Source: Cyclobacterium plantarum
Lineage (GTDB): Bacteria > Bacteroidota > Bacteroidia > Cytophagales > Cyclobacteriaceae
NCBI RefSeq assembly: GCF_011290685.1
Contig: NZ_JAANYN010000003.1
Coordinates: forward strand, 355,341 to 419,340
Reading direction: 5' to 3'
DNA: 64,000 bases
Below the pieces are notes generated by a model. That model was not told the origin of the DNA and did no database searches. It saw only the letters and a program-made list of their open reading frames with translations. This document shows, piece by piece, positions 1 to 64,000 of this stretch (positions within the stretch are counted from its first letter, which is position 1; every line of letters begins with the position of its first letter). Made by a program: the position numbers and the translations under genes.

Positions 1-86
1 AGGACAATTATAGATAAAAAATTAGAATAAACTAAATTTCGATATGAAAATTAATATATTTTTTTAAAAATCCATAGCTTATGCAA

Positions 87-1226
87 TTATCTTAAAAGGC
101 TTCGGGATATAACTATTTTTTGAATCTCTGAAGTGCCTTCATAAATCTGCGTGATTTTGGCATCACGCATCATGCGTTCTACATGGTATTCCCTAACATA
201 ACCATAACCCCCATGGATCTGTACCGCCTCTGTTGTGGTTTCCATGGCAACTTTTGAGGCATACAATTTGGCCATGGCACTGAGTTTGGAATAATCTTTA
301 CCCATATCTTTGGTTTTTGCAGCTTTCATGCAAATCAGTCTTGCTATTTCAATTTCCATATCCATATCAGCCAGTTTGAACTGGATGGCCTGATGTTCTG
401 AGATGGGTTTTCCAAAGGTGTATCTTTCCCTGGCGTATTGCAATGACCTTTCAAAGGCCCCTGAAGCGAGTCCCAAAGCTTGAGCCGCTATGCCGATCCT
501 ACCTCCGTTCAGGGTCTCCATGGCAAATTTAAACCCAAATCCCAGGTCCCCTATCCGGTTTTCTTTGGGTATTTTTACATCCGAGAACATCAGTGAATGA
601 GTGTCTGATGCCCTTATACCCATTTTATCCTCTTTTTTGCCAATTTCAAAGCCAGGCCAGCCTTTCTCCACGATAAAAACAGAAATACCATGATGGCCTT
701 TTGTGCTGTCCGTTTGGGCAATTACCAGGTAAATGTCTGCGGTATTCCCGTTGGTTATCCAATTTTTGGTACCATTGAGCAAATAATGGTCTCCCATGTG
801 AGTGGCAGTGGTCTTCTGAGAGGTGGCATCTGATCCGGCTTCTGGTTCTGATAATGCAAAAGCTCCCAATGATTTTCCGGAGGCCAGCGGTATTAAATAT
901 TGTTGTTTTTGCTGGTCATTGCCGTATTTTTCCAAGCCCCAGCAAACCAGGGAATTGTTGACAGACATGATGACAGCAGCAGAGGCATCGATTTTGGAAA
1001 TTTCCTCCATGGCCAAAACATAAGAAATGGTATCCATGCCCCCTCCTCCGTATTCCGGACTGCTCATCATGCCCAAAAACCCCATTTCTCCCATTTGGAG
1101 AATAAGCTCCTTCGGGAAGGTTGCTGCAATGTCTCTTTCAATGACACCAGGTAACAATTGGGTACTGGCAAAATCTCTGGCAGCTTCCCGGACAGCCAGT
1201 TGCTCTTGGGTATATTCGAAATCCAT
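87..1226 (-). CDS. Acyl-CoA dehydrogenase (short/medium-chain type)
   Basis: This FAD enzyme introduces the trans-2 double bond into acyl-CoA thioesters, the first step of fatty-acid beta-oxidation, and passes electrons to electron-transfer flavoprotein. The 379-residue length is normal. An N-terminal helical domain comes first, then the middle-domain signature AFALSEPEAGSD, then the C-terminal domain with GGYGY and the IYEGTSEIQ block. Glu363 in that block is the likely catalytic base, in the position used by butyryl-CoA dehydrogenases. It starts at ATG. The next minus-strand gene upstream ends in a hairpin terminator, so this gene is probably transcribed alone. Chain-length specificity cannot be read from the sequence. 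Confidence 0.95.
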   Translation of the reverse strand: MDFEYTQEQLAVREAARDFASTQLLPGVIERDIAATFPKELILQMGEMGFLGMMSSPEYGGGGMDTISYVLAMEEISKIDASAAVIMSVNNSLVCWGLEKYGNDQQKQQYLIPLASGKSLGAFALSEPEAGSDATSQKTTATHMGDHYLLNGTKNWITNGNTADIYLVIAQTDSTKGHHGISVFIVEKGWPGFEIGKKEDKMGIRASDTHSLMFSDVKIPKENRIGDLGFGFKFAMETLNGGRIGIAAQALGLASGAFERSLQYARERYTFGKPISEHQAIQFKLADMDMEIEIARLICMKAAKTKDMGKDYSKLSAMAKLYASKVAMETTTEAVQIHGGYGYVREYHVERMMRDAKITQIYEGTSEIQKIVISRSLLR

Positions 1227-1273
1227 GTCTGGTCAGTTAAAAGTCAAAACCTGAATAATATACGCTAAAAAAT

Positions 1274-1300
1274 AAAAAAGGGGCAATTTATGCCCCTTTA
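1274..1300 (-). terminator. Rho-independent terminator of the zinc metallopeptidase gene
   Basis: A 9-bp perfect inverted repeat (1277-1285 with 1291-1299; stem AAAGGGGCA, 5-nt loop) is followed, reading the minus strand, by a run of T at 1274-1279. It lies 23 bp past the stop codon of the minus-strand metallopeptidase gene and separates it from the acyl-CoA dehydrogenase gene. Confidence 0.8.
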
Positions 1301-1322
1301 ATTCATATATTTTCGAATTGGG

Positions 1323-2015
1323 TTATTCTCTGCCACCAAAGAAAATAAAGAAATAATACGCCAAAGTGGCCATGGAAGCAATTGCTGCCACCACATAGGT
1401 CATCGCGGCCCATTTCAATGCATCTTTTGACATGCCATATTCCTCAGGGGTGACAATATTACGTTCCTGCACCCAGGCGAGAGCTCTTTTACTGGCATCA
1501 AATTCAACGGGTAAGGTTACCAGACTAAAAAGGGTCAGCATACTGTAGGCCCCTACGACGACGACTCCCACTGCCTCATAAGGAAGCCCGAACAGGGCAA
1601 TTCCTCCAAATAAAGAGGCAATCAGCACAAAATTCAGAATTTTACCACTGACGTTTTGAATTGGCACCAGGGTAGACCTCAATTGAAGCCAAGTGTAGGA
1701 CCGGGCGTGTTGTACCGCATGTCCGCACTCATGAGCTGATACGGCTGTTGCCGCAGCATTTCGGCCATAGTAGACATCAGGACTAAGATTTACCGTTTTG
1801 TTCATCGGATTGTAATGGTCAGACAACTGGCCTTCCACGCAGTTAACTCTTACATTATGGATACCATGATCTGCCAACATCAATTCTGCGATTTCTTTTC
1901 CGGAAAGATTGGCCTTTAAGGCGGTCTGAGAATATTTCCTGAATTTATTCTTGAGCTTATTGCTCACCACATAACCAATGATCCCAAATACAACTACAAT
2001 TAATATGATTCCCAT
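1323..2015 (-). CDS. Membrane zinc metallopeptidase (YugP-like)
   Basis: This is a predicted membrane-anchored zinc protease of the neutral zinc metallopeptidase family typified by Bacillus YugP. The protein has 230 residues. An N-terminal membrane segment (about 1-17) is followed by a soluble stretch carrying HECGH (residues 95-99), the HExxH zinc site. Further hydrophobic segments lie at about 125-175 and 205-225. The length and the position of the zinc motif match the family. No substrate is known to me for these proteins. It sits 39 bp downstream of the YbhN-like gene on the same strand and ends at a clear terminator, so it may be the last gene of a panC-panD-YbhN-metallopeptidase run. 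Confidence 0.9.
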   Translation of the reverse strand: MGIILIVVVFGIIGYVVSNKLKNKFRKYSQTALKANLSGKEIAELMLADHGIHNVRVNCVEGQLSDHYNPMNKTVNLSPDVYYGRNAAATAVSAHECGHAVQHARSYTWLQLRSTLVPIQNVSGKILNFVLIASLFGGIALFGLPYEAVGVVVVGAYSMLTLFSLVTLPVEFDASKRALAWVQERNIVTPEEYGMSKDALKWAAMTYVVAAIASMATLAYYFFIFFGGRE

Positions 2016-2054
2016 TTTCTTTTTATAATTATTTTTTGCTACATAAACGAACCA

Positions 2055-3050
2055 TCAATGCTGAAGGTTGCTTTCTTTTTTACTGGCTAAAAGAAGCAAA
2101 CTTAGCCCTCCCAAAGCCATTATGGTCAGCATTTGTGAGGCATGAACGATCATTGCAAATATCTTGCCCTGCTCTTCAGATATGCCATAAAACAAGAGTA
2201 TAAATGCCACCATGGCGTGGAAAGTTCCTATACCACCCTGTACCGGAGCCACCATGCCTATACTCCCCATTACCAATACCATTAATACCGAAGATGCTGA
2301 TAAAGAGCTTGTTGAAGGAATTGCTTGTGCGATCCAATACATCATGAAAAAATATATTATCCAGATCAATACAGAGACGGCCCAAAATCCGAACTGTTTT
2401 TTCATTTGAAAGACCGTTTCCAGACCACTGACAAATTGTCGTAAAAACTGCCTCACCTTCCCTACCCATCCGGAATGCCTGTACCTGCGGAATGTTAAGT
2501 AAACAAGTCCCACTCCCCCTGCCATAATAACCAGGCCTATGGAGAAATAATTATTCATGAAGGCTGTCAATGCGGGCACAGAAACCAGCAAGCCGAAAAT
2601 TTCCAGAAATATACCTCCTTGAAATAGGAAAGCCAGGGCAATCATCAGGAACATAAAGACCATGTCTATGCTTCTCTCCAAAACGACGGTGCCAAACAAT
2701 TTTCCAATTTTGATAGGGTAGGTCTTATTTACTGCTCCACACCTGGCCAATTCTCCTGCCCTGGGGATTAGCAAGTTCATGAGGTAACCAAACATTAAAG
2801 CCCAAAAAACATTGCTTGTGCTGACAGGGATTTTTTCACCGGTTTCAATAAGGATTTTCCACCTCCATGCACGCAACCAGTAACCCAGAATGCCTACCAA
2901 TACCGAGGAAGTCAATAGAAGCAAATCCGTGTTTCTAAGAGCACTCAGGATGGTATCCTTATCAATGTCCCGGTACAAATAATAAAAGATGAATACCGCA
3001 ATAAGCAGGGACACGGTTACCTGAATTCCCTGTTTTATATTTTTGCTCAA
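2055..3050 (-). CDS. YbhN/UPF0104-type flippase-like membrane protein
   Basis: This is a polytopic inner-membrane protein of 331 residues with about eight hydrophobic segments. It resembles the lysylphosphatidylglycerol synthase transmembrane region and the UPF0104/YbhN family. Conserved-looking pieces are the RAWRWKIL segment after the second helix, the [10 protein letters not shown] loop and the [11 protein letters not shown] loop near the C-terminus. It lacks the cytosolic aminoacyl-transferase domain of MprF, so lipid aminoacylation is not expected. A lipid-related transport role is only inferred from the family. The likely start is TTG, whose codon overlaps the panD stop codon (TTGA), which suggests translational coupling to panD. 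Confidence 0.88.
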
Positions 3051-3394
3051 ATCAATTGATTTTGATCGTCCGGAAATATGACGATGGGATTGTAGCCTTT
3101 GGCTTCTTCAAAATCCATGGATGCATAGGAAATGATGATCACAACATCACCCACCTGAGCTTTTCTGGCAGCGGGGCCGTTCAGGCAGACCTGTCCGCTA
3201 CCTCTTTCCCCTTTAATGACATAGGTTTCCAATCTTTCGCCATTATTGATATTGACAACCTGTACTTTTTCATTGGGAATGATATTGGCAGCATCCATAA
3301 GGTCTTCGTCTATGGTGATACTTCCCACATAATGAAGTTCTGCCTGGGTGATTTTTACCCGATGTATCTTTGATTTTAAGAGTTGGATGTGCAT
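3047..3394 (-). CDS. panD: Aspartate 1-decarboxylase proenzyme
   Basis: PanD decarboxylates L-aspartate to beta-alanine for pantothenate synthesis. The proenzyme cleaves itself to give a pyruvoyl cofactor. The 115-residue length is typical. The cleavage site is visible as Gly24-Ser25 in YVGSITID, and the substrate-binding region KIHRVKIT and the NGPAAR motif are present. It starts at ATG, 16 bp downstream of panC on the same strand, so the beta-alanine source sits beside the ligase that uses it. The stop codon overlaps the start of the YbhN-like gene. Confidence 0.97.
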
Positions 3395-3410
3395 GGCAAT
3401 TTCTGTTGAG

Positions 3411-4259
3411 CTATTCGCCTATAACAAGATTGTCTATCAGGCGGATATTTTCTATGTTGGCGGCAATACATATAGCAAAGGGCGTTCCGTTTACCGGCTT
3501 GTACGTCAAAGAGAACCTTTTTAACTCCACCAACTCCAGGTATTCCGGCTGTATGGCTGCAGGCAAAAGCTCTTCTTCAATAACTTTCTTCCGTATGCTA
3601 AACCAATCTCCTCCATTTAAAAGTTCAGTCTTACACTTTTGAAGTGCCTGGTAAAGTTTAGGTGCCAGCGTACGGCCGTTTTCAGAGAGCCTCAGGTTTC
3701 TGGAGGATAAGGCCAGTCCATCCTCCTCACGGACGGTGGGGATCATTTCAATGCTGGTATCTATTGACAAGTCTTTTGTTAGCCTGCGAATAATGGATAC
3801 CTGCTGCAGGTCTTTTTGGCCAAAAAAGGCAACATCTGGTTGAAGTATGTGAAATAGCTTAGCCACTACAATTGCCACCCCGTTAAAATGCCCTGGTCTG
3901 AACCTTCCCTCCATAACCTGCTCCATGGGCCCAAAATCAAATTCAGTGGTAATGGCTTCCGGGTACAATTCTTTTTCGTCGGGAACAAACACCAGGTCAG
4001 TACCTTCCCTGGAAAGAATTTCCAGATCAGCAGATAAAGTACGCGGATATTTTAACAGGTCTTCCGGGTTATTGAACTGAATGGGGTTGACAAAGATTGA
4101 AACCACAGTAATGTCTGAAACCTTTCTGGAACTACGGATCAACTCAATATGACCTCTGTGCAGTGCTCCCATTGTGGGTACCAATCCAATAGACTTGCCC
4201 TGGCTCTTCAAATGCTTAATTTGTTGCCTTACAGCGGGTATGGTTTCAAATTTTTCCAA
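3411..4259 (-). CDS. panC: Pantothenate synthetase (pantoate--beta-alanine ligase)
   Basis: PanC condenses pantoate and beta-alanine with ATP to form pantothenate. Family hallmarks are [12 protein letters not shown] near the N-terminus (nucleotide-binding HxGH), FVNPIQF, the FGQKDLQQ block and SSRNLRLS. No in-frame ATG precedes the conserved N-terminus. A TTG at 4257-4259 gives (M)[11 protein letters not shown], which lines up with usual PanC starts and gives 282 residues, the family length. A longer start at TTG 4295 (294 residues) is possible but would add atypical residues. panC and panD are co-directional, and panC is divergent from the glycogen-synthase-like gene. Confidence 0.95.
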
Positions 4260-4343
4260 AGGCTTCCTTGAGATGGTGTAGCAAAATAGGTGCAAAAGTA
4301 TATTATTTTGATTAAAAACAATGGGAATTCCTTATTTTTTTTG

Positions 4344-4351
4344 TAATTTTG
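4344..4351 (+). promoter_or_regulatory. Putative Bacteroidota -7 element upstream of the GT5-like gene
   Basis: TAATTTTG fits the Bacteroidota TAnnTTTG -7 consensus exactly and lies 36 bp before the ATG at 4388, in the divergent panC intergenic region. I do not see a TTG -33 box at the expected 19-21 bp spacing, so the assignment is tentative. Confidence 0.4.
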
Positions 4352-4387
4352 TAGTCCCGTTATATCCCTTAACAAAACACACTAGAT

Positions 4388-5200
4388 ATGTCTAAACTTC
4401 GTATCCTTTACGTAGCAAGTGAAATCAATCCATTTCTTCAAACCTCAGAGGTCGCCAATTTTGTAAGGGCACTGCCTCAGGCCATGCAGGAGAAGGGAAT
4501 GGAAATCCGTATCCTGGTACCAAGATTCGGTTTGATCAATGAAAGAAAGAACAGGTTGCATGAGGTAGTAAGGCTTTCCGGAATCAATATTTCAGTGGGA
4601 GAGGAAGAAAAACCCCTGATCATCAAGGTGGCCTCTATCCCCAATGCGAAGCTTCAGGTTTATTTCATAGATAATGAAGACTATTTTCAAAGGAAGAGCG
4701 TTTTCTTTGACAAGCAGGATAAGTTTTACGAAGACAATGACGAAAGGGCGATATTCTTTTGCAAAGGTGTATTGGAAACCGTAAAAAAATTGGGTTGGGC
4801 ACCGGATGTAGTGCACTGCAATGACTGGATGACCAGCCTGATTCCGTTGTATCTAAAAACAACCTACAAGAATGAACCCCTTTTTAAGGAAACAAAATCT
4901 GTGTTTGCCATTTATAATAACGGATTTAGTCATAAATTTGGGGACGATTTATTTGAAAAAATCAAAATGGTAGATATTGACGATAAACTGCTTGCTCCGT
5001 TAAAATCCAAAGATTATGAGGGCTTCCTTAAACTTGGGATGGAGTATGCAGATGTAGTCGTCAAGGGTGAGGATATTTCTGAAAGCCTGACTACCATGAT
5101 TAAGGAAACATCTAAAGACAAACAGTTTGAAATTAATAGTGAAGAAGAAGGTCAGCTTTTTGAAAGTTATTACAACATCTACACCGACCTGGCAGGCTAA
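4388..5200 (+). CDS. Glycogen/starch synthase-like protein, N-terminal GT5 domain only
   Basis: This 270-residue protein matches only the N-terminal half of GT5 glycogen synthases: RILYVASEINPF, a Rossmann-like fold with ILVPRFG, and VVHCNDWMTSLIPLYL. True GT5 enzymes have about 480 residues, with an ADP-glucose-binding C-terminal domain that is absent here. The nucleotide-sugar motif K-T/S-G-G-L near the N-terminus is replaced by QTSEV. It is therefore unlikely to be a working glycogen synthase, although annotation pipelines usually call it one. The reading frame is intact and ends inside the start of the DUF4270 gene (74-bp overlap). A carbohydrate-sensing or scaffold role would be speculation. 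Confidence 0.85.
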   Translation: MSKLRILYVASEINPFLQTSEVANFVRALPQAMQEKGMEIRILVPRFGLINERKNRLHEVVRLSGINISVGEEEKPLIIKVASIPNAKLQVYFIDNEDYFQRKSVFFDKQDKFYEDNDERAIFFCKGVLETVKKLGWAPDVVHCNDWMTSLIPLYLKTTYKNEPLFKETKSVFAIYNNGFSHKFGDDLFEKIKMVDIDDKLLAPLKSKDYEGFLKLGMEYADVVVKGEDISESLTTMIKETSKDKQFEINSEEEGQLFESYYNIYTDLAG

Positions 5201-6542
5201 GATTTTCGGGATATTATTATCCGTCATTTTATTCACCGGTGCCTGTTCCGATCCTTCAGAGATAGGTTTGGTACTGGATCCGGACTCTAATCAGATAGGG
5301 GTTTTCTACGAAGAAATACCCCTTTCTTCTTATTTGGTGCTGGCAGATTCTTTCAATACCACCAGCCAGGGAAGGATGGTGGTAGGTGGGGACCAAAGCG
5401 ATCTGTTTGGGACCACGCAATCCATTGGTTACAGCAGGCTCTCCTTCAATCCAAACGGGATCCCTCCCGAGGAAGAGGCGATTTTCGATTCTGCGATTTT
5501 TACCATGAATGTGGTAGACCTTATAGGAGAGAATTTTGACGAGGAAAAAACTTTCAGTGTTCACCGGCTGACCGAACCGATTCTGGATACCGCCTATTAT
5601 AATTTTAGCCGGTTGGAATTTGAAGAAGAGGCCAACATAGCATCTGGCTCCTTTTTATTGGAACCGGATACAGCCAACCTTTTAAGGATGCAGGTTAATC
5701 CGGAACTTTCTGCTGATTTTTTCAATAAGCTTAAATCAGATGATCCGGTATTTGACAATATTTTTGCCTTCCGGGATTATTTCCCGGGTATCGTGATCAC
5801 CGGAGAGCCAGAACAGAACACCTCGCTTTCACTGGCAACGGGTAGTGGTACAGGTATGACGCTTTATTATCATTATGATGGAGATACGGTGTCCACGGCC
5901 TATCCCATCAATACCATTCAGTCCCGGCATTTTACAGGGGTGATCAGTGAAAGGCAGGGATCAGGGATTGATGCTGTAGCTGAAAGAGGAGAAGCATATG
6001 AAGTGACCGGGGATCTGCTAGGTGTAAAAGCCGGTCTGGGATTAATGGCGAAATTAGACATGAGTCCACTACATGACTTTCTGGACACCCTGGAGAATAT
6101 TACCTTTAATCAGATCATGCTGGAGGTAGGTCCGATAGAAACCTATCCGGAATTTAAGGCACCTTACAACGCATTGGTGATGTATTTTGCTACAGCAGAC
6201 AATAAAATCTATCGCCGCTTTGATGGAGCAGAAGTAGCTATACAGGCTGAAGGTGGCAGTCATACCGGGTTGGATCAGCAAGGAAACGTCGTGCCCACAA
6301 CGAATAACCAGACAGGTTTGGCTTTTAATACTGAAAACAGAGTTTATGCCAACCAAATCACCTCTTACGTGAATGCCTTGTACCGCTCCGGATTGGTCAG
6401 AACAGACTTGTTCCTATATCCCAATACCCCAAGTACAGAAAGGGCTCCGGTAACCGCTGATGCCTTTAAAAGATCACTCAGGGAATTTGTAGTCGATAAA
6501 AACAATATCAAATTAAAAATATACTATACCAAAATCAGGTAA
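5127..6542 (+). CDS. DUF4270 lipoprotein
   Basis: This is a secreted lipoprotein of the DUF4270 family, found in Bacteroidota and of unknown function. A hydrophobic signal (about residues 26-38) ends in a lipobox, LFTGAC, with Cys40 the lipidated residue. The rest is soluble and rich in beta-strand-like and acidic segments. No in-frame ATG precedes the signal peptide. The candidate starts are TTG at 5127 and TTG at 5160, both inside the preceding gene, so translation probably depends on that gene. The preceding GT5-like protein is complete, so the overlap does not look like a frameshift. The neighbour suggests a shared role, but the sequence does not show what it is. Confidence 0.85.
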   Translation: MKLIVKKKVSFLKVITTSTPTWQAKIFGILLSVILFTGACSDPSEIGLVLDPDSNQIGVFYEEIPLSSYLVLADSFNTTSQGRMVVGGDQSDLFGTTQSIGYSRLSFNPNGIPPEEEAIFDSAIFTMNVVDLIGENFDEEKTFSVHRLTEPILDTAYYNFSRLEFEEEANIASGSFLLEPDTANLLRMQVNPELSADFFNKLKSDDPVFDNIFAFRDYFPGIVITGEPEQNTSLSLATGSGTGMTLYYHYDGDTVSTAYPINTIQSRHFTGVISERQGSGIDAVAERGEAYEVTGDLLGVKAGLGLMAKLDMSPLHDFLDTLENITFNQIMLEVGPIETYPEFKAPYNALVMYFATADNKIYRRFDGAEVAIQAEGGSHTGLDQQGNVVPTTNNQTGLAFNTENRVYANQITSYVNALYRSGLVRTDLFLYPNTPSTERAPVTADAFKRSLREFVVDKNNIKLKIYYTKIR

Positions 6543-6552
6543 CAATTGGGCA

Positions 6553-7389
6553 TCAATGGGTTTTGCCGAAAAGTAAAGCAGCCCATTGGTTGTTGCTTTT
6601 TTTGTCCTTGTAAAGCAGCCCGCATTTTTCGGCTTCCTTTCTGATGTCGGCAATATCAGATTCATAAAAGCCACTTAATACCAGGTATCCCTCTTTGTCC
6701 AGGACCTGGGCGTAAGTGGCCATTTCATCCAATAATACATTTTTATTGATATTGGCTAGTACCAGGTCATAATACCTTTCTTTATTTACGGTTCGGACAT
6801 TTCCCTTTTGCATGGTGATGTTTTGCAAGCCGTTGATTTCAAAATTTTCATTGCCGTTGGCCACACTCCAGTCGTCAATGTCAAATGCAGTGACCGTTTC
6901 CGCACCAAGTTTTTTGGCCATAATGGCCAGAATACCCGTGCCTGAGCCAGCATCCATCACCTTTTTATTTTGGTGGTCAAGTGACAATTGCCAGGTCAAC
7001 ATCAGGTAGGTAGTGGCATGGTGTCCCGTTCCGAAAGACATTTTTGGATTGATAATGATCTCATGGGCAAAGGCCGCTTCTTTGGATGGATGGAAAGTAG
7101 CTCTCACATAAACTTTGTCCATCACCGTTATTGGGTCATAGTGCTTTTCCCATGCTTCATTCCAATTGACCTTTGGCAATATCCCTTCACGGATCTGAAT
7201 GCTGGCCGGGCCTGTGTACCGGGCTAGCAGCTCTTTCCACTCGTTTTTATCCAGGTCCCCAGGGAGGATATAGGCATCAAATCCTTCTTCAGTTTCCAAA
7301 AATGAATCAAAACCAATTCCGGCCATTTCTGCCATTAGAATTTCTCTGTAGGCTTCTTTGCAGGTAATTTTGAATTCCAGGTATTCCAT
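6553..7389 (-). CDS. prmA: Ribosomal protein L11 methyltransferase
   Basis: PrmA methylates lysines and the N-terminus of ribosomal protein L11 using S-adenosylmethionine. The 278-residue protein has a short N-terminal L11-recognition domain (1-100). A Rossmann methyltransferase domain follows, with motif I VMDAGSGTGILAI at about 141-153 and the motif IV sequence DLVLANINKNVL. The NPKMSFGTGHHATT block just before motif I is characteristic of PrmA. It starts at ATG and lies 75 bp downstream of tpiA on the same strand. Its stop is 10 bp from the convergent DUF4270 gene. Confidence 0.96.
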   Translation of the reverse strand: MEYLEFKITCKEAYREILMAEMAGIGFDSFLETEEGFDAYILPGDLDKNEWKELLARYTGPASIQIREGILPKVNWNEAWEKHYDPITVMDKVYVRATFHPSKEAAFAHEIIINPKMSFGTGHHATTYLMLTWQLSLDHQNKKVMDAGSGTGILAIMAKKLGAETVTAFDIDDWSVANGNENFEINGLQNITMQKGNVRTVNKERYYDLVLANINKNVLLDEMATYAQVLDKEGYLVLSGFYESDIADIRKEAEKCGLLYKDKKSNNQWAALLFGKTH

Positions 7390-7417
7390 TTGAATGGCTT
7401 TTGATCGGTTTTAATAC

Positions 7418-7452
7418 AAGTATGCCTGGTCTAATTTAGTCCGGGCATACTT
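7418..7452 (-). terminator. Hairpin between tpiA and prmA, possible terminator
   Basis: A 12-bp stem (7418-7429 with 7441-7452, one G-T pair) lies 13 bp past the tpiA stop. Reading the minus strand, no proper U-run follows the stem, so it could be an attenuator or processing hairpin rather than a full terminator. Confidence 0.45.
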
Positions 7453-7464
7453 TTAGTACCTGTT

Positions 7465-8226
7465 TTAGAATGATTTGACAATGTCTACAAAATCCCTTGA
7501 CTTCAGGGATGCTCCGCCTATCAATCCGCCGTCAACATCTGGCTTGGAGAAGATCTCTTTGGCATTGTCTGGTTTACAACTTCCCCCATAAAGGATGGAA
7601 ATTTCATTGGCTACGGATTCTCCGTATTTACTTGCCAGGTGTTTGCGAATGGCAGCATGCATCTCCTGTGCCTGCTCTGCCGAAGCAGTTTTTCCGGTTC
7701 CAATGGCCCAAATGGGCTCATAGGCTATGACAATGTTTTTGATCTCATCCTCGGAGAAGCCAAATAAACTTTCGGTAAGCTGATTTTTTACATAGGACTC
7801 ATGTGTATTGGCTTCCCTTATTTCTAAAGGTTCACCGCAACAGAAAATGGGGACCAGCTTATTGGCAAGTGCCTGTTTGGTTTTTTCAGTCAGCAAAGCA
7901 TTGGTTTCCTGAAAATACTCCCGTCTTTCGCTATGGCCGATGATAACATAACCTGCTCCAAATGAAGCCAGCATTTCGGCTGAGATTTCACCGGTAAAAG
8001 CTCCGGAGGCTTTATCGGAACAATTTTGGCCTCCCAAATGTATATTTTTAACACCCGATATCAATTTATTGACCCCATGAAGATGAACAAATGGAGGATT
8101 CAAAACAACGGTTACATCCATTGAGGGCTCATCCCTGATCATATTTACAATCTCAGAAGTAAGCTTTTGACCCTCTTCCTGAACACAATTCATTTTCCAG
8201 TTTCCGGCAACAATTTTTTTTCGCAT
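7465..8226 (-). CDS. tpiA: Triosephosphate isomerase
   Basis: TpiA interconverts dihydroxyacetone phosphate and glyceraldehyde 3-phosphate in glycolysis and gluconeogenesis. The 253-residue TIM barrel has the active-site lysine in GNWKMN (Lys11), the electrophilic histidine in IIGHSERR, the catalytic glutamate in [11 protein letters not shown], and the phosphate-binding segments LYGGSC and GGLIGGASL. It starts at ATG and is divergent from recX. All catalytic residues are present. Confidence 0.98.
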
Positions 8227-8246
8227 GATATATTAGTTAAGATTTA

Positions 8247-8254
8247 TATATTTG
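8247..8254 (+). promoter_or_regulatory. Putative -7 element for recX
   Basis: TATATTTG matches the Bacteroidota TAnnTTTG consensus and lies 45 bp before the recX ATG, in the tpiA/recX divergent gap. No convincing TTG box is seen at the right distance upstream. Confidence 0.35.
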
Positions 8255-8299
8255 GTCAGGATTATCCCGTTCATTTACCAAAGGTTAAAATTACGTAAA

Positions 8300-8806
8300 A
8301 TGTCAGTTCCAGAAAAAGAAAATTCGGATCCAGGTACAAAAAAGAAGCTGGGTTATTCCACTGCCCTAAAAAAAATATCTTCGTTTTGTGCCTACCAGGA
8401 GCGTAGTCTTTTTGAAGTAAGGGGTAAATTGGAAGATTGGGGTTTGCATGCAGAGGAGGTTGAGAAGTTGATATCCCGTTTGGTGGAACAGGATTTTCTC
8501 AACGAAAAAAGGTTTGTGGATAGTTTTGTCAAAGGGAGGTTTGGGTTAAAGAAATGGGGAAAGGTAAGGATACGGCAGGAATTGAAAATGCGGCAAATAC
8601 CCAATGAAATGATTCTGGAAGCTCTTGGAGCACTGGATGATGGGGAATATGAAGAAACATTAAATTTCCTTGCGGAAAGAAAGTGGAAATTGACCAAAGA
8701 GTCCGACTTGTATAAAAAGAAAGCCAAGGTATCCCGTTTTTTGTTATTCAGGGGCTTCGAACCGGATCTGATTAAGGAAGTGGTGGACAGACTGGCTACG
8801 GCTTAG
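8300..8806 (+). CDS. recX: Regulatory protein RecX
   Basis: RecX binds RecA filaments and modulates recombination and the SOS response. The protein has about 168 residues from the ATG at 8300, which gives the start MSVPEKEN. An upstream TTG at 8252 would add 16 poorly fitting residues. Family features are the three-helix repeats with LSFCAYQERS-like text near the N-terminus (SFCAYQERSLFEVRGKL), LVEQDFLNEKRFVDSFV, the FGLKKWGKVRIRQEL segment, and a third repeat ending RGFEPDLIKEVV. The stop overlaps the convergent AlbA_2 gene by 11 bp. recA itself is not in the window. Confidence 0.92.
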   Translation: MSVPEKENSDPGTKKKLGYSTALKKISSFCAYQERSLFEVRGKLEDWGLHAEEVEKLISRLVEQDFLNEKRFVDSFVKGRFGLKKWGKVRIRQELKMRQIPNEMILEALGALDDGEYEETLNFLAERKWKLTKESDLYKKKAKVSRFLLFRGFEPDLIKEVVDRLATA

Positions 8807-9431
8807 GGATAAACCGGTCTTCCGATTCCTGTGGAATGACATCTATGACATTGGCCAATACCAATTTGACCAGTGTCCTGGAGGCGATATAAATGGGGAT
8901 TTTCGCCATGGACATGTATTCTTTCAAGGTAATGTGCGATCGGACGGCCAGTTCTTTCATCAGCAATTCTTCCTTTTTGCCGTATTTGAAGATGATATCC
9001 TCCTGTCTTTGTTTTCGCTTCATGATTTCCCACATTTCCCTGCTGGCCTGTATGCTTTTATCGGCTACCCTGATATACGCCTTCTTTCGTTTATCATCCC
9101 ATATGAAATGCGGACCTGACTTACTTTTTTGAATTTCATATACCGCAACGCCCTTTTTCGGGTTGAGGTGCACGACATGTTTTTTTATTTGTATGGAAGG
9201 TAAGATCAAATCCTGAATGGCCTTGTCCATGGCATAAACCTCTTCTTCAATATAGCGCTGACCACTTACAGTGCCATCATCATCCACTCCAATGAGCAGG
9301 TGTCCACCATCCGTATTGGCCATGGCCACGATTTCCTTAACGATTTTTTCCGGGTGGGCTGCTTTTTTTTTGAATTCCACATGCAAACCTTCTCCTTTTC
9401 TGGCTATTTTCCCAATTTCCTGAATTGTCAT
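8796..9431 (-). CDS. AlbA_2 (Schlafen-like) domain protein with C-terminal winged helix
   Basis: This 211-residue protein carries an N-terminal AlbA_2/Schlafen-type putative DNA-binding domain. It has the hallmark E-F-K-K near residue 19 and the block IVAMANTDGGHLLIGVDDDG (about 35-54). The C-terminal third (about 150-211) looks like a winged helix: LAVRSHITLKEY, then ASRTLVKLV. There is no helicase or ATPase module in this short version. Such proteins are annotated as ATP-binding or transcriptional regulators, but the function of most is unknown. It is convergent with recX (11-bp overlap) and 6 bp downstream of the small barrel-protein gene. Confidence 0.85.
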   Translation of the reverse strand: MTIQEIGKIARKGEGLHVEFKKKAAHPEKIVKEIVAMANTDGGHLLIGVDDDGTVSGQRYIEEEVYAMDKAIQDLILPSIQIKKHVVHLNPKKGVAVYEIQKSKSGPHFIWDDKRKKAYIRVADKSIQASREMWEIMKRKQRQEDIIFKYGKKEELLMKELAVRSHITLKEYMSMAKIPIYIASRTLVKLVLANVIDVIPQESEDRFIPKP

Positions 9432-9437
9432 TGCCTT

Positions 9438-9878
9438 TCATTTTATTAAAACCGCCAGCGTTATTCTTGCCCCAAGTGTTTGGTTTTGTACATAATAATC
9501 TGCCATTCCTTCCAACCGCATCCGGTAAGTAAAATTGTAGGTATATCCGGCTCCCAGGCCTAAGTCAGCGTTGTTGCCCACCAGGGCCCGGGCACGAATG
9601 AATGCCGCCTCCAAAGGATAAAACCTCAGACCACCTGTAATTTGGTTGGGCCCTTCTGTATTGTATTCATATCCGCCCGAAAAGGACAAGTGGTGCAGGT
9701 GAAAATAATTGATTTCGGCACCAATTTGAGCTTTTTGGAATATTCCCCTGACATCAGACCTGATAAGATCCATTCCCCCACTGATTAAAAAACTACCGGC
9801 AGCCTGCTGGGCATGCCCTTTTGTGATTCCGCCGAGTAGCAGCAATAAACATAGGGTTGGAATCAGTTTTTTTTTCAT
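9438..9878 (-). CDS. Small predicted outer-membrane beta-barrel protein
   Basis: This 146-residue protein has a clear signal peptide (about 1-23, ending GHAQQ). It is followed by alternating aromatic and glycine-rich strands such as [25 protein letters not shown] and LGAGYTYNF, typical of a small porin-like or OmpA-like barrel. I recognise no specific family. Its start codon overlaps the uvrB stop by 4 bp (ATGA), so it is probably co-transcribed with uvrB and the AlbA_2 gene. There is no evidence for a DNA-repair role. Confidence 0.7.
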
Positions 9879-11914
9879 GATGTGCCCCCGTTTAAAGTTT
9901 CCAGTCTTTTTTTAAGCCCCATCCATTCGTCCCTGAGCCGGGCAGCCTCCATAAAATTCAATTCTTTGGCGGCGGCCTCCATCCTCTTTTGGGTTTGTTT
10001 GATCAGCTTCTCCAATTTATCCTTGCTTAGGTACTGAATGATGGGATCTGCCGCCACATCCACTTCCTCAGGGTTATTTTCCACATATATTTTAGCGTTT
10101 CTTTTGCTGTCGGCCACCTTGGTCTGCCCCATGATCCTGTCGTGGGATTTGATGACCGTTTTGGGGGTGATGCCATGTGTTTCGTTGTATTCTTTTTGCC
10201 GGGCTCTTCGCCGATTGGTTTCATCTATGGCCAGCTGCATGCTATCGGTGGTTTTATCGGCATACATGACCACTTTGCCATTTTCGTTTCTGGCGGCGCG
10301 CCCTATGGTCTGAACCAGACTTCTTTCGTTTCTGAGGAAACCTTCCTTATCCGCATCAAGGATGGCTACCAGGGCTACCTCGGGAAGATCCAAACCCTCC
10401 CGCAGCAAATTCACGCCCACGAGTACATCAAAAATACCCAATCTCAGCTCCCGCAAAATTTCCACCCGGTCAAGGGGTTTTACTTCTGAGTGAATGTACC
10501 TGGATTTGACCCCTACCTTGGCCAGGTATTTGTCCAATTCCTCAGCCATTCGCTTGGTAAGAGTGGTGACCAATACCCTGAAGCCATTTTTAATGGTTTG
10601 GTCAATTTCCTCCAAAAGGTCATCTATTTGATTGCCACTGGGCCTGACTTCGATCACCGGGTCCAGTAGACCTGTGGGCCGGATGATCTGTTCCACCACC
10701 ACCCCTTCGGATTTGGTTAGCTCATAGTCTGCAGGGGTTGCACTGACATAAATGACCTGATTGGTCAGTGACTCAAATTCATCAAATTTCAAAGGCCGGT
10801 TATCCAAAGCTGAAGGTAATCTAAAACCATAATCCACCAGGTTCATTTTCCTTGACCTGTCTCCACCCCACATGGCCCTTACCTGGGGCAGGGTGACATG
10901 ACTTTCATCAATGACCAGCAGGAAATCATCGGGGAAATAATCCAAAAGACAAAAGGGTCTGGTGCCGGGTTGCCTGCGGTCAAAGTACCTGGAGTAATTC
11001 TCCACACCGGAGCAATACCCCAACTCGCGAATCATTTCGAGATCAAATTCAGTCCGCTCTTTCAGCCTTTTTGCTTCCATCAATTTCATGTCTTTTTCAA
11101 AAAAACTAAGTTGTGAAACAAGGTCATCCTGAATTTCATGAATAGCGGTATCGATCACGTCCCTTCCTGTAACGAATAAATTGGCAGGAAATATGGTGAT
11201 AATTTTCTCATCTGAAATTTTTTTGCCACTTGCAGGATCTACCCGCTGAATGGCTTCAATTTCATCTCCCCAGAAAAAAAGCCGGTAGGCAAAATCCCCA
11301 TAGGCCACAAATATATCCACGGTGTCACCCTTTACCCTGAAGGTGCCCCGGGTAAAATCACCCGTAGCCCGGCTGTATAGTACTTCCACCAGTTTGAATA
11401 AAAGCTGATTTCTGGGAATCCGGTCACCCTCCTGGATTTTGATGACATTTTTACCAAATTCCTCCGGGTTTCCTATACCGTAAATGCAGGAAACCGAAGC
11501 CACCACAATCACGTCCCTTCTGCCTGAAAGGAGTGCAGAAGTGGCGGAAAGGCGCAACTTTTCTATTTCTTCATTAATAGATAAATCTTTTTCAATGTAG
11601 GTGCCACTGGTAGGAATAAAGGCCTCCGGCTGATAGTAGTCGTAATAGCTGATAAAATACTCCACTGCATTTTCCGGGAAAAATTGTTTGAATTCTCCGT
11701 AAAGTTGGGCAGCCAATGTTTTGTTGTGGCTCAGGACCAATGTAGGCTTCTGTACCTCCTGGATTACATTGGCAATGGTAAACGTTTTGCCGGAACCTGT
11801 TACACCCAGTAGTACCTGCGCCGGTTCCCCGGAATTTACCCCCGATACCAGATTTTTGATGGCGGTAGGTTGGTCTCCTGTAGGTTCGTAATCCGAAATG
11901 ATATTAAAATCCAT
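9875..11914 (-). CDS. uvrB: Excinuclease ABC subunit B
   Basis: UvrB is the damage-verification helicase of nucleotide excision repair. It is loaded by UvrA and recruits UvrC. The protein has 679 residues, which is normal. The Walker A motif GVTGSGKT is at 37-44. The damage-probing beta-hairpin region reads [12 protein letters not shown]. Helicase motifs include [21 protein letters not shown] and [11 protein letters not shown]-terminal UVR motif (about 635-675) binds UvrC. It starts at ATG. mfd, its transcription-coupled partner, is elsewhere in the window at about 41.2 kb. Confidence 0.98.
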
Positions 11915-11969
11915 ATAATTTTAATTTACTTAGATACAACGCCCATAAGGCAGGGAATAGTTTTCGGAA

Positions 11970-13190
11970 TCAGGTACTTTTACCCAAACGATTGAATATG
12001 TTGAGGTTATAATACAAGAAATTGGTGCGTATAATAATGATGAGCAATAGGGGAAGAATACTGGGATGAAAAGATTGGAAATTTAAAATCCAGATTACCA
12101 AAGCAAGATCGGCAAGGATCATGGCCCCCAACAACAGTTTTCTTACCAAGGCCTGTTGGGAATTGAGGGCTAATTTTAGGGCAAGATAAAGGTGCAGGGG
12201 AAAGGCCCAGAAAATATTCCAGTTATTTTTGGTCTGAGAATGCTCTGTGAAAAACCAAAGAAAAACCAACAGTAGTCCCAACAAGCCCAAAACCGTAAAC
12301 AGGCCAATGTCAAAGCCCAAATAAAGCCTTTTCCTTTTAAAGCCCAGAAAGGTGAGCAATACTGTGGCGATGGCCAGGGCCCAAAAAACCATATAGGGGT
12401 TGAAAACACTCCAGTTTTGTGAGCCATCTTCCGGAAATTCGTAAACGGTGTTGTTTTGGCTGACCAGGGGCCTTTCCGGACCATCCCCGATGATGCTGGC
12501 ACTTTCAAAGGCAGCCTCCAGATAATCCGGCAGAAACATTTTCTCTGTTTCATCGGCCTTCCGGTCGATTACAGCCCCCAGGGCCAGGTCAATTCCCAAA
12601 TCTGACCAGGGAAGGGGGTAAACATATTCATCAATGAGATTTCGAAAACTTTTTTCAGGCCCTTCCGCTTTAAGATTCCACTTTAGGGAGGAACCCAGAA
12701 CGGTTTCCATCATTTCCCTTATTCTGGTCGAACAGTTGTCAAAGAAAAAGTCGTACCGGTACTTTCGGTTTTCAGGTCTGTAATTTTCCTGCAAAAAGGC
12801 AACTATTGCTTTAGCCTGATTATTGGAGAGATTCAGTTCCTGTTCCCTGACGTTGCGTTTGAAATAATTGTATTCATAAAGGAATTGCTCTGTGGTGGTA
12901 AGTGACAATTGGTAATCCAGGGTCCTGCGTACAAACTTGACATAGAAAAAGGGTGTATTGAAATCAAATGTGCCGTAATTGAAAACCAGATCTTGTCCTG
13001 AATCCAGTTCCCGTATTCGGATGGCACTGTGTCCAAAGGTAGAATACAGTTCATCTCCTGGGTCACAGGTGATCAGGCTGATTTTATATTGCTGTGCCTG
13101 GGAGGGTATCGCAGATACCAGGAGCAAAAAAAGCCCCATGCTCATCATACAGGTTTTTAAGCAGGTAATGGGAGAAAAAGCGAGTTGCAT
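11970..13190 (-). CDS. DUF4105 (Lnb-type N-terminal) membrane protein
   Basis: This 406-residue protein has a signal peptide (about 1-32, ending SQAQ) and a DUF4105 domain (about 33-190) with the typical GDELYSTFGHSAIRI and FFFDNCSTRIREM blocks. The conserved His and Cys-containing patches are thought to form a papain-like (NlpC/P60-like) active site. A C-terminal region (about 265-400) with four to five transmembrane segments follows. The family is common in Bacteroidota and called a lipoprotein N-acyltransferase Lnb domain in some databases; the function here is not established. It starts at ATG and appears to be a single gene. Confidence 0.87.
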   Translation of the reverse strand: MQLAFSPITCLKTCMMSMGLFLLLVSAIPSQAQQYKISLITCDPGDELYSTFGHSAIRIRELDSGQDLVFNYGTFDFNTPFFYVKFVRRTLDYQLSLTTTEQFLYEYNYFKRNVREQELNLSNNQAKAIVAFLQENYRPENRKYRYDFFFDNCSTRIREMMETVLGSSLKWNLKAEGPEKSFRNLIDEYVYPLPWSDLGIDLALGAVIDRKADETEKMFLPDYLEAAFESASIIGDGPERPLVSQNNTVYEFPEDGSQNWSVFNPYMVFWALAIATVLLTFLGFKRKRLYLGFDIGLFTVLGLLGLLLVFLWFFTEHSQTKNNWNIFWAFPLHLYLALKLALNSQQALVRKLLLGAMILADLALVIWILNFQSFHPSILPLLLIIIIRTNFLYYNLNIFNRLGKST

Positions 13191-13401
13191 AGGTGTATAT
13201 CAGGTAAAACCATTTCGACAGGCCAAATTTACTGGTTTAATTCCGTTTTCCGGTAAGGGTTTAAGTAAATCCTGTTTGGTTACTTTTACGTGAAAATATT
13301 GGTTTGAAACAAAAAAAATGAATTTTACATAAAAATATACGGATTACATACTTTGAATTAAATTGAGAAATAATTATTTTTATCATCTATTCATTTTTAT
13401 T

Positions 13402-15747
13402 ATGGATATTTTTTATAAAAAAAATTCCCTCAAAGACCTTCACTGGCTTTTATTGGCCAGGATGGTAGCTGTATTTGGCTTGTTGTTGGTTTCAGTGCTT
13501 TCAGCAGAAGCGCAGATTCCCTTATCAACAATGAGCTATAAATCCAATCTGCCTGAAGATGGCGTTGGTGACTGGGATGATCCTGACAGCTGGCTGGTTT
13601 ATGATGGCACGGGCTGGGTGGCTGCTGCCATTTCACCCAATAGGGAGCACGATGTTTTTATAATTAAAAAAAATGAAATCAGACTAAACGGAAATGAAGA
13701 AGTCAATAACCTTTATTTATTTGGAGCTGCTGATGCAGGGAAAAAATTGAATCTTCAAAATTTCGATCTGGATATATACGGGAGTCTTCACAGTTTTGAA
13801 ATGGATGAAAATGACTTCATATTATTTGGTAGTGCCTGGTTAGGAGACGATTGGATTTACCCTGAGCAGGGCAGAATTGTTTTCAAAGGCGATTCAAGAA
13901 TTGTTGTGGATAGGAATTCCTGGAGTGGGCAAAACCTGGCGAGCAGGTATTCCGTGGTATTTGATCCAAATCCGGGTCAGGAACTCGTCGTAAACGCCGT
14001 GTTTAAAGCAAGCAGTTTTTTGATAAAGAGTGGAACGGTAAGACAAACTGTTAATACCGAAGGAACTCCTGCCTCATCCACTTTTTCATTCACAACCGAC
14101 GATGTATTTGGGACAGGCGATTTCGGGGAATTTCGAATTGCATCAGGAGCAACGCTTATTTCAGAAACTACCCGTGAGTTTGATCAATTGATTAGAAGGT
14201 CAGATACCAAACCCGCAAGCTCTTTTATCCTGGAGGAGGGGGCTAACCTGCTGCTGTTGGGAGAGGAACCCCTCATCGATGCGGTCAATGTGGTATTGGA
14301 TGGAAATGTTTATTATAAAGGTGACGGGGCATCACAGGAGTTTTTACAATCCTCCATGGCCGACTCCCAATCCGACTTCCTGTACCAGAACCTTTATTTC
14401 GAGGGACTGGCAACCAAAAATCTTCCGGAGGAGCTTTCAGTCCAGGGGGATATGGAATATCTTTTCGGTGGGCAGGTCAATGGGCTTGGCACCGAACTGC
14501 AACTGACGGGAAGCATGGATCAGGAATTGAATATACCAGGATTGGAATTGTCCGGACTGTTAGTAGATAAAGCATCGGGCACAGTGAATGTAAGACATAG
14601 GTTGACCATTTTTGATACCTTCAGCCAGGTGGCTGGAACGGTAAATTTTCATGACCAGGATTTGACCCTTGATTTTGGGGCTACAGGTAATTACAGTTAC
14701 TCAGGAGGAAATTGGCTCAATCTTGGGCAATTGCATTACGGAAACCTGCCCTCGATTTTGGATGCCACAAATGCTACTTTTCCCATTTTTGATACGGTTT
14801 TTGATGCGCCAAGACATTTGATGCTGGAAGGAAATTTATCCAGCACCGGTCAGACTATCGAAATCAGTTTTACAGAAGCTCCCGGTGTGACTTACGATCC
14901 TGAATTCTCGGATGATGGGGAAGTGGTTGTGTATCATTTAAACAGCTTTTTTCAGCTGAATGGGATCGGAGCTGATACCGATCAGCTAAGTGCCTGGATA
15001 CTTGCCGAGGATCTGGCGGTACAGGATATCAATCACCTTCGGATAGTGGGGGCAGGTGAGCAAGCCATTGGAAATCACGTACCCGCGTCACTGAAAGGAG
15101 GCATGCTTTGGGCCGGCAGGGTTTTTGACTTTGATGAGGCCCAAAGTAGTTTTCTTACTATTGGAAGCATCAGTGAATTAAGCGTATTGCCGGTTGAATG
15201 GTTGGATTTTGAGGCCACTTTGCTAGGAGACAGGGTGAGGCTTACCTGGAAGAGTACAGCTGAAAGTTTGATTGATTACACCATCTCAAGAACCAATGGG
15301 GAAAAACCTGAATTTTTCCCTATCGGTAATATTCAGGAAAGCCGATACGGAATTACAATCACATTCGAAGACCTTTCTTTTCCCGAAGATAAGCCATATT
15401 GGTACTATCAGGTTTTGGCAAAAGAGGGCCAGGCTGAAGCCAGTTATAGCCCGGTGCTTAGGGTTTCCAACCCCTTTTATTCCAGACAAAATCCCAAAAT
15501 ATATCCTAACCCCTATCACTCAGGTTCTGTTCAAATCAATTTTGGCAATTGGAATTCAGGGGACATTACCAGTATGAAGATATGGGACATGAAAGGAGTC
15601 AATTACCAAAGCCCTGATTTTCAACAAAATTTTAATCCGCTTATTTTAGAGCAACATTTAAAATTGCTCCCAGCGGGAAACTATTTGATTCAACTGCAAG
15701 GTTCAGGCAAAGCTCATACCTTTAAATGGCAAAAGTACAACCAATAA
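13402..15747 (+). CDS. T9SS-secreted surface protein (sorting domain at C-terminus)
   Basis: This is a 781-residue secreted protein. The signal peptide (about 1-38, ending SAEAQ) is followed by a long repetitive beta-rich region (GTVNFHDQDL-type strands) suggestive of a beta-solenoid or adhesin. A linker domain begins LPVEWLDFEA (about 608). The C-terminal domain (about 705-781) has the T9SS signature IYPNPYHSG and the ending LLPAGNYLIQLQGSG. It is therefore exported by type IX secretion and anchored or released at the cell surface. I chose the ATG at 13402 over TTG at 13363 because it gives a compact signal peptide. Function unknown. The next gene is another T9SS cargo protein sharing the LPV-WLDF linker. 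Confidence 0.88.
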   Translation: MDIFYKKNSLKDLHWLLLARMVAVFGLLLVSVLSAEAQIPLSTMSYKSNLPEDGVGDWDDPDSWLVYDGTGWVAAAISPNREHDVFIIKKNEIRLNGNEEVNNLYLFGAADAGKKLNLQNFDLDIYGSLHSFEMDENDFILFGSAWLGDDWIYPEQGRIVFKGDSRIVVDRNSWSGQNLASRYSVVFDPNPGQELVVNAVFKASSFLIKSGTVRQTVNTEGTPASSTFSFTTDDVFGTGDFGEFRIASGATLISETTREFDQLIRRSDTKPASSFILEEGANLLLLGEEPLIDAVNVVLDGNVYYKGDGASQEFLQSSMADSQSDFLYQNLYFEGLATKNLPEELSVQGDMEYLFGGQVNGLGTELQLTGSMDQELNIPGLELSGLLVDKASGTVNVRHRLTIFDTFSQVAGTVNFHDQDLTLDFGATGNYSYSGGNWLNLGQLHYGNLPSILDATNATFPIFDTVFDAPRHLMLEGNLSSTGQTIEISFTEAPGVTYDPEFSDDGEVVVYHLNSFFQLNGIGADTDQLSAWILAEDLAVQDINHLRIVGAGEQAIGNHVPASLKGGMLWAGRVFDFDEAQSSFLTIGSISELSVLPVEWLDFEATLLGDRVRLTWKSTAESLIDYTISRTNGEKPEFFPIGNIQESRYGITITFEDLSFPEDKPYWYYQVLAKEGQAEASYSPVLRVSNPFYSRQNPKIYPNPYHSGSVQINFGNWNSGDITSMKIWDMKGVNYQSPDFQQNFNPLILEQHLKLLPAGNYLIQLQGSGKAHTFKWQKYNQ

Positions 15748-15913
15748 AATTTGTATTTCAAATGCAAGGAAATCAATTACAAAATAATAATCCGTATATT
15801 TTTAAATACATTGTTTAAATTCTATTTTATTTCTATTTTTACTATTCAGATTAGGGAAAATTTTTTTTACTGAATCGGAGAATTAAGGTGTAGCGGAGGG
15901 GATTTTTATTGCC

Positions 15914-17557
15914 ATGTATGTACCAAGACAAATAATGACCAGGTGGAAATTTTTCCGGTTATTGCTATTTCCGATGTTCTTTCTAGGTGCCTTTTCCCTG
16001 AGTGCCCAGGTACAGATTACCGGGACTCAAAATAATATTGCCATTGAAGAAGTTCGCCTCCGTGTATCCGGCAGCCTGCATGTGCAAACCACAGATCCCG
16101 CCTCCCGGAACAATCCTGCACCCAACACAGATCCGGTAATCATTGAGACGATTTTGCTGCAAAATGGCACCGAGATTTTTGCTACCACCAGGACCCCGGA
16201 GGTCAGGAATTTACACCCCTATATTGGCAGCAATTCCATAGCGGTAGATGTAGTCGGCGTGGCAAAATACGATGGAGCCACAATAAGTCACAGAAGTACA
16301 GACTTTCCATCCGCCATAGAAGAGGTGGTTTCGACACCGGATCTGAGATCTTACTGGGATATTGGTGGAGGATCCATTCCATCTGGCGAAACTTTCATGG
16401 ATATCGTGTATCCGGAGCAGGTTCCCAAATCAGGGTACCTGGTGGTTTCGGAAAGAGATGGCAATTCCAAATTCAATTTTCAGGCCTTGGATGAAAACGG
16501 AGAACCTATCCCGGGGGCCGAGACGCTAGAGCTTAGGGGCTATGAATGGAATACCCAGGTGGTCAATCAAGGCAACTATCCGGGACAACCACAGCACCTG
16601 GTGGTTATTTCACCTGAACTTTTTGACACCAACCAGTCCATTTTTGGATTCAGAGTGATCAACATAGACGGAGCAGATGGAAAAATTGTCTTTTTCCGAA
16701 ATTCCATACAAGTCCATCCCGATGAGGTTGAGCCGGTTTTCCCGGGGGATACAGCTGTAGTCAATGTATTGCAAAATGATGAATTGATGGAACAGCAGGC
16801 CACTGTATCCAATGTCAGTGTACATACCAACACCGGGGTGCCTGGAGATTTTGTAGTATTGAGAGCAGATGGATTTGTGGATGTGGATCCTGATGCGCCG
16901 GCAGGAACTTATATTATCTCTTATAGTATTTGCGAAATCGGGAATGATACCAATTGTGATTCGGGCACAGTTACCATAGAAGTCATGTCAGCGTTGCCAG
17001 TGGTCTGGTTGGACTTTATGGCCACCGAAGTTGAGGATGGGAATTTGGTTGTCTGGAAAACTTCCAGGGAGGAAAATAACAAGGAATATCAGGTTTGGAG
17101 ATCAAGTAACCCTTTGGCAGGTTTTGAAATGGTTGGTGAAGTTGGAGCAATAGGAGAAAGTACAGCACCCCTTCAATATACTTTTAAAGATACCCGCCTA
17201 TATCCTTCGGGTAATCTGTACTACAAAATCGTACAAGTTGATTTGGATGGTAAAAAATCCAGTACCTCAGTATTTAGGCTGGGGCAGAAAGCGGGCAAAG
17301 CCCGACAATTTCATGTGTATCCCAATCCCCATTACAATGGTCCTGTGAATGTGGAATTTGATTCCGGGTTACAGCACAGAAAGGTGAGCATGAGTATTCA
17401 AAATCATTTGGGCCATGTACTTTTTGCCAGGGAAGGAACGGGACAAATCATTTCCCGACAATTTCGCTTACAATTGGGAAGTATGCCATCCGGATTTTAT
17501 ATTCTGGTACTCAGGTCTGAGAAAGAAGTAAGCATGTTAAGGTGGGTAAAATCATAA
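15914..17557 (+). CDS. T9SS-secreted surface protein with Ig-like region
   Basis: This 547-residue protein has a signal peptide (about 1-32, ending LSAQ) and a beta-rich N-terminal half with no recognised enzyme motif. A cadherin- or Ig-like segment comes next (about 270-355, with VFPGDTAVVNVLQNDE). A fibronectin-like linker starting LPVVWLDFMA (about 359) precedes a T9SS type A sorting domain (about 465-547, HVYPNPHYNG and MPSGFYILVLRSEK). It lies 166 bp after another T9SS cargo gene with the same linker type, so the two may be partners or paralogues at the C-terminal end. Function unknown. Confidence 0.87.
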   Translation: MYVPRQIMTRWKFFRLLLFPMFFLGAFSLSAQVQITGTQNNIAIEEVRLRVSGSLHVQTTDPASRNNPAPNTDPVIIETILLQNGTEIFATTRTPEVRNLHPYIGSNSIAVDVVGVAKYDGATISHRSTDFPSAIEEVVSTPDLRSYWDIGGGSIPSGETFMDIVYPEQVPKSGYLVVSERDGNSKFNFQALDENGEPIPGAETLELRGYEWNTQVVNQGNYPGQPQHLVVISPELFDTNQSIFGFRVINIDGADGKIVFFRNSIQVHPDEVEPVFPGDTAVVNVLQNDELMEQQATVSNVSVHTNTGVPGDFVVLRADGFVDVDPDAPAGTYIISYSICEIGNDTNCDSGTVTIEVMSALPVVWLDFMATEVEDGNLVVWKTSREENNKEYQVWRSSNPLAGFEMVGEVGAIGESTAPLQYTFKDTRLYPSGNLYYKIVQVDLDGKKSSTSVFRLGQKAGKARQFHVYPNPHYNGPVNVEFDSGLQHRKVSMSIQNHLGHVLFAREGTGQIISRQFRLQLGSMPSGFYILVLRSEKEVSMLRWVKS

Positions 17558-17642
17558 TTGATTTAAATTAATTCCCAGGTTTTTCAAGACCAAATAGGCA
17601 TTTAGCGGAATATGCTGTAATTTTTGGATTCATTTTGAATTC

Positions 17643-18968
17643 ATGATGACTTTTATATTTGTTGCCCTCAGTATTCTATTGCTGGTTTTGATGATCGTTT
17701 GGATTAAGGTGGAGCCTTTTATCGCCTTTTTGATTACTTCCATCATTGCCGGATTATTTTTGGGAATTCCCATGGAAACCATAGCCACTTCCATTCAAGA
17801 CGGCATAGGGGACCTGATGGGGGCCCTGGTAATCGTCATTACTTTAGGGGCCATGTTGGGTAAAATTGTGGCTGACAGCGGGGCTGCCCAACGGATAGCC
17901 CTTTTTCTCATGAATCAATTCGGCGAGCGGAGGGTACACTGGGCCATAGCTTTAACCGCTTTTATTGTTGGTATACCCTTGTTTTTCAATGTGGGTTTTG
18001 TATTACTCGTACCTCTTGTTTTCTCTGTCTCCTACCAATATAAAATTCCGGCCATGGCAATAGGCATTCCCATGTTGGCGGCTCTTTCTGTAACCCATGG
18101 TTTATTACCACCTCATCCGGGACCGGTTGCTTTAGTGGCACAGTTTAACGCAGATATGGGAACCACACTGATTTATGGTTTTATCCTGGCAATACCCATG
18201 GTGATTTTAGCGGGTCCGCTTTTGGGAAAATGGCCTTATTTTCAAACCATGAAGGTGAAGCCTCTGGAAGTTTTTAGTGCCAAACCCAAGCCGGTTGAAG
18301 AACTGCCGGGTTTGTTAAACAGTCTTTTCACGGCTTTGCTTCCCGTATTTTTGCTCATTACTTTATCTCTGGTTAAATTAAACGTTGCCGAAGAAAGCTG
18401 GGGTTTCGGTTTTATGGTATTTGTTGGTAATCCGAATGTGGTTATGTTGGTTTCCCTAATCTGGGCCACTTTTAGCCTGGGGGTAATTAAGGGAGTTAAG
18501 ATCACCAAAATCATGGAGGGGTATTCTGGAGCCGTGAAGGATATTGCGTTGATCCTGTTGATCATTGCCGGAGCCGGAGCGTATAAGGAAATTTTGGTGG
18601 ATAGCGGGGTAAGCAGTCAGATAGGAACTTCCCTGGAAGTTTTACCCGTAAATCCTTTATTGCTGGGTTGGTTGATTGCTGCGGTTATCCGGGTATCTGT
18701 TGGATCGGCCACGGTGGCTGCATTGACAGCTGCCGGCATAATCGCCCCTCTGGTTACTTCCGGGCAGTCAGATCCTGAGTTAATGGTATTGGCCATTGGA
18801 AGTGGAAGCCTGATATTCTCCCATGTAAATGATGGAGGTTTTTGGTTGGTCAAGGAATATTTTAATTTGAGTATCAAGCAGACTTTTTTATCCTGGACTT
18901 TGTTGGAAACAATTGTTTCCATGCTGGGATTAGCAGGAGTTTTGATAATAGATTTGTTTGTTTCATAA
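17643..18968 (+). CDS. GntP-family permease (gluconate:H+ symporter type)
   Basis: This 441-residue inner-membrane carrier has about 12-14 hydrophobic segments and motifs of the GntP family: LGAMLGKIVADSGAAQRIA, GIPLFFNVGFVLLVPL, LPPHPGPVALV and the C-terminal IGSGSLIFSHVNDGGFWLVKEY. Members carry gluconate and other small hydroxyacids, and some carry D-serine (DsdX). The genes downstream encode RidA, a D-threonine aldolase-like enzyme and a dipeptidase. An amino-acid substrate such as D-serine or a related hydroxyamino acid is therefore more likely than gluconate; that is an inference from context. It is the first gene of a four-gene run. Confidence 0.93.
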   Translation: MMTFIFVALSILLLVLMIVWIKVEPFIAFLITSIIAGLFLGIPMETIATSIQDGIGDLMGALVIVITLGAMLGKIVADSGAAQRIALFLMNQFGERRVHWAIALTAFIVGIPLFFNVGFVLLVPLVFSVSYQYKIPAMAIGIPMLAALSVTHGLLPPHPGPVALVAQFNADMGTTLIYGFILAIPMVILAGPLLGKWPYFQTMKVKPLEVFSAKPKPVEELPGLLNSLFTALLPVFLLITLSLVKLNVAEESWGFGFMVFVGNPNVVMLVSLIWATFSLGVIKGVKITKIMEGYSGAVKDIALILLIIAGAGAYKEILVDSGVSSQIGTSLEVLPVNPLLLGWLIAAVIRVSVGSATVAALTAAGIIAPLVTSGQSDPELMVLAIGSGSLIFSHVNDGGFWLVKEYFNLSIKQTFLSWTLLETIVSMLGLAGVLIIDLFVS

Positions 18969-18989
18969 TTTTCATAAAAGATTTAAGAT

Positions 18990-19454
18990 ATGTCAGCAGA
19001 AGGAAAGTTAAAAGAAATGGGATTGGTTTTACCGCCTGCTCCGCCTCCCGGGGGCGTTTACCGGCCTGTAATCATTACTGGTAATTTACTCTACCTTTCA
19101 GGACATGGGCCTGTTCGTGAAGACGGTAGCCTTATCAAAGGAAAGGTAGGAATAGACCTGGATAAGGATCAGGGTAAGGACGCAGCCAGACAGGTGGCAC
19201 TGACCATGCTGTCTACCCTGCAGGCCCAGCTGGGTAGTATCAATAAAGTAAAGCGGGTAATCAAGGTATTGGGAATGGTCAACAGTAGCTTGGATTTTGA
19301 GGAGCATCCTTACGTCATCAATGGCTGTTCGGAACTTTTCAGGGATATCTGGGGCGAGGAAAATGGCATTGGATCCAGGAGTGCTGTGGGTTTTGGTTCC
19401 CTGCCAGGAAATATTGCGGTTGAAATTGAAGCTACCTTTGAATTAAATCAATAA
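18990..19454 (+). CDS. RidA-family protein (YjgF/YER057c/UK114)
   Basis: This 154-residue protein belongs to the RidA superfamily. Classic members hydrolyse reactive enamines and imines (for example 2-aminoacrylate) released by PLP-dependent dehydratases. Family features are PPAPPPGGVYRPVIITGNLLYLSG near the N-terminus and RSAVGFGSLPGNIAVEIEA at the C-terminus. The arginine of the GSRSAVG segment is the expected imine-binding residue. It is longer than E. coli RidA (128 residues) and resembles the YjgH/RutC-like subgroup. It sits 21 bp after the permease and 5 bp before the PLP enzyme, which fits a clean-up role for that enzyme's intermediate. Confidence 0.92.
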   Translation: MSAEGKLKEMGLVLPPAPPPGGVYRPVIITGNLLYLSGHGPVREDGSLIKGKVGIDLDKDQGKDAARQVALTMLSTLQAQLGSINKVKRVIKVLGMVNSSLDFEEHPYVINGCSELFRDIWGEENGIGSRSAVGFGSLPGNIAVEIEATFELNQ

Positions 19455-19459
19455 ATCCC

Positions 19460-20572
19460 ATGAGCGAAAAATGGTACGCACTCAATCATCCTGAAAACAT
19501 TGATAGTCCGGCCCTTTTGGTATATCAGGACAGGGCCCGGGAGAATATACAAAGAGCCATTGATGTGGTAGGTTCTCCCGATCGCTTGAGGCCACATGTA
19601 AAAACAAATAAATCCATAGAAGCCTGCCGGATGATGATGGAGGCTGGAATAAAAGCCTTCAAAGGAGCTACAATAGCGGAAATTGAGATGTTAACCCTGG
19701 CAGGTGCCCGGGATATACTATTGGCCTATCAGCCAGTAGGGCCAAAAATTGACAGGTTTTTAAATCTGGTAAAAAGTCATCCGGATATCCAATTCCATTG
19801 TTTGACAGACAATGAACAGGCAGCTAAGGCAATCGATTTAAAAGCCCGGGAAAAGGGGCTGGAAGTGTCGGTTTACATTGACCTGAATGTGGGAACTAAC
19901 CGAACCGGGGTAAGTCCGGGTGAAAAGGCGGAAATGCTTTTTAAGGCCATTAGGCTCCTGAAAGGTTTGCGCATTACAGGATTTCACCTTTATGACGGGC
20001 ATTTGAGAAATCCCGTATTCGATATTCGAAAAAAGGAATGCGATGCAGGTTTTGAACCCATATCCTCTATGCGGAAGCGTTTGGAGGAAGATCATGGTCT
20101 TTCATTGGAAATCATTGCAGGGGGTACCACTACTTTTCCTATACATGCGAAAAGAGAAAGGGTGACCTGTGGTCCGGGAACCTTCATTTACTGGGACGAT
20201 GGCTATGCGGCAACCCTTCCGGAACAGGACTTTTTGTTTGCGGCTCTTCTGATCAGCAGGGTGGTTTCTTTTCCGGCTGAAAACCTGATCTGCGTGGATC
20301 TTGGGCATAAGGCCATCGCTTCTGAAAACCCGCTGGATAAAAGGATCCGATTTATCAATGCCAATGATCTGACAGCGGTGAGCCAAAGTGAGGAGCACCT
20401 TGTTTTACAGGCTTCTCCGGAGCATGATTATCAGATTGGGGATGTATTTTATGGTGTTCCTTATCACATCTGTCCCACAGTCGCCTTGCATCAGGAAGCT
20501 GTGGTTATCCGGGATGGTGATGTAGTGGGCAGGTGGAAGACCATTTCCCGGGACCGGAAAATTTCAATTTAA
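19460..20572 (+). CDS. D-threonine aldolase / D-serine dehydratase-like PLP enzyme
   Basis: This 370-residue protein is a fold-type III (alanine racemase-like) PLP enzyme of the D-threonine aldolase/D-serine dehydratase family. The PLP lysine is Lys48 in RPHVKTNKS. The barrel continues with FHLYDGHLRN and AGGTTTFP. The C-terminal domain has the metal-binding pair His336 and Cys338 (YHICPTV), which is characteristic of the family. It cleaves or dehydrates beta-hydroxy-D-amino acids. Which reaction applies cannot be decided from sequence; a RidA partner slightly favours a dehydratase that releases an enamine. It is third in the permease-RidA-PLP-dipeptidase run. Confidence 0.9.
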   Translation: MSEKWYALNHPENIDSPALLVYQDRARENIQRAIDVVGSPDRLRPHVKTNKSIEACRMMMEAGIKAFKGATIAEIEMLTLAGARDILLAYQPVGPKIDRFLNLVKSHPDIQFHCLTDNEQAAKAIDLKAREKGLEVSVYIDLNVGTNRTGVSPGEKAEMLFKAIRLLKGLRITGFHLYDGHLRNPVFDIRKKECDAGFEPISSMRKRLEEDHGLSLEIIAGGTTTFPIHAKRERVTCGPGTFIYWDDGYAATLPEQDFLFAALLISRVVSFPAENLICVDLGHKAIASENPLDKRIRFINANDLTAVSQSEEHLVLQASPEHDYQIGDVFYGVPYHICPTVALHQEAVVIRDGDVVGRWKTISRDRKISI

Positions 20573-20600
20573 TGTTTTCAATCAAGTAAAGAAACGATTC

Positions 20601-21674
20601 ATGTTTACAATAGATGCCCACCTTGACCTCAGTATGAATGCGCTGGAGTGGAACAGGGATTTGACGCTTTCTGTCAGGGAAATCAATGCCAGGGAGAAAG
20701 GATTAACAGATAAACCTGACAGGGGAAATGCCACGGTTTCATTGCCTGCTTTGAGGGAGGCAAGCATTGGGATGGTAGTGGCTACCCAAATTGCCCGGTA
20801 TGTGGCTCCCGGCAATCCTTTACCAGGATGGCATAGTCCGGAGCAGGCATGGGCCCAGACGCAGGGGCAATTGGCCTGGTATGAAGCCATGCAAGAAAAG
20901 GGGGAGATGGTTCAGATCAGGGATAGGGAAAGCCTGGAGGCTCACATAAGTCTTTGGCAAAATGGGGAGTCTCAGGAAAAAAAGCCCATTGGCTACATGC
21001 TATCTTTAGAAGGGGCTGATTCCATCATCAATGTGAGCTACCTGGAAAAATCCTATGAAAAAGGTTTGAGAGCCCTGGGGCCTGCGCATTATGGTCCCGG
21101 CAGGTATGCCCAGGGTACAGATGCCTCCGGGCCTCTGGGGCCTAAAGGGAGGGACTTGCTAAAGGAAATGGAACGCTTGAATATTATATTAGACGCTACC
21201 CATTTGTGTGATGAAAGTTTTTGGGAAGCATTGGATCATTTTAATGGGCCCGTTTGGGCGAGTCACAATAATTGCAGGGCCCTGGTTAATCACAACAGGC
21301 AATTTAGCGATGAGCAATTGAAGGAATTGATCAATAGGGGTGCGGTGATTGGAGGTGCTTTAGATGCCTGGATGATGGTACCCAATTGGATAAAAGGTGT
21401 ATCCATGCCCAGAGAAATGAATTGCGATCTGGAAAAGGTAATCGACCATATGGACCATATTTGTCAAATTGCCGGTAATGCCAGGCATATTGGCATTGGT
21501 ACGGACCTGGATGGAGCCTATGGCAGGGAGCAAAGTCCCTACGATCTGGAAACCATTGCGGATATAGGCCGCATTCCGGGAATGCTTGAAAAACGGGGCT
21601 ATAACGAAGAAGATATTCGTTTGGTGATGCATGGTAACTGGCTAAGATTCCTCAGAAAGGCCTGGTCAGCATAG
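20601..21674 (+). CDS. Membrane dipeptidase, M19 family (renal dipeptidase-like)
   Basis: This zinc dipeptidase of the M19 family (amidohydrolase barrel) has 357 residues. Metal-binding residues are visible as the N-terminal IDAHLDL (His7, Asp9), the bridging glutamate in LSLEGADSI, and histidines in DATHLCDE and VWASHNNCRALV. HIGIGTDLDGAYG holds the conserved Asp. Members often prefer dipeptides with a D-residue at the C-terminus. There is no signal peptide, so it probably acts in the cytoplasm. As last gene of the run it may supply the D-amino acid used by the PLP enzyme; that is an inference. A terminator lies 64 bp downstream. Confidence 0.92.
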   Translation: MFTIDAHLDLSMNALEWNRDLTLSVREINAREKGLTDKPDRGNATVSLPALREASIGMVVATQIARYVAPGNPLPGWHSPEQAWAQTQGQLAWYEAMQEKGEMVQIRDRESLEAHISLWQNGESQEKKPIGYMLSLEGADSIINVSYLEKSYEKGLRALGPAHYGPGRYAQGTDASGPLGPKGRDLLKEMERLNIILDATHLCDESFWEALDHFNGPVWASHNNCRALVNHNRQFSDEQLKELINRGAVIGGALDAWMMVPNWIKGVSMPREMNCDLEKVIDHMDHICQIAGNARHIGIGTDLDGAYGREQSPYDLETIADIGRIPGMLEKRGYNEEDIRLVMHGNWLRFLRKAWSA

Positions 21675-21738
21675 TTTGTTAACAAAATGGAATTAAAATT
21701 AAACAAAAAATATAAATAGAGAGAAAGTCATAACAAGC

Positions 21739-21775
21739 AAAAAACCCCTTTTAAAACATTTAAAAGGGGTTTTTT
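21739..21775 (+). terminator. Strong rho-independent terminator after the GntP-dipeptidase run
   Basis: A 15-bp perfect inverted repeat (21739-21753 with 21761-21775, core CCCC/GGGG, 7-nt loop) begins with an A-run and ends with a T-run, so it could terminate in both directions. It closes the upstream operon and insulates the carotenoid promoter. Confidence 0.88.
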
Positions 21776-21803
21776 AGTGTTCAGTCTCAGTTGTAGAGCT
21801 TTA

Positions 21804-21880
21804 TTGTTTAATAAAAAAATAAAAAAACTACACAAAATGTTTGTTTTATTGTTTAACAAATATTAGCTTTGATTAAACAA
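21804..21880. promoter_or_regulatory. Candidate operator sites TTGTTTAA at the carotenoid promoter
   Basis: TTGTTTAA occurs at 21804-21811 and 21849-21856, both inside the longer match TTATTGTTTAA. Its complement TTAAACAA occurs at 21873-21880. The last two sites form an inverted pair with 16 bp between them that brackets the -7 box. A further TTAAACAA lies at 21699-21706. The region is AT-rich, so chance remains possible. No regulator has been linked to the sites. Confidence 0.4.
21840..21871 (+). promoter_or_regulatory. Bacteroidota-type promoter of the carotenoid operon
   Basis: TTTG at 21840-21843 and TAGCTTTG at 21864-21871 match the -33 (TTTG) and -7 (TAnnTTTG) boxes exactly, with the ideal 20-bp spacing. 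The expected transcription start near 21877 leaves a leader of about 16 nt before the sigma-factor ATG at 21893. This is the best promoter match I found in the window. Confidence 0.75.
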
Positions 21881-21892
21881 AAAACACAAACC

Positions 21893-22405
21893 ATGACGAC
21901 ACTTGAATTTAGCTATTCCTTAAATAAGTTAAGTAAAACTTTGAAGCCTTTTGCCTTGAAATTAACCAGAGACATGGATGATGCCAATGATCTTTTACAA
22001 GATACCATGGTCAAGGCTTTTACAAACAAAGACAAGTTTGCAGAAGGCACCAATCTTAAAGCATGGTTGTATACCATCATGAAAAATACCTTTATTACCA
22101 ATTATCAACGGATGGTGCGCAGGGGTACTTTTGTAGATACTTCCGATAATTTACACTTTATCAATTCGGGATCAGTAGTCATTGAAAATGATGCGTTTGG
22201 TGAATTTGCCATGAAAGACATCACAAGAGCCATAGATAATCTGGATAGTGTGTATAAAACACCATTTATGATGCATTATAAGGGTTTTAAATATCATGAG
22301 ATCGCTGAGAAATTGGATATTCCGATAGGAACGGTAAAAAACAGAATTCATATTGCACGTAAACTATTAAAAGACGAACTTCAGGTGTACATTACCAAAA
22401 ATTAA
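21893..22405 (+). CDS. ECF-type RNA polymerase sigma factor of the carotenoid operon
   Basis: This is a 170-residue group IV (ECF) sigma factor. Region 2 contains MDDANDLLQDTMVKAFTN and LKAWLYTIMKNTFIT, and region 4 contains KYHEIAEKLDIPIGTVKNRIHIARKLL (helix-turn-helix). It starts at the ATG at 21893, which follows the promoter boxes closely; a TTG at 21869 lies inside the -7 box and is excluded. No anti-sigma gene follows. Instead crtI begins 3 bp after the stop, so the factor is co-transcribed with the carotenoid genes and may drive its own operon. Confidence 0.93.
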   Translation: MTTLEFSYSLNKLSKTLKPFALKLTRDMDDANDLLQDTMVKAFTNKDKFAEGTNLKAWLYTIMKNTFITNYQRMVRRGTFVDTSDNLHFINSGSVVIENDAFGEFAMKDITRAIDNLDSVYKTPFMMHYKGFKYHEIAEKLDIPIGTVKNRIHIARKLLKDELQVYITKN

Positions 22406-22408
22406 AAA

Positions 22409-23893
22409 ATGATACATCGCAAAGTTGTAGTTATTGGTTCGGGTTTTGCCGGATTATCTACAGCCACTCACCTGGCAGCTGAAGGCCAGGAAGTACTGTT
22501 ATTGGAAAAAAACAACACCCTTGGTGGAAGGGCGAGAATGTTCGAGGCCGAGGGTTTTACTTTTGATATGGGGCCTAGTTGGTATTGGATGCCGGATGTA
22601 TTTGACAGGTATTTCAATAAATTTGGCAAAAAGACCAGCGACTATTATGACCTTATAAGGCTAGACCCCTCTTATGCCGTGATTTTTGGTAAAGACGACT
22701 TCATGGATATTCCGGCCAATCTTGATGAATTGAAAAAATTGTTTGAAGGCCTGGAGCCGGGATCTGGTAAGCGGCTGGATGATTTTTTAAATCAGGCAGC
22801 TTATAAATACCAGAAGGGAATCCATGATTTGGTGCATCGCCCCAGTCTTTCATTGATGGAATTTGCAGATTTCTCTTTGTTAAAGGATCTTTTCAAAATG
22901 GATATTTTCCAATCCATGTCCAGGCATATCAGAAAATATTTTTCCCATGATAAAATCATCAGGTTAATGGAGTTTCCGGTGTTGTTCCTTGGAGAAACAG
23001 CTCAAAGGATTCCGGCTTTATACAGCCTCATGAATTATGCGGACATAGCTTTAGGAACCTGGTATCCAATGGGTGGCATGCATAAAATTATTGAAGGAAT
23101 GGTGTCCTTAGCCGAGGAAAAGGGAGTTCAAATACGCACCAATGCAGAAGTAAGTCAGATTGTTGGCAGTGAGAGAGAAGCAAAGTATCTAGTATTATCC
23201 AATGGTGAGATCATTAACTTTGATTTTTTAATTGCCGGCGCAGACTACCAACATGTCGATAAAAGCCTTTTGCCACCTAAATACAGTAATTACTCCGATG
23301 ATTATTGGGACAAACAAACTTTGGCTCCCTCATCATTGCTTTTTTATCTGGGTATCAATAAAAAGTTGAAAAATCTTCGCCACCATAATCTCTTCTTTGA
23401 TGAACCTTTGGGGCCTCACGCCGATGCCATCTACAGAAATCCCAAATGGCCGGAAAAACCTTTGTTTTACGTTTCAGCACCCTCTCAGACAGATCCTGCA
23501 GTTGCTCCTGAAGGAATGGAAAACCTTTTTATCCTGATCCCTCTGGCACCCGGACTGGAAGATGAAGCCTCGATAAGAGAGCACTATTTTGACAAGGTAA
23601 TGGACAGGTTGGAAAAACTCACTGAGCAGTCTGTCAGAGACCATATTGTCTACAAAAAATCTTATGCGCATAGCGATTTTAAGAAAGACTACCATGCATT
23701 TAAAGGGAATGCCTATGGTTTGGCCAACACCCTCATGCAGACGGCAATTTTAAAGCCCTCTTTAAAAAATAAAAAGCTTAAAAATTTATTTTACACAGGG
23801 CAGCTGACTGTCCCTGGCCCTGGTGTACCCCCCTCCTTGATATCAGGGGAGGTAGTAGCCAATGAAGTCATGAAGTCCATAAAAAAAATCTAA
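22409..23893 (+). CDS. crtI: Phytoene desaturase
   Basis: CrtI is an FAD-dependent desaturase that converts phytoene stepwise to lycopene (or neurosporene) at the membrane. The protein has 494 residues. The N-terminal dinucleotide-binding motif VVIGSGFAGLSTATHLAAEG (about 7-26) and the LGGRARMFEAEGFTFDMGPSW block are present. The C-terminal bacterial-type desaturase signature LFYTGQLTVPGPGVPPSLISG (about 461-481) is complete. The order crtI-crtB-crtYcd and the lycopene cyclase downstream support lycopene as the product. It starts at ATG, 3 bp after the sigma-factor gene. Confidence 0.96.
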   Translation: MIHRKVVVIGSGFAGLSTATHLAAEGQEVLLLEKNNTLGGRARMFEAEGFTFDMGPSWYWMPDVFDRYFNKFGKKTSDYYDLIRLDPSYAVIFGKDDFMDIPANLDELKKLFEGLEPGSGKRLDDFLNQAAYKYQKGIHDLVHRPSLSLMEFADFSLLKDLFKMDIFQSMSRHIRKYFSHDKIIRLMEFPVLFLGETAQRIPALYSLMNYADIALGTWYPMGGMHKIIEGMVSLAEEKGVQIRTNAEVSQIVGSEREAKYLVLSNGEIINFDFLIAGADYQHVDKSLLPPKYSNYSDDYWDKQTLAPSSLLFYLGINKKLKNLRHHNLFFDEPLGPHADAIYRNPKWPEKPLFYVSAPSQTDPAVAPEGMENLFILIPLAPGLEDEASIREHYFDKVMDRLEKLTEQSVRDHIVYKKSYAHSDFKKDYHAFKGNAYGLANTLMQTAILKPSLKNKKLKNLFYTGQLTVPGPGVPPSLISGEVVANEVMKSIKKI

Positions 23894-23918
23894 ATAATTT
23901 CCATAAATTGAGCATGTT

Positions 23919-24764
23919 ATGATTGATCAACAAAAACTTTTTGATGACACTGCGCTGGAATGTAGCAAAATAATAACCCAAAGGTATAGTACTTCCTTTA
24001 CCCTGGGAATAAGGACCTTGCATCAAAAGTTTCACATGCCTATTTATGCCATTTATGGTTTTGTGCGCTATGCAGATGAAATTGTTGATACATTTCATGA
24101 CAAAGACAAGCAGGGATTACTGAAAGCTTTTACCCAAGACACCTACAAAGCCATAGAAGAAGGAATAAGTTTGAATCCCGTACTCCATGCCTTTCAGCTT
24201 ATCGTCAATCGATATCATATTGAACGTGCTTTGATTGCCGCATTTTTGAAAAGTATGGAGATGGACCTCGACTTTACCACGTATAACGACTCCAGGTACA
24301 AGGAGTATATTTACGGCAGTGCAGAGGTGGTGGGTTTGATGTGTCTAAAGGTTTTTTGTGAAGGAGATGAAAAGGAATACGATAGACTAAAGCATGCAGC
24401 TTGCAAACTTGGTTCTGCTTTTCAAAAAGTTAATTTCTTAAGAGACTTGAAAAGCGATTATGAAGACAGGGGCAGGGTTTATTTTCCTGGTGTGGATTTC
24501 AGGACATTCGACCAGACCATAAAATCCGAGATCGAAGCGGATATTGAGCAGGATTTTGAAGAGGCACTGATAGGTATACGGCAATTGCCCAAAGGAGCCA
24601 TGTTTGGAGTCAAAATTGCTTACCTGTATTACCGGAAGTTATTTCAGAAAATCAAAAACCTTTCACCTGAAATCATCACTCAAAAGCGCATTAGAATTCC
24701 AAATTCCAGGAAAATGATGCTTCTTGCAGGCACCTATTTGGGTTACAAAACAGGGTTAGGATAA
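23919..24764 (+). CDS. crtB: Phytoene synthase
   Basis: CrtB joins two geranylgeranyl diphosphates head to head to give phytoene. The 281-residue protein carries both aspartate-rich magnesium-diphosphate motifs: DEIVD (53-57) and DLKSD in LRDLKSDYEDRGRVYFP (Asp176, Asp180). The YSTSF motif lies near the N-terminus. It starts at ATG, 25 bp after crtI. Its stop codon is directly followed by the crtYcd ATG. A GGPP synthase gene is not in the window. Confidence 0.97.
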   Translation: MIDQQKLFDDTALECSKIITQRYSTSFTLGIRTLHQKFHMPIYAIYGFVRYADEIVDTFHDKDKQGLLKAFTQDTYKAIEEGISLNPVLHAFQLIVNRYHIERALIAAFLKSMEMDLDFTTYNDSRYKEYIYGSAEVVGLMCLKVFCEGDEKEYDRLKHAACKLGSAFQKVNFLRDLKSDYEDRGRVYFPGVDFRTFDQTIKSEIEADIEQDFEEALIGIRQLPKGAMFGVKIAYLYYRKLFQKIKNLSPEIITQKRIRIPNSRKMMLLAGTYLGYKTGLG

Positions 24765-25478
24765 ATGAAAGAGGAATATTACTATTTGGGATTAATGGTT
24801 TTCACCATTTTGTATCCGCTGAGTCAATCCTTTGAACACAGAATCAAATACTATAAAAAATGGCCTGCTCTGTGGCCTGCTACTCTCTTTACCGCATTGG
24901 TTTATATTGTTTGGGACCACTGGTTTACAGTGCAGGGGGTTTGGTGGTTCAATGAGCGTTATATTTTAGGCATTTATCTTTTTGATTTACCTGTTGAAGA
25001 GATTTCTTTTTTCTTTATAGTCCCGTTTGCCTGCATTTTCATTTACGAAGTATTGATTTATTTCTTTCCCAAAGACTGGTTGCAACCATTGGGGAGGCCC
25101 ATGGTTTACATACTTGTACCGGCACTGCTTATTCTGGGCTTGATATCCTGGGATAAATTGTACACTGCCTTCAATTTTATTTTCACATCCCTGATTCTAT
25201 TGATTCATTTTCTTATCTTTAAAGATAAGCTGCTGGGGAGATTTCTGTTCGGATATCTGATTACATTGATACCATTCATGCTGGTGAATGGAGTTCTTAC
25301 CGGATCCTGGTTGGATGAACCGATTGTAGGATATAATAATGAGGAGAATTTAGGCATCAGGCTAGGAACTGTCCCTATAGAGGATAGTGTTTATCTGTTG
25401 GGAATGTTGCTATTGAATATCAGTATTTATGAAAAGTTACTCAATCGGAAAACATTTGATCAAAAGCCTGGTTTATAG
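24765..25478 (+). CDS. crtYcd: Fused heterodimer-type lycopene cyclase (CrtYc-CrtYd)
   Basis: This lycopene beta-cyclase of the CrtYc/CrtYd type makes beta-carotene rings. The 237-residue membrane protein has about seven hydrophobic segments and two tandem lycopene-cyclase repeats. The first has FDLPVEEISFF (PVEE at 76-79). The second has GTVPIEDSVYLLG (Glu206-Asp207). Actinobacteria encode the halves as separate genes; here they are fused, as in archaea and many Bacteroidota. The ATG begins immediately after the crtB stop codon, so translation is probably coupled. Confidence 0.93.
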   Translation: MKEEYYYLGLMVFTILYPLSQSFEHRIKYYKKWPALWPATLFTALVYIVWDHWFTVQGVWWFNERYILGIYLFDLPVEEISFFFIVPFACIFIYEVLIYFFPKDWLQPLGRPMVYILVPALLILGLISWDKLYTAFNFIFTSLILLIHFLIFKDKLLGRFLFGYLITLIPFMLVNGVLTGSWLDEPIVGYNNEENLGIRLGTVPIEDSVYLLGMLLLNISIYEKLLNRKTFDQKPGL

Positions 25479-25481
25479 TTT

Positions 25482-26327
25482 ATGTTAAATTTGGATGTAC
25501 ATATTGACCAACATTCCGGTTTCTGTTTTGGCGTGGTTTATGCCATAGAAATGGCCGAGGAGATTTTAGACGACGAAGGTCACTTGTATTGTCTGGGGGA
25601 TATTGTGCACAATGATGAAGAGGTAAAAAGACTGACACAAAAAGGACTGATCATCATTGACCATGAATCACTCAAGACGCTTAATAACGAGAAAGTTCTA
25701 ATCAGGGCCCATGGAGAGCCACCTTCCACCTATGAATTGGCAATAAAAAATAATCTCACACTGGTAGATGCAAGCTGTCCGGTAGTATTAAAATTGCAGA
25801 ATAGAATAAAAAATTCTTACGATAAAGAAGAAAACATTTACATCTACGGCAAACATGGCCATGCCGAAGTCATTGGTTTAATGGGGCAAACCAGAAATAA
25901 AGCGATAGTTTTCCAGGATATTAGTGAACTGGATATTCCCTCCCTCCCCAAAAACATTACGCTTTACAGCCAAACTACGAAAAGTACGGACAAGTTTTAT
26001 GAGATTAATGAAATCCTAAAGGAAAACGGCATTACCGTAAATTCCAACGATACGATTTGTAGGCAGGTCTCAAATCGGGACAAGGAATTAAGGGAATTTG
26101 CCTCTAAATTTGACCATATAATTTTTGTAAGTGGTACTAAATCCTCCAATGGTAAGGTCCTGTTCAATGTATGTAAAGAAAAAAATCCTCAAACTTATTT
26201 CGTATCCAGTCCGGAGGAAGTTAATCCGGACTGGTTTTCCGAGGGACAGAGTGTAGGTATTTGCGGAGCGACCTCCACCCCTATGTGGTTAATGGAAAGA
26301 GTGCAGGACAGGTTAAGAGATTTTTGA
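25482..26327 (+). CDS. ispH: 4-hydroxy-3-methylbut-2-enyl diphosphate reductase
   Basis: IspH is the iron-sulfur enzyme that performs the last step of the MEP isoprenoid pathway, yielding IPP and DMAPP. The 281-residue protein has the three cluster cysteines Cys15 (GFCFGV), Cys99 (DASCPVV) and Cys193 (TICRQVSNR). The proton-relay glutamate is Glu129 in HGHAEVIG. It starts at ATG, 3 bp after crtYcd. An ispH copy inside a carotenoid operon ties precursor supply to pigment synthesis. Whether the genome has a second ispH cannot be judged here. Confidence 0.96.
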   Translation: MLNLDVHIDQHSGFCFGVVYAIEMAEEILDDEGHLYCLGDIVHNDEEVKRLTQKGLIIIDHESLKTLNNEKVLIRAHGEPPSTYELAIKNNLTLVDASCPVVLKLQNRIKNSYDKEENIYIYGKHGHAEVIGLMGQTRNKAIVFQDISELDIPSLPKNITLYSQTTKSTDKFYEINEILKENGITVNSNDTICRQVSNRDKELREFASKFDHIIFVSGTKSSNGKVLFNVCKEKNPQTYFVSSPEEVNPDWFSEGQSVGICGATSTPMWLMERVQDRLRDF

Positions 26328-26358
26328 ATGATTTAAATTTCTAATTTGTTCCTTATCA

Positions 26359-27069
26359 ATGATGGATGTTTACCAAAAACAAAGGTTAGGAAATAATATT
26401 GATCCGAAAGGATTGCTTATAGCCACGGCTATAATTTTGTTATGGGTTTCTTCTCTTGTTTTTTTACTTTATTTCCCTGTTGATTTTAAAAATCCTGTAG
26501 TTTATTTAGGTGTATTACTGCAAACCCACCTGTACACCGGCTTGTTCATCACTGCCCATGATGCCATGCATGGAGTGGTTTCCACCAACAGAAAATTGAA
26601 TCATGCCATTGGCTGGTTGGCTGCCATTTTGTTTTCTTACAATTTCTATTGGAGGTTATTTCCCAACCACCACAAACACCACAGGCATGTGGCCACGGAT
26701 GAAGACCCGGACTTCCATGCCTCAAACCGGTTTCTGCCCTGGTATTTCAGTTTTATTTCTAATTATGTTAACATCTGGCAAATCCTCTTAATGGCAGGTA
26801 CGTATAATCTGCTTAAATTATTTTTTCCCGTTTCGAATTTGGTCTTATTCTGGATGGTACCAGCAGTACTCTCTACCTTGCAGCTATTTTATTTTGGCAC
26901 TTATCTGCCACACAAGGGAACTCACGATAACAAACATCATTCAGGCACAATGACAACAAACCATGTTTGGGCTTTTTTGTCCTGTTATTTTTTTGGTTAT
27001 CACTTTGAGCACCATGAAGCGCCAAATACTCCCTGGTGGAGACTGTGGAGAACAAAAAGGAATTTATAG
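26359..27069 (+). CDS. crtW: Beta-carotene ketolase (CrtW-type, fatty-acid-desaturase fold)
   Basis: CrtW-type di-iron ketolases add 4-oxo groups to beta-ionone rings, giving echinenone and canthaxanthin. The 236-residue membrane protein carries the three histidine clusters: HDAMH (67-71), HHKHHRH (104-110) and HFEHHEAP (215-222). The C-terminal PWWRLW is typical of CrtW. It starts at ATG, 32 bp after ispH, in the same direction. No crtZ hydroxylase or crtE is seen nearby. CrtO-type ketolases are FAD enzymes and do not look like this, and a plain acyl-lipid desaturase would differ in the third cluster. Confidence 0.88.
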   Translation: MMDVYQKQRLGNNIDPKGLLIATAIILLWVSSLVFLLYFPVDFKNPVVYLGVLLQTHLYTGLFITAHDAMHGVVSTNRKLNHAIGWLAAILFSYNFYWRLFPNHHKHHRHVATDEDPDFHASNRFLPWYFSFISNYVNIWQILLMAGTYNLLKLFFPVSNLVLFWMVPAVLSTLQLFYFGTYLPHKGTHDNKHHSGTMTTNHVWAFLSCYFFGYHFEHHEAPNTPWWRLWRTKRNL

Positions 27070-27139
27070 CGATAAAATTACCGTTTATTGACAAACATTT
27101 TTGCTTCATTTTGATTATGCTTAATAAAAATACTATTTC

Positions 27140-29542
27140 ATGAGAAATTATTTATTGTTGCTGGTCTTATTTTTTGGGATCCACTGGGCACAGGCCCAGG
27201 ACGGAGTTATTCAGGGAAAAATCACCAACCCTATTAACAACAACCCCATTCCCTTTGCCAATGTGATCGTACAGGGACTGGAAACGGGGGCGGTTTCCGA
27301 TGAGGAAGGTAATTACTCCATTACTGGAATCGAGCCTGGTCTTTATAATGTCAAGGCATCTTTTGTAGGATTTAAATCAAAAACTTTTTACGAGGTCCAA
27401 GTAGGTAGGGCCAGGCCTGTGCAGTTGGATTTTGAACTTGAAGAAGATGCCTCCAATCTGGAAGAGGTGGTTGTCGATTCTGAATTTTCCAGGTCAGAGG
27501 AAACGCCATTGTCTGCAAGGAAACTAAATGCGAATGAGATAGAACGCTATCCGGGTGGGAATAGGGATATCAGTAGGGTGATTCAGTCATTACCCGGAGT
27601 AGCAAGTACTGCCAGTTTTAGAAATGATATCATCATCAGAGGAGGGGCTCCCAGCGAGAACAAATTTTTTATCGATGAAATCGAGGTGCCAGTCATCAAT
27701 CACTTTGCTACTCAAGGCTCCTCAGGGGGGCCTGTGGGTATTTTGAATGTAAACCTGATAAAAAATGTAGAGGTGATCAGCGGTGGCTTTCCCGCTAACA
27801 GGATGAATTCCCTGAGTTCCTTTTTTGAATTTCAATTAAAAGATGGTCGGCGAGATAAGATGTTTACCCAGGTTACGGTGGGAGCCAGCGAATTGACCCT
27901 ATCCAATGAAGGTCCGATAGGAGAGCATACTACTTATATTTTTTCTGCCAGGAGGTCTTATTTACAGGGTCTTTTTCGGCTGCTGGGGCTTCCTTTTTTA
28001 CCCACTTTTAATGACTTTACTTTCAAAACCAAAACAAAGATCAATGATAAGACAGAGCTGACAGTTCTCGGAGTGGGAGCGATTGATCAGTTCTCACTGA
28101 ATTTTGATGTACCGGATGAGGAAAATACAACCGAAAGGGAAAACAGGCTTTACCTTTTGGATAATCTCCCCATTTCCACCCAATGGAATTATGCCACCGG
28201 AGTGAAATTAAAGCGGTTTCGGGACAACGGATTCTGGACATTTGTACTAAGCAGGAATATGTTAAATAACAGGTCCTATAAGTACTCCCAAAATGATGAT
28301 TCCCGGGAAGAAAACCTGTTGTTTGACTACCTCTCTCAGGAAAGTGAGAATAAATTCCGTGCCGAAAACAGTATTTTTAAAGATGGTTTAACTTTTCAAT
28401 ATGGCGTGAATTATGAGTTTAGCCGATACCTGATAGAAAATTTTGACCGGCAGGTTTTGGTTGATGACGGACAGGAATTAAATATTTCATCCATTTCGCT
28501 TTTCAATAGTTATGGGGCATTTGCCATGGCAAGTAAAAAATATTTGGATGACCGATTGTTGGTCAATGCGGGTCTGCGCATGGACGGAAGCGATTTTGGG
28601 AAAACAGCCAGTAATCCTTTGAACCAACTAAGCCCCAGGTTTTCTACCAATTATCAACTGAACGAAAACCTTTTCTGGAACGCCAATGCGGGTATTTACT
28701 ACCAAAAACCCCCCTATACCGTCCTGGGTTTTCAAAATAATGAAGGGGCTTTCATCAATCAGGAAAATGATGTTCGCTTTATCCGGGCTACCCATTTAAT
28801 TTCAGGTTTTGAATGGCAGTTTCCTGCAAAAAACAGAAAAGTCTCTGCGGAAGTTTTTTATAAAAAATATGGTAATTATCCCAGTTCCATCAGGAACGGG
28901 ATAGCATTGTCAAATTTGGGTGCGGATTTTGGCGTAATCGGAAATGAACCGGTGAATTCTGATGCAGAGGGTAGGGCTTATGGTTTGGAATTATTGGCCC
29001 AACAACGGCTGTTTAATGATTTTTATGGCATTGCTGCGCTGACTTTGGTGAGGAGTGAGTTTACCAATCCAAATACAGGTTATCTGCCATCTTCCTGGGA
29101 TAACAGGTTTATAGTAAGCCTTACGGCAGGAAAGCGATTGCCCAAGGATTGGGAAATTGGTGGTAGATGGAGATTTTTGGGAGGCACACCTTATACCCCT
29201 TATGATTTTCAGGCTTCTTCTTTGAGAAGCAATTGGGATTTATTTAATAGAGGACGATTTGATTTTACCCGTATCAATGCCGAGCGACTCAAAAGTTTTC
29301 ACCAGTTGGATCTTCGGGTAGACAAAAAGTACTTTTTTGATAAATGGAGTTTAAATTGGTATTTTGATATACAGAATGCCTATAATTTTCAAGCCGAACA
29401 GCAGGCTGATCTGGTGCCGCAGCGGAATGACCAGGATGAATTGGTGGTAGACCCGGAAGATCCGAGTCGCTACCTTTTGCGCGAAGTTCCTAATCCGGCC
29501 GGTACAGTTTTACCAACAATTGGTCTGATTGTGGAATTTTAA
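27140..29542 (+). CDS. TonB-dependent receptor with carboxypeptidase-regulatory-like domain
   Basis: This 800-residue outer-membrane receptor has a signal peptide (about 1-19, ending AQAQD) and a CarboxypepD_reg-like domain (about 23-105: GKITNPINNNPIPFANVIV, GNYSITGIEPGLY). The plug comes next (about 125-235: RDISRVIQSLPGVAST, IIRGGAPSENKFFIDEIEVP), then a beta-barrel to the aromatic C-terminus. It is not a SusC protein, because no SusD partner follows and the plug is of the ordinary kind. The substrate is unknown. It lies 70 bp after crtW on the same strand and is followed by an Omp85-type barrel. Confidence 0.93.
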   Translation: MRNYLLLLVLFFGIHWAQAQDGVIQGKITNPINNNPIPFANVIVQGLETGAVSDEEGNYSITGIEPGLYNVKASFVGFKSKTFYEVQVGRARPVQLDFELEEDASNLEEVVVDSEFSRSEETPLSARKLNANEIERYPGGNRDISRVIQSLPGVASTASFRNDIIIRGGAPSENKFFIDEIEVPVINHFATQGSSGGPVGILNVNLIKNVEVISGGFPANRMNSLSSFFEFQLKDGRRDKMFTQVTVGASELTLSNEGPIGEHTTYIFSARRSYLQGLFRLLGLPFLPTFNDFTFKTKTKINDKTELTVLGVGAIDQFSLNFDVPDEENTTERENRLYLLDNLPISTQWNYATGVKLKRFRDNGFWTFVLSRNMLNNRSYKYSQNDDSREENLLFDYLSQESENKFRAENSIFKDGLTFQYGVNYEFSRYLIENFDRQVLVDDGQELNISSISLFNSYGAFAMASKKYLDDRLLVNAGLRMDGSDFGKTASNPLNQLSPRFSTNYQLNENLFWNANAGIYYQKPPYTVLGFQNNEGAFINQENDVRFIRATHLISGFEWQFPAKNRKVSAEVFYKKYGNYPSSIRNGIALSNLGADFGVIGNEPVNSDAEGRAYGLELLAQQRLFNDFYGIAALTLVRSEFTNPNTGYLPSSWDNRFIVSLTAGKRLPKDWEIGGRWRFLGGTPYTPYDFQASSLRSNWDLFNRGRFDFTRINAERLKSFHQLDLRVDKKYFFDKWSLNWYFDIQNAYNFQAEQQADLVPQRNDQDELVVDPEDPSRYLLREVPNPAGTVLPTIGLIVEF

Positions 29543-29570
29543 ACCTACAATGTAGTATCTTCGGGCCTTG

Positions 29571-30719
29571 ATGAAGAAATTTTACCTCTTTATTTTGGCC
29601 TGGATTCCTTTCTTTATTGTGCCTGTCGCCTCTCAGGATATACCAGGTTCAGACAGCCTTCAGGTTAAAACCAATACAGTAGACAAGCTTTTTGGTTTGG
29701 CTGACAGGGTGGTAGAGGCTTTGAGTACTGATACCTGGACTTTTATTCCGGCATTGACCTATTCCCCCGAAACCAGTCTTGGCCTAGGTGGGAGGGCATT
29801 GAAGATTTTTCGTACCAGCCGGGGGGAATTGACTGATACCAGGCCGTCTTCCCTACCCCTGACTTTGCTATATACCCTAAATCACCAATTGATTATCACA
29901 GGCGAATTGGAACTTTGGATGAATGAAAACAAGTCATTTTTAAATAGCAGGATAGCTTTTTCAGATTATCCCTTTCAATTTTCCGGTATAGGGAATGAAA
30001 TTACATCAGCTGAATATTATGCTACCAGATATTTTTATTTTCATCTCTACTATGAAAAAATGCTTGGAAAAGGAATTTATCTTGGGCCCAGGTATGAATT
30101 TAGGGTTGATGACATTTATGATAAAACACCGGGGGGATTGCTGGAAGCAGGAAATATACCCGGAAGTAATGGGCAGCGGTTGTCGGGTTTGGGCCTGGCC
30201 TTGAATATTGACAGAAGGGATAATATTTTTCAGCCGGGCAGTGGCGTATATCACCAGATTTCATGGATGAAGTTTCATTCTTTTTTTGGCAGTAATTTTG
30301 ATTTTAGCCAATGGATTTTAGATTTCAGGAAATATTGGCCCATCAAAGAGAGGCAGGTACTTGTGGGCCAAGCCAGATTTAGTTTTACGCAGGGGAGGGC
30401 TCCCTTTCAACATCTTTCTTTGATAGGCGGAAGTGACCTGATGCGGGGGTATTTTGAAGGCAGGTACCGGGACAAGCATGCGATGGTTTACCAGTTGGAA
30501 TGGAGGTTTCCGGTCTACCAAAAGCTTAAAATGGTTGGATTCGGAAGCATTGGTCAAGTAGGGCGCAGTCTGAAAGAATTTGGTGTTAATCCCAACCTGA
30601 GATTTGCAGGTGGGGTAGGTTTTAGGTACAGACTGAATGACGAAGGGCTTCATTTGAGAATTGATTTTGCATATGGGGACCAGGCTGCTTTTTATTTTGG
30701 ACTTAATGAAGTGATCTGA
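29571..30719 (+). CDS. Omp85/BamA-type outer-membrane barrel protein without POTRA domains
   Basis: This 382-residue protein has a signal peptide (about 1-22) and a barrel resembling the C-terminal surface-antigen domain of Omp85 proteins. GGSDLMRGYFEGRYRD (near residue 290) corresponds to the loop-6 RGY/F motif of the family. There is no space for POTRA domains before the barrel (about residue 60 onward), so it differs from BamA and TamA and may be an orphan transporter. The TTG three bases upstream is disregarded in favour of the ATG. It follows the TonB-dependent receptor by 28 bp and may be co-transcribed with it. Confidence 0.85.
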   Translation: MKKFYLFILAWIPFFIVPVASQDIPGSDSLQVKTNTVDKLFGLADRVVEALSTDTWTFIPALTYSPETSLGLGGRALKIFRTSRGELTDTRPSSLPLTLLYTLNHQLIITGELELWMNENKSFLNSRIAFSDYPFQFSGIGNEITSAEYYATRYFYFHLYYEKMLGKGIYLGPRYEFRVDDIYDKTPGGLLEAGNIPGSNGQRLSGLGLALNIDRRDNIFQPGSGVYHQISWMKFHSFFGSNFDFSQWILDFRKYWPIKERQVLVGQARFSFTQGRAPFQHLSLIGGSDLMRGYFEGRYRDKHAMVYQLEWRFPVYQKLKMVGFGSIGQVGRSLKEFGVNPNLRFAGGVGFRYRLNDEGLHLRIDFAYGDQAAFYFGLNEVI

Positions 30720-30749
30720 ATTGTTAGTTTGTAATTTACCGAGGTAATC

Positions 30750-31364
30750 ATGGATATAAATGCACTAAACAAACTGTTTGGAAACGTGGATATTTATTTA
30801 TTGGATCAATTGCTGAAGGGCCGGTTCAATAAGGAAATGATCATTCTGGATTCCGGTTGCGGGGAAGGAAGAAATACACATTACTTTATTCAGCAGGGGT
30901 ATAAAATCCTCGGTACTGACAGGAATCCTACGGCCATTAATATGGCAAGAATTACCGCAAAAACCCTGGATCCCACCTTTGATCCTGAGCGTTTTCAGGT
31001 AGCCAATGTGGAGGAGCTTCCTTTCCATGATGGTGCTATAAATGCCATTATAAGCAGTGCGGTGATGCATTTTGCCGATGACTTGGCACATTTTATGAGC
31101 ATGATGCAGGAACAGATGCGTGTGCTGGCGCAAGGAGGATTGTTTTGGTTAAGAATGTGTACCGATGCAGGGGGCTGTTTTTCACAGGGCACAGAAGTGC
31201 AACAAAAACAACAGCTTCCTGACGGAACAGAGCGTTTTATTCTCACAGAAGACTTGACCCGTACCATCATGCAACAATTCGGGTTGATACCATTAGAACC
31301 AATGAAATCTGTATTGGTACACGGACAAAGGGCTATGGGGGTCTTTATGTTCCAAAAGGATTAA
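30750..31364 (+). CDS. Class I SAM-dependent methyltransferase
   Basis: This small soluble methyltransferase has 204 residues. Motif I is ILDSGCGEGRNTHYF (about 31-45), the acidic residue after strand 2 is in LGTDRNPTA, and a later motif reads AIISSAVMHF. The pattern fits methyltransferase domains 11/25. The substrate is unknown. The C-terminal GQRAMGVFMFQKD closes the fold. It follows the Omp85-like gene by 30 bp and precedes the TRIC-like gene by 11 bp on the same strand. Confidence 0.88.
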   Translation: MDINALNKLFGNVDIYLLDQLLKGRFNKEMIILDSGCGEGRNTHYFIQQGYKILGTDRNPTAINMARITAKTLDPTFDPERFQVANVEELPFHDGAINAIISSAVMHFADDLAHFMSMMQEQMRVLAQGGLFWLRMCTDAGGCFSQGTEVQQKQQLPDGTERFILTEDLTRTIMQQFGLIPLEPMKSVLVHGQRAMGVFMFQKD

Positions 31365-31375
31365 CACCAATAAAT

Positions 31376-32002
31376 ATGTGGGAATTTATGGTGATACAAA
31401 TGGACTTACAATACGCCCTTGAACTGATCGGCACCTATTTTTTTGCCATTTCCGGTGCGCTGGCTGTTCAGGATAGGGAACACGATTTGTTTGGAGCAGG
31501 ATTTACCGGTTTTATTACTGCTATCGGAGGAGGCAGTCTAAGGGATATTTTGTTAGGAGCTTATCCCTTGGTGTGGATTGGGAATGTGAATTTTTTATAT
31601 GCCATCTTTGCCGGGCTGATCACTACTTTTCTTTTCTCATCGGTAGTGGGCAGACTCAGAAAAACGTTTTTTTTATTCGATACTCTTGGTATTGCTTTTT
31701 TTACCATTTTAGGGGTGGAAAAATCTTTGCTTTTAGGTTTCAGGCCAGAAGTAGCAGCGATCATGGGCATGTTCAGTGCAGTTATGGGAGGGGTAATCAG
31801 GGATACCCTGACCAACGTGATGCCTATTTTATTCAGGAAAGAGGTATATGCCTCTGCCTGTTTGGCTGGAGCAGTATTGTATTTGGGGCTGGATTATTTT
31901 GGTCTGGGAAGAAACATCAATTTATTATCCTCCATCGCCCTGATCATTTTGATCAGACTCATTGCTGTAAGATTCAAACTTAGCTTACCTACCCTGAAAT
32001 AA
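31376..32002 (+). CDS. TRIC-type cation channel family membrane protein (UPF0126/YadS)
   Basis: This 208-residue polytopic membrane protein has about seven hydrophobic segments and an internal duplication marked by GGGSLRDILLG (about residue 50) and GGVIRDTLTN (about residue 135). These are the paired glycine-rich motifs of the UPF0126/trimeric intracellular cation (TRIC) channel family. Bacterial members form trimeric potassium-permeable channels in reported structures. The physiological role here is unknown. The ATG at 31376 is used; Met9 would also leave a complete first helix. Confidence 0.88.
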   Translation: MWEFMVIQMDLQYALELIGTYFFAISGALAVQDREHDLFGAGFTGFITAIGGGSLRDILLGAYPLVWIGNVNFLYAIFAGLITTFLFSSVVGRLRKTFFLFDTLGIAFFTILGVEKSLLLGFRPEVAAIMGMFSAVMGGVIRDTLTNVMPILFRKEVYASACLAGAVLYLGLDYFGLGRNINLLSSIALIILIRLIAVRFKLSLPTLK

Positions 32003-32092
32003 AAAGTAGAAGGATAAAATGACAATCGGCAGGGGTAAATTTTAATCAAATAGGGTATATCTTTAAAGGCACAATCAAATTTAATTAATTTT

Positions 32093-32818
32093 ATGCAAAT
32101 CAATATTTTTCAAAGTAGTAAAGCACTTCACCAGGCTATAGCAAACAAGATTATCCAATCGGTAAAAACCAAACCAGGCAGCGTATTGGGTTTGTCTACC
32201 GGTAGTTCTCCAGTGGAAACCTACACCTTACTTGGCCGGGACCACAAAGAAAATGGGACAGATTACCACAGGATAGTGACATTTAATCTGGATGAATATG
32301 TAGGATTGAAAGGAAGTCACCAACAAAGCTATCGCTACTTCATGAATATCCATTTGTTTAACCAGCTCAATATTCCCCTGGAGCAGACACATGTGCCGAT
32401 AGGTGTTGGAGATTTGGAATCCAATTGTGAGGAATATGAGCGCCAAATCCAGGCTGCAGGCGGGATTGATTTGCAATTGTTGGGTATAGGAATCAATGGA
32501 CATATTGGTTTCAATGAGCCGGGAACTTCATTTGAAAGCAGCACTCATGTGGCACCGCTTTTAAAGGAGACCATTGAAGCCAATGGCCGTTTTTTTGAAA
32601 CAACAGAAGAAGTACCCACAAAAGCAGTGACAATGGGAATTAAAACCATCATGGAGACCAGGGAAATAATTCTTTTGGCCTATGGCAGCCATAAGGCAGC
32701 AGCCGTCAGGGACATGGTGAATGGGCCGGTTACGGAGGCGGTTCCTGCCAGCATACTCCAAAAGCATGCGCATGTAACGTTGTATTTGGATGAGGAAGCT
32801 GCGGCCTTGTTGCAATAG
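32093..32818 (+). CDS. nagB: Glucosamine-6-phosphate deaminase
   Basis: NagB converts glucosamine 6-phosphate to fructose 6-phosphate and ammonia, the committing step of amino-sugar catabolism. The 241-residue protein has GLSTGSSPVETY, the active-site loop TFNLDEYVGL (with Asp and the catalytic region) and LGIGINGHIGFNEPGTSF (the acid/base His lies in NGHIGFNEP). It starts at ATG and appears to be alone: no nagA or transporter is beside it. It is convergent with the histidine kinase gene, 27 bp away. Confidence 0.96.
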   Translation: MQINIFQSSKALHQAIANKIIQSVKTKPGSVLGLSTGSSPVETYTLLGRDHKENGTDYHRIVTFNLDEYVGLKGSHQQSYRYFMNIHLFNQLNIPLEQTHVPIGVGDLESNCEEYERQIQAAGGIDLQLLGIGINGHIGFNEPGTSFESSTHVAPLLKETIEANGRFFETTEEVPTKAVTMGIKTIMETREIILLAYGSHKAAAVRDMVNGPVTEAVPASILQKHAHVTLYLDEEAAALLQ

Positions 32819-32845
32819 TTGAATAGGAGGAAGGGGGAAAGGTGT

Positions 32846-35845
32846 CTAGTCCGTATGGTTGGGCTGGTTCATGATCAGGTTACGGAGGTGAATTTTAAAA
32901 ACTGTACCTTTTCCTACCTCACTTTCAATTTGGATTTTACCATCATTGGCCCGGATTTGCTCTCTGACAAGGTATAGGCCTAATCCCTTTCCTTCCACAT
33001 GGTTATGAAACCTTTGGTAAAGACCAAAAATACGATCCCCATACCTTTCCAGATCAAGCCCGATGCCATTGTCCTCAAACCTGATCACACAATAATTTTT
33101 CTCTTTATAGGTAGAAATCCAAACTTCCGGAGGCCTGTCAGGATGCCTGTATTTTACAGCATTGGTCATAAAATTCATGAAAAAATTTTCTAGATGGGCA
33201 TAGACATAATTCATTACTTCCAAACCGGAAAAATCCTTGTGAATCTTTATCCCTGATTCTTTCAACTGGTTAAAAAGGCTTTTCTCTACATTGTTGAGAA
33301 GCATTTTGAAATCTATCGGCTCTACTTTCGGGATTTTTTGTTTTTTGATGGAAACCACTTCGATCAGATCTTGCAGGGTTGCGTCCAGAAGATTGGTGGA
33401 TATTTTTAAATTTTCCAAAACTTCCTTGTTTTCGGGGTCCGCAGGATCTTCTTCATTAAACAGATCTATCAAAAGAGAAATGTTAACTATTGGAGCCCGT
33501 AAATTATGAGATACGATATAGGCAAAGCGCAGCAGTTCTTCATTGTGCGATTTTAAATCTTTGATCAGCTTTTCCCTTTCAGCTTCCAGTTTTTTAGCTT
33601 CGGTGATGTTTTGTTTTACCAAAAGAATCCGGTCTGTCACCTGCGAATGATTCATCAATGGAACACCAATTTTTAAAAATCTTTGTTGATTGGCTTCTAT
33701 TTCGTAGGAAACTGTTTTCCCCTGTAAGATTTTTTCCAGATTTTTTTTGGTGATGGCTAAATTTTCGCCGGAGTACTGATCCAGATGATTGGTTCCAAAC
33801 AGTTTTTTTGGATCTGTATTGGACAGTCTGTACTCCTCCCCATCAGTAAATATATAATTAAAAGATTTGTCGAGTACGTCTATAGTGCCCCTGGGGAAAT
33901 TTTCCGCAATACTTCTGTACAGTTGCTCGGATGCGATCAATTTCTTTTCCGAATGCGTTCTGTCGGTAATATCATCGACAAATACCACATAGGAAACTTT
34001 GTTTTTCCTTCCGTATTTGATTCGGGTAAAGGATATCTTGAGCTCCTTGAAGTCCTCCTCGCCATGTGGAAGTAAGTAGTATGCTGTACTTTTTTTTGAT
34101 TTAGAGAATTGGGTGATAACCTCTTGCAAACTATGTTTTTTACCATCTTTGATCAACACGGTTTCCATCAGATTATCCTTTTTTTTCAGATTAAAAACCG
34201 GCAGTGTCTTGTTGTTGATCAGCGTGGTCTCAAATTGATGATTGACTGCAAAAATGGCATATGCTGTGCCATTTAGGATGGCATCATGCATGAAGTTGGT
34301 TTCTTGTAAGGTGGATTCAAATCGGTATTGAAGCAATTCTTTACCTATCCAGTCACCCAATATGCGAAATAATTCCTTGTAAAGGTTTGTGTTTAATAAT
34401 GGTTTATCATGTAGGAAACAAAGGGTGCCAATTTTGATATTTTTTTTGTCTAATAAGTCTAACCGTATCAGAGATGAAATACCATTTTTTTCCAAAAATG
34501 AAGTGAAGATGGGTAAGTCCAGGTCACGGATGTCTTTGATCAACAGGCTGGATTGAGGGTATGGTTTGTAGAGTTCTTCATTGATGAATTTTGTCCATTT
34601 TTCCGAAGTGTTTTTTAACTTTTTACCAGATTTTCTTACAGAAATTAACTCATAAGAATGATTTACTGGGTTAAGATTGGCGATCATGCCATAGGTAAAA
34701 CCCAATCTTTTAAAGATCAACTGATTGATTTCATCAAATAGAGTGGAACCCTTAAAAAGGGTGGAAATTTCAGATACCTCCTGTAATGTTTTCTGGATAA
34801 ATTCCTTATCAGAAAGATTTTGAAGTAATCCATCTTTTTCTTTGAGGTGTTTCTGGGCTTGTCTTATATCTGAAACATCATTAAGAATGCCTACCAGTAT
34901 GGTTTTTTTTGAGGGGATATTATAAAAAACCTTCAAACTGTTTTTCAGGTGCAGGTATTCTCCATTTTTCTTTTTGACCTGGTAGGTAAATGTATAGGCA
35001 TCTTTTTCATAGTGGTCGGTGAAGAGAAAGTCTTTGACCTTGTTTCTGTCATCAGGGTGAATGATCTCCAGCCAATCCCAGACGGAAAACCTTTTGAACC
35101 TGGGTTCCTGATACCCAAGCAACTCATTAATGGCTCCAGACCAAATCATTTCCCGGTCTTCTTTCAGGTATTCAAAATAAATGATACCCAAAAAGCTGTT
35201 GCTCAGGTAATTTGATTCTTCTTCAATGAGATTTGGGACCCTGGGCCTTTTGGGATCCTTTTTTAAGGTAAGTAAATGGTAGCCATTTTCCAGGACATTG
35301 ACATCAAGTTTTAAAATACCAAGATCCAATTTCAGGCCTTCTAAATGACCTTCACAAAGTTGTTTTAGTTTGCCGGTATCTGATATGCTGTATTTTTCAT
35401 ACAGGTACCTGCAAAAAGCCTCCAAATTTTCGGGAAAATATCCTGAAGGATTCTTGAAATCAGTGAAAATCCTTTTTGTTTCGGCATGGACTATCCAGGA
35501 CGAATGAATCTGCGAAGGTCGAATAGGATTGATCATGGCATTGACCAGATAGGTGCCGTCTGGCTGGGCCATGGTAAAACCTTCTATTCTCACCCAGTTA
35601 AAAGTAGATTGGTTCAGGAAAAAGGGAACTTCCAAATTCTCCCCGCACCCCATAAAATCATAAATGGTTTCAAATACAGGATTTTTGGTCGTTGGGAAAA
35701 TTTGATTAAAAAAATCTGATTGGTAAAATTTCAACGGATCACTGAAAATTCTGAAGAAACCTTTCGATACGTAAAGGGTCTCAAAATTCTCATCACCTGT
35801 TTTCTTAAAAGTGAGTAATAAATTGTTAAAAATCTTATCAGGCAT
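32846..35845 (-). CDS. Cytoplasmic multi-PAS sensor histidine kinase
   Basis: This 999-residue signal-transduction kinase has no transmembrane segment. The domain order read from sequence is an N-terminal PAS-like region (about 15-110), a PAS/PAC domain (about 210-330, with IIHPDDRNKV), a GAF-like region (about 355-505), and PAS-like domains (about 515-630 and 640-750). A HisKA domain follows with phospho-acceptor His780 in IVSHNLRAP. The HATPase_c domain has the N-box NFMTNAVKYR (Asn895) and the G-boxes EDNGIGLD and GKGLGLYLV. The ligand is unknown. No response regulator lies next to it, so its partner is an orphan elsewhere. Confidence 0.92.
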   Translation of the reverse strand: MPDKIFNNLLLTFKKTGDENFETLYVSKGFFRIFSDPLKFYQSDFFNQIFPTTKNPVFETIYDFMGCGENLEVPFFLNQSTFNWVRIEGFTMAQPDGTYLVNAMINPIRPSQIHSSWIVHAETKRIFTDFKNPSGYFPENLEAFCRYLYEKYSISDTGKLKQLCEGHLEGLKLDLGILKLDVNVLENGYHLLTLKKDPKRPRVPNLIEEESNYLSNSFLGIIYFEYLKEDREMIWSGAINELLGYQEPRFKRFSVWDWLEIIHPDDRNKVKDFLFTDHYEKDAYTFTYQVKKKNGEYLHLKNSLKVFYNIPSKKTILVGILNDVSDIRQAQKHLKEKDGLLQNLSDKEFIQKTLQEVSEISTLFKGSTLFDEINQLIFKRLGFTYGMIANLNPVNHSYELISVRKSGKKLKNTSEKWTKFINEELYKPYPQSSLLIKDIRDLDLPIFTSFLEKNGISSLIRLDLLDKKNIKIGTLCFLHDKPLLNTNLYKELFRILGDWIGKELLQYRFESTLQETNFMHDAILNGTAYAIFAVNHQFETTLINNKTLPVFNLKKKDNLMETVLIKDGKKHSLQEVITQFSKSKKSTAYYLLPHGEEDFKELKISFTRIKYGRKNKVSYVVFVDDITDRTHSEKKLIASEQLYRSIAENFPRGTIDVLDKSFNYIFTDGEEYRLSNTDPKKLFGTNHLDQYSGENLAITKKNLEKILQGKTVSYEIEANQQRFLKIGVPLMNHSQVTDRILLVKQNITEAKKLEAEREKLIKDLKSHNEELLRFAYIVSHNLRAPIVNISLLIDLFNEEDPADPENKEVLENLKISTNLLDATLQDLIEVVSIKKQKIPKVEPIDFKMLLNNVEKSLFNQLKESGIKIHKDFSGLEVMNYVYAHLENFFMNFMTNAVKYRHPDRPPEVWISTYKEKNYCVIRFEDNGIGLDLERYGDRIFGLYQRFHNHVEGKGLGLYLVREQIRANDGKIQIESEVGKGTVFKIHLRNLIMNQPNHTD

Positions 35846-35986
35846 CTAGAGCTTTGAATGGATTACTACTGATCTATAAACAAATATCTTAAATATTTAA
35901 GAAAATTTATATTAAAACCGCAAAATAGATCTGATTATCAAAATTTTATATAGGAAGTTCATTAAATAATATGTATGAATAAAAAA

Positions 35987-37246
35987 TTACAATTGTTTTT
36001 CGAGTAAAAAGGTAATATTATGTATGGTGCTCTCATTTTGGTCTGATGGATTGGTCCGCAAAAGTTCCAGGGAAATGACTTTGCCTTCCTCCGATCTTAA
36101 TAGTTCAGTGATCTCTGAAAGTTCCCAGAAGACGGCTGGTATTTTATTGATGGTAATGATTTCATCAAACATTTTTACGCCCTGACGATCTGCCGGAGAA
36201 TCTTCCCTAACCTGGCTGATGTAAAATCTTTTGTCTTCGGCAGAGTAAACCCTCACCATTAGACCGCTCATATCGTACTTGAATTCGTCGCCGAATTTTG
36301 CTCCTTTTTTATAAAGCATTCTTTCGCGGGGATAATCCATGATGATTTTCATTCGGTTAAGAATGTCCGAGCCCAGACTACCTTCTCTCCCTGTTTCAAT
36401 AATTACCTCCGAAAATTCATTTTCTTCCGGATAGGAGGTGATGACATTTCTAAACCTTAAACCCTCAATATTAACTCTTTTAACCCTGCCTACAAATCCG
36501 AACAAATCTCCTCCTAAAGAACGGCCGAGGTCACTCTCCAGGTTCTTTTCCGGGAGGACAATGTTTTCGTTGGTTTCCATATTCAGGAGTAAACCATGAT
36601 TGGCTCCTGTGTCAATGAGCAATTTGGCTGCTAAGTCAGGCCCGCTTAATTGCCTGATAGTAGTTTCAATGTAGGGTTTGTTGCCCTGCAGTTCAATCTC
36701 CATTTTTCTATACCCGAAAGGGCGCCATTTCAATGCAGACCTTCTGTAAAAAACTACGGTACTGTTATCGTAATCAATTTTAACGGGGTTATTTTTGAAA
36801 AATTCATGACCGATTACGCCGTAGACAGGGACTCCGATTACCTTTTCCAGCTCAAGAAAATCTTCATCCAACACCAGAATGGCCTGAAATATTCCTTCCA
36901 CCGGCCCCAAATCAAAATGGTTGTTGGGTGATACAGAGGCACTCAAAACGGTTTTTCCATCCGCGCCAACCAAATTGAGTTTCCGGGTATACTGCATCTG
37001 CATTTTATCAGCCAGGGTTTTGCTAAAGAAAATATTCGATTTCACTCCCGTGTCAAATAAAAAATTGACTTCCTCCCCCCCGTTTATGGAAACAGGCATT
37101 ATGATCAGGCTGTTGGAGTCAACAAAGGGCAATTTGACTTTTCTTTTCTCCTCTTTCATGTAGAAGCCGGGGACCTGGCCTTTCAGGGAAAAAGCAAAGA
37201 AAAATAAAAACAAAAATACAAATGGTCTTTTGATGCTTGGGTGCAT
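35987..37246 (-). CDS. Secreted retropepsin-like aspartic protease with PDZ domain
   Basis: This 419-residue protein has a signal peptide (about 1-23). Two aspartic-protease half-sites follow: FLFDTGVKSN (about 62-71) and LLIDTGANHG (about 210-219). A C-terminal PDZ domain (about 325-405) carries SPADRQGVKMFDEIITINK. The two DTG motifs in one chain resemble a single-chain, two-lobe arrangement, although each lobe could instead work as a dimer. Substrates are not known. It starts at ATG and appears to be a single-gene unit, with AT-rich gaps on both sides. Confidence 0.88.
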   Translation of the reverse strand: MHPSIKRPFVFLFLFFFAFSLKGQVPGFYMKEEKRKVKLPFVDSNSLIIMPVSINGGEEVNFLFDTGVKSNIFFSKTLADKMQMQYTRKLNLVGADGKTVLSASVSPNNHFDLGPVEGIFQAILVLDEDFLELEKVIGVPVYGVIGHEFFKNNPVKIDYDNSTVVFYRRSALKWRPFGYRKMEIELQGNKPYIETTIRQLSGPDLAAKLLIDTGANHGLLLNMETNENIVLPEKNLESDLGRSLGGDLFGFVGRVKRVNIEGLRFRNVITSYPEENEFSEVIIETGREGSLGSDILNRMKIIMDYPRERMLYKKGAKFGDEFKYDMSGLMVRVYSAEDKRFYISQVREDSPADRQGVKMFDEIITINKIPAVFWELSEITELLRSEEGKVISLELLRTNPSDQNESTIHNITFLLEKQL

Positions 37247-37451
37247 AGATGCTTGATTCGAATTGGCAGGTTTAATATATAAAATATATTTCAGTACTAA
37301 GACCTTAACCCCTTTTCTTTGCTGAAGTTTGGATTTTTAGTGAAGTTATTTAGAAAGAATGAAAATAACTCTTCTGGTCTGTTCTTGGAATGTCATTGGG
37401 TTTGATAAATCTAAAAAATACCTCATCTTTAATATTTAGAATGATATAACC

Positions 37452-37922
37452 ATGGCAGATAAGTCAATTGTTGAAAAAGCAAAAAAAATATTTGAAAATT
37501 ACCTTGTTCGACAAGGAAGCCGTAAAACCCCGGAAAGATTTTCCGTCATAGATGAATTGTATGCACTGCCACAAGACGAGCATATTGACGTAGAAGGGTT
37601 ATTTTTAAAAATGAGGAATGGCGGTTATTCTATCAGTAGGGCCACCATCTACAATACGCTTGATCTGCTGGTGGAATGTGGCCTTGCTGTCAAACATCAA
37701 TTTAAGGACAAGGTAGCCTTATACGAGCAAGCCCTTACCTACAAACATCACGACCATTATGTTTGCAACCAATGCAGGAAAATAAAGGAGTTTTCTGATC
37801 AAAGAATCAACCTGATCAAGGAAGCCATGGGAAAGGAATTTTCTTCCCATATTACCAGCCATTCTTTGGTATTGTATGGTGACTGCGAGATTCCTGAATG
37901 TGAGAATTTACAGGTAATCTGA
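37452..37922 (+). CDS. Fur-family transcriptional regulator
   Basis: This 156-residue metal-responsive repressor of the Fur/PerR family has a winged-helix N-terminal half with ISRATIYNTLDLLVE (about 61-75). The metal-binding C-terminal half has KHHDHYVC (residues 98-105), Cys105-Cys108 and Cys145-Cys150. The two cysteine pairs fit the structural zinc site. Whether it senses iron, peroxide (PerR) or zinc cannot be told from sequence. It starts at ATG. The SRPBCC gene on the opposite strand converges 25 bp away. Confidence 0.93.
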   Translation: MADKSIVEKAKKIFENYLVRQGSRKTPERFSVIDELYALPQDEHIDVEGLFLKMRNGGYSISRATIYNTLDLLVECGLAVKHQFKDKVALYEQALTYKHHDHYVCNQCRKIKEFSDQRINLIKEAMGKEFSSHITSHSLVLYGDCEIPECENLQVI

Positions 37923-37947
37923 GCGCCATTTTTTATTTGGCTTTAAT

Positions 37948-38391
37948 TTACTTTCTGGAAAACACCCTTTTGTATATAGGCTTTCGCATGGCAAACTGAA
38001 GATAAAGAGCAGGATACAGAAGTATGTCCAAAATGAAATGATGGCTCTTGTAGCTTATTTCATCCCTAATAATCGAATGATGATCATCTAATTTGATAAT
38101 ACTGTGTTTGTGCCGCCAGGACTTGAGAAAAAAAGGAAGTCTTGTTCCCTCATCAATGAAAAAGAACGCTTTATCATCCGTCTTGTCCGCTATTATTTCA
38201 CTCGTCCAAACTTGTTTGAACAACAAAAAATCTAACTCCAGGCTTACCAGATCTCCTTTGGATGAACCATCAAACCTTAATAATTTTACCGGAGGAAAAG
38301 GAGGGTTCAGTGCTTGAAACAAGTCCTTATTAAAACCCTCCTTTACCTGCAGGTAGGATTGATTGACTTTGGTAGATAGATTGATTTTCAT
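37948..38391 (-). CDS. SRPBCC-superfamily (START-like) hypothetical protein
   Basis: This 147-residue soluble protein resembles the SRPBCC ligand-binding superfamily. It has a beta-strand, helix, beta-sheet, C-terminal helix pattern, with FNKDLFQALNPPFPPV near the start and YKSHHFILDILLYPALYLQFAMRKPIYKRVF at the end (residues about 110-143). This type is often annotated as a ligand-binding or cell-division inhibitor-like domain. No ligand is suggested by the neighbours. It is 14 bp downstream of hflC on the same strand and may be co-transcribed with hflK and hflC. Confidence 0.72.
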   Translation of the reverse strand: MKINLSTKVNQSYLQVKEGFNKDLFQALNPPFPPVKLLRFDGSSKGDLVSLELDFLLFKQVWTSEIIADKTDDKAFFFIDEGTRLPFFLKSWRHKHSIIKLDDHHSIIRDEISYKSHHFILDILLYPALYLQFAMRKPIYKRVFSRK

Positions 38392-38405
38392 CCGGGATTA
38401 TCCCT

Positions 38406-39344
38406 TTATTGCATTTGTTTCAGGTACTGAAAAAGGTCACTGTCAGAAGAGATAACCAGACTGGTTTTTTCATCTAAAGAATTTTCAAGGGCCTCCAGGG
38501 ACCTTAAAAATTTATACAAAGCGACAGATTGCTGATTTTTGTTGTAGGCAGAGGCATATATTGCTGTAGCTTCTGCATCTGCCCTACCCCTGATTTCCTC
38601 GGCCTCCCTTTTGGCTTCAGACTGAATTTGTGCCAAATCCCTCTCTTTATCACCTTGTATTTTTCTTGCCTCACCCTGGCCCTCAGACCTGAATTGGTCT
38701 GCGATCCGGTTCCTTTCACTGATCATTCTGTCGTAGACCCTATCCCTAACTTCATCTACATAATTCATTCTTTTGAAGCGGAAATCCAGGATTCGAACAC
38801 CCAGATCTGAGGTTCTTTCATTGGCCTTTTGCAATACGATTTCTTCAATGGCTTCTCTTCCTACTTCTATGTCTTCCAGTACTTCCAGCTCTTCCATAAA
38901 ATCCTCTGTCACTTCTGGGTCCCTGTTGGTAGAACGCACGATATCCAGCAAGTCATGGCTGGCAATGGCATTTCGGGTTTCCCCATCCAGAATATCATCC
39001 AGTCTTGATTGGGCGGATCTTTCGTCCCGCAGCCTGATGAAAAACTGAAGGGGATCGGTAATCTCCCAACGGGCGTAGGTATCGACAAAAATAAATTTCT
39101 TATCCCTGGTAGGGACCTGGTTTTTATCACCATCCCACTCCAGATAGCGCTTGTCAAAAAACTGCACTTTTTGGATAAAAGGGACTACAAAATTAACACC
39201 AGGATCTGTCCTGGGCTCACCAACAGGTTTACCAAATTGGGTCACAATGGCTTGCTCTGTTTCATCCAGAATAAAAACGCTTTGTCCCACCAGGATCAAG
39301 GCTACTACTACAGCTATTATATAAATTACTTTACTTTTTTTCAT
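38406..39344 (-). CDS. hflC: HflC, SPFH-domain membrane protease regulator
   Basis: HflC pairs with HflK to form a large cage in the inner membrane that surrounds and controls the FtsH protease. The 312-residue protein has an N-terminal anchor (about 5-24). The SPFH/band-7 domain (about 25-220) contains ETEQAIVTQFGKPVGEPRTDPG, the usual HflC opening. A long charged coiled-coil follows (about 210-265, RSEGQGEARKIQGDKERDL). It starts at ATG, 37 bp after hflK. ftsH itself is not in the window. Confidence 0.93.
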   Translation of the reverse strand: MKKSKVIYIIAVVVALILVGQSVFILDETEQAIVTQFGKPVGEPRTDPGVNFVVPFIQKVQFFDKRYLEWDGDKNQVPTRDKKFIFVDTYARWEITDPLQFFIRLRDERSAQSRLDDILDGETRNAIASHDLLDIVRSTNRDPEVTEDFMEELEVLEDIEVGREAIEEIVLQKANERTSDLGVRILDFRFKRMNYVDEVRDRVYDRMISERNRIADQFRSEGQGEARKIQGDKERDLAQIQSEAKREAEEIRGRADAEATAIYASAYNKNQQSVALYKFLRSLEALENSLDEKTSLVISSDSDLFQYLKQMQ

Positions 39345-39381
39345 GGGAAACTATTTTTATTATCAGGTTAAAAAAATAAAC

Positions 39382-40359
39382 TTATGGGGCTGGATTCACA
39401 CTGCTTTTATTCAGGTTAAGCAGTGGTAAAACATTACTGCCTTGCTCATCGGTGATGATTTTGTTACCAATTTTGGGTAGCACCTTCTCAAGGGTTTCCA
39501 GATAGAGCCTTTGTTTGGTCACTTGAGGCGCCATAACATAAGCGGCAAAGACCGAATTAAAGCGTTCTGCTTCTCCTCTGGCCCCATTGACCCTGTTCAA
39601 GGCATAAGCTTCCGCCAATTGGATGGTTTCCTCAGCTTCCCCTCTTGCTCTTGGGATCACCCGGTTATAATCTGCTTCGGCTTGATTGATTAATGTTTCA
39701 CGCTCTTGTTGAGCCTCATTCACTGCGTTGAAACTAGGTTTTACGGGCTCTGGTGGATTGACATCTTGCAATACTACCTGGTCTATCCGAATGCCATTTT
39801 CGTATTCATCACACAATTCTTGTAACAATACTTCCACACTGGTGGCAATTTCCTGCCTGCCAACTGTCAAAACTTCATTAACAGTTCGGTCACCTACGAT
39901 TTTTCTCATGGCGGCCTCTGACATGTCATTCAGTGTTTTCTCAGCATTGCGGACCTTGAACAGGTAATTGTAAGAATCTACTATCCGATATTGGACCACC
40001 CATTCCACGTCGGTTAGGTTTAAGTCACCTGTAAGCATCATGCTTTCGTCTCCGTAACCTGATTTAACATATTCAGATTGTGTTCCGGCACTACTTGTCC
40101 TAAATCCGAACTCTTGTTTGAGTTGCCGTTGAACAGGGATTTTATACATGGTTTCTGCAAATGGGATGATGAAATTCAATCCAGGCATAACGGTTCGGTT
40201 ATACTCTCCCAGTTGGATGACCACACCCTCCTCTTCCGGACCAACGGTCCTTATTGTAGAAAATATTAAAATGATAGCGACTACTATTAGGATAATCCTG
40301 GATAAATACTTTTTGATCCAATCCGGATTAATATTGATTTCAAATTGATTGTCTGACAT
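39382..40359 (-). CDS. hflK: HflK, SPFH-domain membrane protease regulator
   Basis: HflK is the partner of HflC in the FtsH-regulating membrane complex. The 325-residue protein has one transmembrane segment near residue 20-36 and an SPFH domain (about 37-220, GPEEEGVVIQLGEYNRTVMPGL). The HflK signature LQDVNPPEPVKPSFNAVNEAQQERE (residues about 195-219) separates HflK from HflC. A coiled-coil and C-terminal tail follow. It is shorter at the N-terminus than the E. coli protein because it lacks the proline- and glycine-rich cytosolic extension. It starts at ATG and precedes hflC. Confidence 0.94.
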   Translation of the reverse strand: MSDNQFEININPDWIKKYLSRIILIVVAIILIFSTIRTVGPEEEGVVIQLGEYNRTVMPGLNFIIPFAETMYKIPVQRQLKQEFGFRTSSAGTQSEYVKSGYGDESMMLTGDLNLTDVEWVVQYRIVDSYNYLFKVRNAEKTLNDMSEAAMRKIVGDRTVNEVLTVGRQEIATSVEVLLQELCDEYENGIRIDQVVLQDVNPPEPVKPSFNAVNEAQQERETLINQAEADYNRVIPRARGEAEETIQLAEAYALNRVNGARGEAERFNSVFAAYVMAPQVTKQRLYLETLEKVLPKIGNKIITDEQGSNVLPLLNLNKSSVNPAP

Positions 40360-40448
40360 AAAATACTGTATTTTTCGGCAATTTACGATTTATTGACTGA
40401 ATAGCATCAGTTAATTGTTATCATTTGGGAGTTCAGTAATAGCTGTCT

Positions 40449-41060
40449 TTAAAACATCCAAAGGAATAAAATAAACAATACCAACCATACCGCATCCATA
40501 AACTTCCAATACACAGAAAATAGTCCCAGTTTCATTTCTTCGTAGGGATTGGACAAAAGAATCAGCGTGCTAACCGGATCTTTTTCTGACTTTTTTAAAT
40601 GAATCAATAGCACCAAAGCATAAATCAGGGCTCCTGCAAGGTGAAACAAGTGTATGCCACTGAGCAGGTACAGGAAACTACCAGATGGAAGTCCCCTGAA
40701 ATCTATTCCCATACCGGAAAGCTCGCGCCATCCGGTAAACTGTAAGGTTGAAAAAAGCAGGCCAAGCAGTAAAGTTACAAACAGGTAAATTTTTGTTTTT
40801 TCAATGTTATTGCTGTTAAAGTAGGGAAGTATCCTTCCGGAAGTAAAACTGCTGACGATGATCACCATACTGCTGATGATAAACGATTTTGGAATAGCAA
40901 ACTGATCATACCTTCCTGCCTCCGGTTGAGAAAGCACAAAGGCCGTCATCAGAAATAAAAAAATCAATCCGCTGCCAAACATGCCCAAATACATAATGGT
41001 CCTGTAGGGATGCAGGTTTTCAATTTTTTCGAACCAATGGGATTTTTCCTCTCTTTGCAT
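40449..41060 (-). CDS. Haem-copper oxidase subunit III-like protein
   Basis: This 203-residue membrane protein has five hydrophobic segments and matches the CoxIII fold: GMFGSGLIFLFLMTAF, LLGLLFSTLQFTGWREL, SGIHLFHLAGALIYAL, and the C-terminal SVYWKFMDAVWLVLFILFL. The canonical subunit III end is Y-W-H-F-x-D, so the His is replaced by Lys here. The ATG at 41060 is chosen; longer starts add residues that do not look like a membrane protein. It stands alone, with no subunit I or II gene nearby. An assembly or accessory role is possible. Confidence 0.83.
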   Translation of the reverse strand: MQREEKSHWFEKIENLHPYRTIMYLGMFGSGLIFLFLMTAFVLSQPEAGRYDQFAIPKSFIISSMVIIVSSFTSGRILPYFNSNNIEKTKIYLFVTLLLGLLFSTLQFTGWRELSGMGIDFRGLPSGSFLYLLSGIHLFHLAGALIYALVLLIHLKKSEKDPVSTLILLSNPYEEMKLGLFSVYWKFMDAVWLVLFILFLWMF

Positions 41061-41223
41061 AAACGTATATTGGAAACATAACAAATTCAAATTTTGTTGG
41101 TTCTTTCCAGGATTTGTTTTGTTTTCCAATCGACCCTTTCCCGATTTTGAAGGAAATGGCCATTTTATACAAGGGAAATTAATAAATTGCGGCAATCATT
41201 TTAAGACCATTAAAAAAAAACAG

Positions 41224-44200
41224 TTGGATAGGCGGGCATTTTTGTCTCTATACGAGGAAGATCCCTTTGTCAGTAACCTGGCATTGGCAATTAAATCAGG
41301 AAAGCATTCAAGACTGCAGGTAAAAGGGCTATCAGGCAGCATGGATATGATTTTAATCCAGGCCATGACAAAATTGGTCGGAGGTTTTCATGTAATCATT
41401 GGTTATGACAAGGAGGATGCAGCTTATTTGGGAAGTGATTGGCAGGCTTTGACAGGTGAAGCACCCTATCTTTTTCCGGCAAGTTATAAAAAACCCTATC
41501 ACCATGAAGACATTGAAAATGCCAATGTGTTGATGCGGGCGGAAATTCTGAACAAGCTTTCCGGATCTCCAACAGAAGGTAAGTTGCTGATCAGCTCTCC
41601 GGAAGCCATCTATGAAAAGGTAGTCAACAAGAAAAGTCTGAAAGAACACACCTTTACGGTAGAAGTAGGTGAAAAGGTAGACCTATCCTTTGTGGAAGAG
41701 CTTTTGCATACCTATGGCTTCGAAAAGTCCGATTTCGTTTACGAAGCAGGCCAGTTTGCCATTAGGGGAGGTATTATTGATATTTTTTCTTATGCCAATG
41801 ACATGCCATACCGTCTTGAACTTTTTGGCAAAGAGATTGAGAGTATCAGACCTTTTGATCCGGAGACGCAATTGTCTACAGGGAAAATAGCCAAAATTAG
41901 CATTATCCCCAATATTCAAACCAAAATGAAGAAGGAATTCAGGCAGCCTGTCATGGATTTTTTTCCTCCGGACACCTACTTGTGGATAAAGGATTACAAA
42001 CATTGCCTGGGTGTATTGGAAAGCCTGTTTGACAAAGCAAAAGGTTACTTTCAGGATTCAGGGGATGGAGATAATGCAGGGAATGGTCTGTTAATGAGCC
42101 CTGAAAAGTTATTTTTGGCTGCAGACGAATTTGAAAAAGGGATTGCTGCCTTCACTCAGTTGGCTTTTGGTCATAGGTTTGAGTGGAAAGGCGTGCCTGA
42201 ATTTAAATTTCAGGGTAAGCCCCAGCCTTCTTTCAATAAGCATTTTGATTTACTTGTCCAGAACCTGAATGAGAATGCAACAAAAGGCCTAAGTAATATC
42301 ATTTGTTCCGAAAGTGAAAAGCAAATCGGCCGTTTGTTGAATATTTTTTCTGAACTGGATCCCACTTTACGTATCCAAACTTTACCTTTAAGCTTGCGGG
42401 AGGGCTTTATTGACGATTCTTTAAAATTGGCCTGCTATACCGATCACCAGATTTTTGAAAGATTTCACAGGTACAAAACCAGCAAAGCCTCTTCTAAATC
42501 CAAAGCGCTTACCCTGAAAGAAATAAAGAGTTTGCACCCCGGGGATTTTATCGTGCACGTGGATTATGGCATTGGGCGATTTGCAGGTCTGGAAAAGGTG
42601 GAGGTCAATGGGAAATTACAGGAAGCCATTAGGTTGGTATTCCGGGATGATGATCTGCTGTATGTAAACATCCATGCTTTACATAAAATTTCTAAATACA
42701 GCAGCCAGGAGGGCACTATGCCCAGCATGTCCAAATTGGGGTCGCCGGAATGGGAGAATAAAAAAACCCGGGTAAAGAAAAAAGTAAAAGATATCGCCAA
42801 GGACCTGATCAAGCTATATTCCAAACGAAAATCGGCTCCCGGGCATCAGTTTTCCACGGACAGTGTCCTGCAAATCGAGCTTGAGAGCTCTTTTATCTAT
42901 GAGGATACCCCCGATCAGGCAACAGCCACTTCTGATGTCAAGGTGGATATGGAAAAACCATACCCTATGGACAGGTTGGTATGCGGTGATGTGGGTTTTG
43001 GGAAGACCGAAGTGGCCGTCCGGGCTGTTTTTAAGGCTGTAAATGATCGCAAGCAGGTGGCTGTTTTGGTGCCAACCACCATATTGGCCATGCAGCATTA
43101 CCAAACATTTAAAGAACGGCTGGCAGATTTTCCGGTTGAAATCGAGTATATCAACAGGTTTCGCTCAGCCAAAGACACCAAAGAAATCATTAAACGGGTG
43201 GCTTCAGGCGAAATCGACATATTGATAGGAACCCACAGAATTGTAAATAAAGATATCAAATTCAAGGACCTGGGGCTGTTGGTCATTGATGAGGAGCAAA
43301 AATTTGGGGTGAAGGTTAAAGACCAACTCAAACAACTTCGCGTGAATGTTGATGTGCTTACCCTAACGGCGACACCCATTCCAAGAACGCTTCATTTCTC
43401 CCTGATGGGGGCCAGGGACCTTTCCGTAATCGCCACACCACCTCCAAACAGGCAACCGGTGACCACAGAGATTTACACATTCAGGGAAGATATCATCCGG
43501 GATGCAGTGGCAAACGAGCTTAGCCGGGGAGGGCAGGTGTTTTTTGTTCATAACAGGGTGGGAGAAATTGATTCCATTGCTAACCTGATTTTGAGGTTGG
43601 TTCCTGATGCAAAGGTGGTTGGAGCACACGGGCAGATGGACGGGAAAAAACTAGAGAAAATCATGGTTGACTTTATCGAAGGATCCTATGATGTGCTGGT
43701 TTCCACAAATATCATTGAGTCGGGCCTGGATATTCCCAATGCCAACACCATAATAATTAACAGAGCGCATATGTTTGGCATGAGCGATCTGCACCAGATG
43801 AGGGGCCGGGTGGGCAGAAGCAACAAAAAGGCCTATTGTTTCCTGCTTACACCTCCCACAGCTACGCTGAGCACAGAGTCAAGAAAGCGCTTGCAAGCCC
43901 TTGAGGAATTCTCTGATCTGGGGGATGGATTTAAGGTGGCCATGAGGGACCTGGATATCAGAGGTGCAGGTAATTTACTGGGAGCAGAACAAAGTGGGTT
44001 TATTACGGATCTTGGATTTGAAATGTACCATAAAATCCTGGATGAAGCCGTTCATGAGCTAAAACAAACAGAATTTTCGGCTCTTTTTGAGGTGGATCTA
44101 AAAGAAAAAACGGCTCCTTTGGTACAAGATTGCGTAATTGAAACCGACATGGAATTGCTTATTCCAGAAAGTTACGTTAGTAATATTTCAGAGCGGTTGA

Positions 44201-44577
44201 GCCTTTATTCCAAATTGGACAATATAAAAGAAGAAAACGAACTCGAAGGTTTTAAGGAAGAAATCAGAGACCGCTTTGGCCCTATTCCCGATCGGGTCCA
44301 GGCATTGTTTGAAACAGTAGAGCTTCGCTGGATGGCTGAAAACCTGGGCTTTGAAAAGCTCGTGTTAAAAAATGAACAAATGAAATGTTATTTCGTTTCT
44401 TCCAAAAATGATGGATATTTCAATTCTGCGGTATTCAAGGCAATTATTAACTTTATTCAGGTCAAAGGCAGGTATTGTAAAATAAAAGAAACCAAAGACC
44501 GTTTATTATTGGTAATCAAAGGAGTGGACAGCATTCCTGCCGGCAAAAAATGGCTTTCGGATATGCTCGCTCAATAA
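41224..44577 (+). CDS. mfd: Transcription-repair coupling factor
   Basis: Mfd removes RNA polymerase stalled at DNA lesions and recruits UvrA. The protein is about 1117 residues from TTG 41224, close to the family length. It contains UvrB-homology modules (about 1-320), the RNA-polymerase-interacting CarD-like domain (about 431-505, HPGDFIVHVDYGIGRF), helicase motif I GDVGFGKT (about 588-595), motif II DEEQ (about 686), the RGRVGRS motif and a C-terminal TRCF domain. No in-frame ATG precedes the conserved start. TTG 41224 places FLSLYEED five residues in, as expected. TTG 41119 is an alternative. Confidence 0.96.
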   Translation: MDRRAFLSLYEEDPFVSNLALAIKSGKHSRLQVKGLSGSMDMILIQAMTKLVGGFHVIIGYDKEDAAYLGSDWQALTGEAPYLFPASYKKPYHHEDIENANVLMRAEILNKLSGSPTEGKLLISSPEAIYEKVVNKKSLKEHTFTVEVGEKVDLSFVEELLHTYGFEKSDFVYEAGQFAIRGGIIDIFSYANDMPYRLELFGKEIESIRPFDPETQLSTGKIAKISIIPNIQTKMKKEFRQPVMDFFPPDTYLWIKDYKHCLGVLESLFDKAKGYFQDSGDGDNAGNGLLMSPEKLFLAADEFEKGIAAFTQLAFGHRFEWKGVPEFKFQGKPQPSFNKHFDLLVQNLNENATKGLSNIICSESEKQIGRLLNIFSELDPTLRIQTLPLSLREGFIDDSLKLACYTDHQIFERFHRYKTSKASSKSKALTLKEIKSLHPGDFIVHVDYGIGRFAGLEKVEVNGKLQEAIRLVFRDDDLLYVNIHALHKISKYSSQEGTMPSMSKLGSPEWENKKTRVKKKVKDIAKDLIKLYSKRKSAPGHQFSTDSVLQIELESSFIYEDTPDQATATSDVKVDMEKPYPMDRLVCGDVGFGKTEVAVRAVFKAVNDRKQVAVLVPTTILAMQHYQTFKERLADFPVEIEYINRFRSAKDTKEIIKRVASGEIDILIGTHRIVNKDIKFKDLGLLVIDEEQKFGVKVKDQLKQLRVNVDVLTLTATPIPRTLHFSLMGARDLSVIATPPPNRQPVTTEIYTFREDIIRDAVANELSRGGQVFFVHNRVGEIDSIANLILRLVPDAKVVGAHGQMDGKKLEKIMVDFIEGSYDVLVSTNIIESGLDIPNANTIIINRAHMFGMSDLHQMRGRVGRSNKKAYCFLLTPPTATLSTESRKRLQALEEFSDLGDGFKVAMRDLDIRGAGNLLGAEQSGFITDLGFEMYHKILDEAVHELKQTEFSALFEVDLKEKTAPLVQDCVIETDMELLIPESYVSNISERLSLYSKLDNIKEENELEGFKEEIRDRFGPIPDRVQALFETVELRWMAENLGFEKLVLKNEQMKCYFVSSKNDGYFNSAVFKAIINFIQVKGRYCKIKETKDRLLLVIKGVDSIPAGKKWLSDMLAQ

Positions 44578-44779
44578 GTGGCGGTTTGTGTCAAAAGTAC
44601 TTATGTCCTTAAGGTTAAGGAGTTTGTCGGGAAGGTAATGATTATTAATTCAATCAAAATTGAAATATTTTGAAATTTTTTATGAAGCAAATAAGTACAA
44701 TGGCATGAAAATTAATGTATTATTTCACAGATATCGGCCAAAATTGACTTTTGGGCTTTTCTGGGGAGAAGAAAGTTTA

Positions 44780-44810
44780 TTGGTATAATGTATTATTGAT
44801 CATATATTAG
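44780..44810 (+). promoter_or_regulatory. Possible Bacteroidota promoter for the GldJ-like gene
   Basis: TTG at 44780-44782 and TATATTAG at 44803-44810 match the -33/-7 pattern with 20-bp spacing and one deviation in the -7 box (A for T). The boxes lie 34 bp before the ATG at 44844. Confidence 0.4.
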
Positions 44811-44843
44811 CGTTTTAATAGGGCAAAACCAAAAAGTTGTCAC

Positions 44844-46067
44844 ATGAGATTGGGGAACAAAAAATTTCAAATTAGTTTTTTTGCTGCAGTAGCCATTTTA
44901 GCGCTGCTGGTTACTTCCTGTGGGAATAAATCCGGGAGAAGAACAGCCAGTGATCCTGGAGGGGTAAGTGCTTCGACAGGGGCACGTTACAGTTTTGATG
45001 AGGAGGATTCTACTTCATTTCAGGTTTTCAGGCTACCCAGTGAGGTGGTAGGACCCAGATTGGTGTTTATTCAGGGAGGAAGGGCCGTACTGGGTTCTCA
45101 GGAGCAGGATATCATGGGCTTTCGGGACAATGTGGAACGAACCGTTACCATCGCTTCTTTTTACATGGATGAGACCGAAGTCACCAACGTGGATTACAAA
45201 GAGTTCTTGTTCAACATGGCCAAGCGTGACGGAGTCAGTGCAGATTCCATTCAAAAACTGGAACCTAATGAAGATGTATGGGATGGTACAATGTCTTACA
45301 ATGATGTGTATGCCACCTATTATTTCCGATACCCTGGTTTTAATTTCTATCCGGTAGCAGGTGTGAGTTGGACACAAGCCAATGCCTACAGTGAATGGCG
45401 GACCGCTTATGTAAACGAATTGGAAAGGCAAAAAAATGAATTGGATTCAACCCTTACAAAAGACCAGCTAATCGAAAGAGGTTCCGTATTTCCTGACTAC
45501 AGGCTTCCAAATGAGGCAGAATGGGAGTTTGCTGCCAAGGCAATGATTGGAACCCAATACATGGATGAAAACCAGGAAAACGGCCGGATCTATCCCTGGG
45601 ATGGTCGTGGACCCAGAAACCCCTACAATATCAAGAGGAAATCACGTCAGGGAGATTTTCTGGCTAACTTTAAGCGGGGCAGGGGTGACTATGCCGGTAT
45701 TCCTGGTAGCGTCTCCAATGATGGAGAAATTATCCCTACCAATGTATATGATTTTCCAGCAAATGATTTCGGATTGTACAATATGGCGGGAAATATGAAC
45801 GAGTGGGTTCAGGATGTTTACCGTCCGCTTTCCTTTCAGGATTTTGACGATTTGAACCCTTTGCGGAAAGATGGGGTCTATGATGAAGAAAATACCTACA
45901 ACACCACTTTGATAGACGATAATTATCGGGTGTACAAAGGAGGGTCCTGGAGGGATGTTGCCTACTGGCTGGCACCCGGAACAAGGAGATTTATGCATCA
46001 GGATTCCGCCTCCAACCACATTGGATTCAGGTGTGCCATGATTGCGGTAGGTGGTAAAGACAGGTAA
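44844..46067 (+). CDS. gldJ: GldJ-like gliding-motility/T9SS lipoprotein (FGE-sulfatase fold)
   Basis: This 407-residue lipoprotein has a lipobox ending VTSC at Cys26 and a formylglycine-generating-enzyme (FGE/SUMF1) fold: FIQGGRAVLGSQEQD, FYMDETEVTNVDYKEFL, YRLPNEAEWEFAAKA, NMNEWVQDVY, and the end IGFRCAMI. This is the layout of GldJ and GldK, lipoproteins needed for gliding and T9SS function in Flavobacterium. The catalytic cysteine that precedes the SASNHIGFRC segment in true FGE is not there (RRFMHQDSAS instead), so a structural role is more likely. GldJ fits better than GldK, but I am not certain. A terminator follows. Confidence 0.75.
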   Translation: MRLGNKKFQISFFAAVAILALLVTSCGNKSGRRTASDPGGVSASTGARYSFDEEDSTSFQVFRLPSEVVGPRLVFIQGGRAVLGSQEQDIMGFRDNVERTVTIASFYMDETEVTNVDYKEFLFNMAKRDGVSADSIQKLEPNEDVWDGTMSYNDVYATYYFRYPGFNFYPVAGVSWTQANAYSEWRTAYVNELERQKNELDSTLTKDQLIERGSVFPDYRLPNEAEWEFAAKAMIGTQYMDENQENGRIYPWDGRGPRNPYNIKRKSRQGDFLANFKRGRGDYAGIPGSVSNDGEIIPTNVYDFPANDFGLYNMAGNMNEWVQDVYRPLSFQDFDDLNPLRKDGVYDEENTYNTTLIDDNYRVYKGGSWRDVAYWLAPGTRRFMHQDSASNHIGFRCAMIAVGGKDR

Positions 46068-46096
46068 AATTTTAACGAAATAGCTGATAAGAAATG

Positions 46097-46121
46097 AAAA
46101 AGGGTGATTCACCCTTTTTTT
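46097..46121 (+). terminator. Rho-independent terminator after the GldJ-like gene
   Basis: A 10-bp stem (46097-46106 with 46110-46119, AAAAAGGGTG paired with CACCCTTTTT) and a short loop are followed by T residues, 30 bp past the stop codon. The T-run on one side and A-run on the other would also work on the opposite strand. Confidence 0.85.
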
Positions 46122-46218
46122 TATGCCGTGTTTTTCCCTGTTGATATTTAGAAAAAAGCCTTTTGAAAAGCAATTGGGGATATTGGCTGATTTTGCTATA
46201 AAATCCTGAATTTAATCT

Positions 46219-46226
46219 TATTTTTG
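46219..46226 (+). promoter_or_regulatory. Possible -7 element for the YCF48-type gene
   Basis: TATTTTTG matches TAnnTTTG and lies 32 bp before the ATG at 46259. A TTTTG ending at 46195 is 23 bp upstream, slightly beyond the ideal 19-21 bp. Confidence 0.35.
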
Positions 46227-46258
46227 TAGGCATAATTTATTTAAACTTAGGGATTTGT

Positions 46259-49066
46259 ATGAAGCGGGCTTTATTTTTAGTTTTTCTTGGGCTTTTCCTG
46301 TACCAGGAGGGATATGGCCAAAGTTGGAGAAGGGTAGGCGATTGGGGAAATAATTATGCTGCCATCCAATGGGTAGATGAGCAGGTAGGATTTATAGCCG
46401 GTGAGAATATCCTGTTGAAATCCATTGATGGTGGTTTGAGCTGGATTGAGCTAAAATCACCAAGCCGGGGACTCATTGTGGATTTTTCTTTTTTCGATGA
46501 CAGACAAGGGCTGTTGCTTGGAGAAGGAGGAGAGATTTATCGTACGGATGATGGAGGCCTTAACTGGACAAGTTACACGCACCCTGAAAATATTCTTTGG
46601 AAAAAAATCCGGCACCTCGACAATGACCTGATAGTAGTGGCTGGGGAAGCAGGAAATATCATCCGGTCCTCAGACGGGGGCATCACCTGGCAATCTGGCA
46701 ATAAGGTAAGCCCCGCTGATATCAATGATTTTCATTTTGTAAACGATACCCTTGGCTTTGCGGTCACATCCGAAGCTTCATTGCTAAAGACAGTCAATGC
46801 AGGGATGGACTGGGTGGAAAATCCTACAGGATTCGATGTTTCGCTAAATGGGGTGCATTTTACCAGCGATTCTATTGGTTATGCAGTTGGAGATTTGGGA
46901 GCAATCATTAAAACCGTGGATGCAGGCCTGAATTGGCAATTTATCAACAGTGGCATAGACACTGACCTTAGGGATGTTGTTTTCCATCCTTCCTTTCCTT
47001 TAATTGGACTGGTTACAGGCGGGAATGGGACCATCCTTAGAACTGATAATGGCGGCCTGACCTTTCTGGCTGCCAATTCCCGTACGAATCAGGACGTCAG
47101 TTCACTAGCTTTCAGACCTGGGACCAATAATGTGCTGGCAGTGGCTTCAAGTGGCTTTTTAATTTCTTCTAACAATTCGGGTGCGAATTGGGCTATTCGT
47201 CTATCGGGCAGGGCCAATGATTACACTTCTATTCAGTTTACTACAGACCTGCGGGGCTACCTCATTGGAGAAAGGGGATTAATTTTACTTACTGGTAATG
47301 GAGGCAATTCCTTTGTAGATCGTTCCAGGCCAATTTCTCTCTCCTTCAATGCGCTGTATTTTGTTTCGAATGGTGCTGGTTTTGTGTCCGGGGTCAATGG
47401 AAATATAATCAACACCACAAATTCAGGAGCCAATTGGACAACCCTGAATCCGGGAACGAACAGGGATATTAATGGCTTGTATTTTTTTGATTTCAACCGG
47501 GGTTTTGCAGTAGGCGAAAGGGGTTTGATCAGCAAAACAGAAAACCGGGGAGTCAACTGGCAGACTGTTCCTGTTGGATGGAATGAGACGGATTTTCATG
47601 ACATCCTTTTCTTCAATGAAAGTGATGGACTGGTGATAGGTGATAGAGGGCATGTCCTTTTATCCTCCGACGGAGGGGGTGAATGGCAGCAAATTAACCT
47701 GACTAGTACAGCAAAACTAAATGCCATATCCCTATTGGATGAAGAGACAGCCATTATTGTAGGCGAGTCGGGGAATGCTTTTAAAACAACCGATAAAGGG
47801 CAATCATGGAGCAGGATTCAGACTGCTCATGAGAAAAATTTCACCGATGTGGCTTTTTTGGACGAGTCCGTAGGGTTTATTACTGGTTATGAAGGATTGA
47901 TCTTGAGGACATTTGATGCAGGTGCTACCTGGGAAAGGTTGCCTACAGGGACTTTTCAGAACTTTACCGGAGTGAGTTTCGGGGACCTGAATGTGGGCTA
48001 CGCCGCAGGCGAGAACGGTATCTTTTACCAGTATACCTGCCAGGTTCCTCAGGATGTTGCGACCATATTTGGCGAAGGCAATATTTGCCTGAGCCAGCAA
48101 ATTTATACCATCCAGGATTTGGAGGAAGAAGGAACTACCTATGAATGGAGGGTTGATGGAGGGACCATTATTGAAGGGCAGGGAAGTACCAGAATAGTAG
48201 TGAGATGGGATGATCCCGGAAGGAATGCCGTCCTGGTGAGAGGTCAAAACAATTGCGGAAACGGAAATACTACTGCCATGGAGGTGGTGGTTTCAGAAGA
48301 GCCTGATCAAACAACTGATATTCAAGGCGAAGGAGTGGTCTGTGTCAATACCCTGGAAGAATACCATGTGGATTCCATACCAGGAACGGAATATTTCTGG
48401 GAGGCAACCGGAGGTGTGGTCAGATCCGGTCAGGGAACCGCTCGGATTACCCTTGAATGGACCAATTTGAGCGATCAATCCATTTCCGTTTCTACCACCA
48501 ATCCCTGTGGACAGGGACCCACAACCCAGAAACCCATTCGGGTGATTACCATTCCGGATCAGCCTTCACCAATAGAGGGACCGGATAGGGTTGGTTTTCA
48601 GGAAGCGGATTATGAAGTGGAAGCATTGCAGGATATCAATTATCAATGGACCATTGGGGAAGGTGGCGAAATCATAAGCGGACAAGGTACAGGCAGCATC
48701 AGGGTAAACTGGACCAATGAAGGCGACCATGAGCTGGTGGTAACCCCAATGAATGCCTGCAACCAGGGACCCAGCCAGGCACTTTCTGTGAATGTGAACC
48801 TAATTACGGCTCTTCCGGAGGAAAAGGGGCCTTTCCATATTGGGGTTTTTCCGAGCCCTTCTTTTGGAGACATAAACATCACCATTGAGGGATTACCCTC
48901 CCTGACCTATCTGGGTATTTTCAATACGCTGGGACAAAAAATCATGGATATTCCCACCCGGGAAGGGCAATTTGTCTACCCGGTTACCAATTTACCAAAA
49001 GGCCTTCATGTGTTGGTTTTTCGGACCAGAAATGCGGAATATAAAAGAAAAATCCTGGTGTTTTAA
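46259..49066 (+). CDS. T9SS-secreted YCF48/BNR-repeat protein with PKD-like domains
   Basis: This 935-residue secreted protein has a signal peptide (about 1-20, ending YGQS). A long beta-propeller-like region (about 22-590) contains many YCF48/BNR-type repeats such as [22 protein letters not shown] and [10 protein letters not shown]. Two to three PKD-like Ig domains follow (about 600-835, for example [16 protein letters not shown]), and the T9SS sorting domain ends the protein (about 850-935, [13 protein letters not shown] and [10 protein letters not shown]). It is likely a cell-surface binding or adhesion protein of unknown ligand. The last codon overlaps prfA by 4 bp in convergent orientation. 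Confidence 0.88.
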
Positions 49067-50139
49067 TCATTTGCCCCACCCTCTTTCATTTTTGCTGCAT
49101 TTTCAGCAAATCGCAAGGCACTGATAAAGTCTTCAATGTTTCCTTCCATTACTTCAGACAGGTTATAGACAGTTTTGTTGATCCTGTGGTCTGTGACCCG
49201 GCTTTGGGGGTAATTGTAAGTGCGTATTTTATCTGACCTGTCTCCGCTGCCCACCATGGATTTCCTTTGGGCGCCTACCGTTTCATTGTGTTTGGCCAGT
49301 TCGATTTCATAAATCCTGGACCGCAGTACTTTCAGGGCTTTTTCAAAGTTTTTGATTTGGGATTTTTGATCCTGACAGGTCACCACCAACCCGGTAGGTT
49401 CATGGGTGAGCCTTACGGCCGAATAGGTGGTGTTTACCGATTGGCCGCCTGGACCTGAGGAACAATAGGTGTCTTTACGGACATCGTTCATGTCAATTTG
49501 CACGTCAACTTCCTCCATTTCCGGCAGTACAGCGACCGTGGCAGCTGAGGTATGTACCCTGCCCTGGGTCTCCGTAGCAGGTACGCGTTGCACGCGGTGA
49601 ACCCCGGATTCATATTTCAACATCCCGTACACATCAGCTCCGGAAACGGAGCTGATAATTTCCTTATATCCCCCGGAGGTACCAAAAGTAAGGTCCAATA
49701 CCGTCAGGTTCCAGTTTTGCTTTTCACAAAACTTTTCATACATCCTGAAAAGATCCCCTGCAAAAATAGCTGCCTCATCTCCCCCGGTACCACTACGGAT
49801 TTCCAGAATGCAGTCCTTCGAATCATTCGGGTCTTTGGGAATCAGCATTTTTTTCAACTCCTCTTCTATTACCTCCTTTCGGTTTTTCAGCTCTTCCCAT
49901 TCTATCTTGGCCATTTCCCTGAATTCAGGATCTTTTTCCTTTTCCAAAAGTGATTTGGTGCTGCTGAGGTTATCCAGAATCAACCGGTATTCATCGTAAA
50001 CCTTTACCACCTTTTCCAGGTCTTTGTATTCCTTGGAAAGTTTGGTATACTTGCCCATGTCAGACATGGCATCAGGCTGAATGATCAGTTGAGCTACTTC
50101 TTCGAATCTTTCTTTTATGGCTTCCAGTTTGTCCTGCAT
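49063..50139 (-). CDS. prfA: Peptide chain release factor 1
   Basis: RF1 terminates translation at UAA and UAG. The 358-residue protein has the catalytic GGQ at 231-233 ([11 protein letters not shown]), methylated in other bacteria by PrmC. The stop-codon-reading tripeptide PAT is at 187-189 in [10 protein letters not shown], which identifies RF1 rather than RF2. It starts at ATG. The upstream gap to 50300 is shared with the divergent DUF3365 gene. Its stop overlaps the convergent YCF48-type gene by 4 bp. Confidence 0.98.
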
Positions 50140-50300
50140 GGCATCGTTTTATTTGGAAGGCAAAATTAAACAATATTGTTGACGAAATCCCGACAAATGC
50201 CAGATTATGGTATCCGGAGCAGACAGGTAAAGAAGGGTTGATTATGGTCAGCTTTTGAACTTTTTTCAAGTTTAGTCATTATCTTTAAATAAAGAATCTG

Positions 50301-50975
50301 ATGTTAAAGCAAATGAAAAATACAAAGTGGATAAGGCTCCTGTTTGTCCCCTTGCTGTTACTGGCCTCCTGTGGTGACAATAAAAAAATTGATCGGGATG
50401 TGGTGGATCAGGTAAACAAGGCCAATGAAGTAAAAAAAGTTACGGAGTCTGAAATTACGGATTATGCCATGAAATGGGGCGATGAGATCAGTCAGGAAGC
50501 CCAGGTAGAGCTCATAGGTGCCTTGCAGAAGGCCATTGAAGACAAAGGAGTCCCGGGAGCCATAGATTTTTGTCACCTGGAAGCTTTGCCCATTACCAAA
50601 AAAGTTGCTGACAAACATGCAGTCAACATACGGAGGGTGTCTGTAAAAAACAGAAATCCGGAAAATAGTCCAACTGACATGGAAAAGAGCCTGCTGGATG
50701 CCTACGCCTACAACGTTGAAAATGAAATAGATAACCGTCCCAATATCCAGAAAACAGAGAATGGCGAAGTGTTGTTATATACCAAAGCCATCACCATACC
50801 AGGCGGACTTTGCCTCAACTGTCACGGGGAGCCGGGTAAAGAAGTCAGTGATGCCACCTTTGAAAAAATCAAATCACTTTACCCTGCGGATAAAGCTCTT
50901 GGTTATAAAGTGGGCGAACTACGAGGCATGTGGAGCATTTCATTGCCCAAAAAAGAGGTGGTGAAGAATATGTAG
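50301..50975 (+). CDS. DUF3365 lipoprotein with one haem c site
   Basis: This 224-residue lipoprotein has a signal peptide and a lipobox at LLASC (Cys24). It belongs to the DUF3365/Tll0287-like c-haem family. One haem-binding motif, CLNCH, is at 171-175. The N-terminal helical region (about 45-150) resembles the family's sensor-like fold. Such proteins are thought to sense redox state or bind small molecules. No partner kinase or oxidase is next to it. It starts at ATG 50301; Met5 would also serve. Confidence 0.87.
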   Translation: MLKQMKNTKWIRLLFVPLLLLASCGDNKKIDRDVVDQVNKANEVKKVTESEITDYAMKWGDEISQEAQVELIGALQKAIEDKGVPGAIDFCHLEALPITKKVADKHAVNIRRVSVKNRNPENSPTDMEKSLLDAYAYNVENEIDNRPNIQKTENGEVLLYTKAITIPGGLCLNCHGEPGKEVSDATFEKIKSLYPADKALGYKVGELRGMWSISLPKKEVVKNM

Positions 50976-51090
50976 GGGCAGATTATTTTCTGCTCAAAGC
51001 AGCATTAAGGCGTTTACTTTTATATTTGCACTGAAAATTAAGTCAATTAAGAGGGAGCATGTCTTGCTTTCATGCATTACTAAATTATTT

Positions 51091-53610
51091 ATGAAGAAAT
51101 TATACGCAATCTTCGGCTTTATGCTGTTGCAGTTCCAAATTTTGGCGCAAACACAAAGTCCTGCTGAATTTTTAGGCTATGAACTGGGAGACAGGTTTAC
51201 CCCCCACCACAAGGTGGTCGCCTATTATCAACATGTAGCTGCTACCAATGACAATGTATTATTGAAGGAATATGGGAAAACCAATGAGTTGCGCCCCCTG
51301 ATGGTTGCCTTTGTTTCCTCTAAACAAAATATCGAACAACTGGAAACCATCCGTACGGATAACCTGAAGAGGGCCGGCCTGATGGAAGGAAGTCCGGAAC
51401 TTTCCATTCCCGTGCATTGGATGAGCTACAATGTGCATGGCAATGAAGCGGTTTCTTCAGAAGCCACCATGATGACACTTTTTTCCCTTGTGGATCCCGA
51501 AAATGACTCATCCCGGGAATGGCTGGCCAATACTTTGGTGGTATTGGACCCCTGTGTCAATCCTGACGGGCAAGAGAGGTATGTCAACTGGTATCAGCAA
51601 AAAATGAATCAGGTACTTCAGCCTGACCTGCAATCCATCGAGCACAGAGAACCCTGGCCAGGTGGAAGACCCAACCACTACCTTTTTGACCTGAACCGGG
51701 ACTGGGCCTGGCAGACACAAGTCGAAACGCAGCAAAGGCTGGCCTTATACAATGAGTGGCTTCCACAGGTTCATTTGGATTTTCACGAGCAGGGAATCAA
51801 TTCCCCTTATTATTTTGCTCCTGCAGCAGAACCCCTGCACGTACAGTTGACGGACTTCCAGCACGAATACCAGGAAATTTTTGGCAGAAATACGGCTGGG
51901 TATTTTGATGAACAGGACTGGTTTTATTTTACCAAAGAAAGGTTTGATCTGCTTTATCCCAGTTATGGGGACACTTACCCCATGTACAATGGAGCCATTG
52001 GTATGACCATAGAGCAGGGTGGCTCAGGCAGGGCCGGTATTGGCGGCTATGATGCCCAGGGAGATACCATTAGCCTGAAAGACAGGATCATACACCACCA
52101 TACCACCGGTATTTCTGCCATTGAGACTACTTCATCCATTGCCGGTAGGGTTTTGGAGGCCTATGAACAATATTTCGCCGAAAGCAGTACCAGCCCATCC
52201 GGTACTTACAAAAGCTATGTCATCAAGGGAAGCAACCCGCCGGACAAGGTCAGGGCCCTGCTGGACCTGCTGGACAAAAATGGTATCCGTTATGGTTGGA
52301 GTGGAAAAAGCGAAAATTTGAACGGATTTTCCTACCAAACCGGTGAGTCCGGTCGACAGTCATTGGCCGAGAATGACATTGTCATCAATGCCTTTCAACC
52401 CAAGTCAGTTTTGACCCAGGTATTATTTGAACCGGAACCGGTTTTGAACGACAGCATCACCTATGACATCACTTCCTGGGCACTTCCGTATGCCTTTGGT
52501 TTGAATGCCTTTGCGCTGGAAGGCCGCCTGGACGCGGAGCAGGATTATTTGAAACCTGATTTCGAGCCCAACAGGCCCGATAAGGAAACCCTCGCCTACA
52601 TTGCTCCCTGGAACGCCACCCAACATGTCAAATACCTTGCTGCCCTACTGCAGGAAGGTATTCGCGTAAGATACAACGAGTATCCCTTCGAAGTAGGAGG
52701 AAACAGTTATCCCGCGGGTTCGCTTATCATTACCCGGGGTGGAAATGCCTACATCCCGGACTTTCATCAAAAAGTAACTGACTTGGCCAACTCCTTTGAA
52801 ATAAAACTGGGTAAAACCCAAACAGGCTATATGGACAGCGGGAAAGATTTCGGGTCTTCCCATGTACGTATCATTCAGAAACCTGCCATCGCTCTTGTGG
52901 GAGGAGAGGGTGTATCATCACTGAATTTTGGAGAGGTTTGGCATTTTCTGGATAGCGAGTTAAAATACCCTGTCGTCATACTTGAATCAGATCAATTGAA
53001 TGGGGCTGTATTACAGGATTACGATGTACTGATCCTGCCCTCGGGAAATTACAAAGAGGAATTACATCCCGTTTTGACTGAATGGGTAGCAGCAGGTGGA
53101 AAGCTCCTTGCCATGGAAGATGCTTTGGATTTGTTTGCTGACCGGGAGGAAGGTTTATTACAGACTTATGCCAGTGAAGCGGAAAAAGAAACGTTCGAGA
53201 GCATGATAGCCAAAGGTTCTGAAGGGGATAAAACGGCACCTTTTCTGGAAAAAGAACGGCTGGAGATTTCGAATTACGCGGCCGGTGCCATATATGAAGT
53301 GCAAATGGATAGCACGCATCCCCTGGGATATGGCAGTGAAGGGGAGTTTTATACCCTGAAAAATAATTCCAACCGCTATGCTTTAATGGAGGACGGCATC
53401 AATGCCGGTTACATTGCCGGACAGGAAAGCCATCGTACAGGTTTTATTGGTTACAAAATCAAACCTTTAATGGCCAATTCTTTGGTCTTCGGCGTTGAAC
53501 CCATGGGAAGGGGGCAGCTGATGTATATGGTGGACAATCCCATGTTCCGGAGTTTCTGGGAGGCTGGTAAGTTGATTTTTGCCAATGCTTTATTTTTGTC
53601 CGACAATTGA
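51091..53610 (+). CDS. Secreted M14 zinc carboxypeptidase with amidotransferase-like domain
   Basis: This 839-residue exported peptidase has a signal peptide (about 1-20, ending LAQT). The M14 domain has HGNE (His116, Glu119), HLDFHEQG (His228, His232) and the catalytic glutamate Glu308 in TIEQGGSG. A class I glutamine-amidotransferase-like domain follows (about 625-720, QDYDVLILPSGNY), as in many Bacteroidota M14 proteins. Its nucleophilic elbow is not clear, so it may be non-catalytic. The ATG at 51091 gives a clean signal peptide; a TTG at 51064 is rejected. A hairpin terminator follows the gene. Confidence 0.92.
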   Translation: MKKLYAIFGFMLLQFQILAQTQSPAEFLGYELGDRFTPHHKVVAYYQHVAATNDNVLLKEYGKTNELRPLMVAFVSSKQNIEQLETIRTDNLKRAGLMEGSPELSIPVHWMSYNVHGNEAVSSEATMMTLFSLVDPENDSSREWLANTLVVLDPCVNPDGQERYVNWYQQKMNQVLQPDLQSIEHREPWPGGRPNHYLFDLNRDWAWQTQVETQQRLALYNEWLPQVHLDFHEQGINSPYYFAPAAEPLHVQLTDFQHEYQEIFGRNTAGYFDEQDWFYFTKERFDLLYPSYGDTYPMYNGAIGMTIEQGGSGRAGIGGYDAQGDTISLKDRIIHHHTTGISAIETTSSIAGRVLEAYEQYFAESSTSPSGTYKSYVIKGSNPPDKVRALLDLLDKNGIRYGWSGKSENLNGFSYQTGESGRQSLAENDIVINAFQPKSVLTQVLFEPEPVLNDSITYDITSWALPYAFGLNAFALEGRLDAEQDYLKPDFEPNRPDKETLAYIAPWNATQHVKYLAALLQEGIRVRYNEYPFEVGGNSYPAGSLIITRGGNAYIPDFHQKVTDLANSFEIKLGKTQTGYMDSGKDFGSSHVRIIQKPAIALVGGEGVSSLNFGEVWHFLDSELKYPVVILESDQLNGAVLQDYDVLILPSGNYKEELHPVLTEWVAAGGKLLAMEDALDLFADREEGLLQTYASEAEKETFESMIAKGSEGDKTAPFLEKERLEISNYAAGAIYEVQMDSTHPLGYGSEGEFYTLKNNSNRYALMEDGINAGYIAGQESHRTGFIGYKIKPLMANSLVFGVEPMGRGQLMYMVDNPMFRSFWEAGKLIFANALFLSDN

Positions 53611-53615
53611 TTAAA

Positions 53616-53651
53616 AAAAACAGCCATGGTTTAGCCTTTATGGCTGTTTTT
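53616..53651 (+). terminator. Rho-independent terminator after the M14 peptidase gene
   Basis: A 12-bp perfect inverted repeat (53616-53627 with 53640-53651, core CAGCCAT/ATGGCTG, 12-nt loop) starts in an A-run and ends in a T-run, 5 bp after the stop codon. Confidence 0.88.
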
Positions 53652-53695
53652 ATTTAGGTATTTGCCTATCTTTCTTAGAAAATACCTGACCTGCC

Positions 53696-54301
53696 ATGAG
53701 CGACTTTATCCTTAATCAGACCGACACCTTTCGTTGCCCCTGGTGTCTGGGATTCGAGAAATACATTCAATACCATGATGAGGAATGGGGCGTGCCGGTA
53801 TACAGTGACCGCAAGCATTTTGAGTTTCTGGTGCTGGAAAGTGCCCAGGCGGGATTGAGCTGGGCTACCATCCTGAAAAAGAGGGAGGGATATATGCGGG
53901 CCTTCAAGGATTTTGACTACCGGAAAGTAGCTGATTTTACCGAAGAAGAGGTAGAAAAACTGATTGGGAATCCGGACATTGTAAGAAACCGGTTAAAGAT
54001 CCATGCTGCGGTTAATAATGCCCGAAAATTTATCGAAATACAGGAACACTACGGAACATTTACCGACTATATCTGGGGTTTTGTAGATGGGAAACCCCTG
54101 CAAAATGAATGGAAAAGCATGGCAATGGTTCCGGCGGCTACCGAACTCTCCAATCAAATAGCCCGTGACCTGAAGCAAAAAGGATTTAAATTTCTCGGTA
54201 GTACCATTATTTATTCACATTTGCAGGCCACCGGTATCGTAAATGATCACCTGGAACAATGCTTCCGCAACCAGGAAGTGAAGCGCATGGCCAGGTATTA
54301 A
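53696..54301 (+). CDS. tag: DNA-3-methyladenine glycosylase I
   Basis: Tag excises 3-methyladenine from alkylated DNA in base-excision repair. The 201-residue protein shows the family signature RCPWC with YHDEEWGVP near the N-terminus, and ESAQAGLSWATILKKREGY. A C-terminal HLEQC supplies part of the structural zinc site. It is slightly longer than the E. coli enzyme (187 residues). It starts at ATG. The beta-lactamase-fold gene begins 9 bp after its stop on the same strand. Confidence 0.95.
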   Translation: MSDFILNQTDTFRCPWCLGFEKYIQYHDEEWGVPVYSDRKHFEFLVLESAQAGLSWATILKKREGYMRAFKDFDYRKVADFTEEEVEKLIGNPDIVRNRLKIHAAVNNARKFIEIQEHYGTFTDYIWGFVDGKPLQNEWKSMAMVPAATELSNQIARDLKQKGFKFLGSTIIYSHLQATGIVNDHLEQCFRNQEVKRMARY

Positions 54302-54310
54302 ATCCATGAA

Positions 54311-55543
54311 ATGATGAAAAGAATCCACTTCTATTACTTTTGTTTCTGGGTTTTAGGGTTTTTGCTGGTCGAAAATTTACCGGCACAAACCTATTTTCCA
54401 GGGAAAAATTCCTGGGAGAAAAAGGATCCTGCTGCCCTCGGGGTAAACCCCGGACGCTTGCAGGAGGCCATAGACCTGGCCATCAGGGAAGAAACTGAAG
54501 CTGATCCGAATCTAAAAATAGCCCATTACCTCAGCGGTTTTGGCAGGGAGCCTTTTGGTTACCCCATTGGCCCCATGAAAGAAAGAGGTCCGGCTACCGG
54601 GCTAATCATATACAAAGGGTATCTGATTGGGCAATGGGGAGATCCCGGCAGGGTAGACCTGACATTCAGTGTGGCCAAAAGTTTCCTGTCCACCCTGGTG
54701 GGGCTTGCTGTGGATGAGGGTCTGATCCAAAGTGAAAAAGATCTGGTGCATTCCTATATGGCGCCAATTATCCTCTACGATCCTAACCTGGCCCACCGAA
54801 ATAAATCCGATCACCTGGTGGAAGAAGACGTATTTGACTTATTCGGAACGCCACATAACCGGAAGATCACCTGGGAGCATTTGCTTCGGCAAACCTCTGA
54901 CTGGGAAGGAACCCTATGGGGCAAGCCAGACTGGGCAGACCGGCCCCGGGGAGATAGTGATACCTGGCTGGGTAGAGAGCGAAATGAACCCGGATCTGTC
55001 TATACCTACAACGATACCCGGGTGAACGTACTTGCACTGGCAGCCATGAATGTTTGGAGAAAGCCACTTCCGCTGGTACTGAAGGAAAAAATAATGGATA
55101 AAATTGGTGCCAGTCCTACCTGGAGATGGACGGGGTACGAGAATTCCTTCGTTATTATTGACGGACAAATCATGCAGTCTGTAAGTGGAGGCTCCCACTG
55201 GGGCGGAGGAATGATGATCAATGCCTATGACCAGGCAAGGTTTGGTTACCTGACCCTGCATAGGGGAGCGTGGAATGGAGAGCAACTGATTTCCAGCGAA
55301 TGGATTGCAAAATCCCTTACTCCGGGTCCCGCACAGGAGAATTATGGATTCATGAATTATTTTCTCAATACACGGCAGCGGGAAATTCCTTCAGCCCCCG
55401 AATCCGCTTTTTTCCATTTGGGAGCGGGAACCAATATGGTGTATGTGGATGAGGAACATGAACTCGTAATAGTAAGCCGATGGATCAAAAATGCCGCCAA
55501 AGCCGAACTGGTAAAGCATGTATTGGAAAGTCTGCCGGATTAA
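54311..55543 (+). CDS. Secreted serine hydrolase, beta-lactamase class C fold
   Basis: This 410-residue exported protein has a signal peptide (about 1-26, ending PAQT) and the penicillin-binding-protein/class C beta-lactamase fold. The nucleophile motif is SVAK (Ser120-Lys123). The second motif appears as YND (233-235) rather than the usual Y-x-N. A C-terminal HLG (about residue 383) replaces K-T-G. This combination is seen in esterase- and peptidase-like members, so antibiotic resistance should not be assumed. It overlaps the convergent photolyase gene by 4 bp. Confidence 0.88.
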   Translation: MMKRIHFYYFCFWVLGFLLVENLPAQTYFPGKNSWEKKDPAALGVNPGRLQEAIDLAIREETEADPNLKIAHYLSGFGREPFGYPIGPMKERGPATGLIIYKGYLIGQWGDPGRVDLTFSVAKSFLSTLVGLAVDEGLIQSEKDLVHSYMAPIILYDPNLAHRNKSDHLVEEDVFDLFGTPHNRKITWEHLLRQTSDWEGTLWGKPDWADRPRGDSDTWLGRERNEPGSVYTYNDTRVNVLALAAMNVWRKPLPLVLKEKIMDKIGASPTWRWTGYENSFVIIDGQIMQSVSGGSHWGGGMMINAYDQARFGYLTLHRGAWNGEQLISSEWIAKSLTPGPAQENYGFMNYFLNTRQREIPSAPESAFFHLGAGTNMVYVDEEHELVIVSRWIKNAAKAELVKHVLESLPD

Positions 55544-56973
55544 ACGCTCCAGTTTTCCGCAGAGACCAGGGGTATTGGGTACTCCTTTCCCAGCCTGATC
55601 CTGCCTTTTTCCAACTTTTCCTTTGATAATTGGAAAGGAATATGGACTTCAAAACCCTTCAAGGCGTTCAGCTCAGGAACCCATCGCTTGATATATTCCC
55701 CGTGTGGATCATACTTCTTAGCCTGCAAAAGGATATTGAAATAGCGGTCCTGCCGTGGATCATTTCCCACCCCTGCGATGTACATCCAATTGCCCCAGTT
55801 GCTACAAGGATCGTAGTCGATGAGCTGCTGCTCGAAATAAGCAGCTCCCCAGCGCCAATCGATTTCCAGGTCATTCACCAGAAAGCTGGCGACCAGCTGC
55901 CGGCCCCGGTTGGACATGAAACCGGTTTGGTTGAGTTCCCGCATATTAGCATCGATAAAGGGAATACCGGTTTTGCCGGCTGCCCATTTTGAAAAAGCGA
56001 CTTTGTCTTCTTTCCAATAGCCTGGCTTGTCCTGAATGCCCCCAATCTGAAAGATGCGGCTGCCATGCTTTTTGGCCATAAAGCGAAAGAAATCCCTCCA
56101 GATCAATTCGAAAATTAGCCAGTAGGTGGATTGATTTTTGGTTCTTTCTGTTTCATAGCGTTTGACTTCCCGGTAAACTTGTCTTGGAGAAAGGGCTCCC
56201 ATAGCCAGCCAGGGAGAGAATTTGCTGGAATAATCAGCCCCCATTAAACCATTTCGTGTTGCTTTATAACTGGCAAGACTGTCTGTCTGCCAGAAATAAT
56301 GGTTCATTCGTTGCAAGGCAGGGCCGGATCCACCCTGGAAAAACATGTCGCCTTTGTGGATCTGAGCTTCAATCTGTAAACCCGGTTCGACTATTTCCGG
56401 CCATGAATTCAGATGTCCCTCTGGTATTTGGGCAAAACGAACGGGTTCAGGAATCTTAACCAGCGGGCGGATCGGAGATAGTTTCTCACATTCTTTTCTA
56501 AACCTGGTAAATACTTCGGGCATCTGAGATACCGGGAATGGCAGGTCGTCAATATGGAACAGGGTACCTTGCCAGTAGCTTTCTGTGGCAATACCCTTGC
56601 TCCAGGCGGTTTTTTCCATGGCCTGCTCCACCCTTATTTCTTCTGTAGTGACTTCCTGGGAGAAGCAGATCACACCTGCCCCGGCTTTTTGTGCCAGGGT
56701 GGGTATCTCTTCTTCAGGTTTGCCATGAAGGAGCAGCAAGGTACCTCCTTTTTTCATGATTTGATCTTGCAGGTCCTGAACGGTTTCGGAAAGGAACCTG
56801 GCGCGGAAGGGACCGGTTTTTTTTAAACCAAAATCCCCCGGTCCAAATTGCCGGGGATCCAGGCAATAAACAGGTAAAACGCTCCTGGCAAGTTCCGTTG
56901 CTTTTTTAATGGTGAGATTGTCTTCCCATCTCAGGTCATTTCTCAGCCAGACTAGTGCTTTTTCATGTCGCAT
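55540..56973 (-). CDS. Cryptochrome-DASH / deoxyribodipyrimidine photolyase family protein
   Basis: This FAD-binding blue-light protein has 477 residues. The N-terminal antenna-cofactor domain begins ALVWLRNDLRWEDN. The helical FAD domain has ELIWRDFFRFMAKKHG, TGIPFIDANMRELNQTGFMSNRGRQ and the DASH-type block NWGNWMYIAGVGNDPRQDRYFN. DASH proteins repair cyclobutane dimers, mostly in single-stranded DNA, and can be photoreceptors. It starts at ATG. It is convergent with the hydrolase gene and 98 bp from the next minus-strand gene. Light-related function fits a pigmented organism. Confidence 0.92.
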   Translation of the reverse strand: MRHEKALVWLRNDLRWEDNLTIKKATELARSVLPVYCLDPRQFGPGDFGLKKTGPFRARFLSETVQDLQDQIMKKGGTLLLLHGKPEEEIPTLAQKAGAGVICFSQEVTTEEIRVEQAMEKTAWSKGIATESYWQGTLFHIDDLPFPVSQMPEVFTRFRKECEKLSPIRPLVKIPEPVRFAQIPEGHLNSWPEIVEPGLQIEAQIHKGDMFFQGGSGPALQRMNHYFWQTDSLASYKATRNGLMGADYSSKFSPWLAMGALSPRQVYREVKRYETERTKNQSTYWLIFELIWRDFFRFMAKKHGSRIFQIGGIQDKPGYWKEDKVAFSKWAAGKTGIPFIDANMRELNQTGFMSNRGRQLVASFLVNDLEIDWRWGAAYFEQQLIDYDPCSNWGNWMYIAGVGNDPRQDRYFNILLQAKKYDPHGEYIKRWVPELNALKGFEVHIPFQLSKEKLEKGRIRLGKEYPIPLVSAENWSV

Positions 56974-57071
56974 ACGGTAACCAAACTCCCTGTTCAGGCA
57001 AAGTGTTTTTTACTAAAATATGGTTTTGGCGGTTGATTTGCCTGCTTTGGTTATTGTATGGAAACAGGCTT

Positions 57072-57521
57072 TTAGTTTGGCATTTTGCTGTAAAGCGGAA
57101 TGGTCAGGGCAAGAGAGGGTATATGGCTGGGAATGCCCACGGCATACTTTGGAGTATTGGTAGGTAAAGGTTTAAAGCTCATTAGCGCTGCCCTTTTTTT
57201 ATTTTTACCAGCGCTAATGAATACCGGAATACTTCCTATAGCGGCGATTCCGCCAACAACAGCCATGGCTACACCAATTCCTGTCGCCTGTTCCTCCGCA
57301 TCGGAAGCGCCGAAAAGAATGAAGTTTTCAGAAAACAGGGTACTTCCTGCAGCGACCATGGCAAGCCCTCCGCCTGCCATGATATAGCCTGTAGTCTTTT
57401 GTCTGCGGCTTTTTTCGAGATAATCTTTTTTGCTCATTTCCTGGGCACCTGCATTGATTTGGCTGCCCATTAGGAAGGTTAATATCAATACAACAGTAAT
57501 TTCACGTGTTTTCATGGACAT
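57072..57521 (-). CDS. Small exported hypothetical membrane protein
   Basis: This 149-residue protein has a signal peptide (about 1-27) and two hydrophobic, glycine-rich segments: TGYIMAGGGLAMVAAGSTLF (about 45-64) and ATGIGVAMAVVGGIAAIGSIPVFI (about 80-103). A KNKKRAAL linker and a short soluble tail follow. I recognise no domain. Two ATG starts are possible, at 57521 and 57515. It is followed by no visible terminator and lies upstream of cry-DASH on the same strand. Confidence 0.65.
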   Translation of the reverse strand: MSMKTREITVVLILTFLMGSQINAGAQEMSKKDYLEKSRRQKTTGYIMAGGGLAMVAAGSTLFSENFILFGASDAEEQATGIGVAMAVVGGIAAIGSIPVFISAGKNKKRAALMSFKPLPTNTPKYAVGIPSHIPSLALTIPLYSKMPN

Positions 57522-57845
57522 TTGGATTTAGGTAGAATTTTTAGGGTTCGCTTCTGCAATTCCAGTAAATTTACTAGCATTAGAACAAAAAAAACATGCC
57601 TTAAAAACATGATTACAAGTGATTTATATCAGTATTTTGGGTGCTGCGGAAAGGGTAGGATATTTTGGTTCAGGGAAGAAAAATATTATTTTTTCAATTG
57701 CCCACTGCTTCAGCTGTGAGCAATATAGGTCCAGTTTGTAATATTGGCATTAGCCAAACTTCGTTATCCGGAAGGAAGGTATTTTTTTCAAAATTTCCCC
57801 AAATCTCTCCCCAATATTGGCTAAAGCCTGGGTAGCGGGCATTAT

Positions 57846-57878
57846 CAATAGGATGGGGCTAAAGCCGCCATCCTATTG
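57846..57878. repeat. Hairpin D of repeat unit 1
   Basis: An 11-bp perfect inverted repeat (57846-57856 with 57868-57878, CAATAGGATGG paired with CCATCCTATTG) closes on an 11-nt loop GGCTAAAGCCG. Shorter versions of the same hairpin occur at 58075-58099 and 58304-58324. Confidence 0.85.
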
Positions 57879-57933
57879 AAGGGGACAGGTCAAAGATTAT
57901 TGATAAAAAATAATAGACAGGACCGTACTGATC

Positions 57934-57963
57934 AATTGCCTCCTGCTTCAGCCGGAGGCAATT
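57934..57963. repeat. Hairpin A of repeat unit 2
   Basis: A 10-bp perfect inverted repeat (57934-57943 with 57954-57963, AATTGCCTCC paired with GGAGGCAATT) has the loop TGCTTCAGCC. Equivalent 9-bp stems with other bases occur at 57697-57724 (one mismatch) and 58162-58189 (one G-T pair). Confidence 0.85.
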
Positions 57964-57984
57964 ATTTGGATTATTTATATCATT

Positions 57985-58051
57985 GGCTTTAGCCAAAATT
58001 TTTCCCGGAGGGCCCTTGTGCCCCAAAACTTCCCCAATTTTGGCTAAAGCC
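57985..58051. repeat. 16-bp inverted pair B/C of repeat unit 2
   Basis: The 16 nt at 57985-58000 are the exact reverse complement of 58036-58051 (AATTTTGGCTAAAGCC is the right arm), with 35 bp between them. B is itself close to palindromic, so the two arms could form either separate small hairpins or one long stem. Confidence 0.85.
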
Positions 58052-58939
58052 GGGGTCCATGAAATCTCATTCTAGGGATGGGGCTAAAGCCGCCATCCTA
58101 TTGAAAGGAGACAGGTCATTGGTTATGGGTTAAAAATAGAAAACCGGACGCCTATTACTCATTTGCCCACTGCTTTAGCTGTGGGTAAAAAAGAGGCAAT
58201 ACACATAATGGCTTTAGCCAAACACTTACACCATTTAAGGTATTATTTCAAAATTTCCCCTCAATTTTGGCTAAAACCGGGGTTTATGAAATCTCATTTT
58301 AGAGAATGAGCTAAAGCCACATTCCTATTGAGAAAAGAATAGCAATCAATTATCACTCAATTGACCACTGCTTTAGCCCAATCCTTTCACTGAGAAGCTC
58401 TCAGACAATAACTTATTTAACAACTTTCGCATTATACCCGGTAAAGAATTTCCTTTTAGGGGAGAATATGAGATTAAAAAAGATTAACCGAACCATCTGA
58501 TTTCATGATGGATAGATTGGGTACTACATCTTCAAATGCCTATATGCTGGTGTGGAGGAACGAATTATTATTACTAAGCCCCTCATTTCACTTCATTTAT
58601 TCCAGATTTGGGCAGTTTAATAATTCTCTTTTAATTCATAATAAATTTAAATATAAACAGAATAAATTAAGTTTAATTTATAAATTTTTATTTTTCAATA
58701 AATATAACTTTTCTAGATTTGCCTAATCTCAAAAATGATTTGTATCATTATATAAACTACGTAAAAATAGGTATATATGTCTAAATTTCAATTTTTTATA
58801 TGACTAATTCAATCATTGAAAAAATAAAAAAAAACAAAAATTAGTCTAATTGTTAATATTTTATTATTATGGATTTTGTTTCTTTATTATAAGAACCTGA
58901 TAGTTTATGTTTAATTTCAATTAACCTAATCCCAAACTA

Positions 58940-61900
58940 ATGAAACAACCCAGACTAAAACAATTAAGGTCGATAATAAAATTATTTTCAGTTGTTATTA
59001 TTATCCAATGCGTTGCAATTGACCGCATTTATGCGGAAAGTAGAAAAAGTAAGGAAAATCATTTTGAGAAAGTGTTCACGCATGTTTCACTGTTTCCGCG
59101 AAATCTATATAGTAAAGTGGATGTCATCGAGTCTGATTTGGTATTTAATTCAGAGACAATGGTAGATGTAACCGTTTCAGGCGTAGTGACCGACCAGGAA
59201 GGACAACCGATTCCAGGCGTGACAGTTTCGATTCCCGGTACTGGGATCGGAACGGCCACAGATTTGGATGGGAAATATTCAATCACGGTTCCGGAAGGAT
59301 CAACTTTGGTTTTTTCTTTCATCGGGTTCGAATCTCAGAGTATTGAAATAAATAACCAAACAGAAATTAACGTCTCATTGTCGGAAGATATCGCTTCCCT
59401 GGATGAGGTAGTTGTAGTAGGTTATGGATCCGTTAATCGGGAAAATCTTACCAGTGCCGTGAGCTCATTAAATGAAGAGGATTTTGTTGCGGGCACTGTT
59501 TCACCGTTGATGGCCATTCAAGGAAAGGTTCCTGGATTAAGTATTCAATCTACCAACGGTGCCGATCCCAATTCCGGAGTGTCTATCCAGTTAAGAGGGG
59601 TCAATTCAGTGAATGCCTCACAAGGACCTTTAATTGTTATTGATGGGGTGCCAGGCGGGGATATTAATACTGTTGTTAAGGAAGATATCGCCTCCATTGA
59701 AGTATTGCGTGATGCTTCCGGTGCCGCTATTTACGGTACTAGGGCCTCCGGAGGGGTTATTCTTATTACCACCAAGTCTGCTATTGCTGGAGAGTTATCT
59801 GTTAGTTATACCGGAGAATTGTTTGCTGAAACCGTGCGAAGATATAACGAGCCTTTGGGAAGGGATAGGTTCCTCGAACAAGGGTTGGGAGACGATTTAG
59901 GACACAATACGGATTGGTTCGACGAGGTAACCAACGATGTTCCCATCAGTTACCGAAATGTAATCAGCTTAAGTGGTGGTGTGGAAGATGCGAAAATTCG
60001 CGCTACCATAAGTAATCGGAGTGCCAAAGGCCTGGCAATTGGGGCACAGCGAGATGAAATCCAGGCAAGGATAAATACAGATTTTAACCTGTTCGATGGA
60101 TTTTTAAGAATAACCAATAACCTTTCCTATAGTGAGAGACAATCTGAATTTTCAAATAATGACATTTTCAGGATGGCTTTGCAGCTTAACCCGACCGAAA
60201 CACCCTATGATCCCACAGAGGCGCACGGGCTGAATGTCTGGACCGGAGGTTATGACTGGTATAATCCGGTAGCCGATATTCGATTAAGGACCGATCAGCG
60301 AAAATATTCTTACCTCCTGAATACCACTACTTTTCTGTTTAATCTTTCCGATAATGTTTCCCTTACCGCTCGTTATTCGATGAATAATGACGACAACTAT
60401 GGCACCTATTGGAGATCCGCCCAGCATAAAACGTCATTAGATGAAGGAGTGGCTGGATATGCCAGCCACAGTTACGGGGAATCAAAGGACAATACGTTTG
60501 AGACATTTCTTACTTATGACCAGATCTTTGACTTACATACCCTTAATGCTGTAGGAGGCTATAGTTTTCAAGAATTTAACGGACAAGGATTTTCTGCAAA
60601 TAATTCGGATTTCGCTGTAGATGGCATAGAAGAACATGACTTGGGAACTGGTAGATTTTTAGCCGAGGGAAGGGCTGGTCTAGGCTCTTATAAAAACCCC
60701 CGAGTCAGGTTGATGGCATTTTTTGGAAGGGTGAACTATAGCTTTGACAACAGGTACCTGATCACAGCCAGCTTGAGACGTGAGGGTTCATCGAAATTCG
60801 CCAAAGGCAATAGGTGGGGAAATTTTCCGGCCCTTTCTATAGGGTGGAACATCCACAATGAACCCTTTATGCAATGGCAGACTTGGTTTACCAATCTAAA
60901 ATTTCGAGCTGGTTATGGTGAAACCGGCAATGAAGGTTTCGCACCTGGTGTAGCTACCAGAATGTACGGTCCGGATACCTGGTGGTTGATGAATGGCGAG
61001 TGGAGAAGGACTTATGGAGTTTCTCATAACCAGAATACTGATTTAAAGTGGGAAACCAAGAAAGAATACAATATCGGTATTGACTTTGCCATTTTGGATG
61101 GAAATTTATCTGGTAGGTTCGATGTTTTTCAACGAGACGTGGATGATTTGATTTATGATATCTCTGTTCCGCAACCACCGGCTATTCACGATAAAACGAC
61201 CATGAATGTAGGGGTCTTACGAAATACAGGCTGGGAAGCAGAACTTACTTGGAATGCTGTTGATAATACCAATTTCCAGTATGTAACTACATTAATCGGA
61301 TCGGCCTATAAAAGTGAACTCGTTAGTCTTTGGGGTAATCAGACATTTTGGGATCGAAAGGGTTTTCCTGCACCGGGGAGTCCGGGAAATGCTGTCAGAC
61401 TGTTCCCGGGAGAGCCCATCGGTCGATTCTTTGTCTGGGAACATGCTGGATTTACCGAGACAGGAGATTGGATGTTGAGAGGAAGCGATGGAGAGGTGTT
61501 TGACGTTACTGAAAGAACCAAAACCAATGAAGATAAAAAATTTATCGGAAATGCCATCCCGAAGTTAATCTTGGCCTGGAATAACCAATTTAATTTTGGA
61601 AATTTTGACGTAAATGCTTATTTCCGCGGCTGGTCAGGCCATGATATTTTTAATATGCCTAATTTTTACTATGGAATACCACTGGAATCAAGAAATGTCC
61701 TGGTAGAAAATTTTGAAGAACAAAGACATATCACCGGAGAAAAAGAGTTGAGCAATTACTGGATTGAGGATGGTGATTTTTTGAAGCTGGATGTGCTTTC
61801 TCTGGGATATACATTTAATTTTCAAGGAGACAGAGGAAACAGGCATGTAAAAGGTCTGCGCGTATATGCAACAGGGCAAAATTTATTTGTGCTTACCAAT

Positions 61901-62014
61901 TATTCAGGCCTAAACCCCGAAGTAAATATCAATGGCCTGGATCCCGGGTTTGAAGAGAGAGCCACCTATCCACAAACCCGAACTTTTATGTTAGGTGTTC
62001 AAGCTAATTTCTAA
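58940..62014 (+). CDS. SusC/RagA-family TonB-linked outer-membrane receptor
   Basis: This 1024-residue SusC-type transporter imports large nutrients, often glycans, together with its SusD lipoprotein. It has a signal peptide (about 10-32) and an unusually long charged linker (about 33-74). The CarboxypepD_reg-like domain (about 75-155, GVVTDQEGQPIPGV) is followed by a plug with the SusC signature VVVVGYGS and SIEVLRDASGAAIYGTRASGG. The large barrel ends in an aromatic residue (QANF). It starts at ATG, and the susD gene follows 17 bp after the stop. The substrate cannot be told from these two genes alone. Confidence 0.96.
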   Translation: MKQPRLKQLRSIIKLFSVVIIIQCVAIDRIYAESRKSKENHFEKVFTHVSLFPRNLYSKVDVIESDLVFNSETMVDVTVSGVVTDQEGQPIPGVTVSIPGTGIGTATDLDGKYSITVPEGSTLVFSFIGFESQSIEINNQTEINVSLSEDIASLDEVVVVGYGSVNRENLTSAVSSLNEEDFVAGTVSPLMAIQGKVPGLSIQSTNGADPNSGVSIQLRGVNSVNASQGPLIVIDGVPGGDINTVVKEDIASIEVLRDASGAAIYGTRASGGVILITTKSAIAGELSVSYTGELFAETVRRYNEPLGRDRFLEQGLGDDLGHNTDWFDEVTNDVPISYRNVISLSGGVEDAKIRATISNRSAKGLAIGAQRDEIQARINTDFNLFDGFLRITNNLSYSERQSEFSNNDIFRMALQLNPTETPYDPTEAHGLNVWTGGYDWYNPVADIRLRTDQRKYSYLLNTTTFLFNLSDNVSLTARYSMNNDDNYGTYWRSAQHKTSLDEGVAGYASHSYGESKDNTFETFLTYDQIFDLHTLNAVGGYSFQEFNGQGFSANNSDFAVDGIEEHDLGTGRFLAEGRAGLGSYKNPRVRLMAFFGRVNYSFDNRYLITASLRREGSSKFAKGNRWGNFPALSIGWNIHNEPFMQWQTWFTNLKFRAGYGETGNEGFAPGVATRMYGPDTWWLMNGEWRRTYGVSHNQNTDLKWETKKEYNIGIDFAILDGNLSGRFDVFQRDVDDLIYDISVPQPPAIHDKTTMNVGVLRNTGWEAELTWNAVDNTNFQYVTTLIGSAYKSELVSLWGNQTFWDRKGFPAPGSPGNAVRLFPGEPIGRFFVWEHAGFTETGDWMLRGSDGEVFDVTERTKTNEDKKFIGNAIPKLILAWNNQFNFGNFDVNAYFRGWSGHDIFNMPNFYYGIPLESRNVLVENFEEQRHITGEKELSNYWIEDGDFLKLDVLSLGYTFNFQGDRGNRHVKGLRVYATGQNLFVLTNYSGLNPEVNINGLDPGFEERATYPQTRTFMLGVQANF

Positions 62015-62031
62015 AAGAAAAAAATAAGACT

Positions 62032-63702
62032 ATGAAATTGATAAAATATATAATTATTCTATTTAGCGTCATTGCAACAAGTTGTTCTCTGGATGAAGTA
62101 TGGTATGACAGGGTGGTGCCCCAAACCTTTTTCAAAACGGAGGGGGATGTTTTATCAGCGCTATACCGGCCTTTTACCCATGCAAGATGGTATCTTACCG
62201 GAGATCGCTGGATAGCACAGGAATTTTCTGCAGACCAATTTGCACGATCAACAAAAGGAAGGCATTGGTATGACGGAGGTCGTTATGCCCGATACCAACA
62301 CCATGAATGGACGCCGGACGAGTCCCAATTGTTTGGAACCTGGAGAGGAACCCTGCAAGGAGTGGCATTAGGGTTAGATGTTAAACAGGATTTGGGTCGC
62401 CTGGATTACGCAAGCCTTGCGCTATCAGAAGAAGATAAAGCCGCACATCTAGGCCAATTGGATGCCTTGATTGCATTTTTCTATTTGAGAGGACTTGATT
62501 TTTTTGGGGGGCTACCCATATTTACCAGCCTGGATCAGGAAGATGTGCCCAGAAGTACCGATAGGGAAACATTCAATCATATCGAAGCACTGTTACAACA
62601 GGCCTTGATTGATTTGGCAGTAAAGGAACCAGACGCACCTCAGGAAGGAGCAATTACAAAAGGAGCTGCTGCTGTAATGTTGGCGAGATTGTATTTTAAT
62701 GCGGAAGCCTACATCGGTGAACCCATGTATGATGAGGCAGCCAGGATCTCTGAGGGAATTATTGCCAATGAATATGGGACTTACAGCCTGGATCTGGACT
62801 GGAAAGGACCCCACGACTTCGAAAATCACCTATCTCCGGAGATTATATGGTCGATACCTTCTGAATTCAATCGCCTGGAATACACACACTACGGGCACAT
62901 GTACCATTATAATTCCCGGGTTTACTTTGATGTGGACTTAGGTTCTAATAATGGCACGCACTTACAGCCATCAAGAAAACCAGATGGAACTTTGTATACA
63001 GAGGAGTTTAAATTGGGATCGCCCTACGAAAAGTTTGAGGATACGGATCTTAGGAAGAAGCCTTTCAGGTATTTGGGTTCGGGTAATTATGAAGGCATGT
63101 TTTTGGTAGGTCCGCAGGTTTCTCCCATAGATGGTGAGCAGGTAATAGGCAATGAGGAGTATAATGGCCAACCCCTTGTATTTGTCGACCAGGTCGGAAG
63201 GTTTTCAGAACTGGGGTCAACCTTTGAAACTATTGATGAGTTGCCTTCTAATATCGGTGCAGGTGAGGAAAATACCGGTGTAAGAATTGTGAAAATCCCA
63301 GTGCCCTCTAGTCAAGACCTTAATTTGAGGTGGGCTGCTGATCATCCTGTTTTTAGATTGGCAGAAGTATATCTGATGTTAGCTGAGTGTCGTCTAAGAA
63401 TGGGGGAAGCCTCTGCCGCAGCAGAGTTGATAAATGAAGTGCGACAAAGAGCTTTTGAGGGCGGCGTTGACCCGAATCCGGCTACGGCCGAAAACCTGGA
63501 CCTTTACCGTATAGCCGATGAATGGGGAATTGAGTTTTTAGGGGAAGGTAGAAGAAGGACCGATCTGATAAGGTTGGGCTTTTTCACTACCGAAAGGTGG
63601 TGGGATCACACCCCCTCTAATTCGGATCATTTGAACCGGTTTCCCGTGCCTACAGAGGCATTATCGGCAAGTAATGTTTTGGAGCAAAATCCCGGGTATT
63701 AA
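62032..63702 (+). CDS. SusD/RagB-family nutrient-binding lipoprotein
   Basis: This 556-residue surface lipoprotein forms the lid and substrate-binding part of the SusCD complex. The lipobox ATSC is at Cys18. The helical tetratricopeptide-like fold is visible in LGQLDALIAFFYLRGLDFFGGLPIF, the central AVMLARLYFNAEAYIG, and the C-terminal PVFRLAEVYLMLAECRLRMGEASAAAELINEVRQRAF, all typical of RagB/SusD. The ending FPVPTEALSASNVLEQNPGY is also characteristic. It pairs with the preceding SusC gene and is followed by a terminator. Confidence 0.96.
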   Translation: MKLIKYIIILFSVIATSCSLDEVWYDRVVPQTFFKTEGDVLSALYRPFTHARWYLTGDRWIAQEFSADQFARSTKGRHWYDGGRYARYQHHEWTPDESQLFGTWRGTLQGVALGLDVKQDLGRLDYASLALSEEDKAAHLGQLDALIAFFYLRGLDFFGGLPIFTSLDQEDVPRSTDRETFNHIEALLQQALIDLAVKEPDAPQEGAITKGAAAVMLARLYFNAEAYIGEPMYDEAARISEGIIANEYGTYSLDLDWKGPHDFENHLSPEIIWSIPSEFNRLEYTHYGHMYHYNSRVYFDVDLGSNNGTHLQPSRKPDGTLYTEEFKLGSPYEKFEDTDLRKKPFRYLGSGNYEGMFLVGPQVSPIDGEQVIGNEEYNGQPLVFVDQVGRFSELGSTFETIDELPSNIGAGEENTGVRIVKIPVPSSQDLNLRWAADHPVFRLAEVYLMLAECRLRMGEASAAAELINEVRQRAFEGGVDPNPATAENLDLYRIADEWGIEFLGEGRRRTDLIRLGFFTTERWWDHTPSNSDHLNRFPVPTEALSASNVLEQNPGY

Positions 63703-63756
63703 TATTTTAATGCTTACTTAAGGAGCATCTGGTAAAGGTTTTCTTAGTGGAATTGT

Positions 63757-63806
63757 ATAAATCCGGCCCCGGGTTGTATTTCCGGGAGCCGGATTTATTT
63801 TTCTTT
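63757..63806 (+). terminator. Terminator after the susCD pair
   Basis: An 11-bp perfect inverted repeat (63757-63767 with 63788-63798, ATAAATCCGGC paired with GCCGGATTTAT) encloses a partly paired CCCGGG interior. A T-rich tail follows, 55 bp past the susD stop codon. Confidence 0.82.
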
Positions 63807-63847
63807 TCAAAAATGAAAAGGGTTTTTTGTGTATTATGGTGAAAGGG

Positions 63848-64000
63848 TTATTCCTTTCCAAATTTTAACTTATATAACTCCGGTTTTTCATTGTTATACG
63901 TGACTAACGCATAGTGTTCATTGTCAAAGTTGATGATAGCTAAGTCTCTAACTGCCTTTTGGGTGAAGTTTAAACCCAACTGGTCTCCGTCTAATATTTT
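63848..64000 (-). CDS. 3' end of a gene cut by the window (possible VCBS/FG-GAP, CRTAC1-type protein)
   Basis: The last 50 codons of a minus-strand gene are present, with the stop at 63848-63850 and the frame open to the window edge. The protein end contains AVRDLAIINFDNEHYALVTYNNE and finishes YKLKFGKE. The pattern of a short repeated strand ending with NNE-P-LY resembles the C-termini of ASPIC/UnbV VCBS-repeat proteins that often accompany SusCD genes in Cytophagales. That identity is a weak inference from a short fragment. It is convergent with the susCD operon. Confidence 0.55.
   Translation of the reverse strand, partial: KILDGDQLGLNFTQKAVRDLAIINFDNEHYALVTYNNEKPELYKLKFGKE

Follow-up and report, generated by a model that had tools for sequence, protein, structure and literature searches.

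Paired hairpins in a Cyclobacterium array, probably spread by a subclass 1.2 TnpA transposase

What produced the palindromic repeats that stand in front of a susC-like gene in Cyclobacterium plantarum, and do they serve that gene? The repeats lie in a 64,000-nucleotide stretch of contig NZ_JAANYN010000003.1 (the window), and a first-pass annotation had described them as an array of four palindromic elements before a SusCD operon. The array and its neighbours are given here by position in the window, with matches to the covariance model R1 described below.

55540..56973, minus strand: phr, a photolyase gene that adjoins the array in the examined sister species
57072..57521, minus strand: small hypothetical gene, which tblastn finds in G067 and in none of the six other fetched loci
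57694..58385, no strand: entire array, with A-B-C-D three times and then a decayed A
57694..57728, minus strand: A1, outer hairpin type 2, TCAAT end
57744..57757, minus strand: B1, inner hairpin, GGCATTAGCC variant
57810..57832, plus strand: C1, inner element GGCTAAAGCC, fold alone not above shuffles
57845..57879, plus strand: D1, outer hairpin type 1, 12-bp outer stem with a bulged base, CCTATTGA end
57932..57966, minus strand: A2, outer hairpin type 2
57983..57996, minus strand: B2, inner hairpin GGCTTTAGCC; the A2-B2 doublet matches R1
58032..58055, plus strand: C2, inner element GGCTAAAGCC, fold alone not above shuffles
58076..58105, plus strand: D2, outer hairpin with ATTGA tail; the C2-D2 doublet matches R1
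58159..58190, minus strand: A3, outer hairpin type 2
58209..58220, minus strand: B3, inner hairpin GGCTTTAGCC
58259..58283, plus strand: C3, decayed inner element (GGCTAAAACC), without stable hairpin
58299..58330, plus strand: D3, weakened outer hairpin
58357..58385, minus strand: A4, partial, cannot fold
58940..63702, plus strand: susC- and susD-like genes; this susC is beside the array in one (G067) of seven relatives

The array consists of three A-B-C-D hairpin units and a half unit in constant order, as first described. Copies of A start at 57694, 57932, 58159 and 58357 (spacings of 238, 227 and 198), the fourth being decayed, and B, C and D are present three times each. A and D are long outer hairpins, and B and C are short inner ones. 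The array is decaying toward its right, susC-proximal end, where A4 has no hairpin and C3 and D3 are weak. Six exact copies of the decamer GGCTAAAGCC are found in the window, all within the array (57819-58219), against 0.13 expected, and none of 100 shuffles reached six. The decamer had been claimed for every element; it is exact in six of the 13, but the other seven carry variants (GCTTCAGC and GCTTTAGC twice each, and GGCATTAGCC, GGCTAAAACC and AGCTAAAGCC). Its orientation, described as alternating from element to element, changes in pairs instead (A< B< C> D>), with A and B reading GCTTTAGC or a variant and C and D reading GCTAAAGC or a variant. When the 692-nt array strand was folded as DNA, none of 20 shuffles was equally stable (z = -5.1); C1 and C2 folded alone are not above shuffles.

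The repeats belong to a family that is dispersed over the genome. There are 110 exact copies of GGCTAAAGCC in the genome of this Cyclobacterium versus 19 for the reversed pattern, and the array has 51 blastn matches in it. Family copies form arrays on C31, C36, C37 and C22 as well as scattered doublets. The C36 and C37 arrays sit among other genes than the window array, and 118 of the 119 cores at four array loci lie outside ORFs of at least 150 aa. What recurs is a ~73-nt doublet, made of an inner and an outer hairpin, in two types (46 doublets) that end in CCTATTGA (type 1) or GGCAATTGA (type 2), and the outer hairpin has a conserved tail, ATT(C/G)A. A covariance model, which the first-pass annotation had proposed as a check, was built from 38 doublets. 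This model, R1, finds at least 85 doublets in the genome and at least 10-73 in each of 11 other genus members, and these counts are lower bounds, as 150 candidates were scored per genome. The A1-B1 doublet (G000:C31:413029-413101) matches R1 and is also among its training sequences. Standard base pairs occupy 88.5% of pair cells in the 38 doublets versus 69.6% after shuffling, a measure that is favoured because the structure was drawn from the same 38 sequences. Covariation is 0.442 versus 0.136 shuffled, and 8 of 11 outer-hairpin pairs have two-sided changes, while two of the five covariation measures are not above shuffles (double-change pairs, 146/500; further pair types, 251/500). The array is not merely a local duplication, an outcome that had been allowed for at first. 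Separately, a 7-kb array on C37 (L058 3354-10335, C37:27.3-34.3 kb), partly in units 495 bp apart and without a tnpA match, is interleaved with three genes of 380-408 aa that are lipoprotein-like by eye; this array looks recently amplified.

We then consider the window locus in seven sister species, out of 11 other genus members, which were picked for a phr match and for which 4.2-5.2 kb was fetched each. The array adjoins phr in all seven. This SusCD operon is absent from the fetched stretch in six of the seven; G156 has a weak susC match (26%) at a greater distance, and the best listed matches in G148, G150 and G151 cover the susC part alone (75-77%). Because the array stays beside phr and this susC accompanies it in just one sister, a SusCD-specific role is unlikely, SusCD-specific regulation was rejected, and a link to the operon is not supported. 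The window array is probably an intergenic passenger. Exact cores beside phr number 1 to 28 in the sister species and nine in the window, and in G149 they recur with a 443-444 nt period, which suggests that arrays grow by tandem duplication. No empty site was found at the window locus among these relatives, and a recent single insertion there was rejected, since at least one doublet is present in all seven.

On C36, the family surrounds a transposase gene. A Pfam Y1_Tnp search of the genome gave six matches, and the best of them, tnpA (C36:52905-53342), lies inside the C36 array and encodes a Y1 (HuH) transposase of ~146 residues. The first-pass annotation had held that no transposase explains the array. 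A tblastn search of the window with TnpA (E 0.05) indeed finds no match and no remnant, but the sister array on C36 encloses tnpA, and at the genome level the claim does not hold, as relatives of the C36 TnpA are flanked by the same hairpins. The four strong Y1_Tnp matches have the motif Y---Q--HH in common. In the accessible text of Quentin et al. (2018, PMC6006769), this motif is the signature of TnpAY1 subclass 1.2, whose members have ~148 aa with HuH and WQ motifs and are published as being without IS properties and with REP 'no'. Among 78 stop-free sequences from 80 loci, Y---Q--HH is present in 77, and HuH and WQ are present in all 78. By motifs and length, we assign the C36 TnpA and its relatives to subclass 1.2. 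With NCBIfam, the IS200 model NF033573 scores 63.7 bits (cut-off 55), and the REP-associated transposase model NF047646 scores 29.5 bits, under its cut-off of 80. A structure predicted for a relative with 95% identity (pLDDT 90) contains the Y1 HuH fold and the conserved catalytic residues, and its best matches are the TnpA proteins of ISDra2 and IS608, with TnpAREP next.

The gene appears as a low-copy one. Its dN/dS values versus three Cyclobacterium relatives are ~0.24, 0.09 and 0.09. Among the matches listed, relatives of at least 51% identity occur once per genome in 18 of the 20 genomes having any, and twice in G031 and G080. Plasmid and phage collections hold four and two records of tnpA, respectively, all below 60% identity, and a plasmid search using the array as query gave no match. 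The tree of the 78 TnpA sequences is poorly resolved, and two labels taken from record titles require eight changes each, so that it demonstrates neither purely vertical inheritance nor frequent transfer.

The same hairpins are found beside tnpA across Bacteroidota. In 148 genomes of the family, 22 matches of at least 51% identity to TnpA were listed and 20 were fetched (L069-L087, L094); GCTAAAGC lies within 300 nt of tnpA at all 20 of these close loci and at 4 of 10 more distant ones. From named Bacteroidota genomes, we fetched the best 80 of at least 571 tnpA relatives, which are not a random sample and include four loci of the same DNA as family-genome loci. The element core lies within 300 nt of tnpA at 76 of the 80 (shuffled mean 1.95). 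When loci with similar flanks are grouped, there are 49 separate contexts, and 46 of them have the core beside tnpA. At the other four (L117, L126, L140 and L157), the exact 8-mer core is absent within 300 nt, and other or variant palindromes are seen by eye. Where 300 nt is available on both sides (76 loci), the core is upstream at 46, downstream at 66, on both sides at 40 and on neither at 4, and core density drops ~65-fold past 1.25 kb from tnpA. Downstream of tnpA, the core closest to the gene points forward in 62 of 63 cases; upstream, the closest one is reverse in 34 of 38. The prevailing layout is outer-inner hairpin, tnpA, inner-outer hairpin, with the two pairs mutually inverted. The outer hairpins were assessed at the 65 loci where an inner hairpin could be recognised downstream (15 of the 80 were dropped). 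An outer hairpin of at least 6 bp follows the inner one in 40 of the 65 versus 27 of 244 control stretches, and [AT]ATT[CG]A follows that outer hairpin in 28 of the 40 versus 43 of 1834 control 13-mers. The window order A-B-C-D is outer-inner-inner-outer, the same as a tnpA element without the gene between B and C. Thus the REP/MITE-like candidate of the first-pass annotation is borne out by the dispersed copies and by the core beside tnpA, and so is its impression that similar sequences recur in other Bacteroidota, as the decamer is present in all 148 family genomes and the core at the named-genome tnpA loci. The inverted layout seen in the main clade does not hold at L096 (1489-2123), where a distant (36%) TnpA is flanked on either side by GGCTAAAGCC and a CCCCGGGTTAAAACCCGGGG hairpin and both flanks read in the same direction.

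Beside two dispersed doublets, the 3' end of tnpA survives, placed and oriented as expected: the last 22 codons at L057 9443-9508 (68%) and the last 25 at L067 1494-1568 (76%). Judged by these sequences, both copies are probably internal-deletion derivatives of the tnpA element. In the window, where no remnant of this kind is found, descent from the element is judged by anatomy. An isolated copy at C32 has a tnpA remnant and no clean empty site. Copy numbers were also compared with the presence of the gene. Within the genus, R1 matches overlap, with 26-85 in five genomes with a close tnpA and 10-48 in seven without. In the family, the median decamer count is 23 in the 20 genomes with a close tnpA versus 12 in the 128 without (p = 7e-5), or 21 versus 12 when the window genus is excluded (p = 4e-4); the reversed-pattern control is also slightly different (10 versus 7, p = 0.04).

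We consider it highly probable that the array is a BIME-like tandem cluster of a non-autonomous, two-hairpin REP-like element, spread by a subclass 1.2 TnpA via single-stranded DNA and expanded by tandem duplication, the movement by TnpA being the part that we infer. The full element would be an outer-inner hairpin pair, tnpA and an inverted inner-outer pair, and loss of tnpA would leave the A-B-C-D unit. TnpA may bind the hairpins on single-stranded DNA, for example at the replication fork, and its tyrosine may cut at the conserved ATT(C/G)A or TCAAT ends, so that gene-less hairpins would be moved or copied in trans. Slippage or unequal recombination could then lengthen or shorten the arrays. 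For the cleavage site, the strand and the host role, we likewise infer rather than observe.

Could the host instead maintain the array as protein-binding or topology sites, regulatory or nucleoid-binding, with tnpA among them by chance? Outer stems that covary, copies that persist in seven genus members without a close tnpA, and an array beside phr in all seven sister loci (picked for their phr match) would fit such a role, but the core adjoins tnpA in 46 of 49 separate contexts, exact cores beside phr vary from 1 to 28 between sister species, other genes surround the C36 and C37 arrays, and two copies hold tnpA remnants. We therefore regard host maintenance as improbable. Protein binding and structured RNA had both been among the first candidates; they keep a small probability, but nothing specific was found for either.

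Still less probable, in our view, is a plain MITE moved by an unrelated transposase and near tnpA by chance, an explanation to which the one empty site lends some support. At C11:897.9 kb, a 348-nt insert (L066 1264-1611) with an A-B doublet is absent in G149 and G154. Its ends are 10-bp terminal inverted repeats, TTGAATTAGG/CCTAATTCAA, without a clear TSD, and it may have been moved by another enzyme than TnpA. Since the insert exceeds the doublet in size and is bounded by terminal repeats of its own, it does not define the ends of the element. Units related to it are found in G149 (L261), G154 (L262) and C35 (L260). Against the plain MITE, both terminal repeats are exact just at L066 among the window and 14 own-genome copy loci (one is exact in L068, none in the window), and the hairpins are placed in inverted order beside subclass 1.2 tnpA genes in many Bacteroidota. 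Near this insert, L066 170-960 (C11:896.7-897.5 kb) belongs to another family of intergenic repeats, which is matched many times in the genus; compared with three other tnpA loci, it has a short stretch (65 nt) in common only with L062. A structured non-coding RNA or susC leader is scarcely credible despite the strong folding (computed as DNA) and the covariation, as one array holds both orientations and stops ~550 nt short of the susC start, the arrays of relatives are not tied to SusCD, and the gap has no Rfam family at gathering score (four hits, all below it and judged chance).

With the TnpA-spread hairpin element as the preferred reading, other subclass 1.2 enzymes can be considered. The C. 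plantarum genome has four, and their flanking palindromes differ. Of 33 further related loci collected, family genomes supplied 30 and the own genome three, and 29 have the in-frame motif. Perfect hairpins of at least 8 bp occur at 1.46/kb within 300 nt of the gene versus 0.17/kb beyond 600 nt (8.6-fold), and 14 of the 33 loci (11 of the 29 with the motif) have such a hairpin within 300 nt. The palindromes vary between loci (GGTTTAAACC, GGGTTGAAACCC, GGGCGTAGCCC). Next to the C5 enzyme, a piece of 258 nt has 14 genome matches, nine of them off C5, with matches on C3, C22 and C31. For the C11:183-kb enzyme, genome blastn with 166 nt of upstream flank finds just that flank and the enzyme's own downstream flank. 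It is conceivable, though we hold it only tentatively, that the subclass 1.2 TnpAs form a lineage of their own across Bacteroidota, made up of domesticated transposases that spread repeats and use hairpin pairs rather than a single GTAG-footed hairpin, with several enzyme-palindrome pairs of no common sequence per genome. As to the loci themselves, the C5 locus (L062 1219-3253) has its subclass 1.2 tnpA (2067-2528) amid other palindromes, GCTCCGTAGGAGC, GTGCCGTAGGCAC and CCGCAGGTTAAAACCTGCGG, and an ORF at 1342-1812 overlaps the palindromic repeats around it. At L064 (C11:183 kb), a subclass 1.2 tnpA lies between the arms of a 28-nt inverted repeat (93%; 941-968 and 1782-1809).

Elements of the IS200/IS605 family (subclass 1.1; IS608, ISDra2) resemble the present one in transposase fold and active-site residues, judged from the predicted model. 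The ATT(C/G)A tail resembles the short target sites of that family. The end hairpins of IS608 are not known to be mutually inverted, unlike those of the present element, and instead of several near-identical full copies per genome there is here about one gene copy. The REP/BIME elements with class 2 TnpAREP (RAYT) have a low-copy Y1/HuH gene flanked by palindromes, which recur intergenically in alternating orientation and often in tandem clusters, according to the accessible parts of PMC6006769, PMC8266576 and PMC2817692. By the same sources, their enzymes have Y..NP whereas the TnpA here has Y---Q--HH, and here the unit is a hairpin pair, with pairs inverted across the gene. The GT[AG]G hairpin foot of class 2 REP is absent from the doublet alignment by eye; some type 2 stems hold GTAG internally. 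The REPtron layout is present, with a gene flanked by repeats and with repeats dispersed intergenically in BIME-like order. The element is thus REPtron-like by anatomy and lacks two class 2 REPtron hallmarks, the GTAG foot and the TnpAREP type.

Subclass 1.2 as set out in the accessible text of PMC6006769 agrees in motifs, length, Bacteroidetes distribution and low copy number; it is entered there as REP 'no' and without IS properties, whereas the clade here has conserved hairpin pairs and dispersed copies. The PATEs of Haloquadratum are similarly transposase-free with near-terminal palindromes, and some derive from IS605-type transposons that lost their core, with a C-terminal remnant left in some cases; they are archaeal, and inverted hairpin pairs or BIME-like arrays are not described for them in the portions available of PMC3119063. 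TIRtrons (TIRYT) are tyrosine transposase genes between inverted repeats able to form dispersed families, but subclass 2.1 proteins account for 20 of the 26 examples and many repeats have GGGGWSAS, as given in the excerpted PMC3733652. The RepRanger survey of 2025 (PMC12306157) reports how many REP-like palindromes occur in three genomes of Bacteroidota, including two from Flavobacterium; it does not mention RAYT and may have counted some palindromes of the present family. A Chryseobacterium paper names RayT genes, and palindromes do not appear in its accessible text (PMC11194056). Literature matches to the decamer include one REP paper, whose relevant passage, in the extract available, concerns Haemophilus REP. 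In the open-access literature, as covered by titles and abstract openings, we found no report tying REP-like elements to subclass 1.2. New here are the hairpin pairs and dispersed copies for a subclass 1.2 clade, and the REP/PATE-like kind is already known.

A subclass of HuH transposases had been left without a substrate, and the hairpin pairs are a candidate substrate for one clade of it, which occurs in named, culturable strains of Flavobacterium, Algoriphagus and Cyclobacterium. If this is true, a set of intergenic palindromes in Bacteroidota would be explained, and there would be an independent comparison for the origin of REP/RAYT systems, in which IS200/IS605-like enzymes became low-copy, selected genes.
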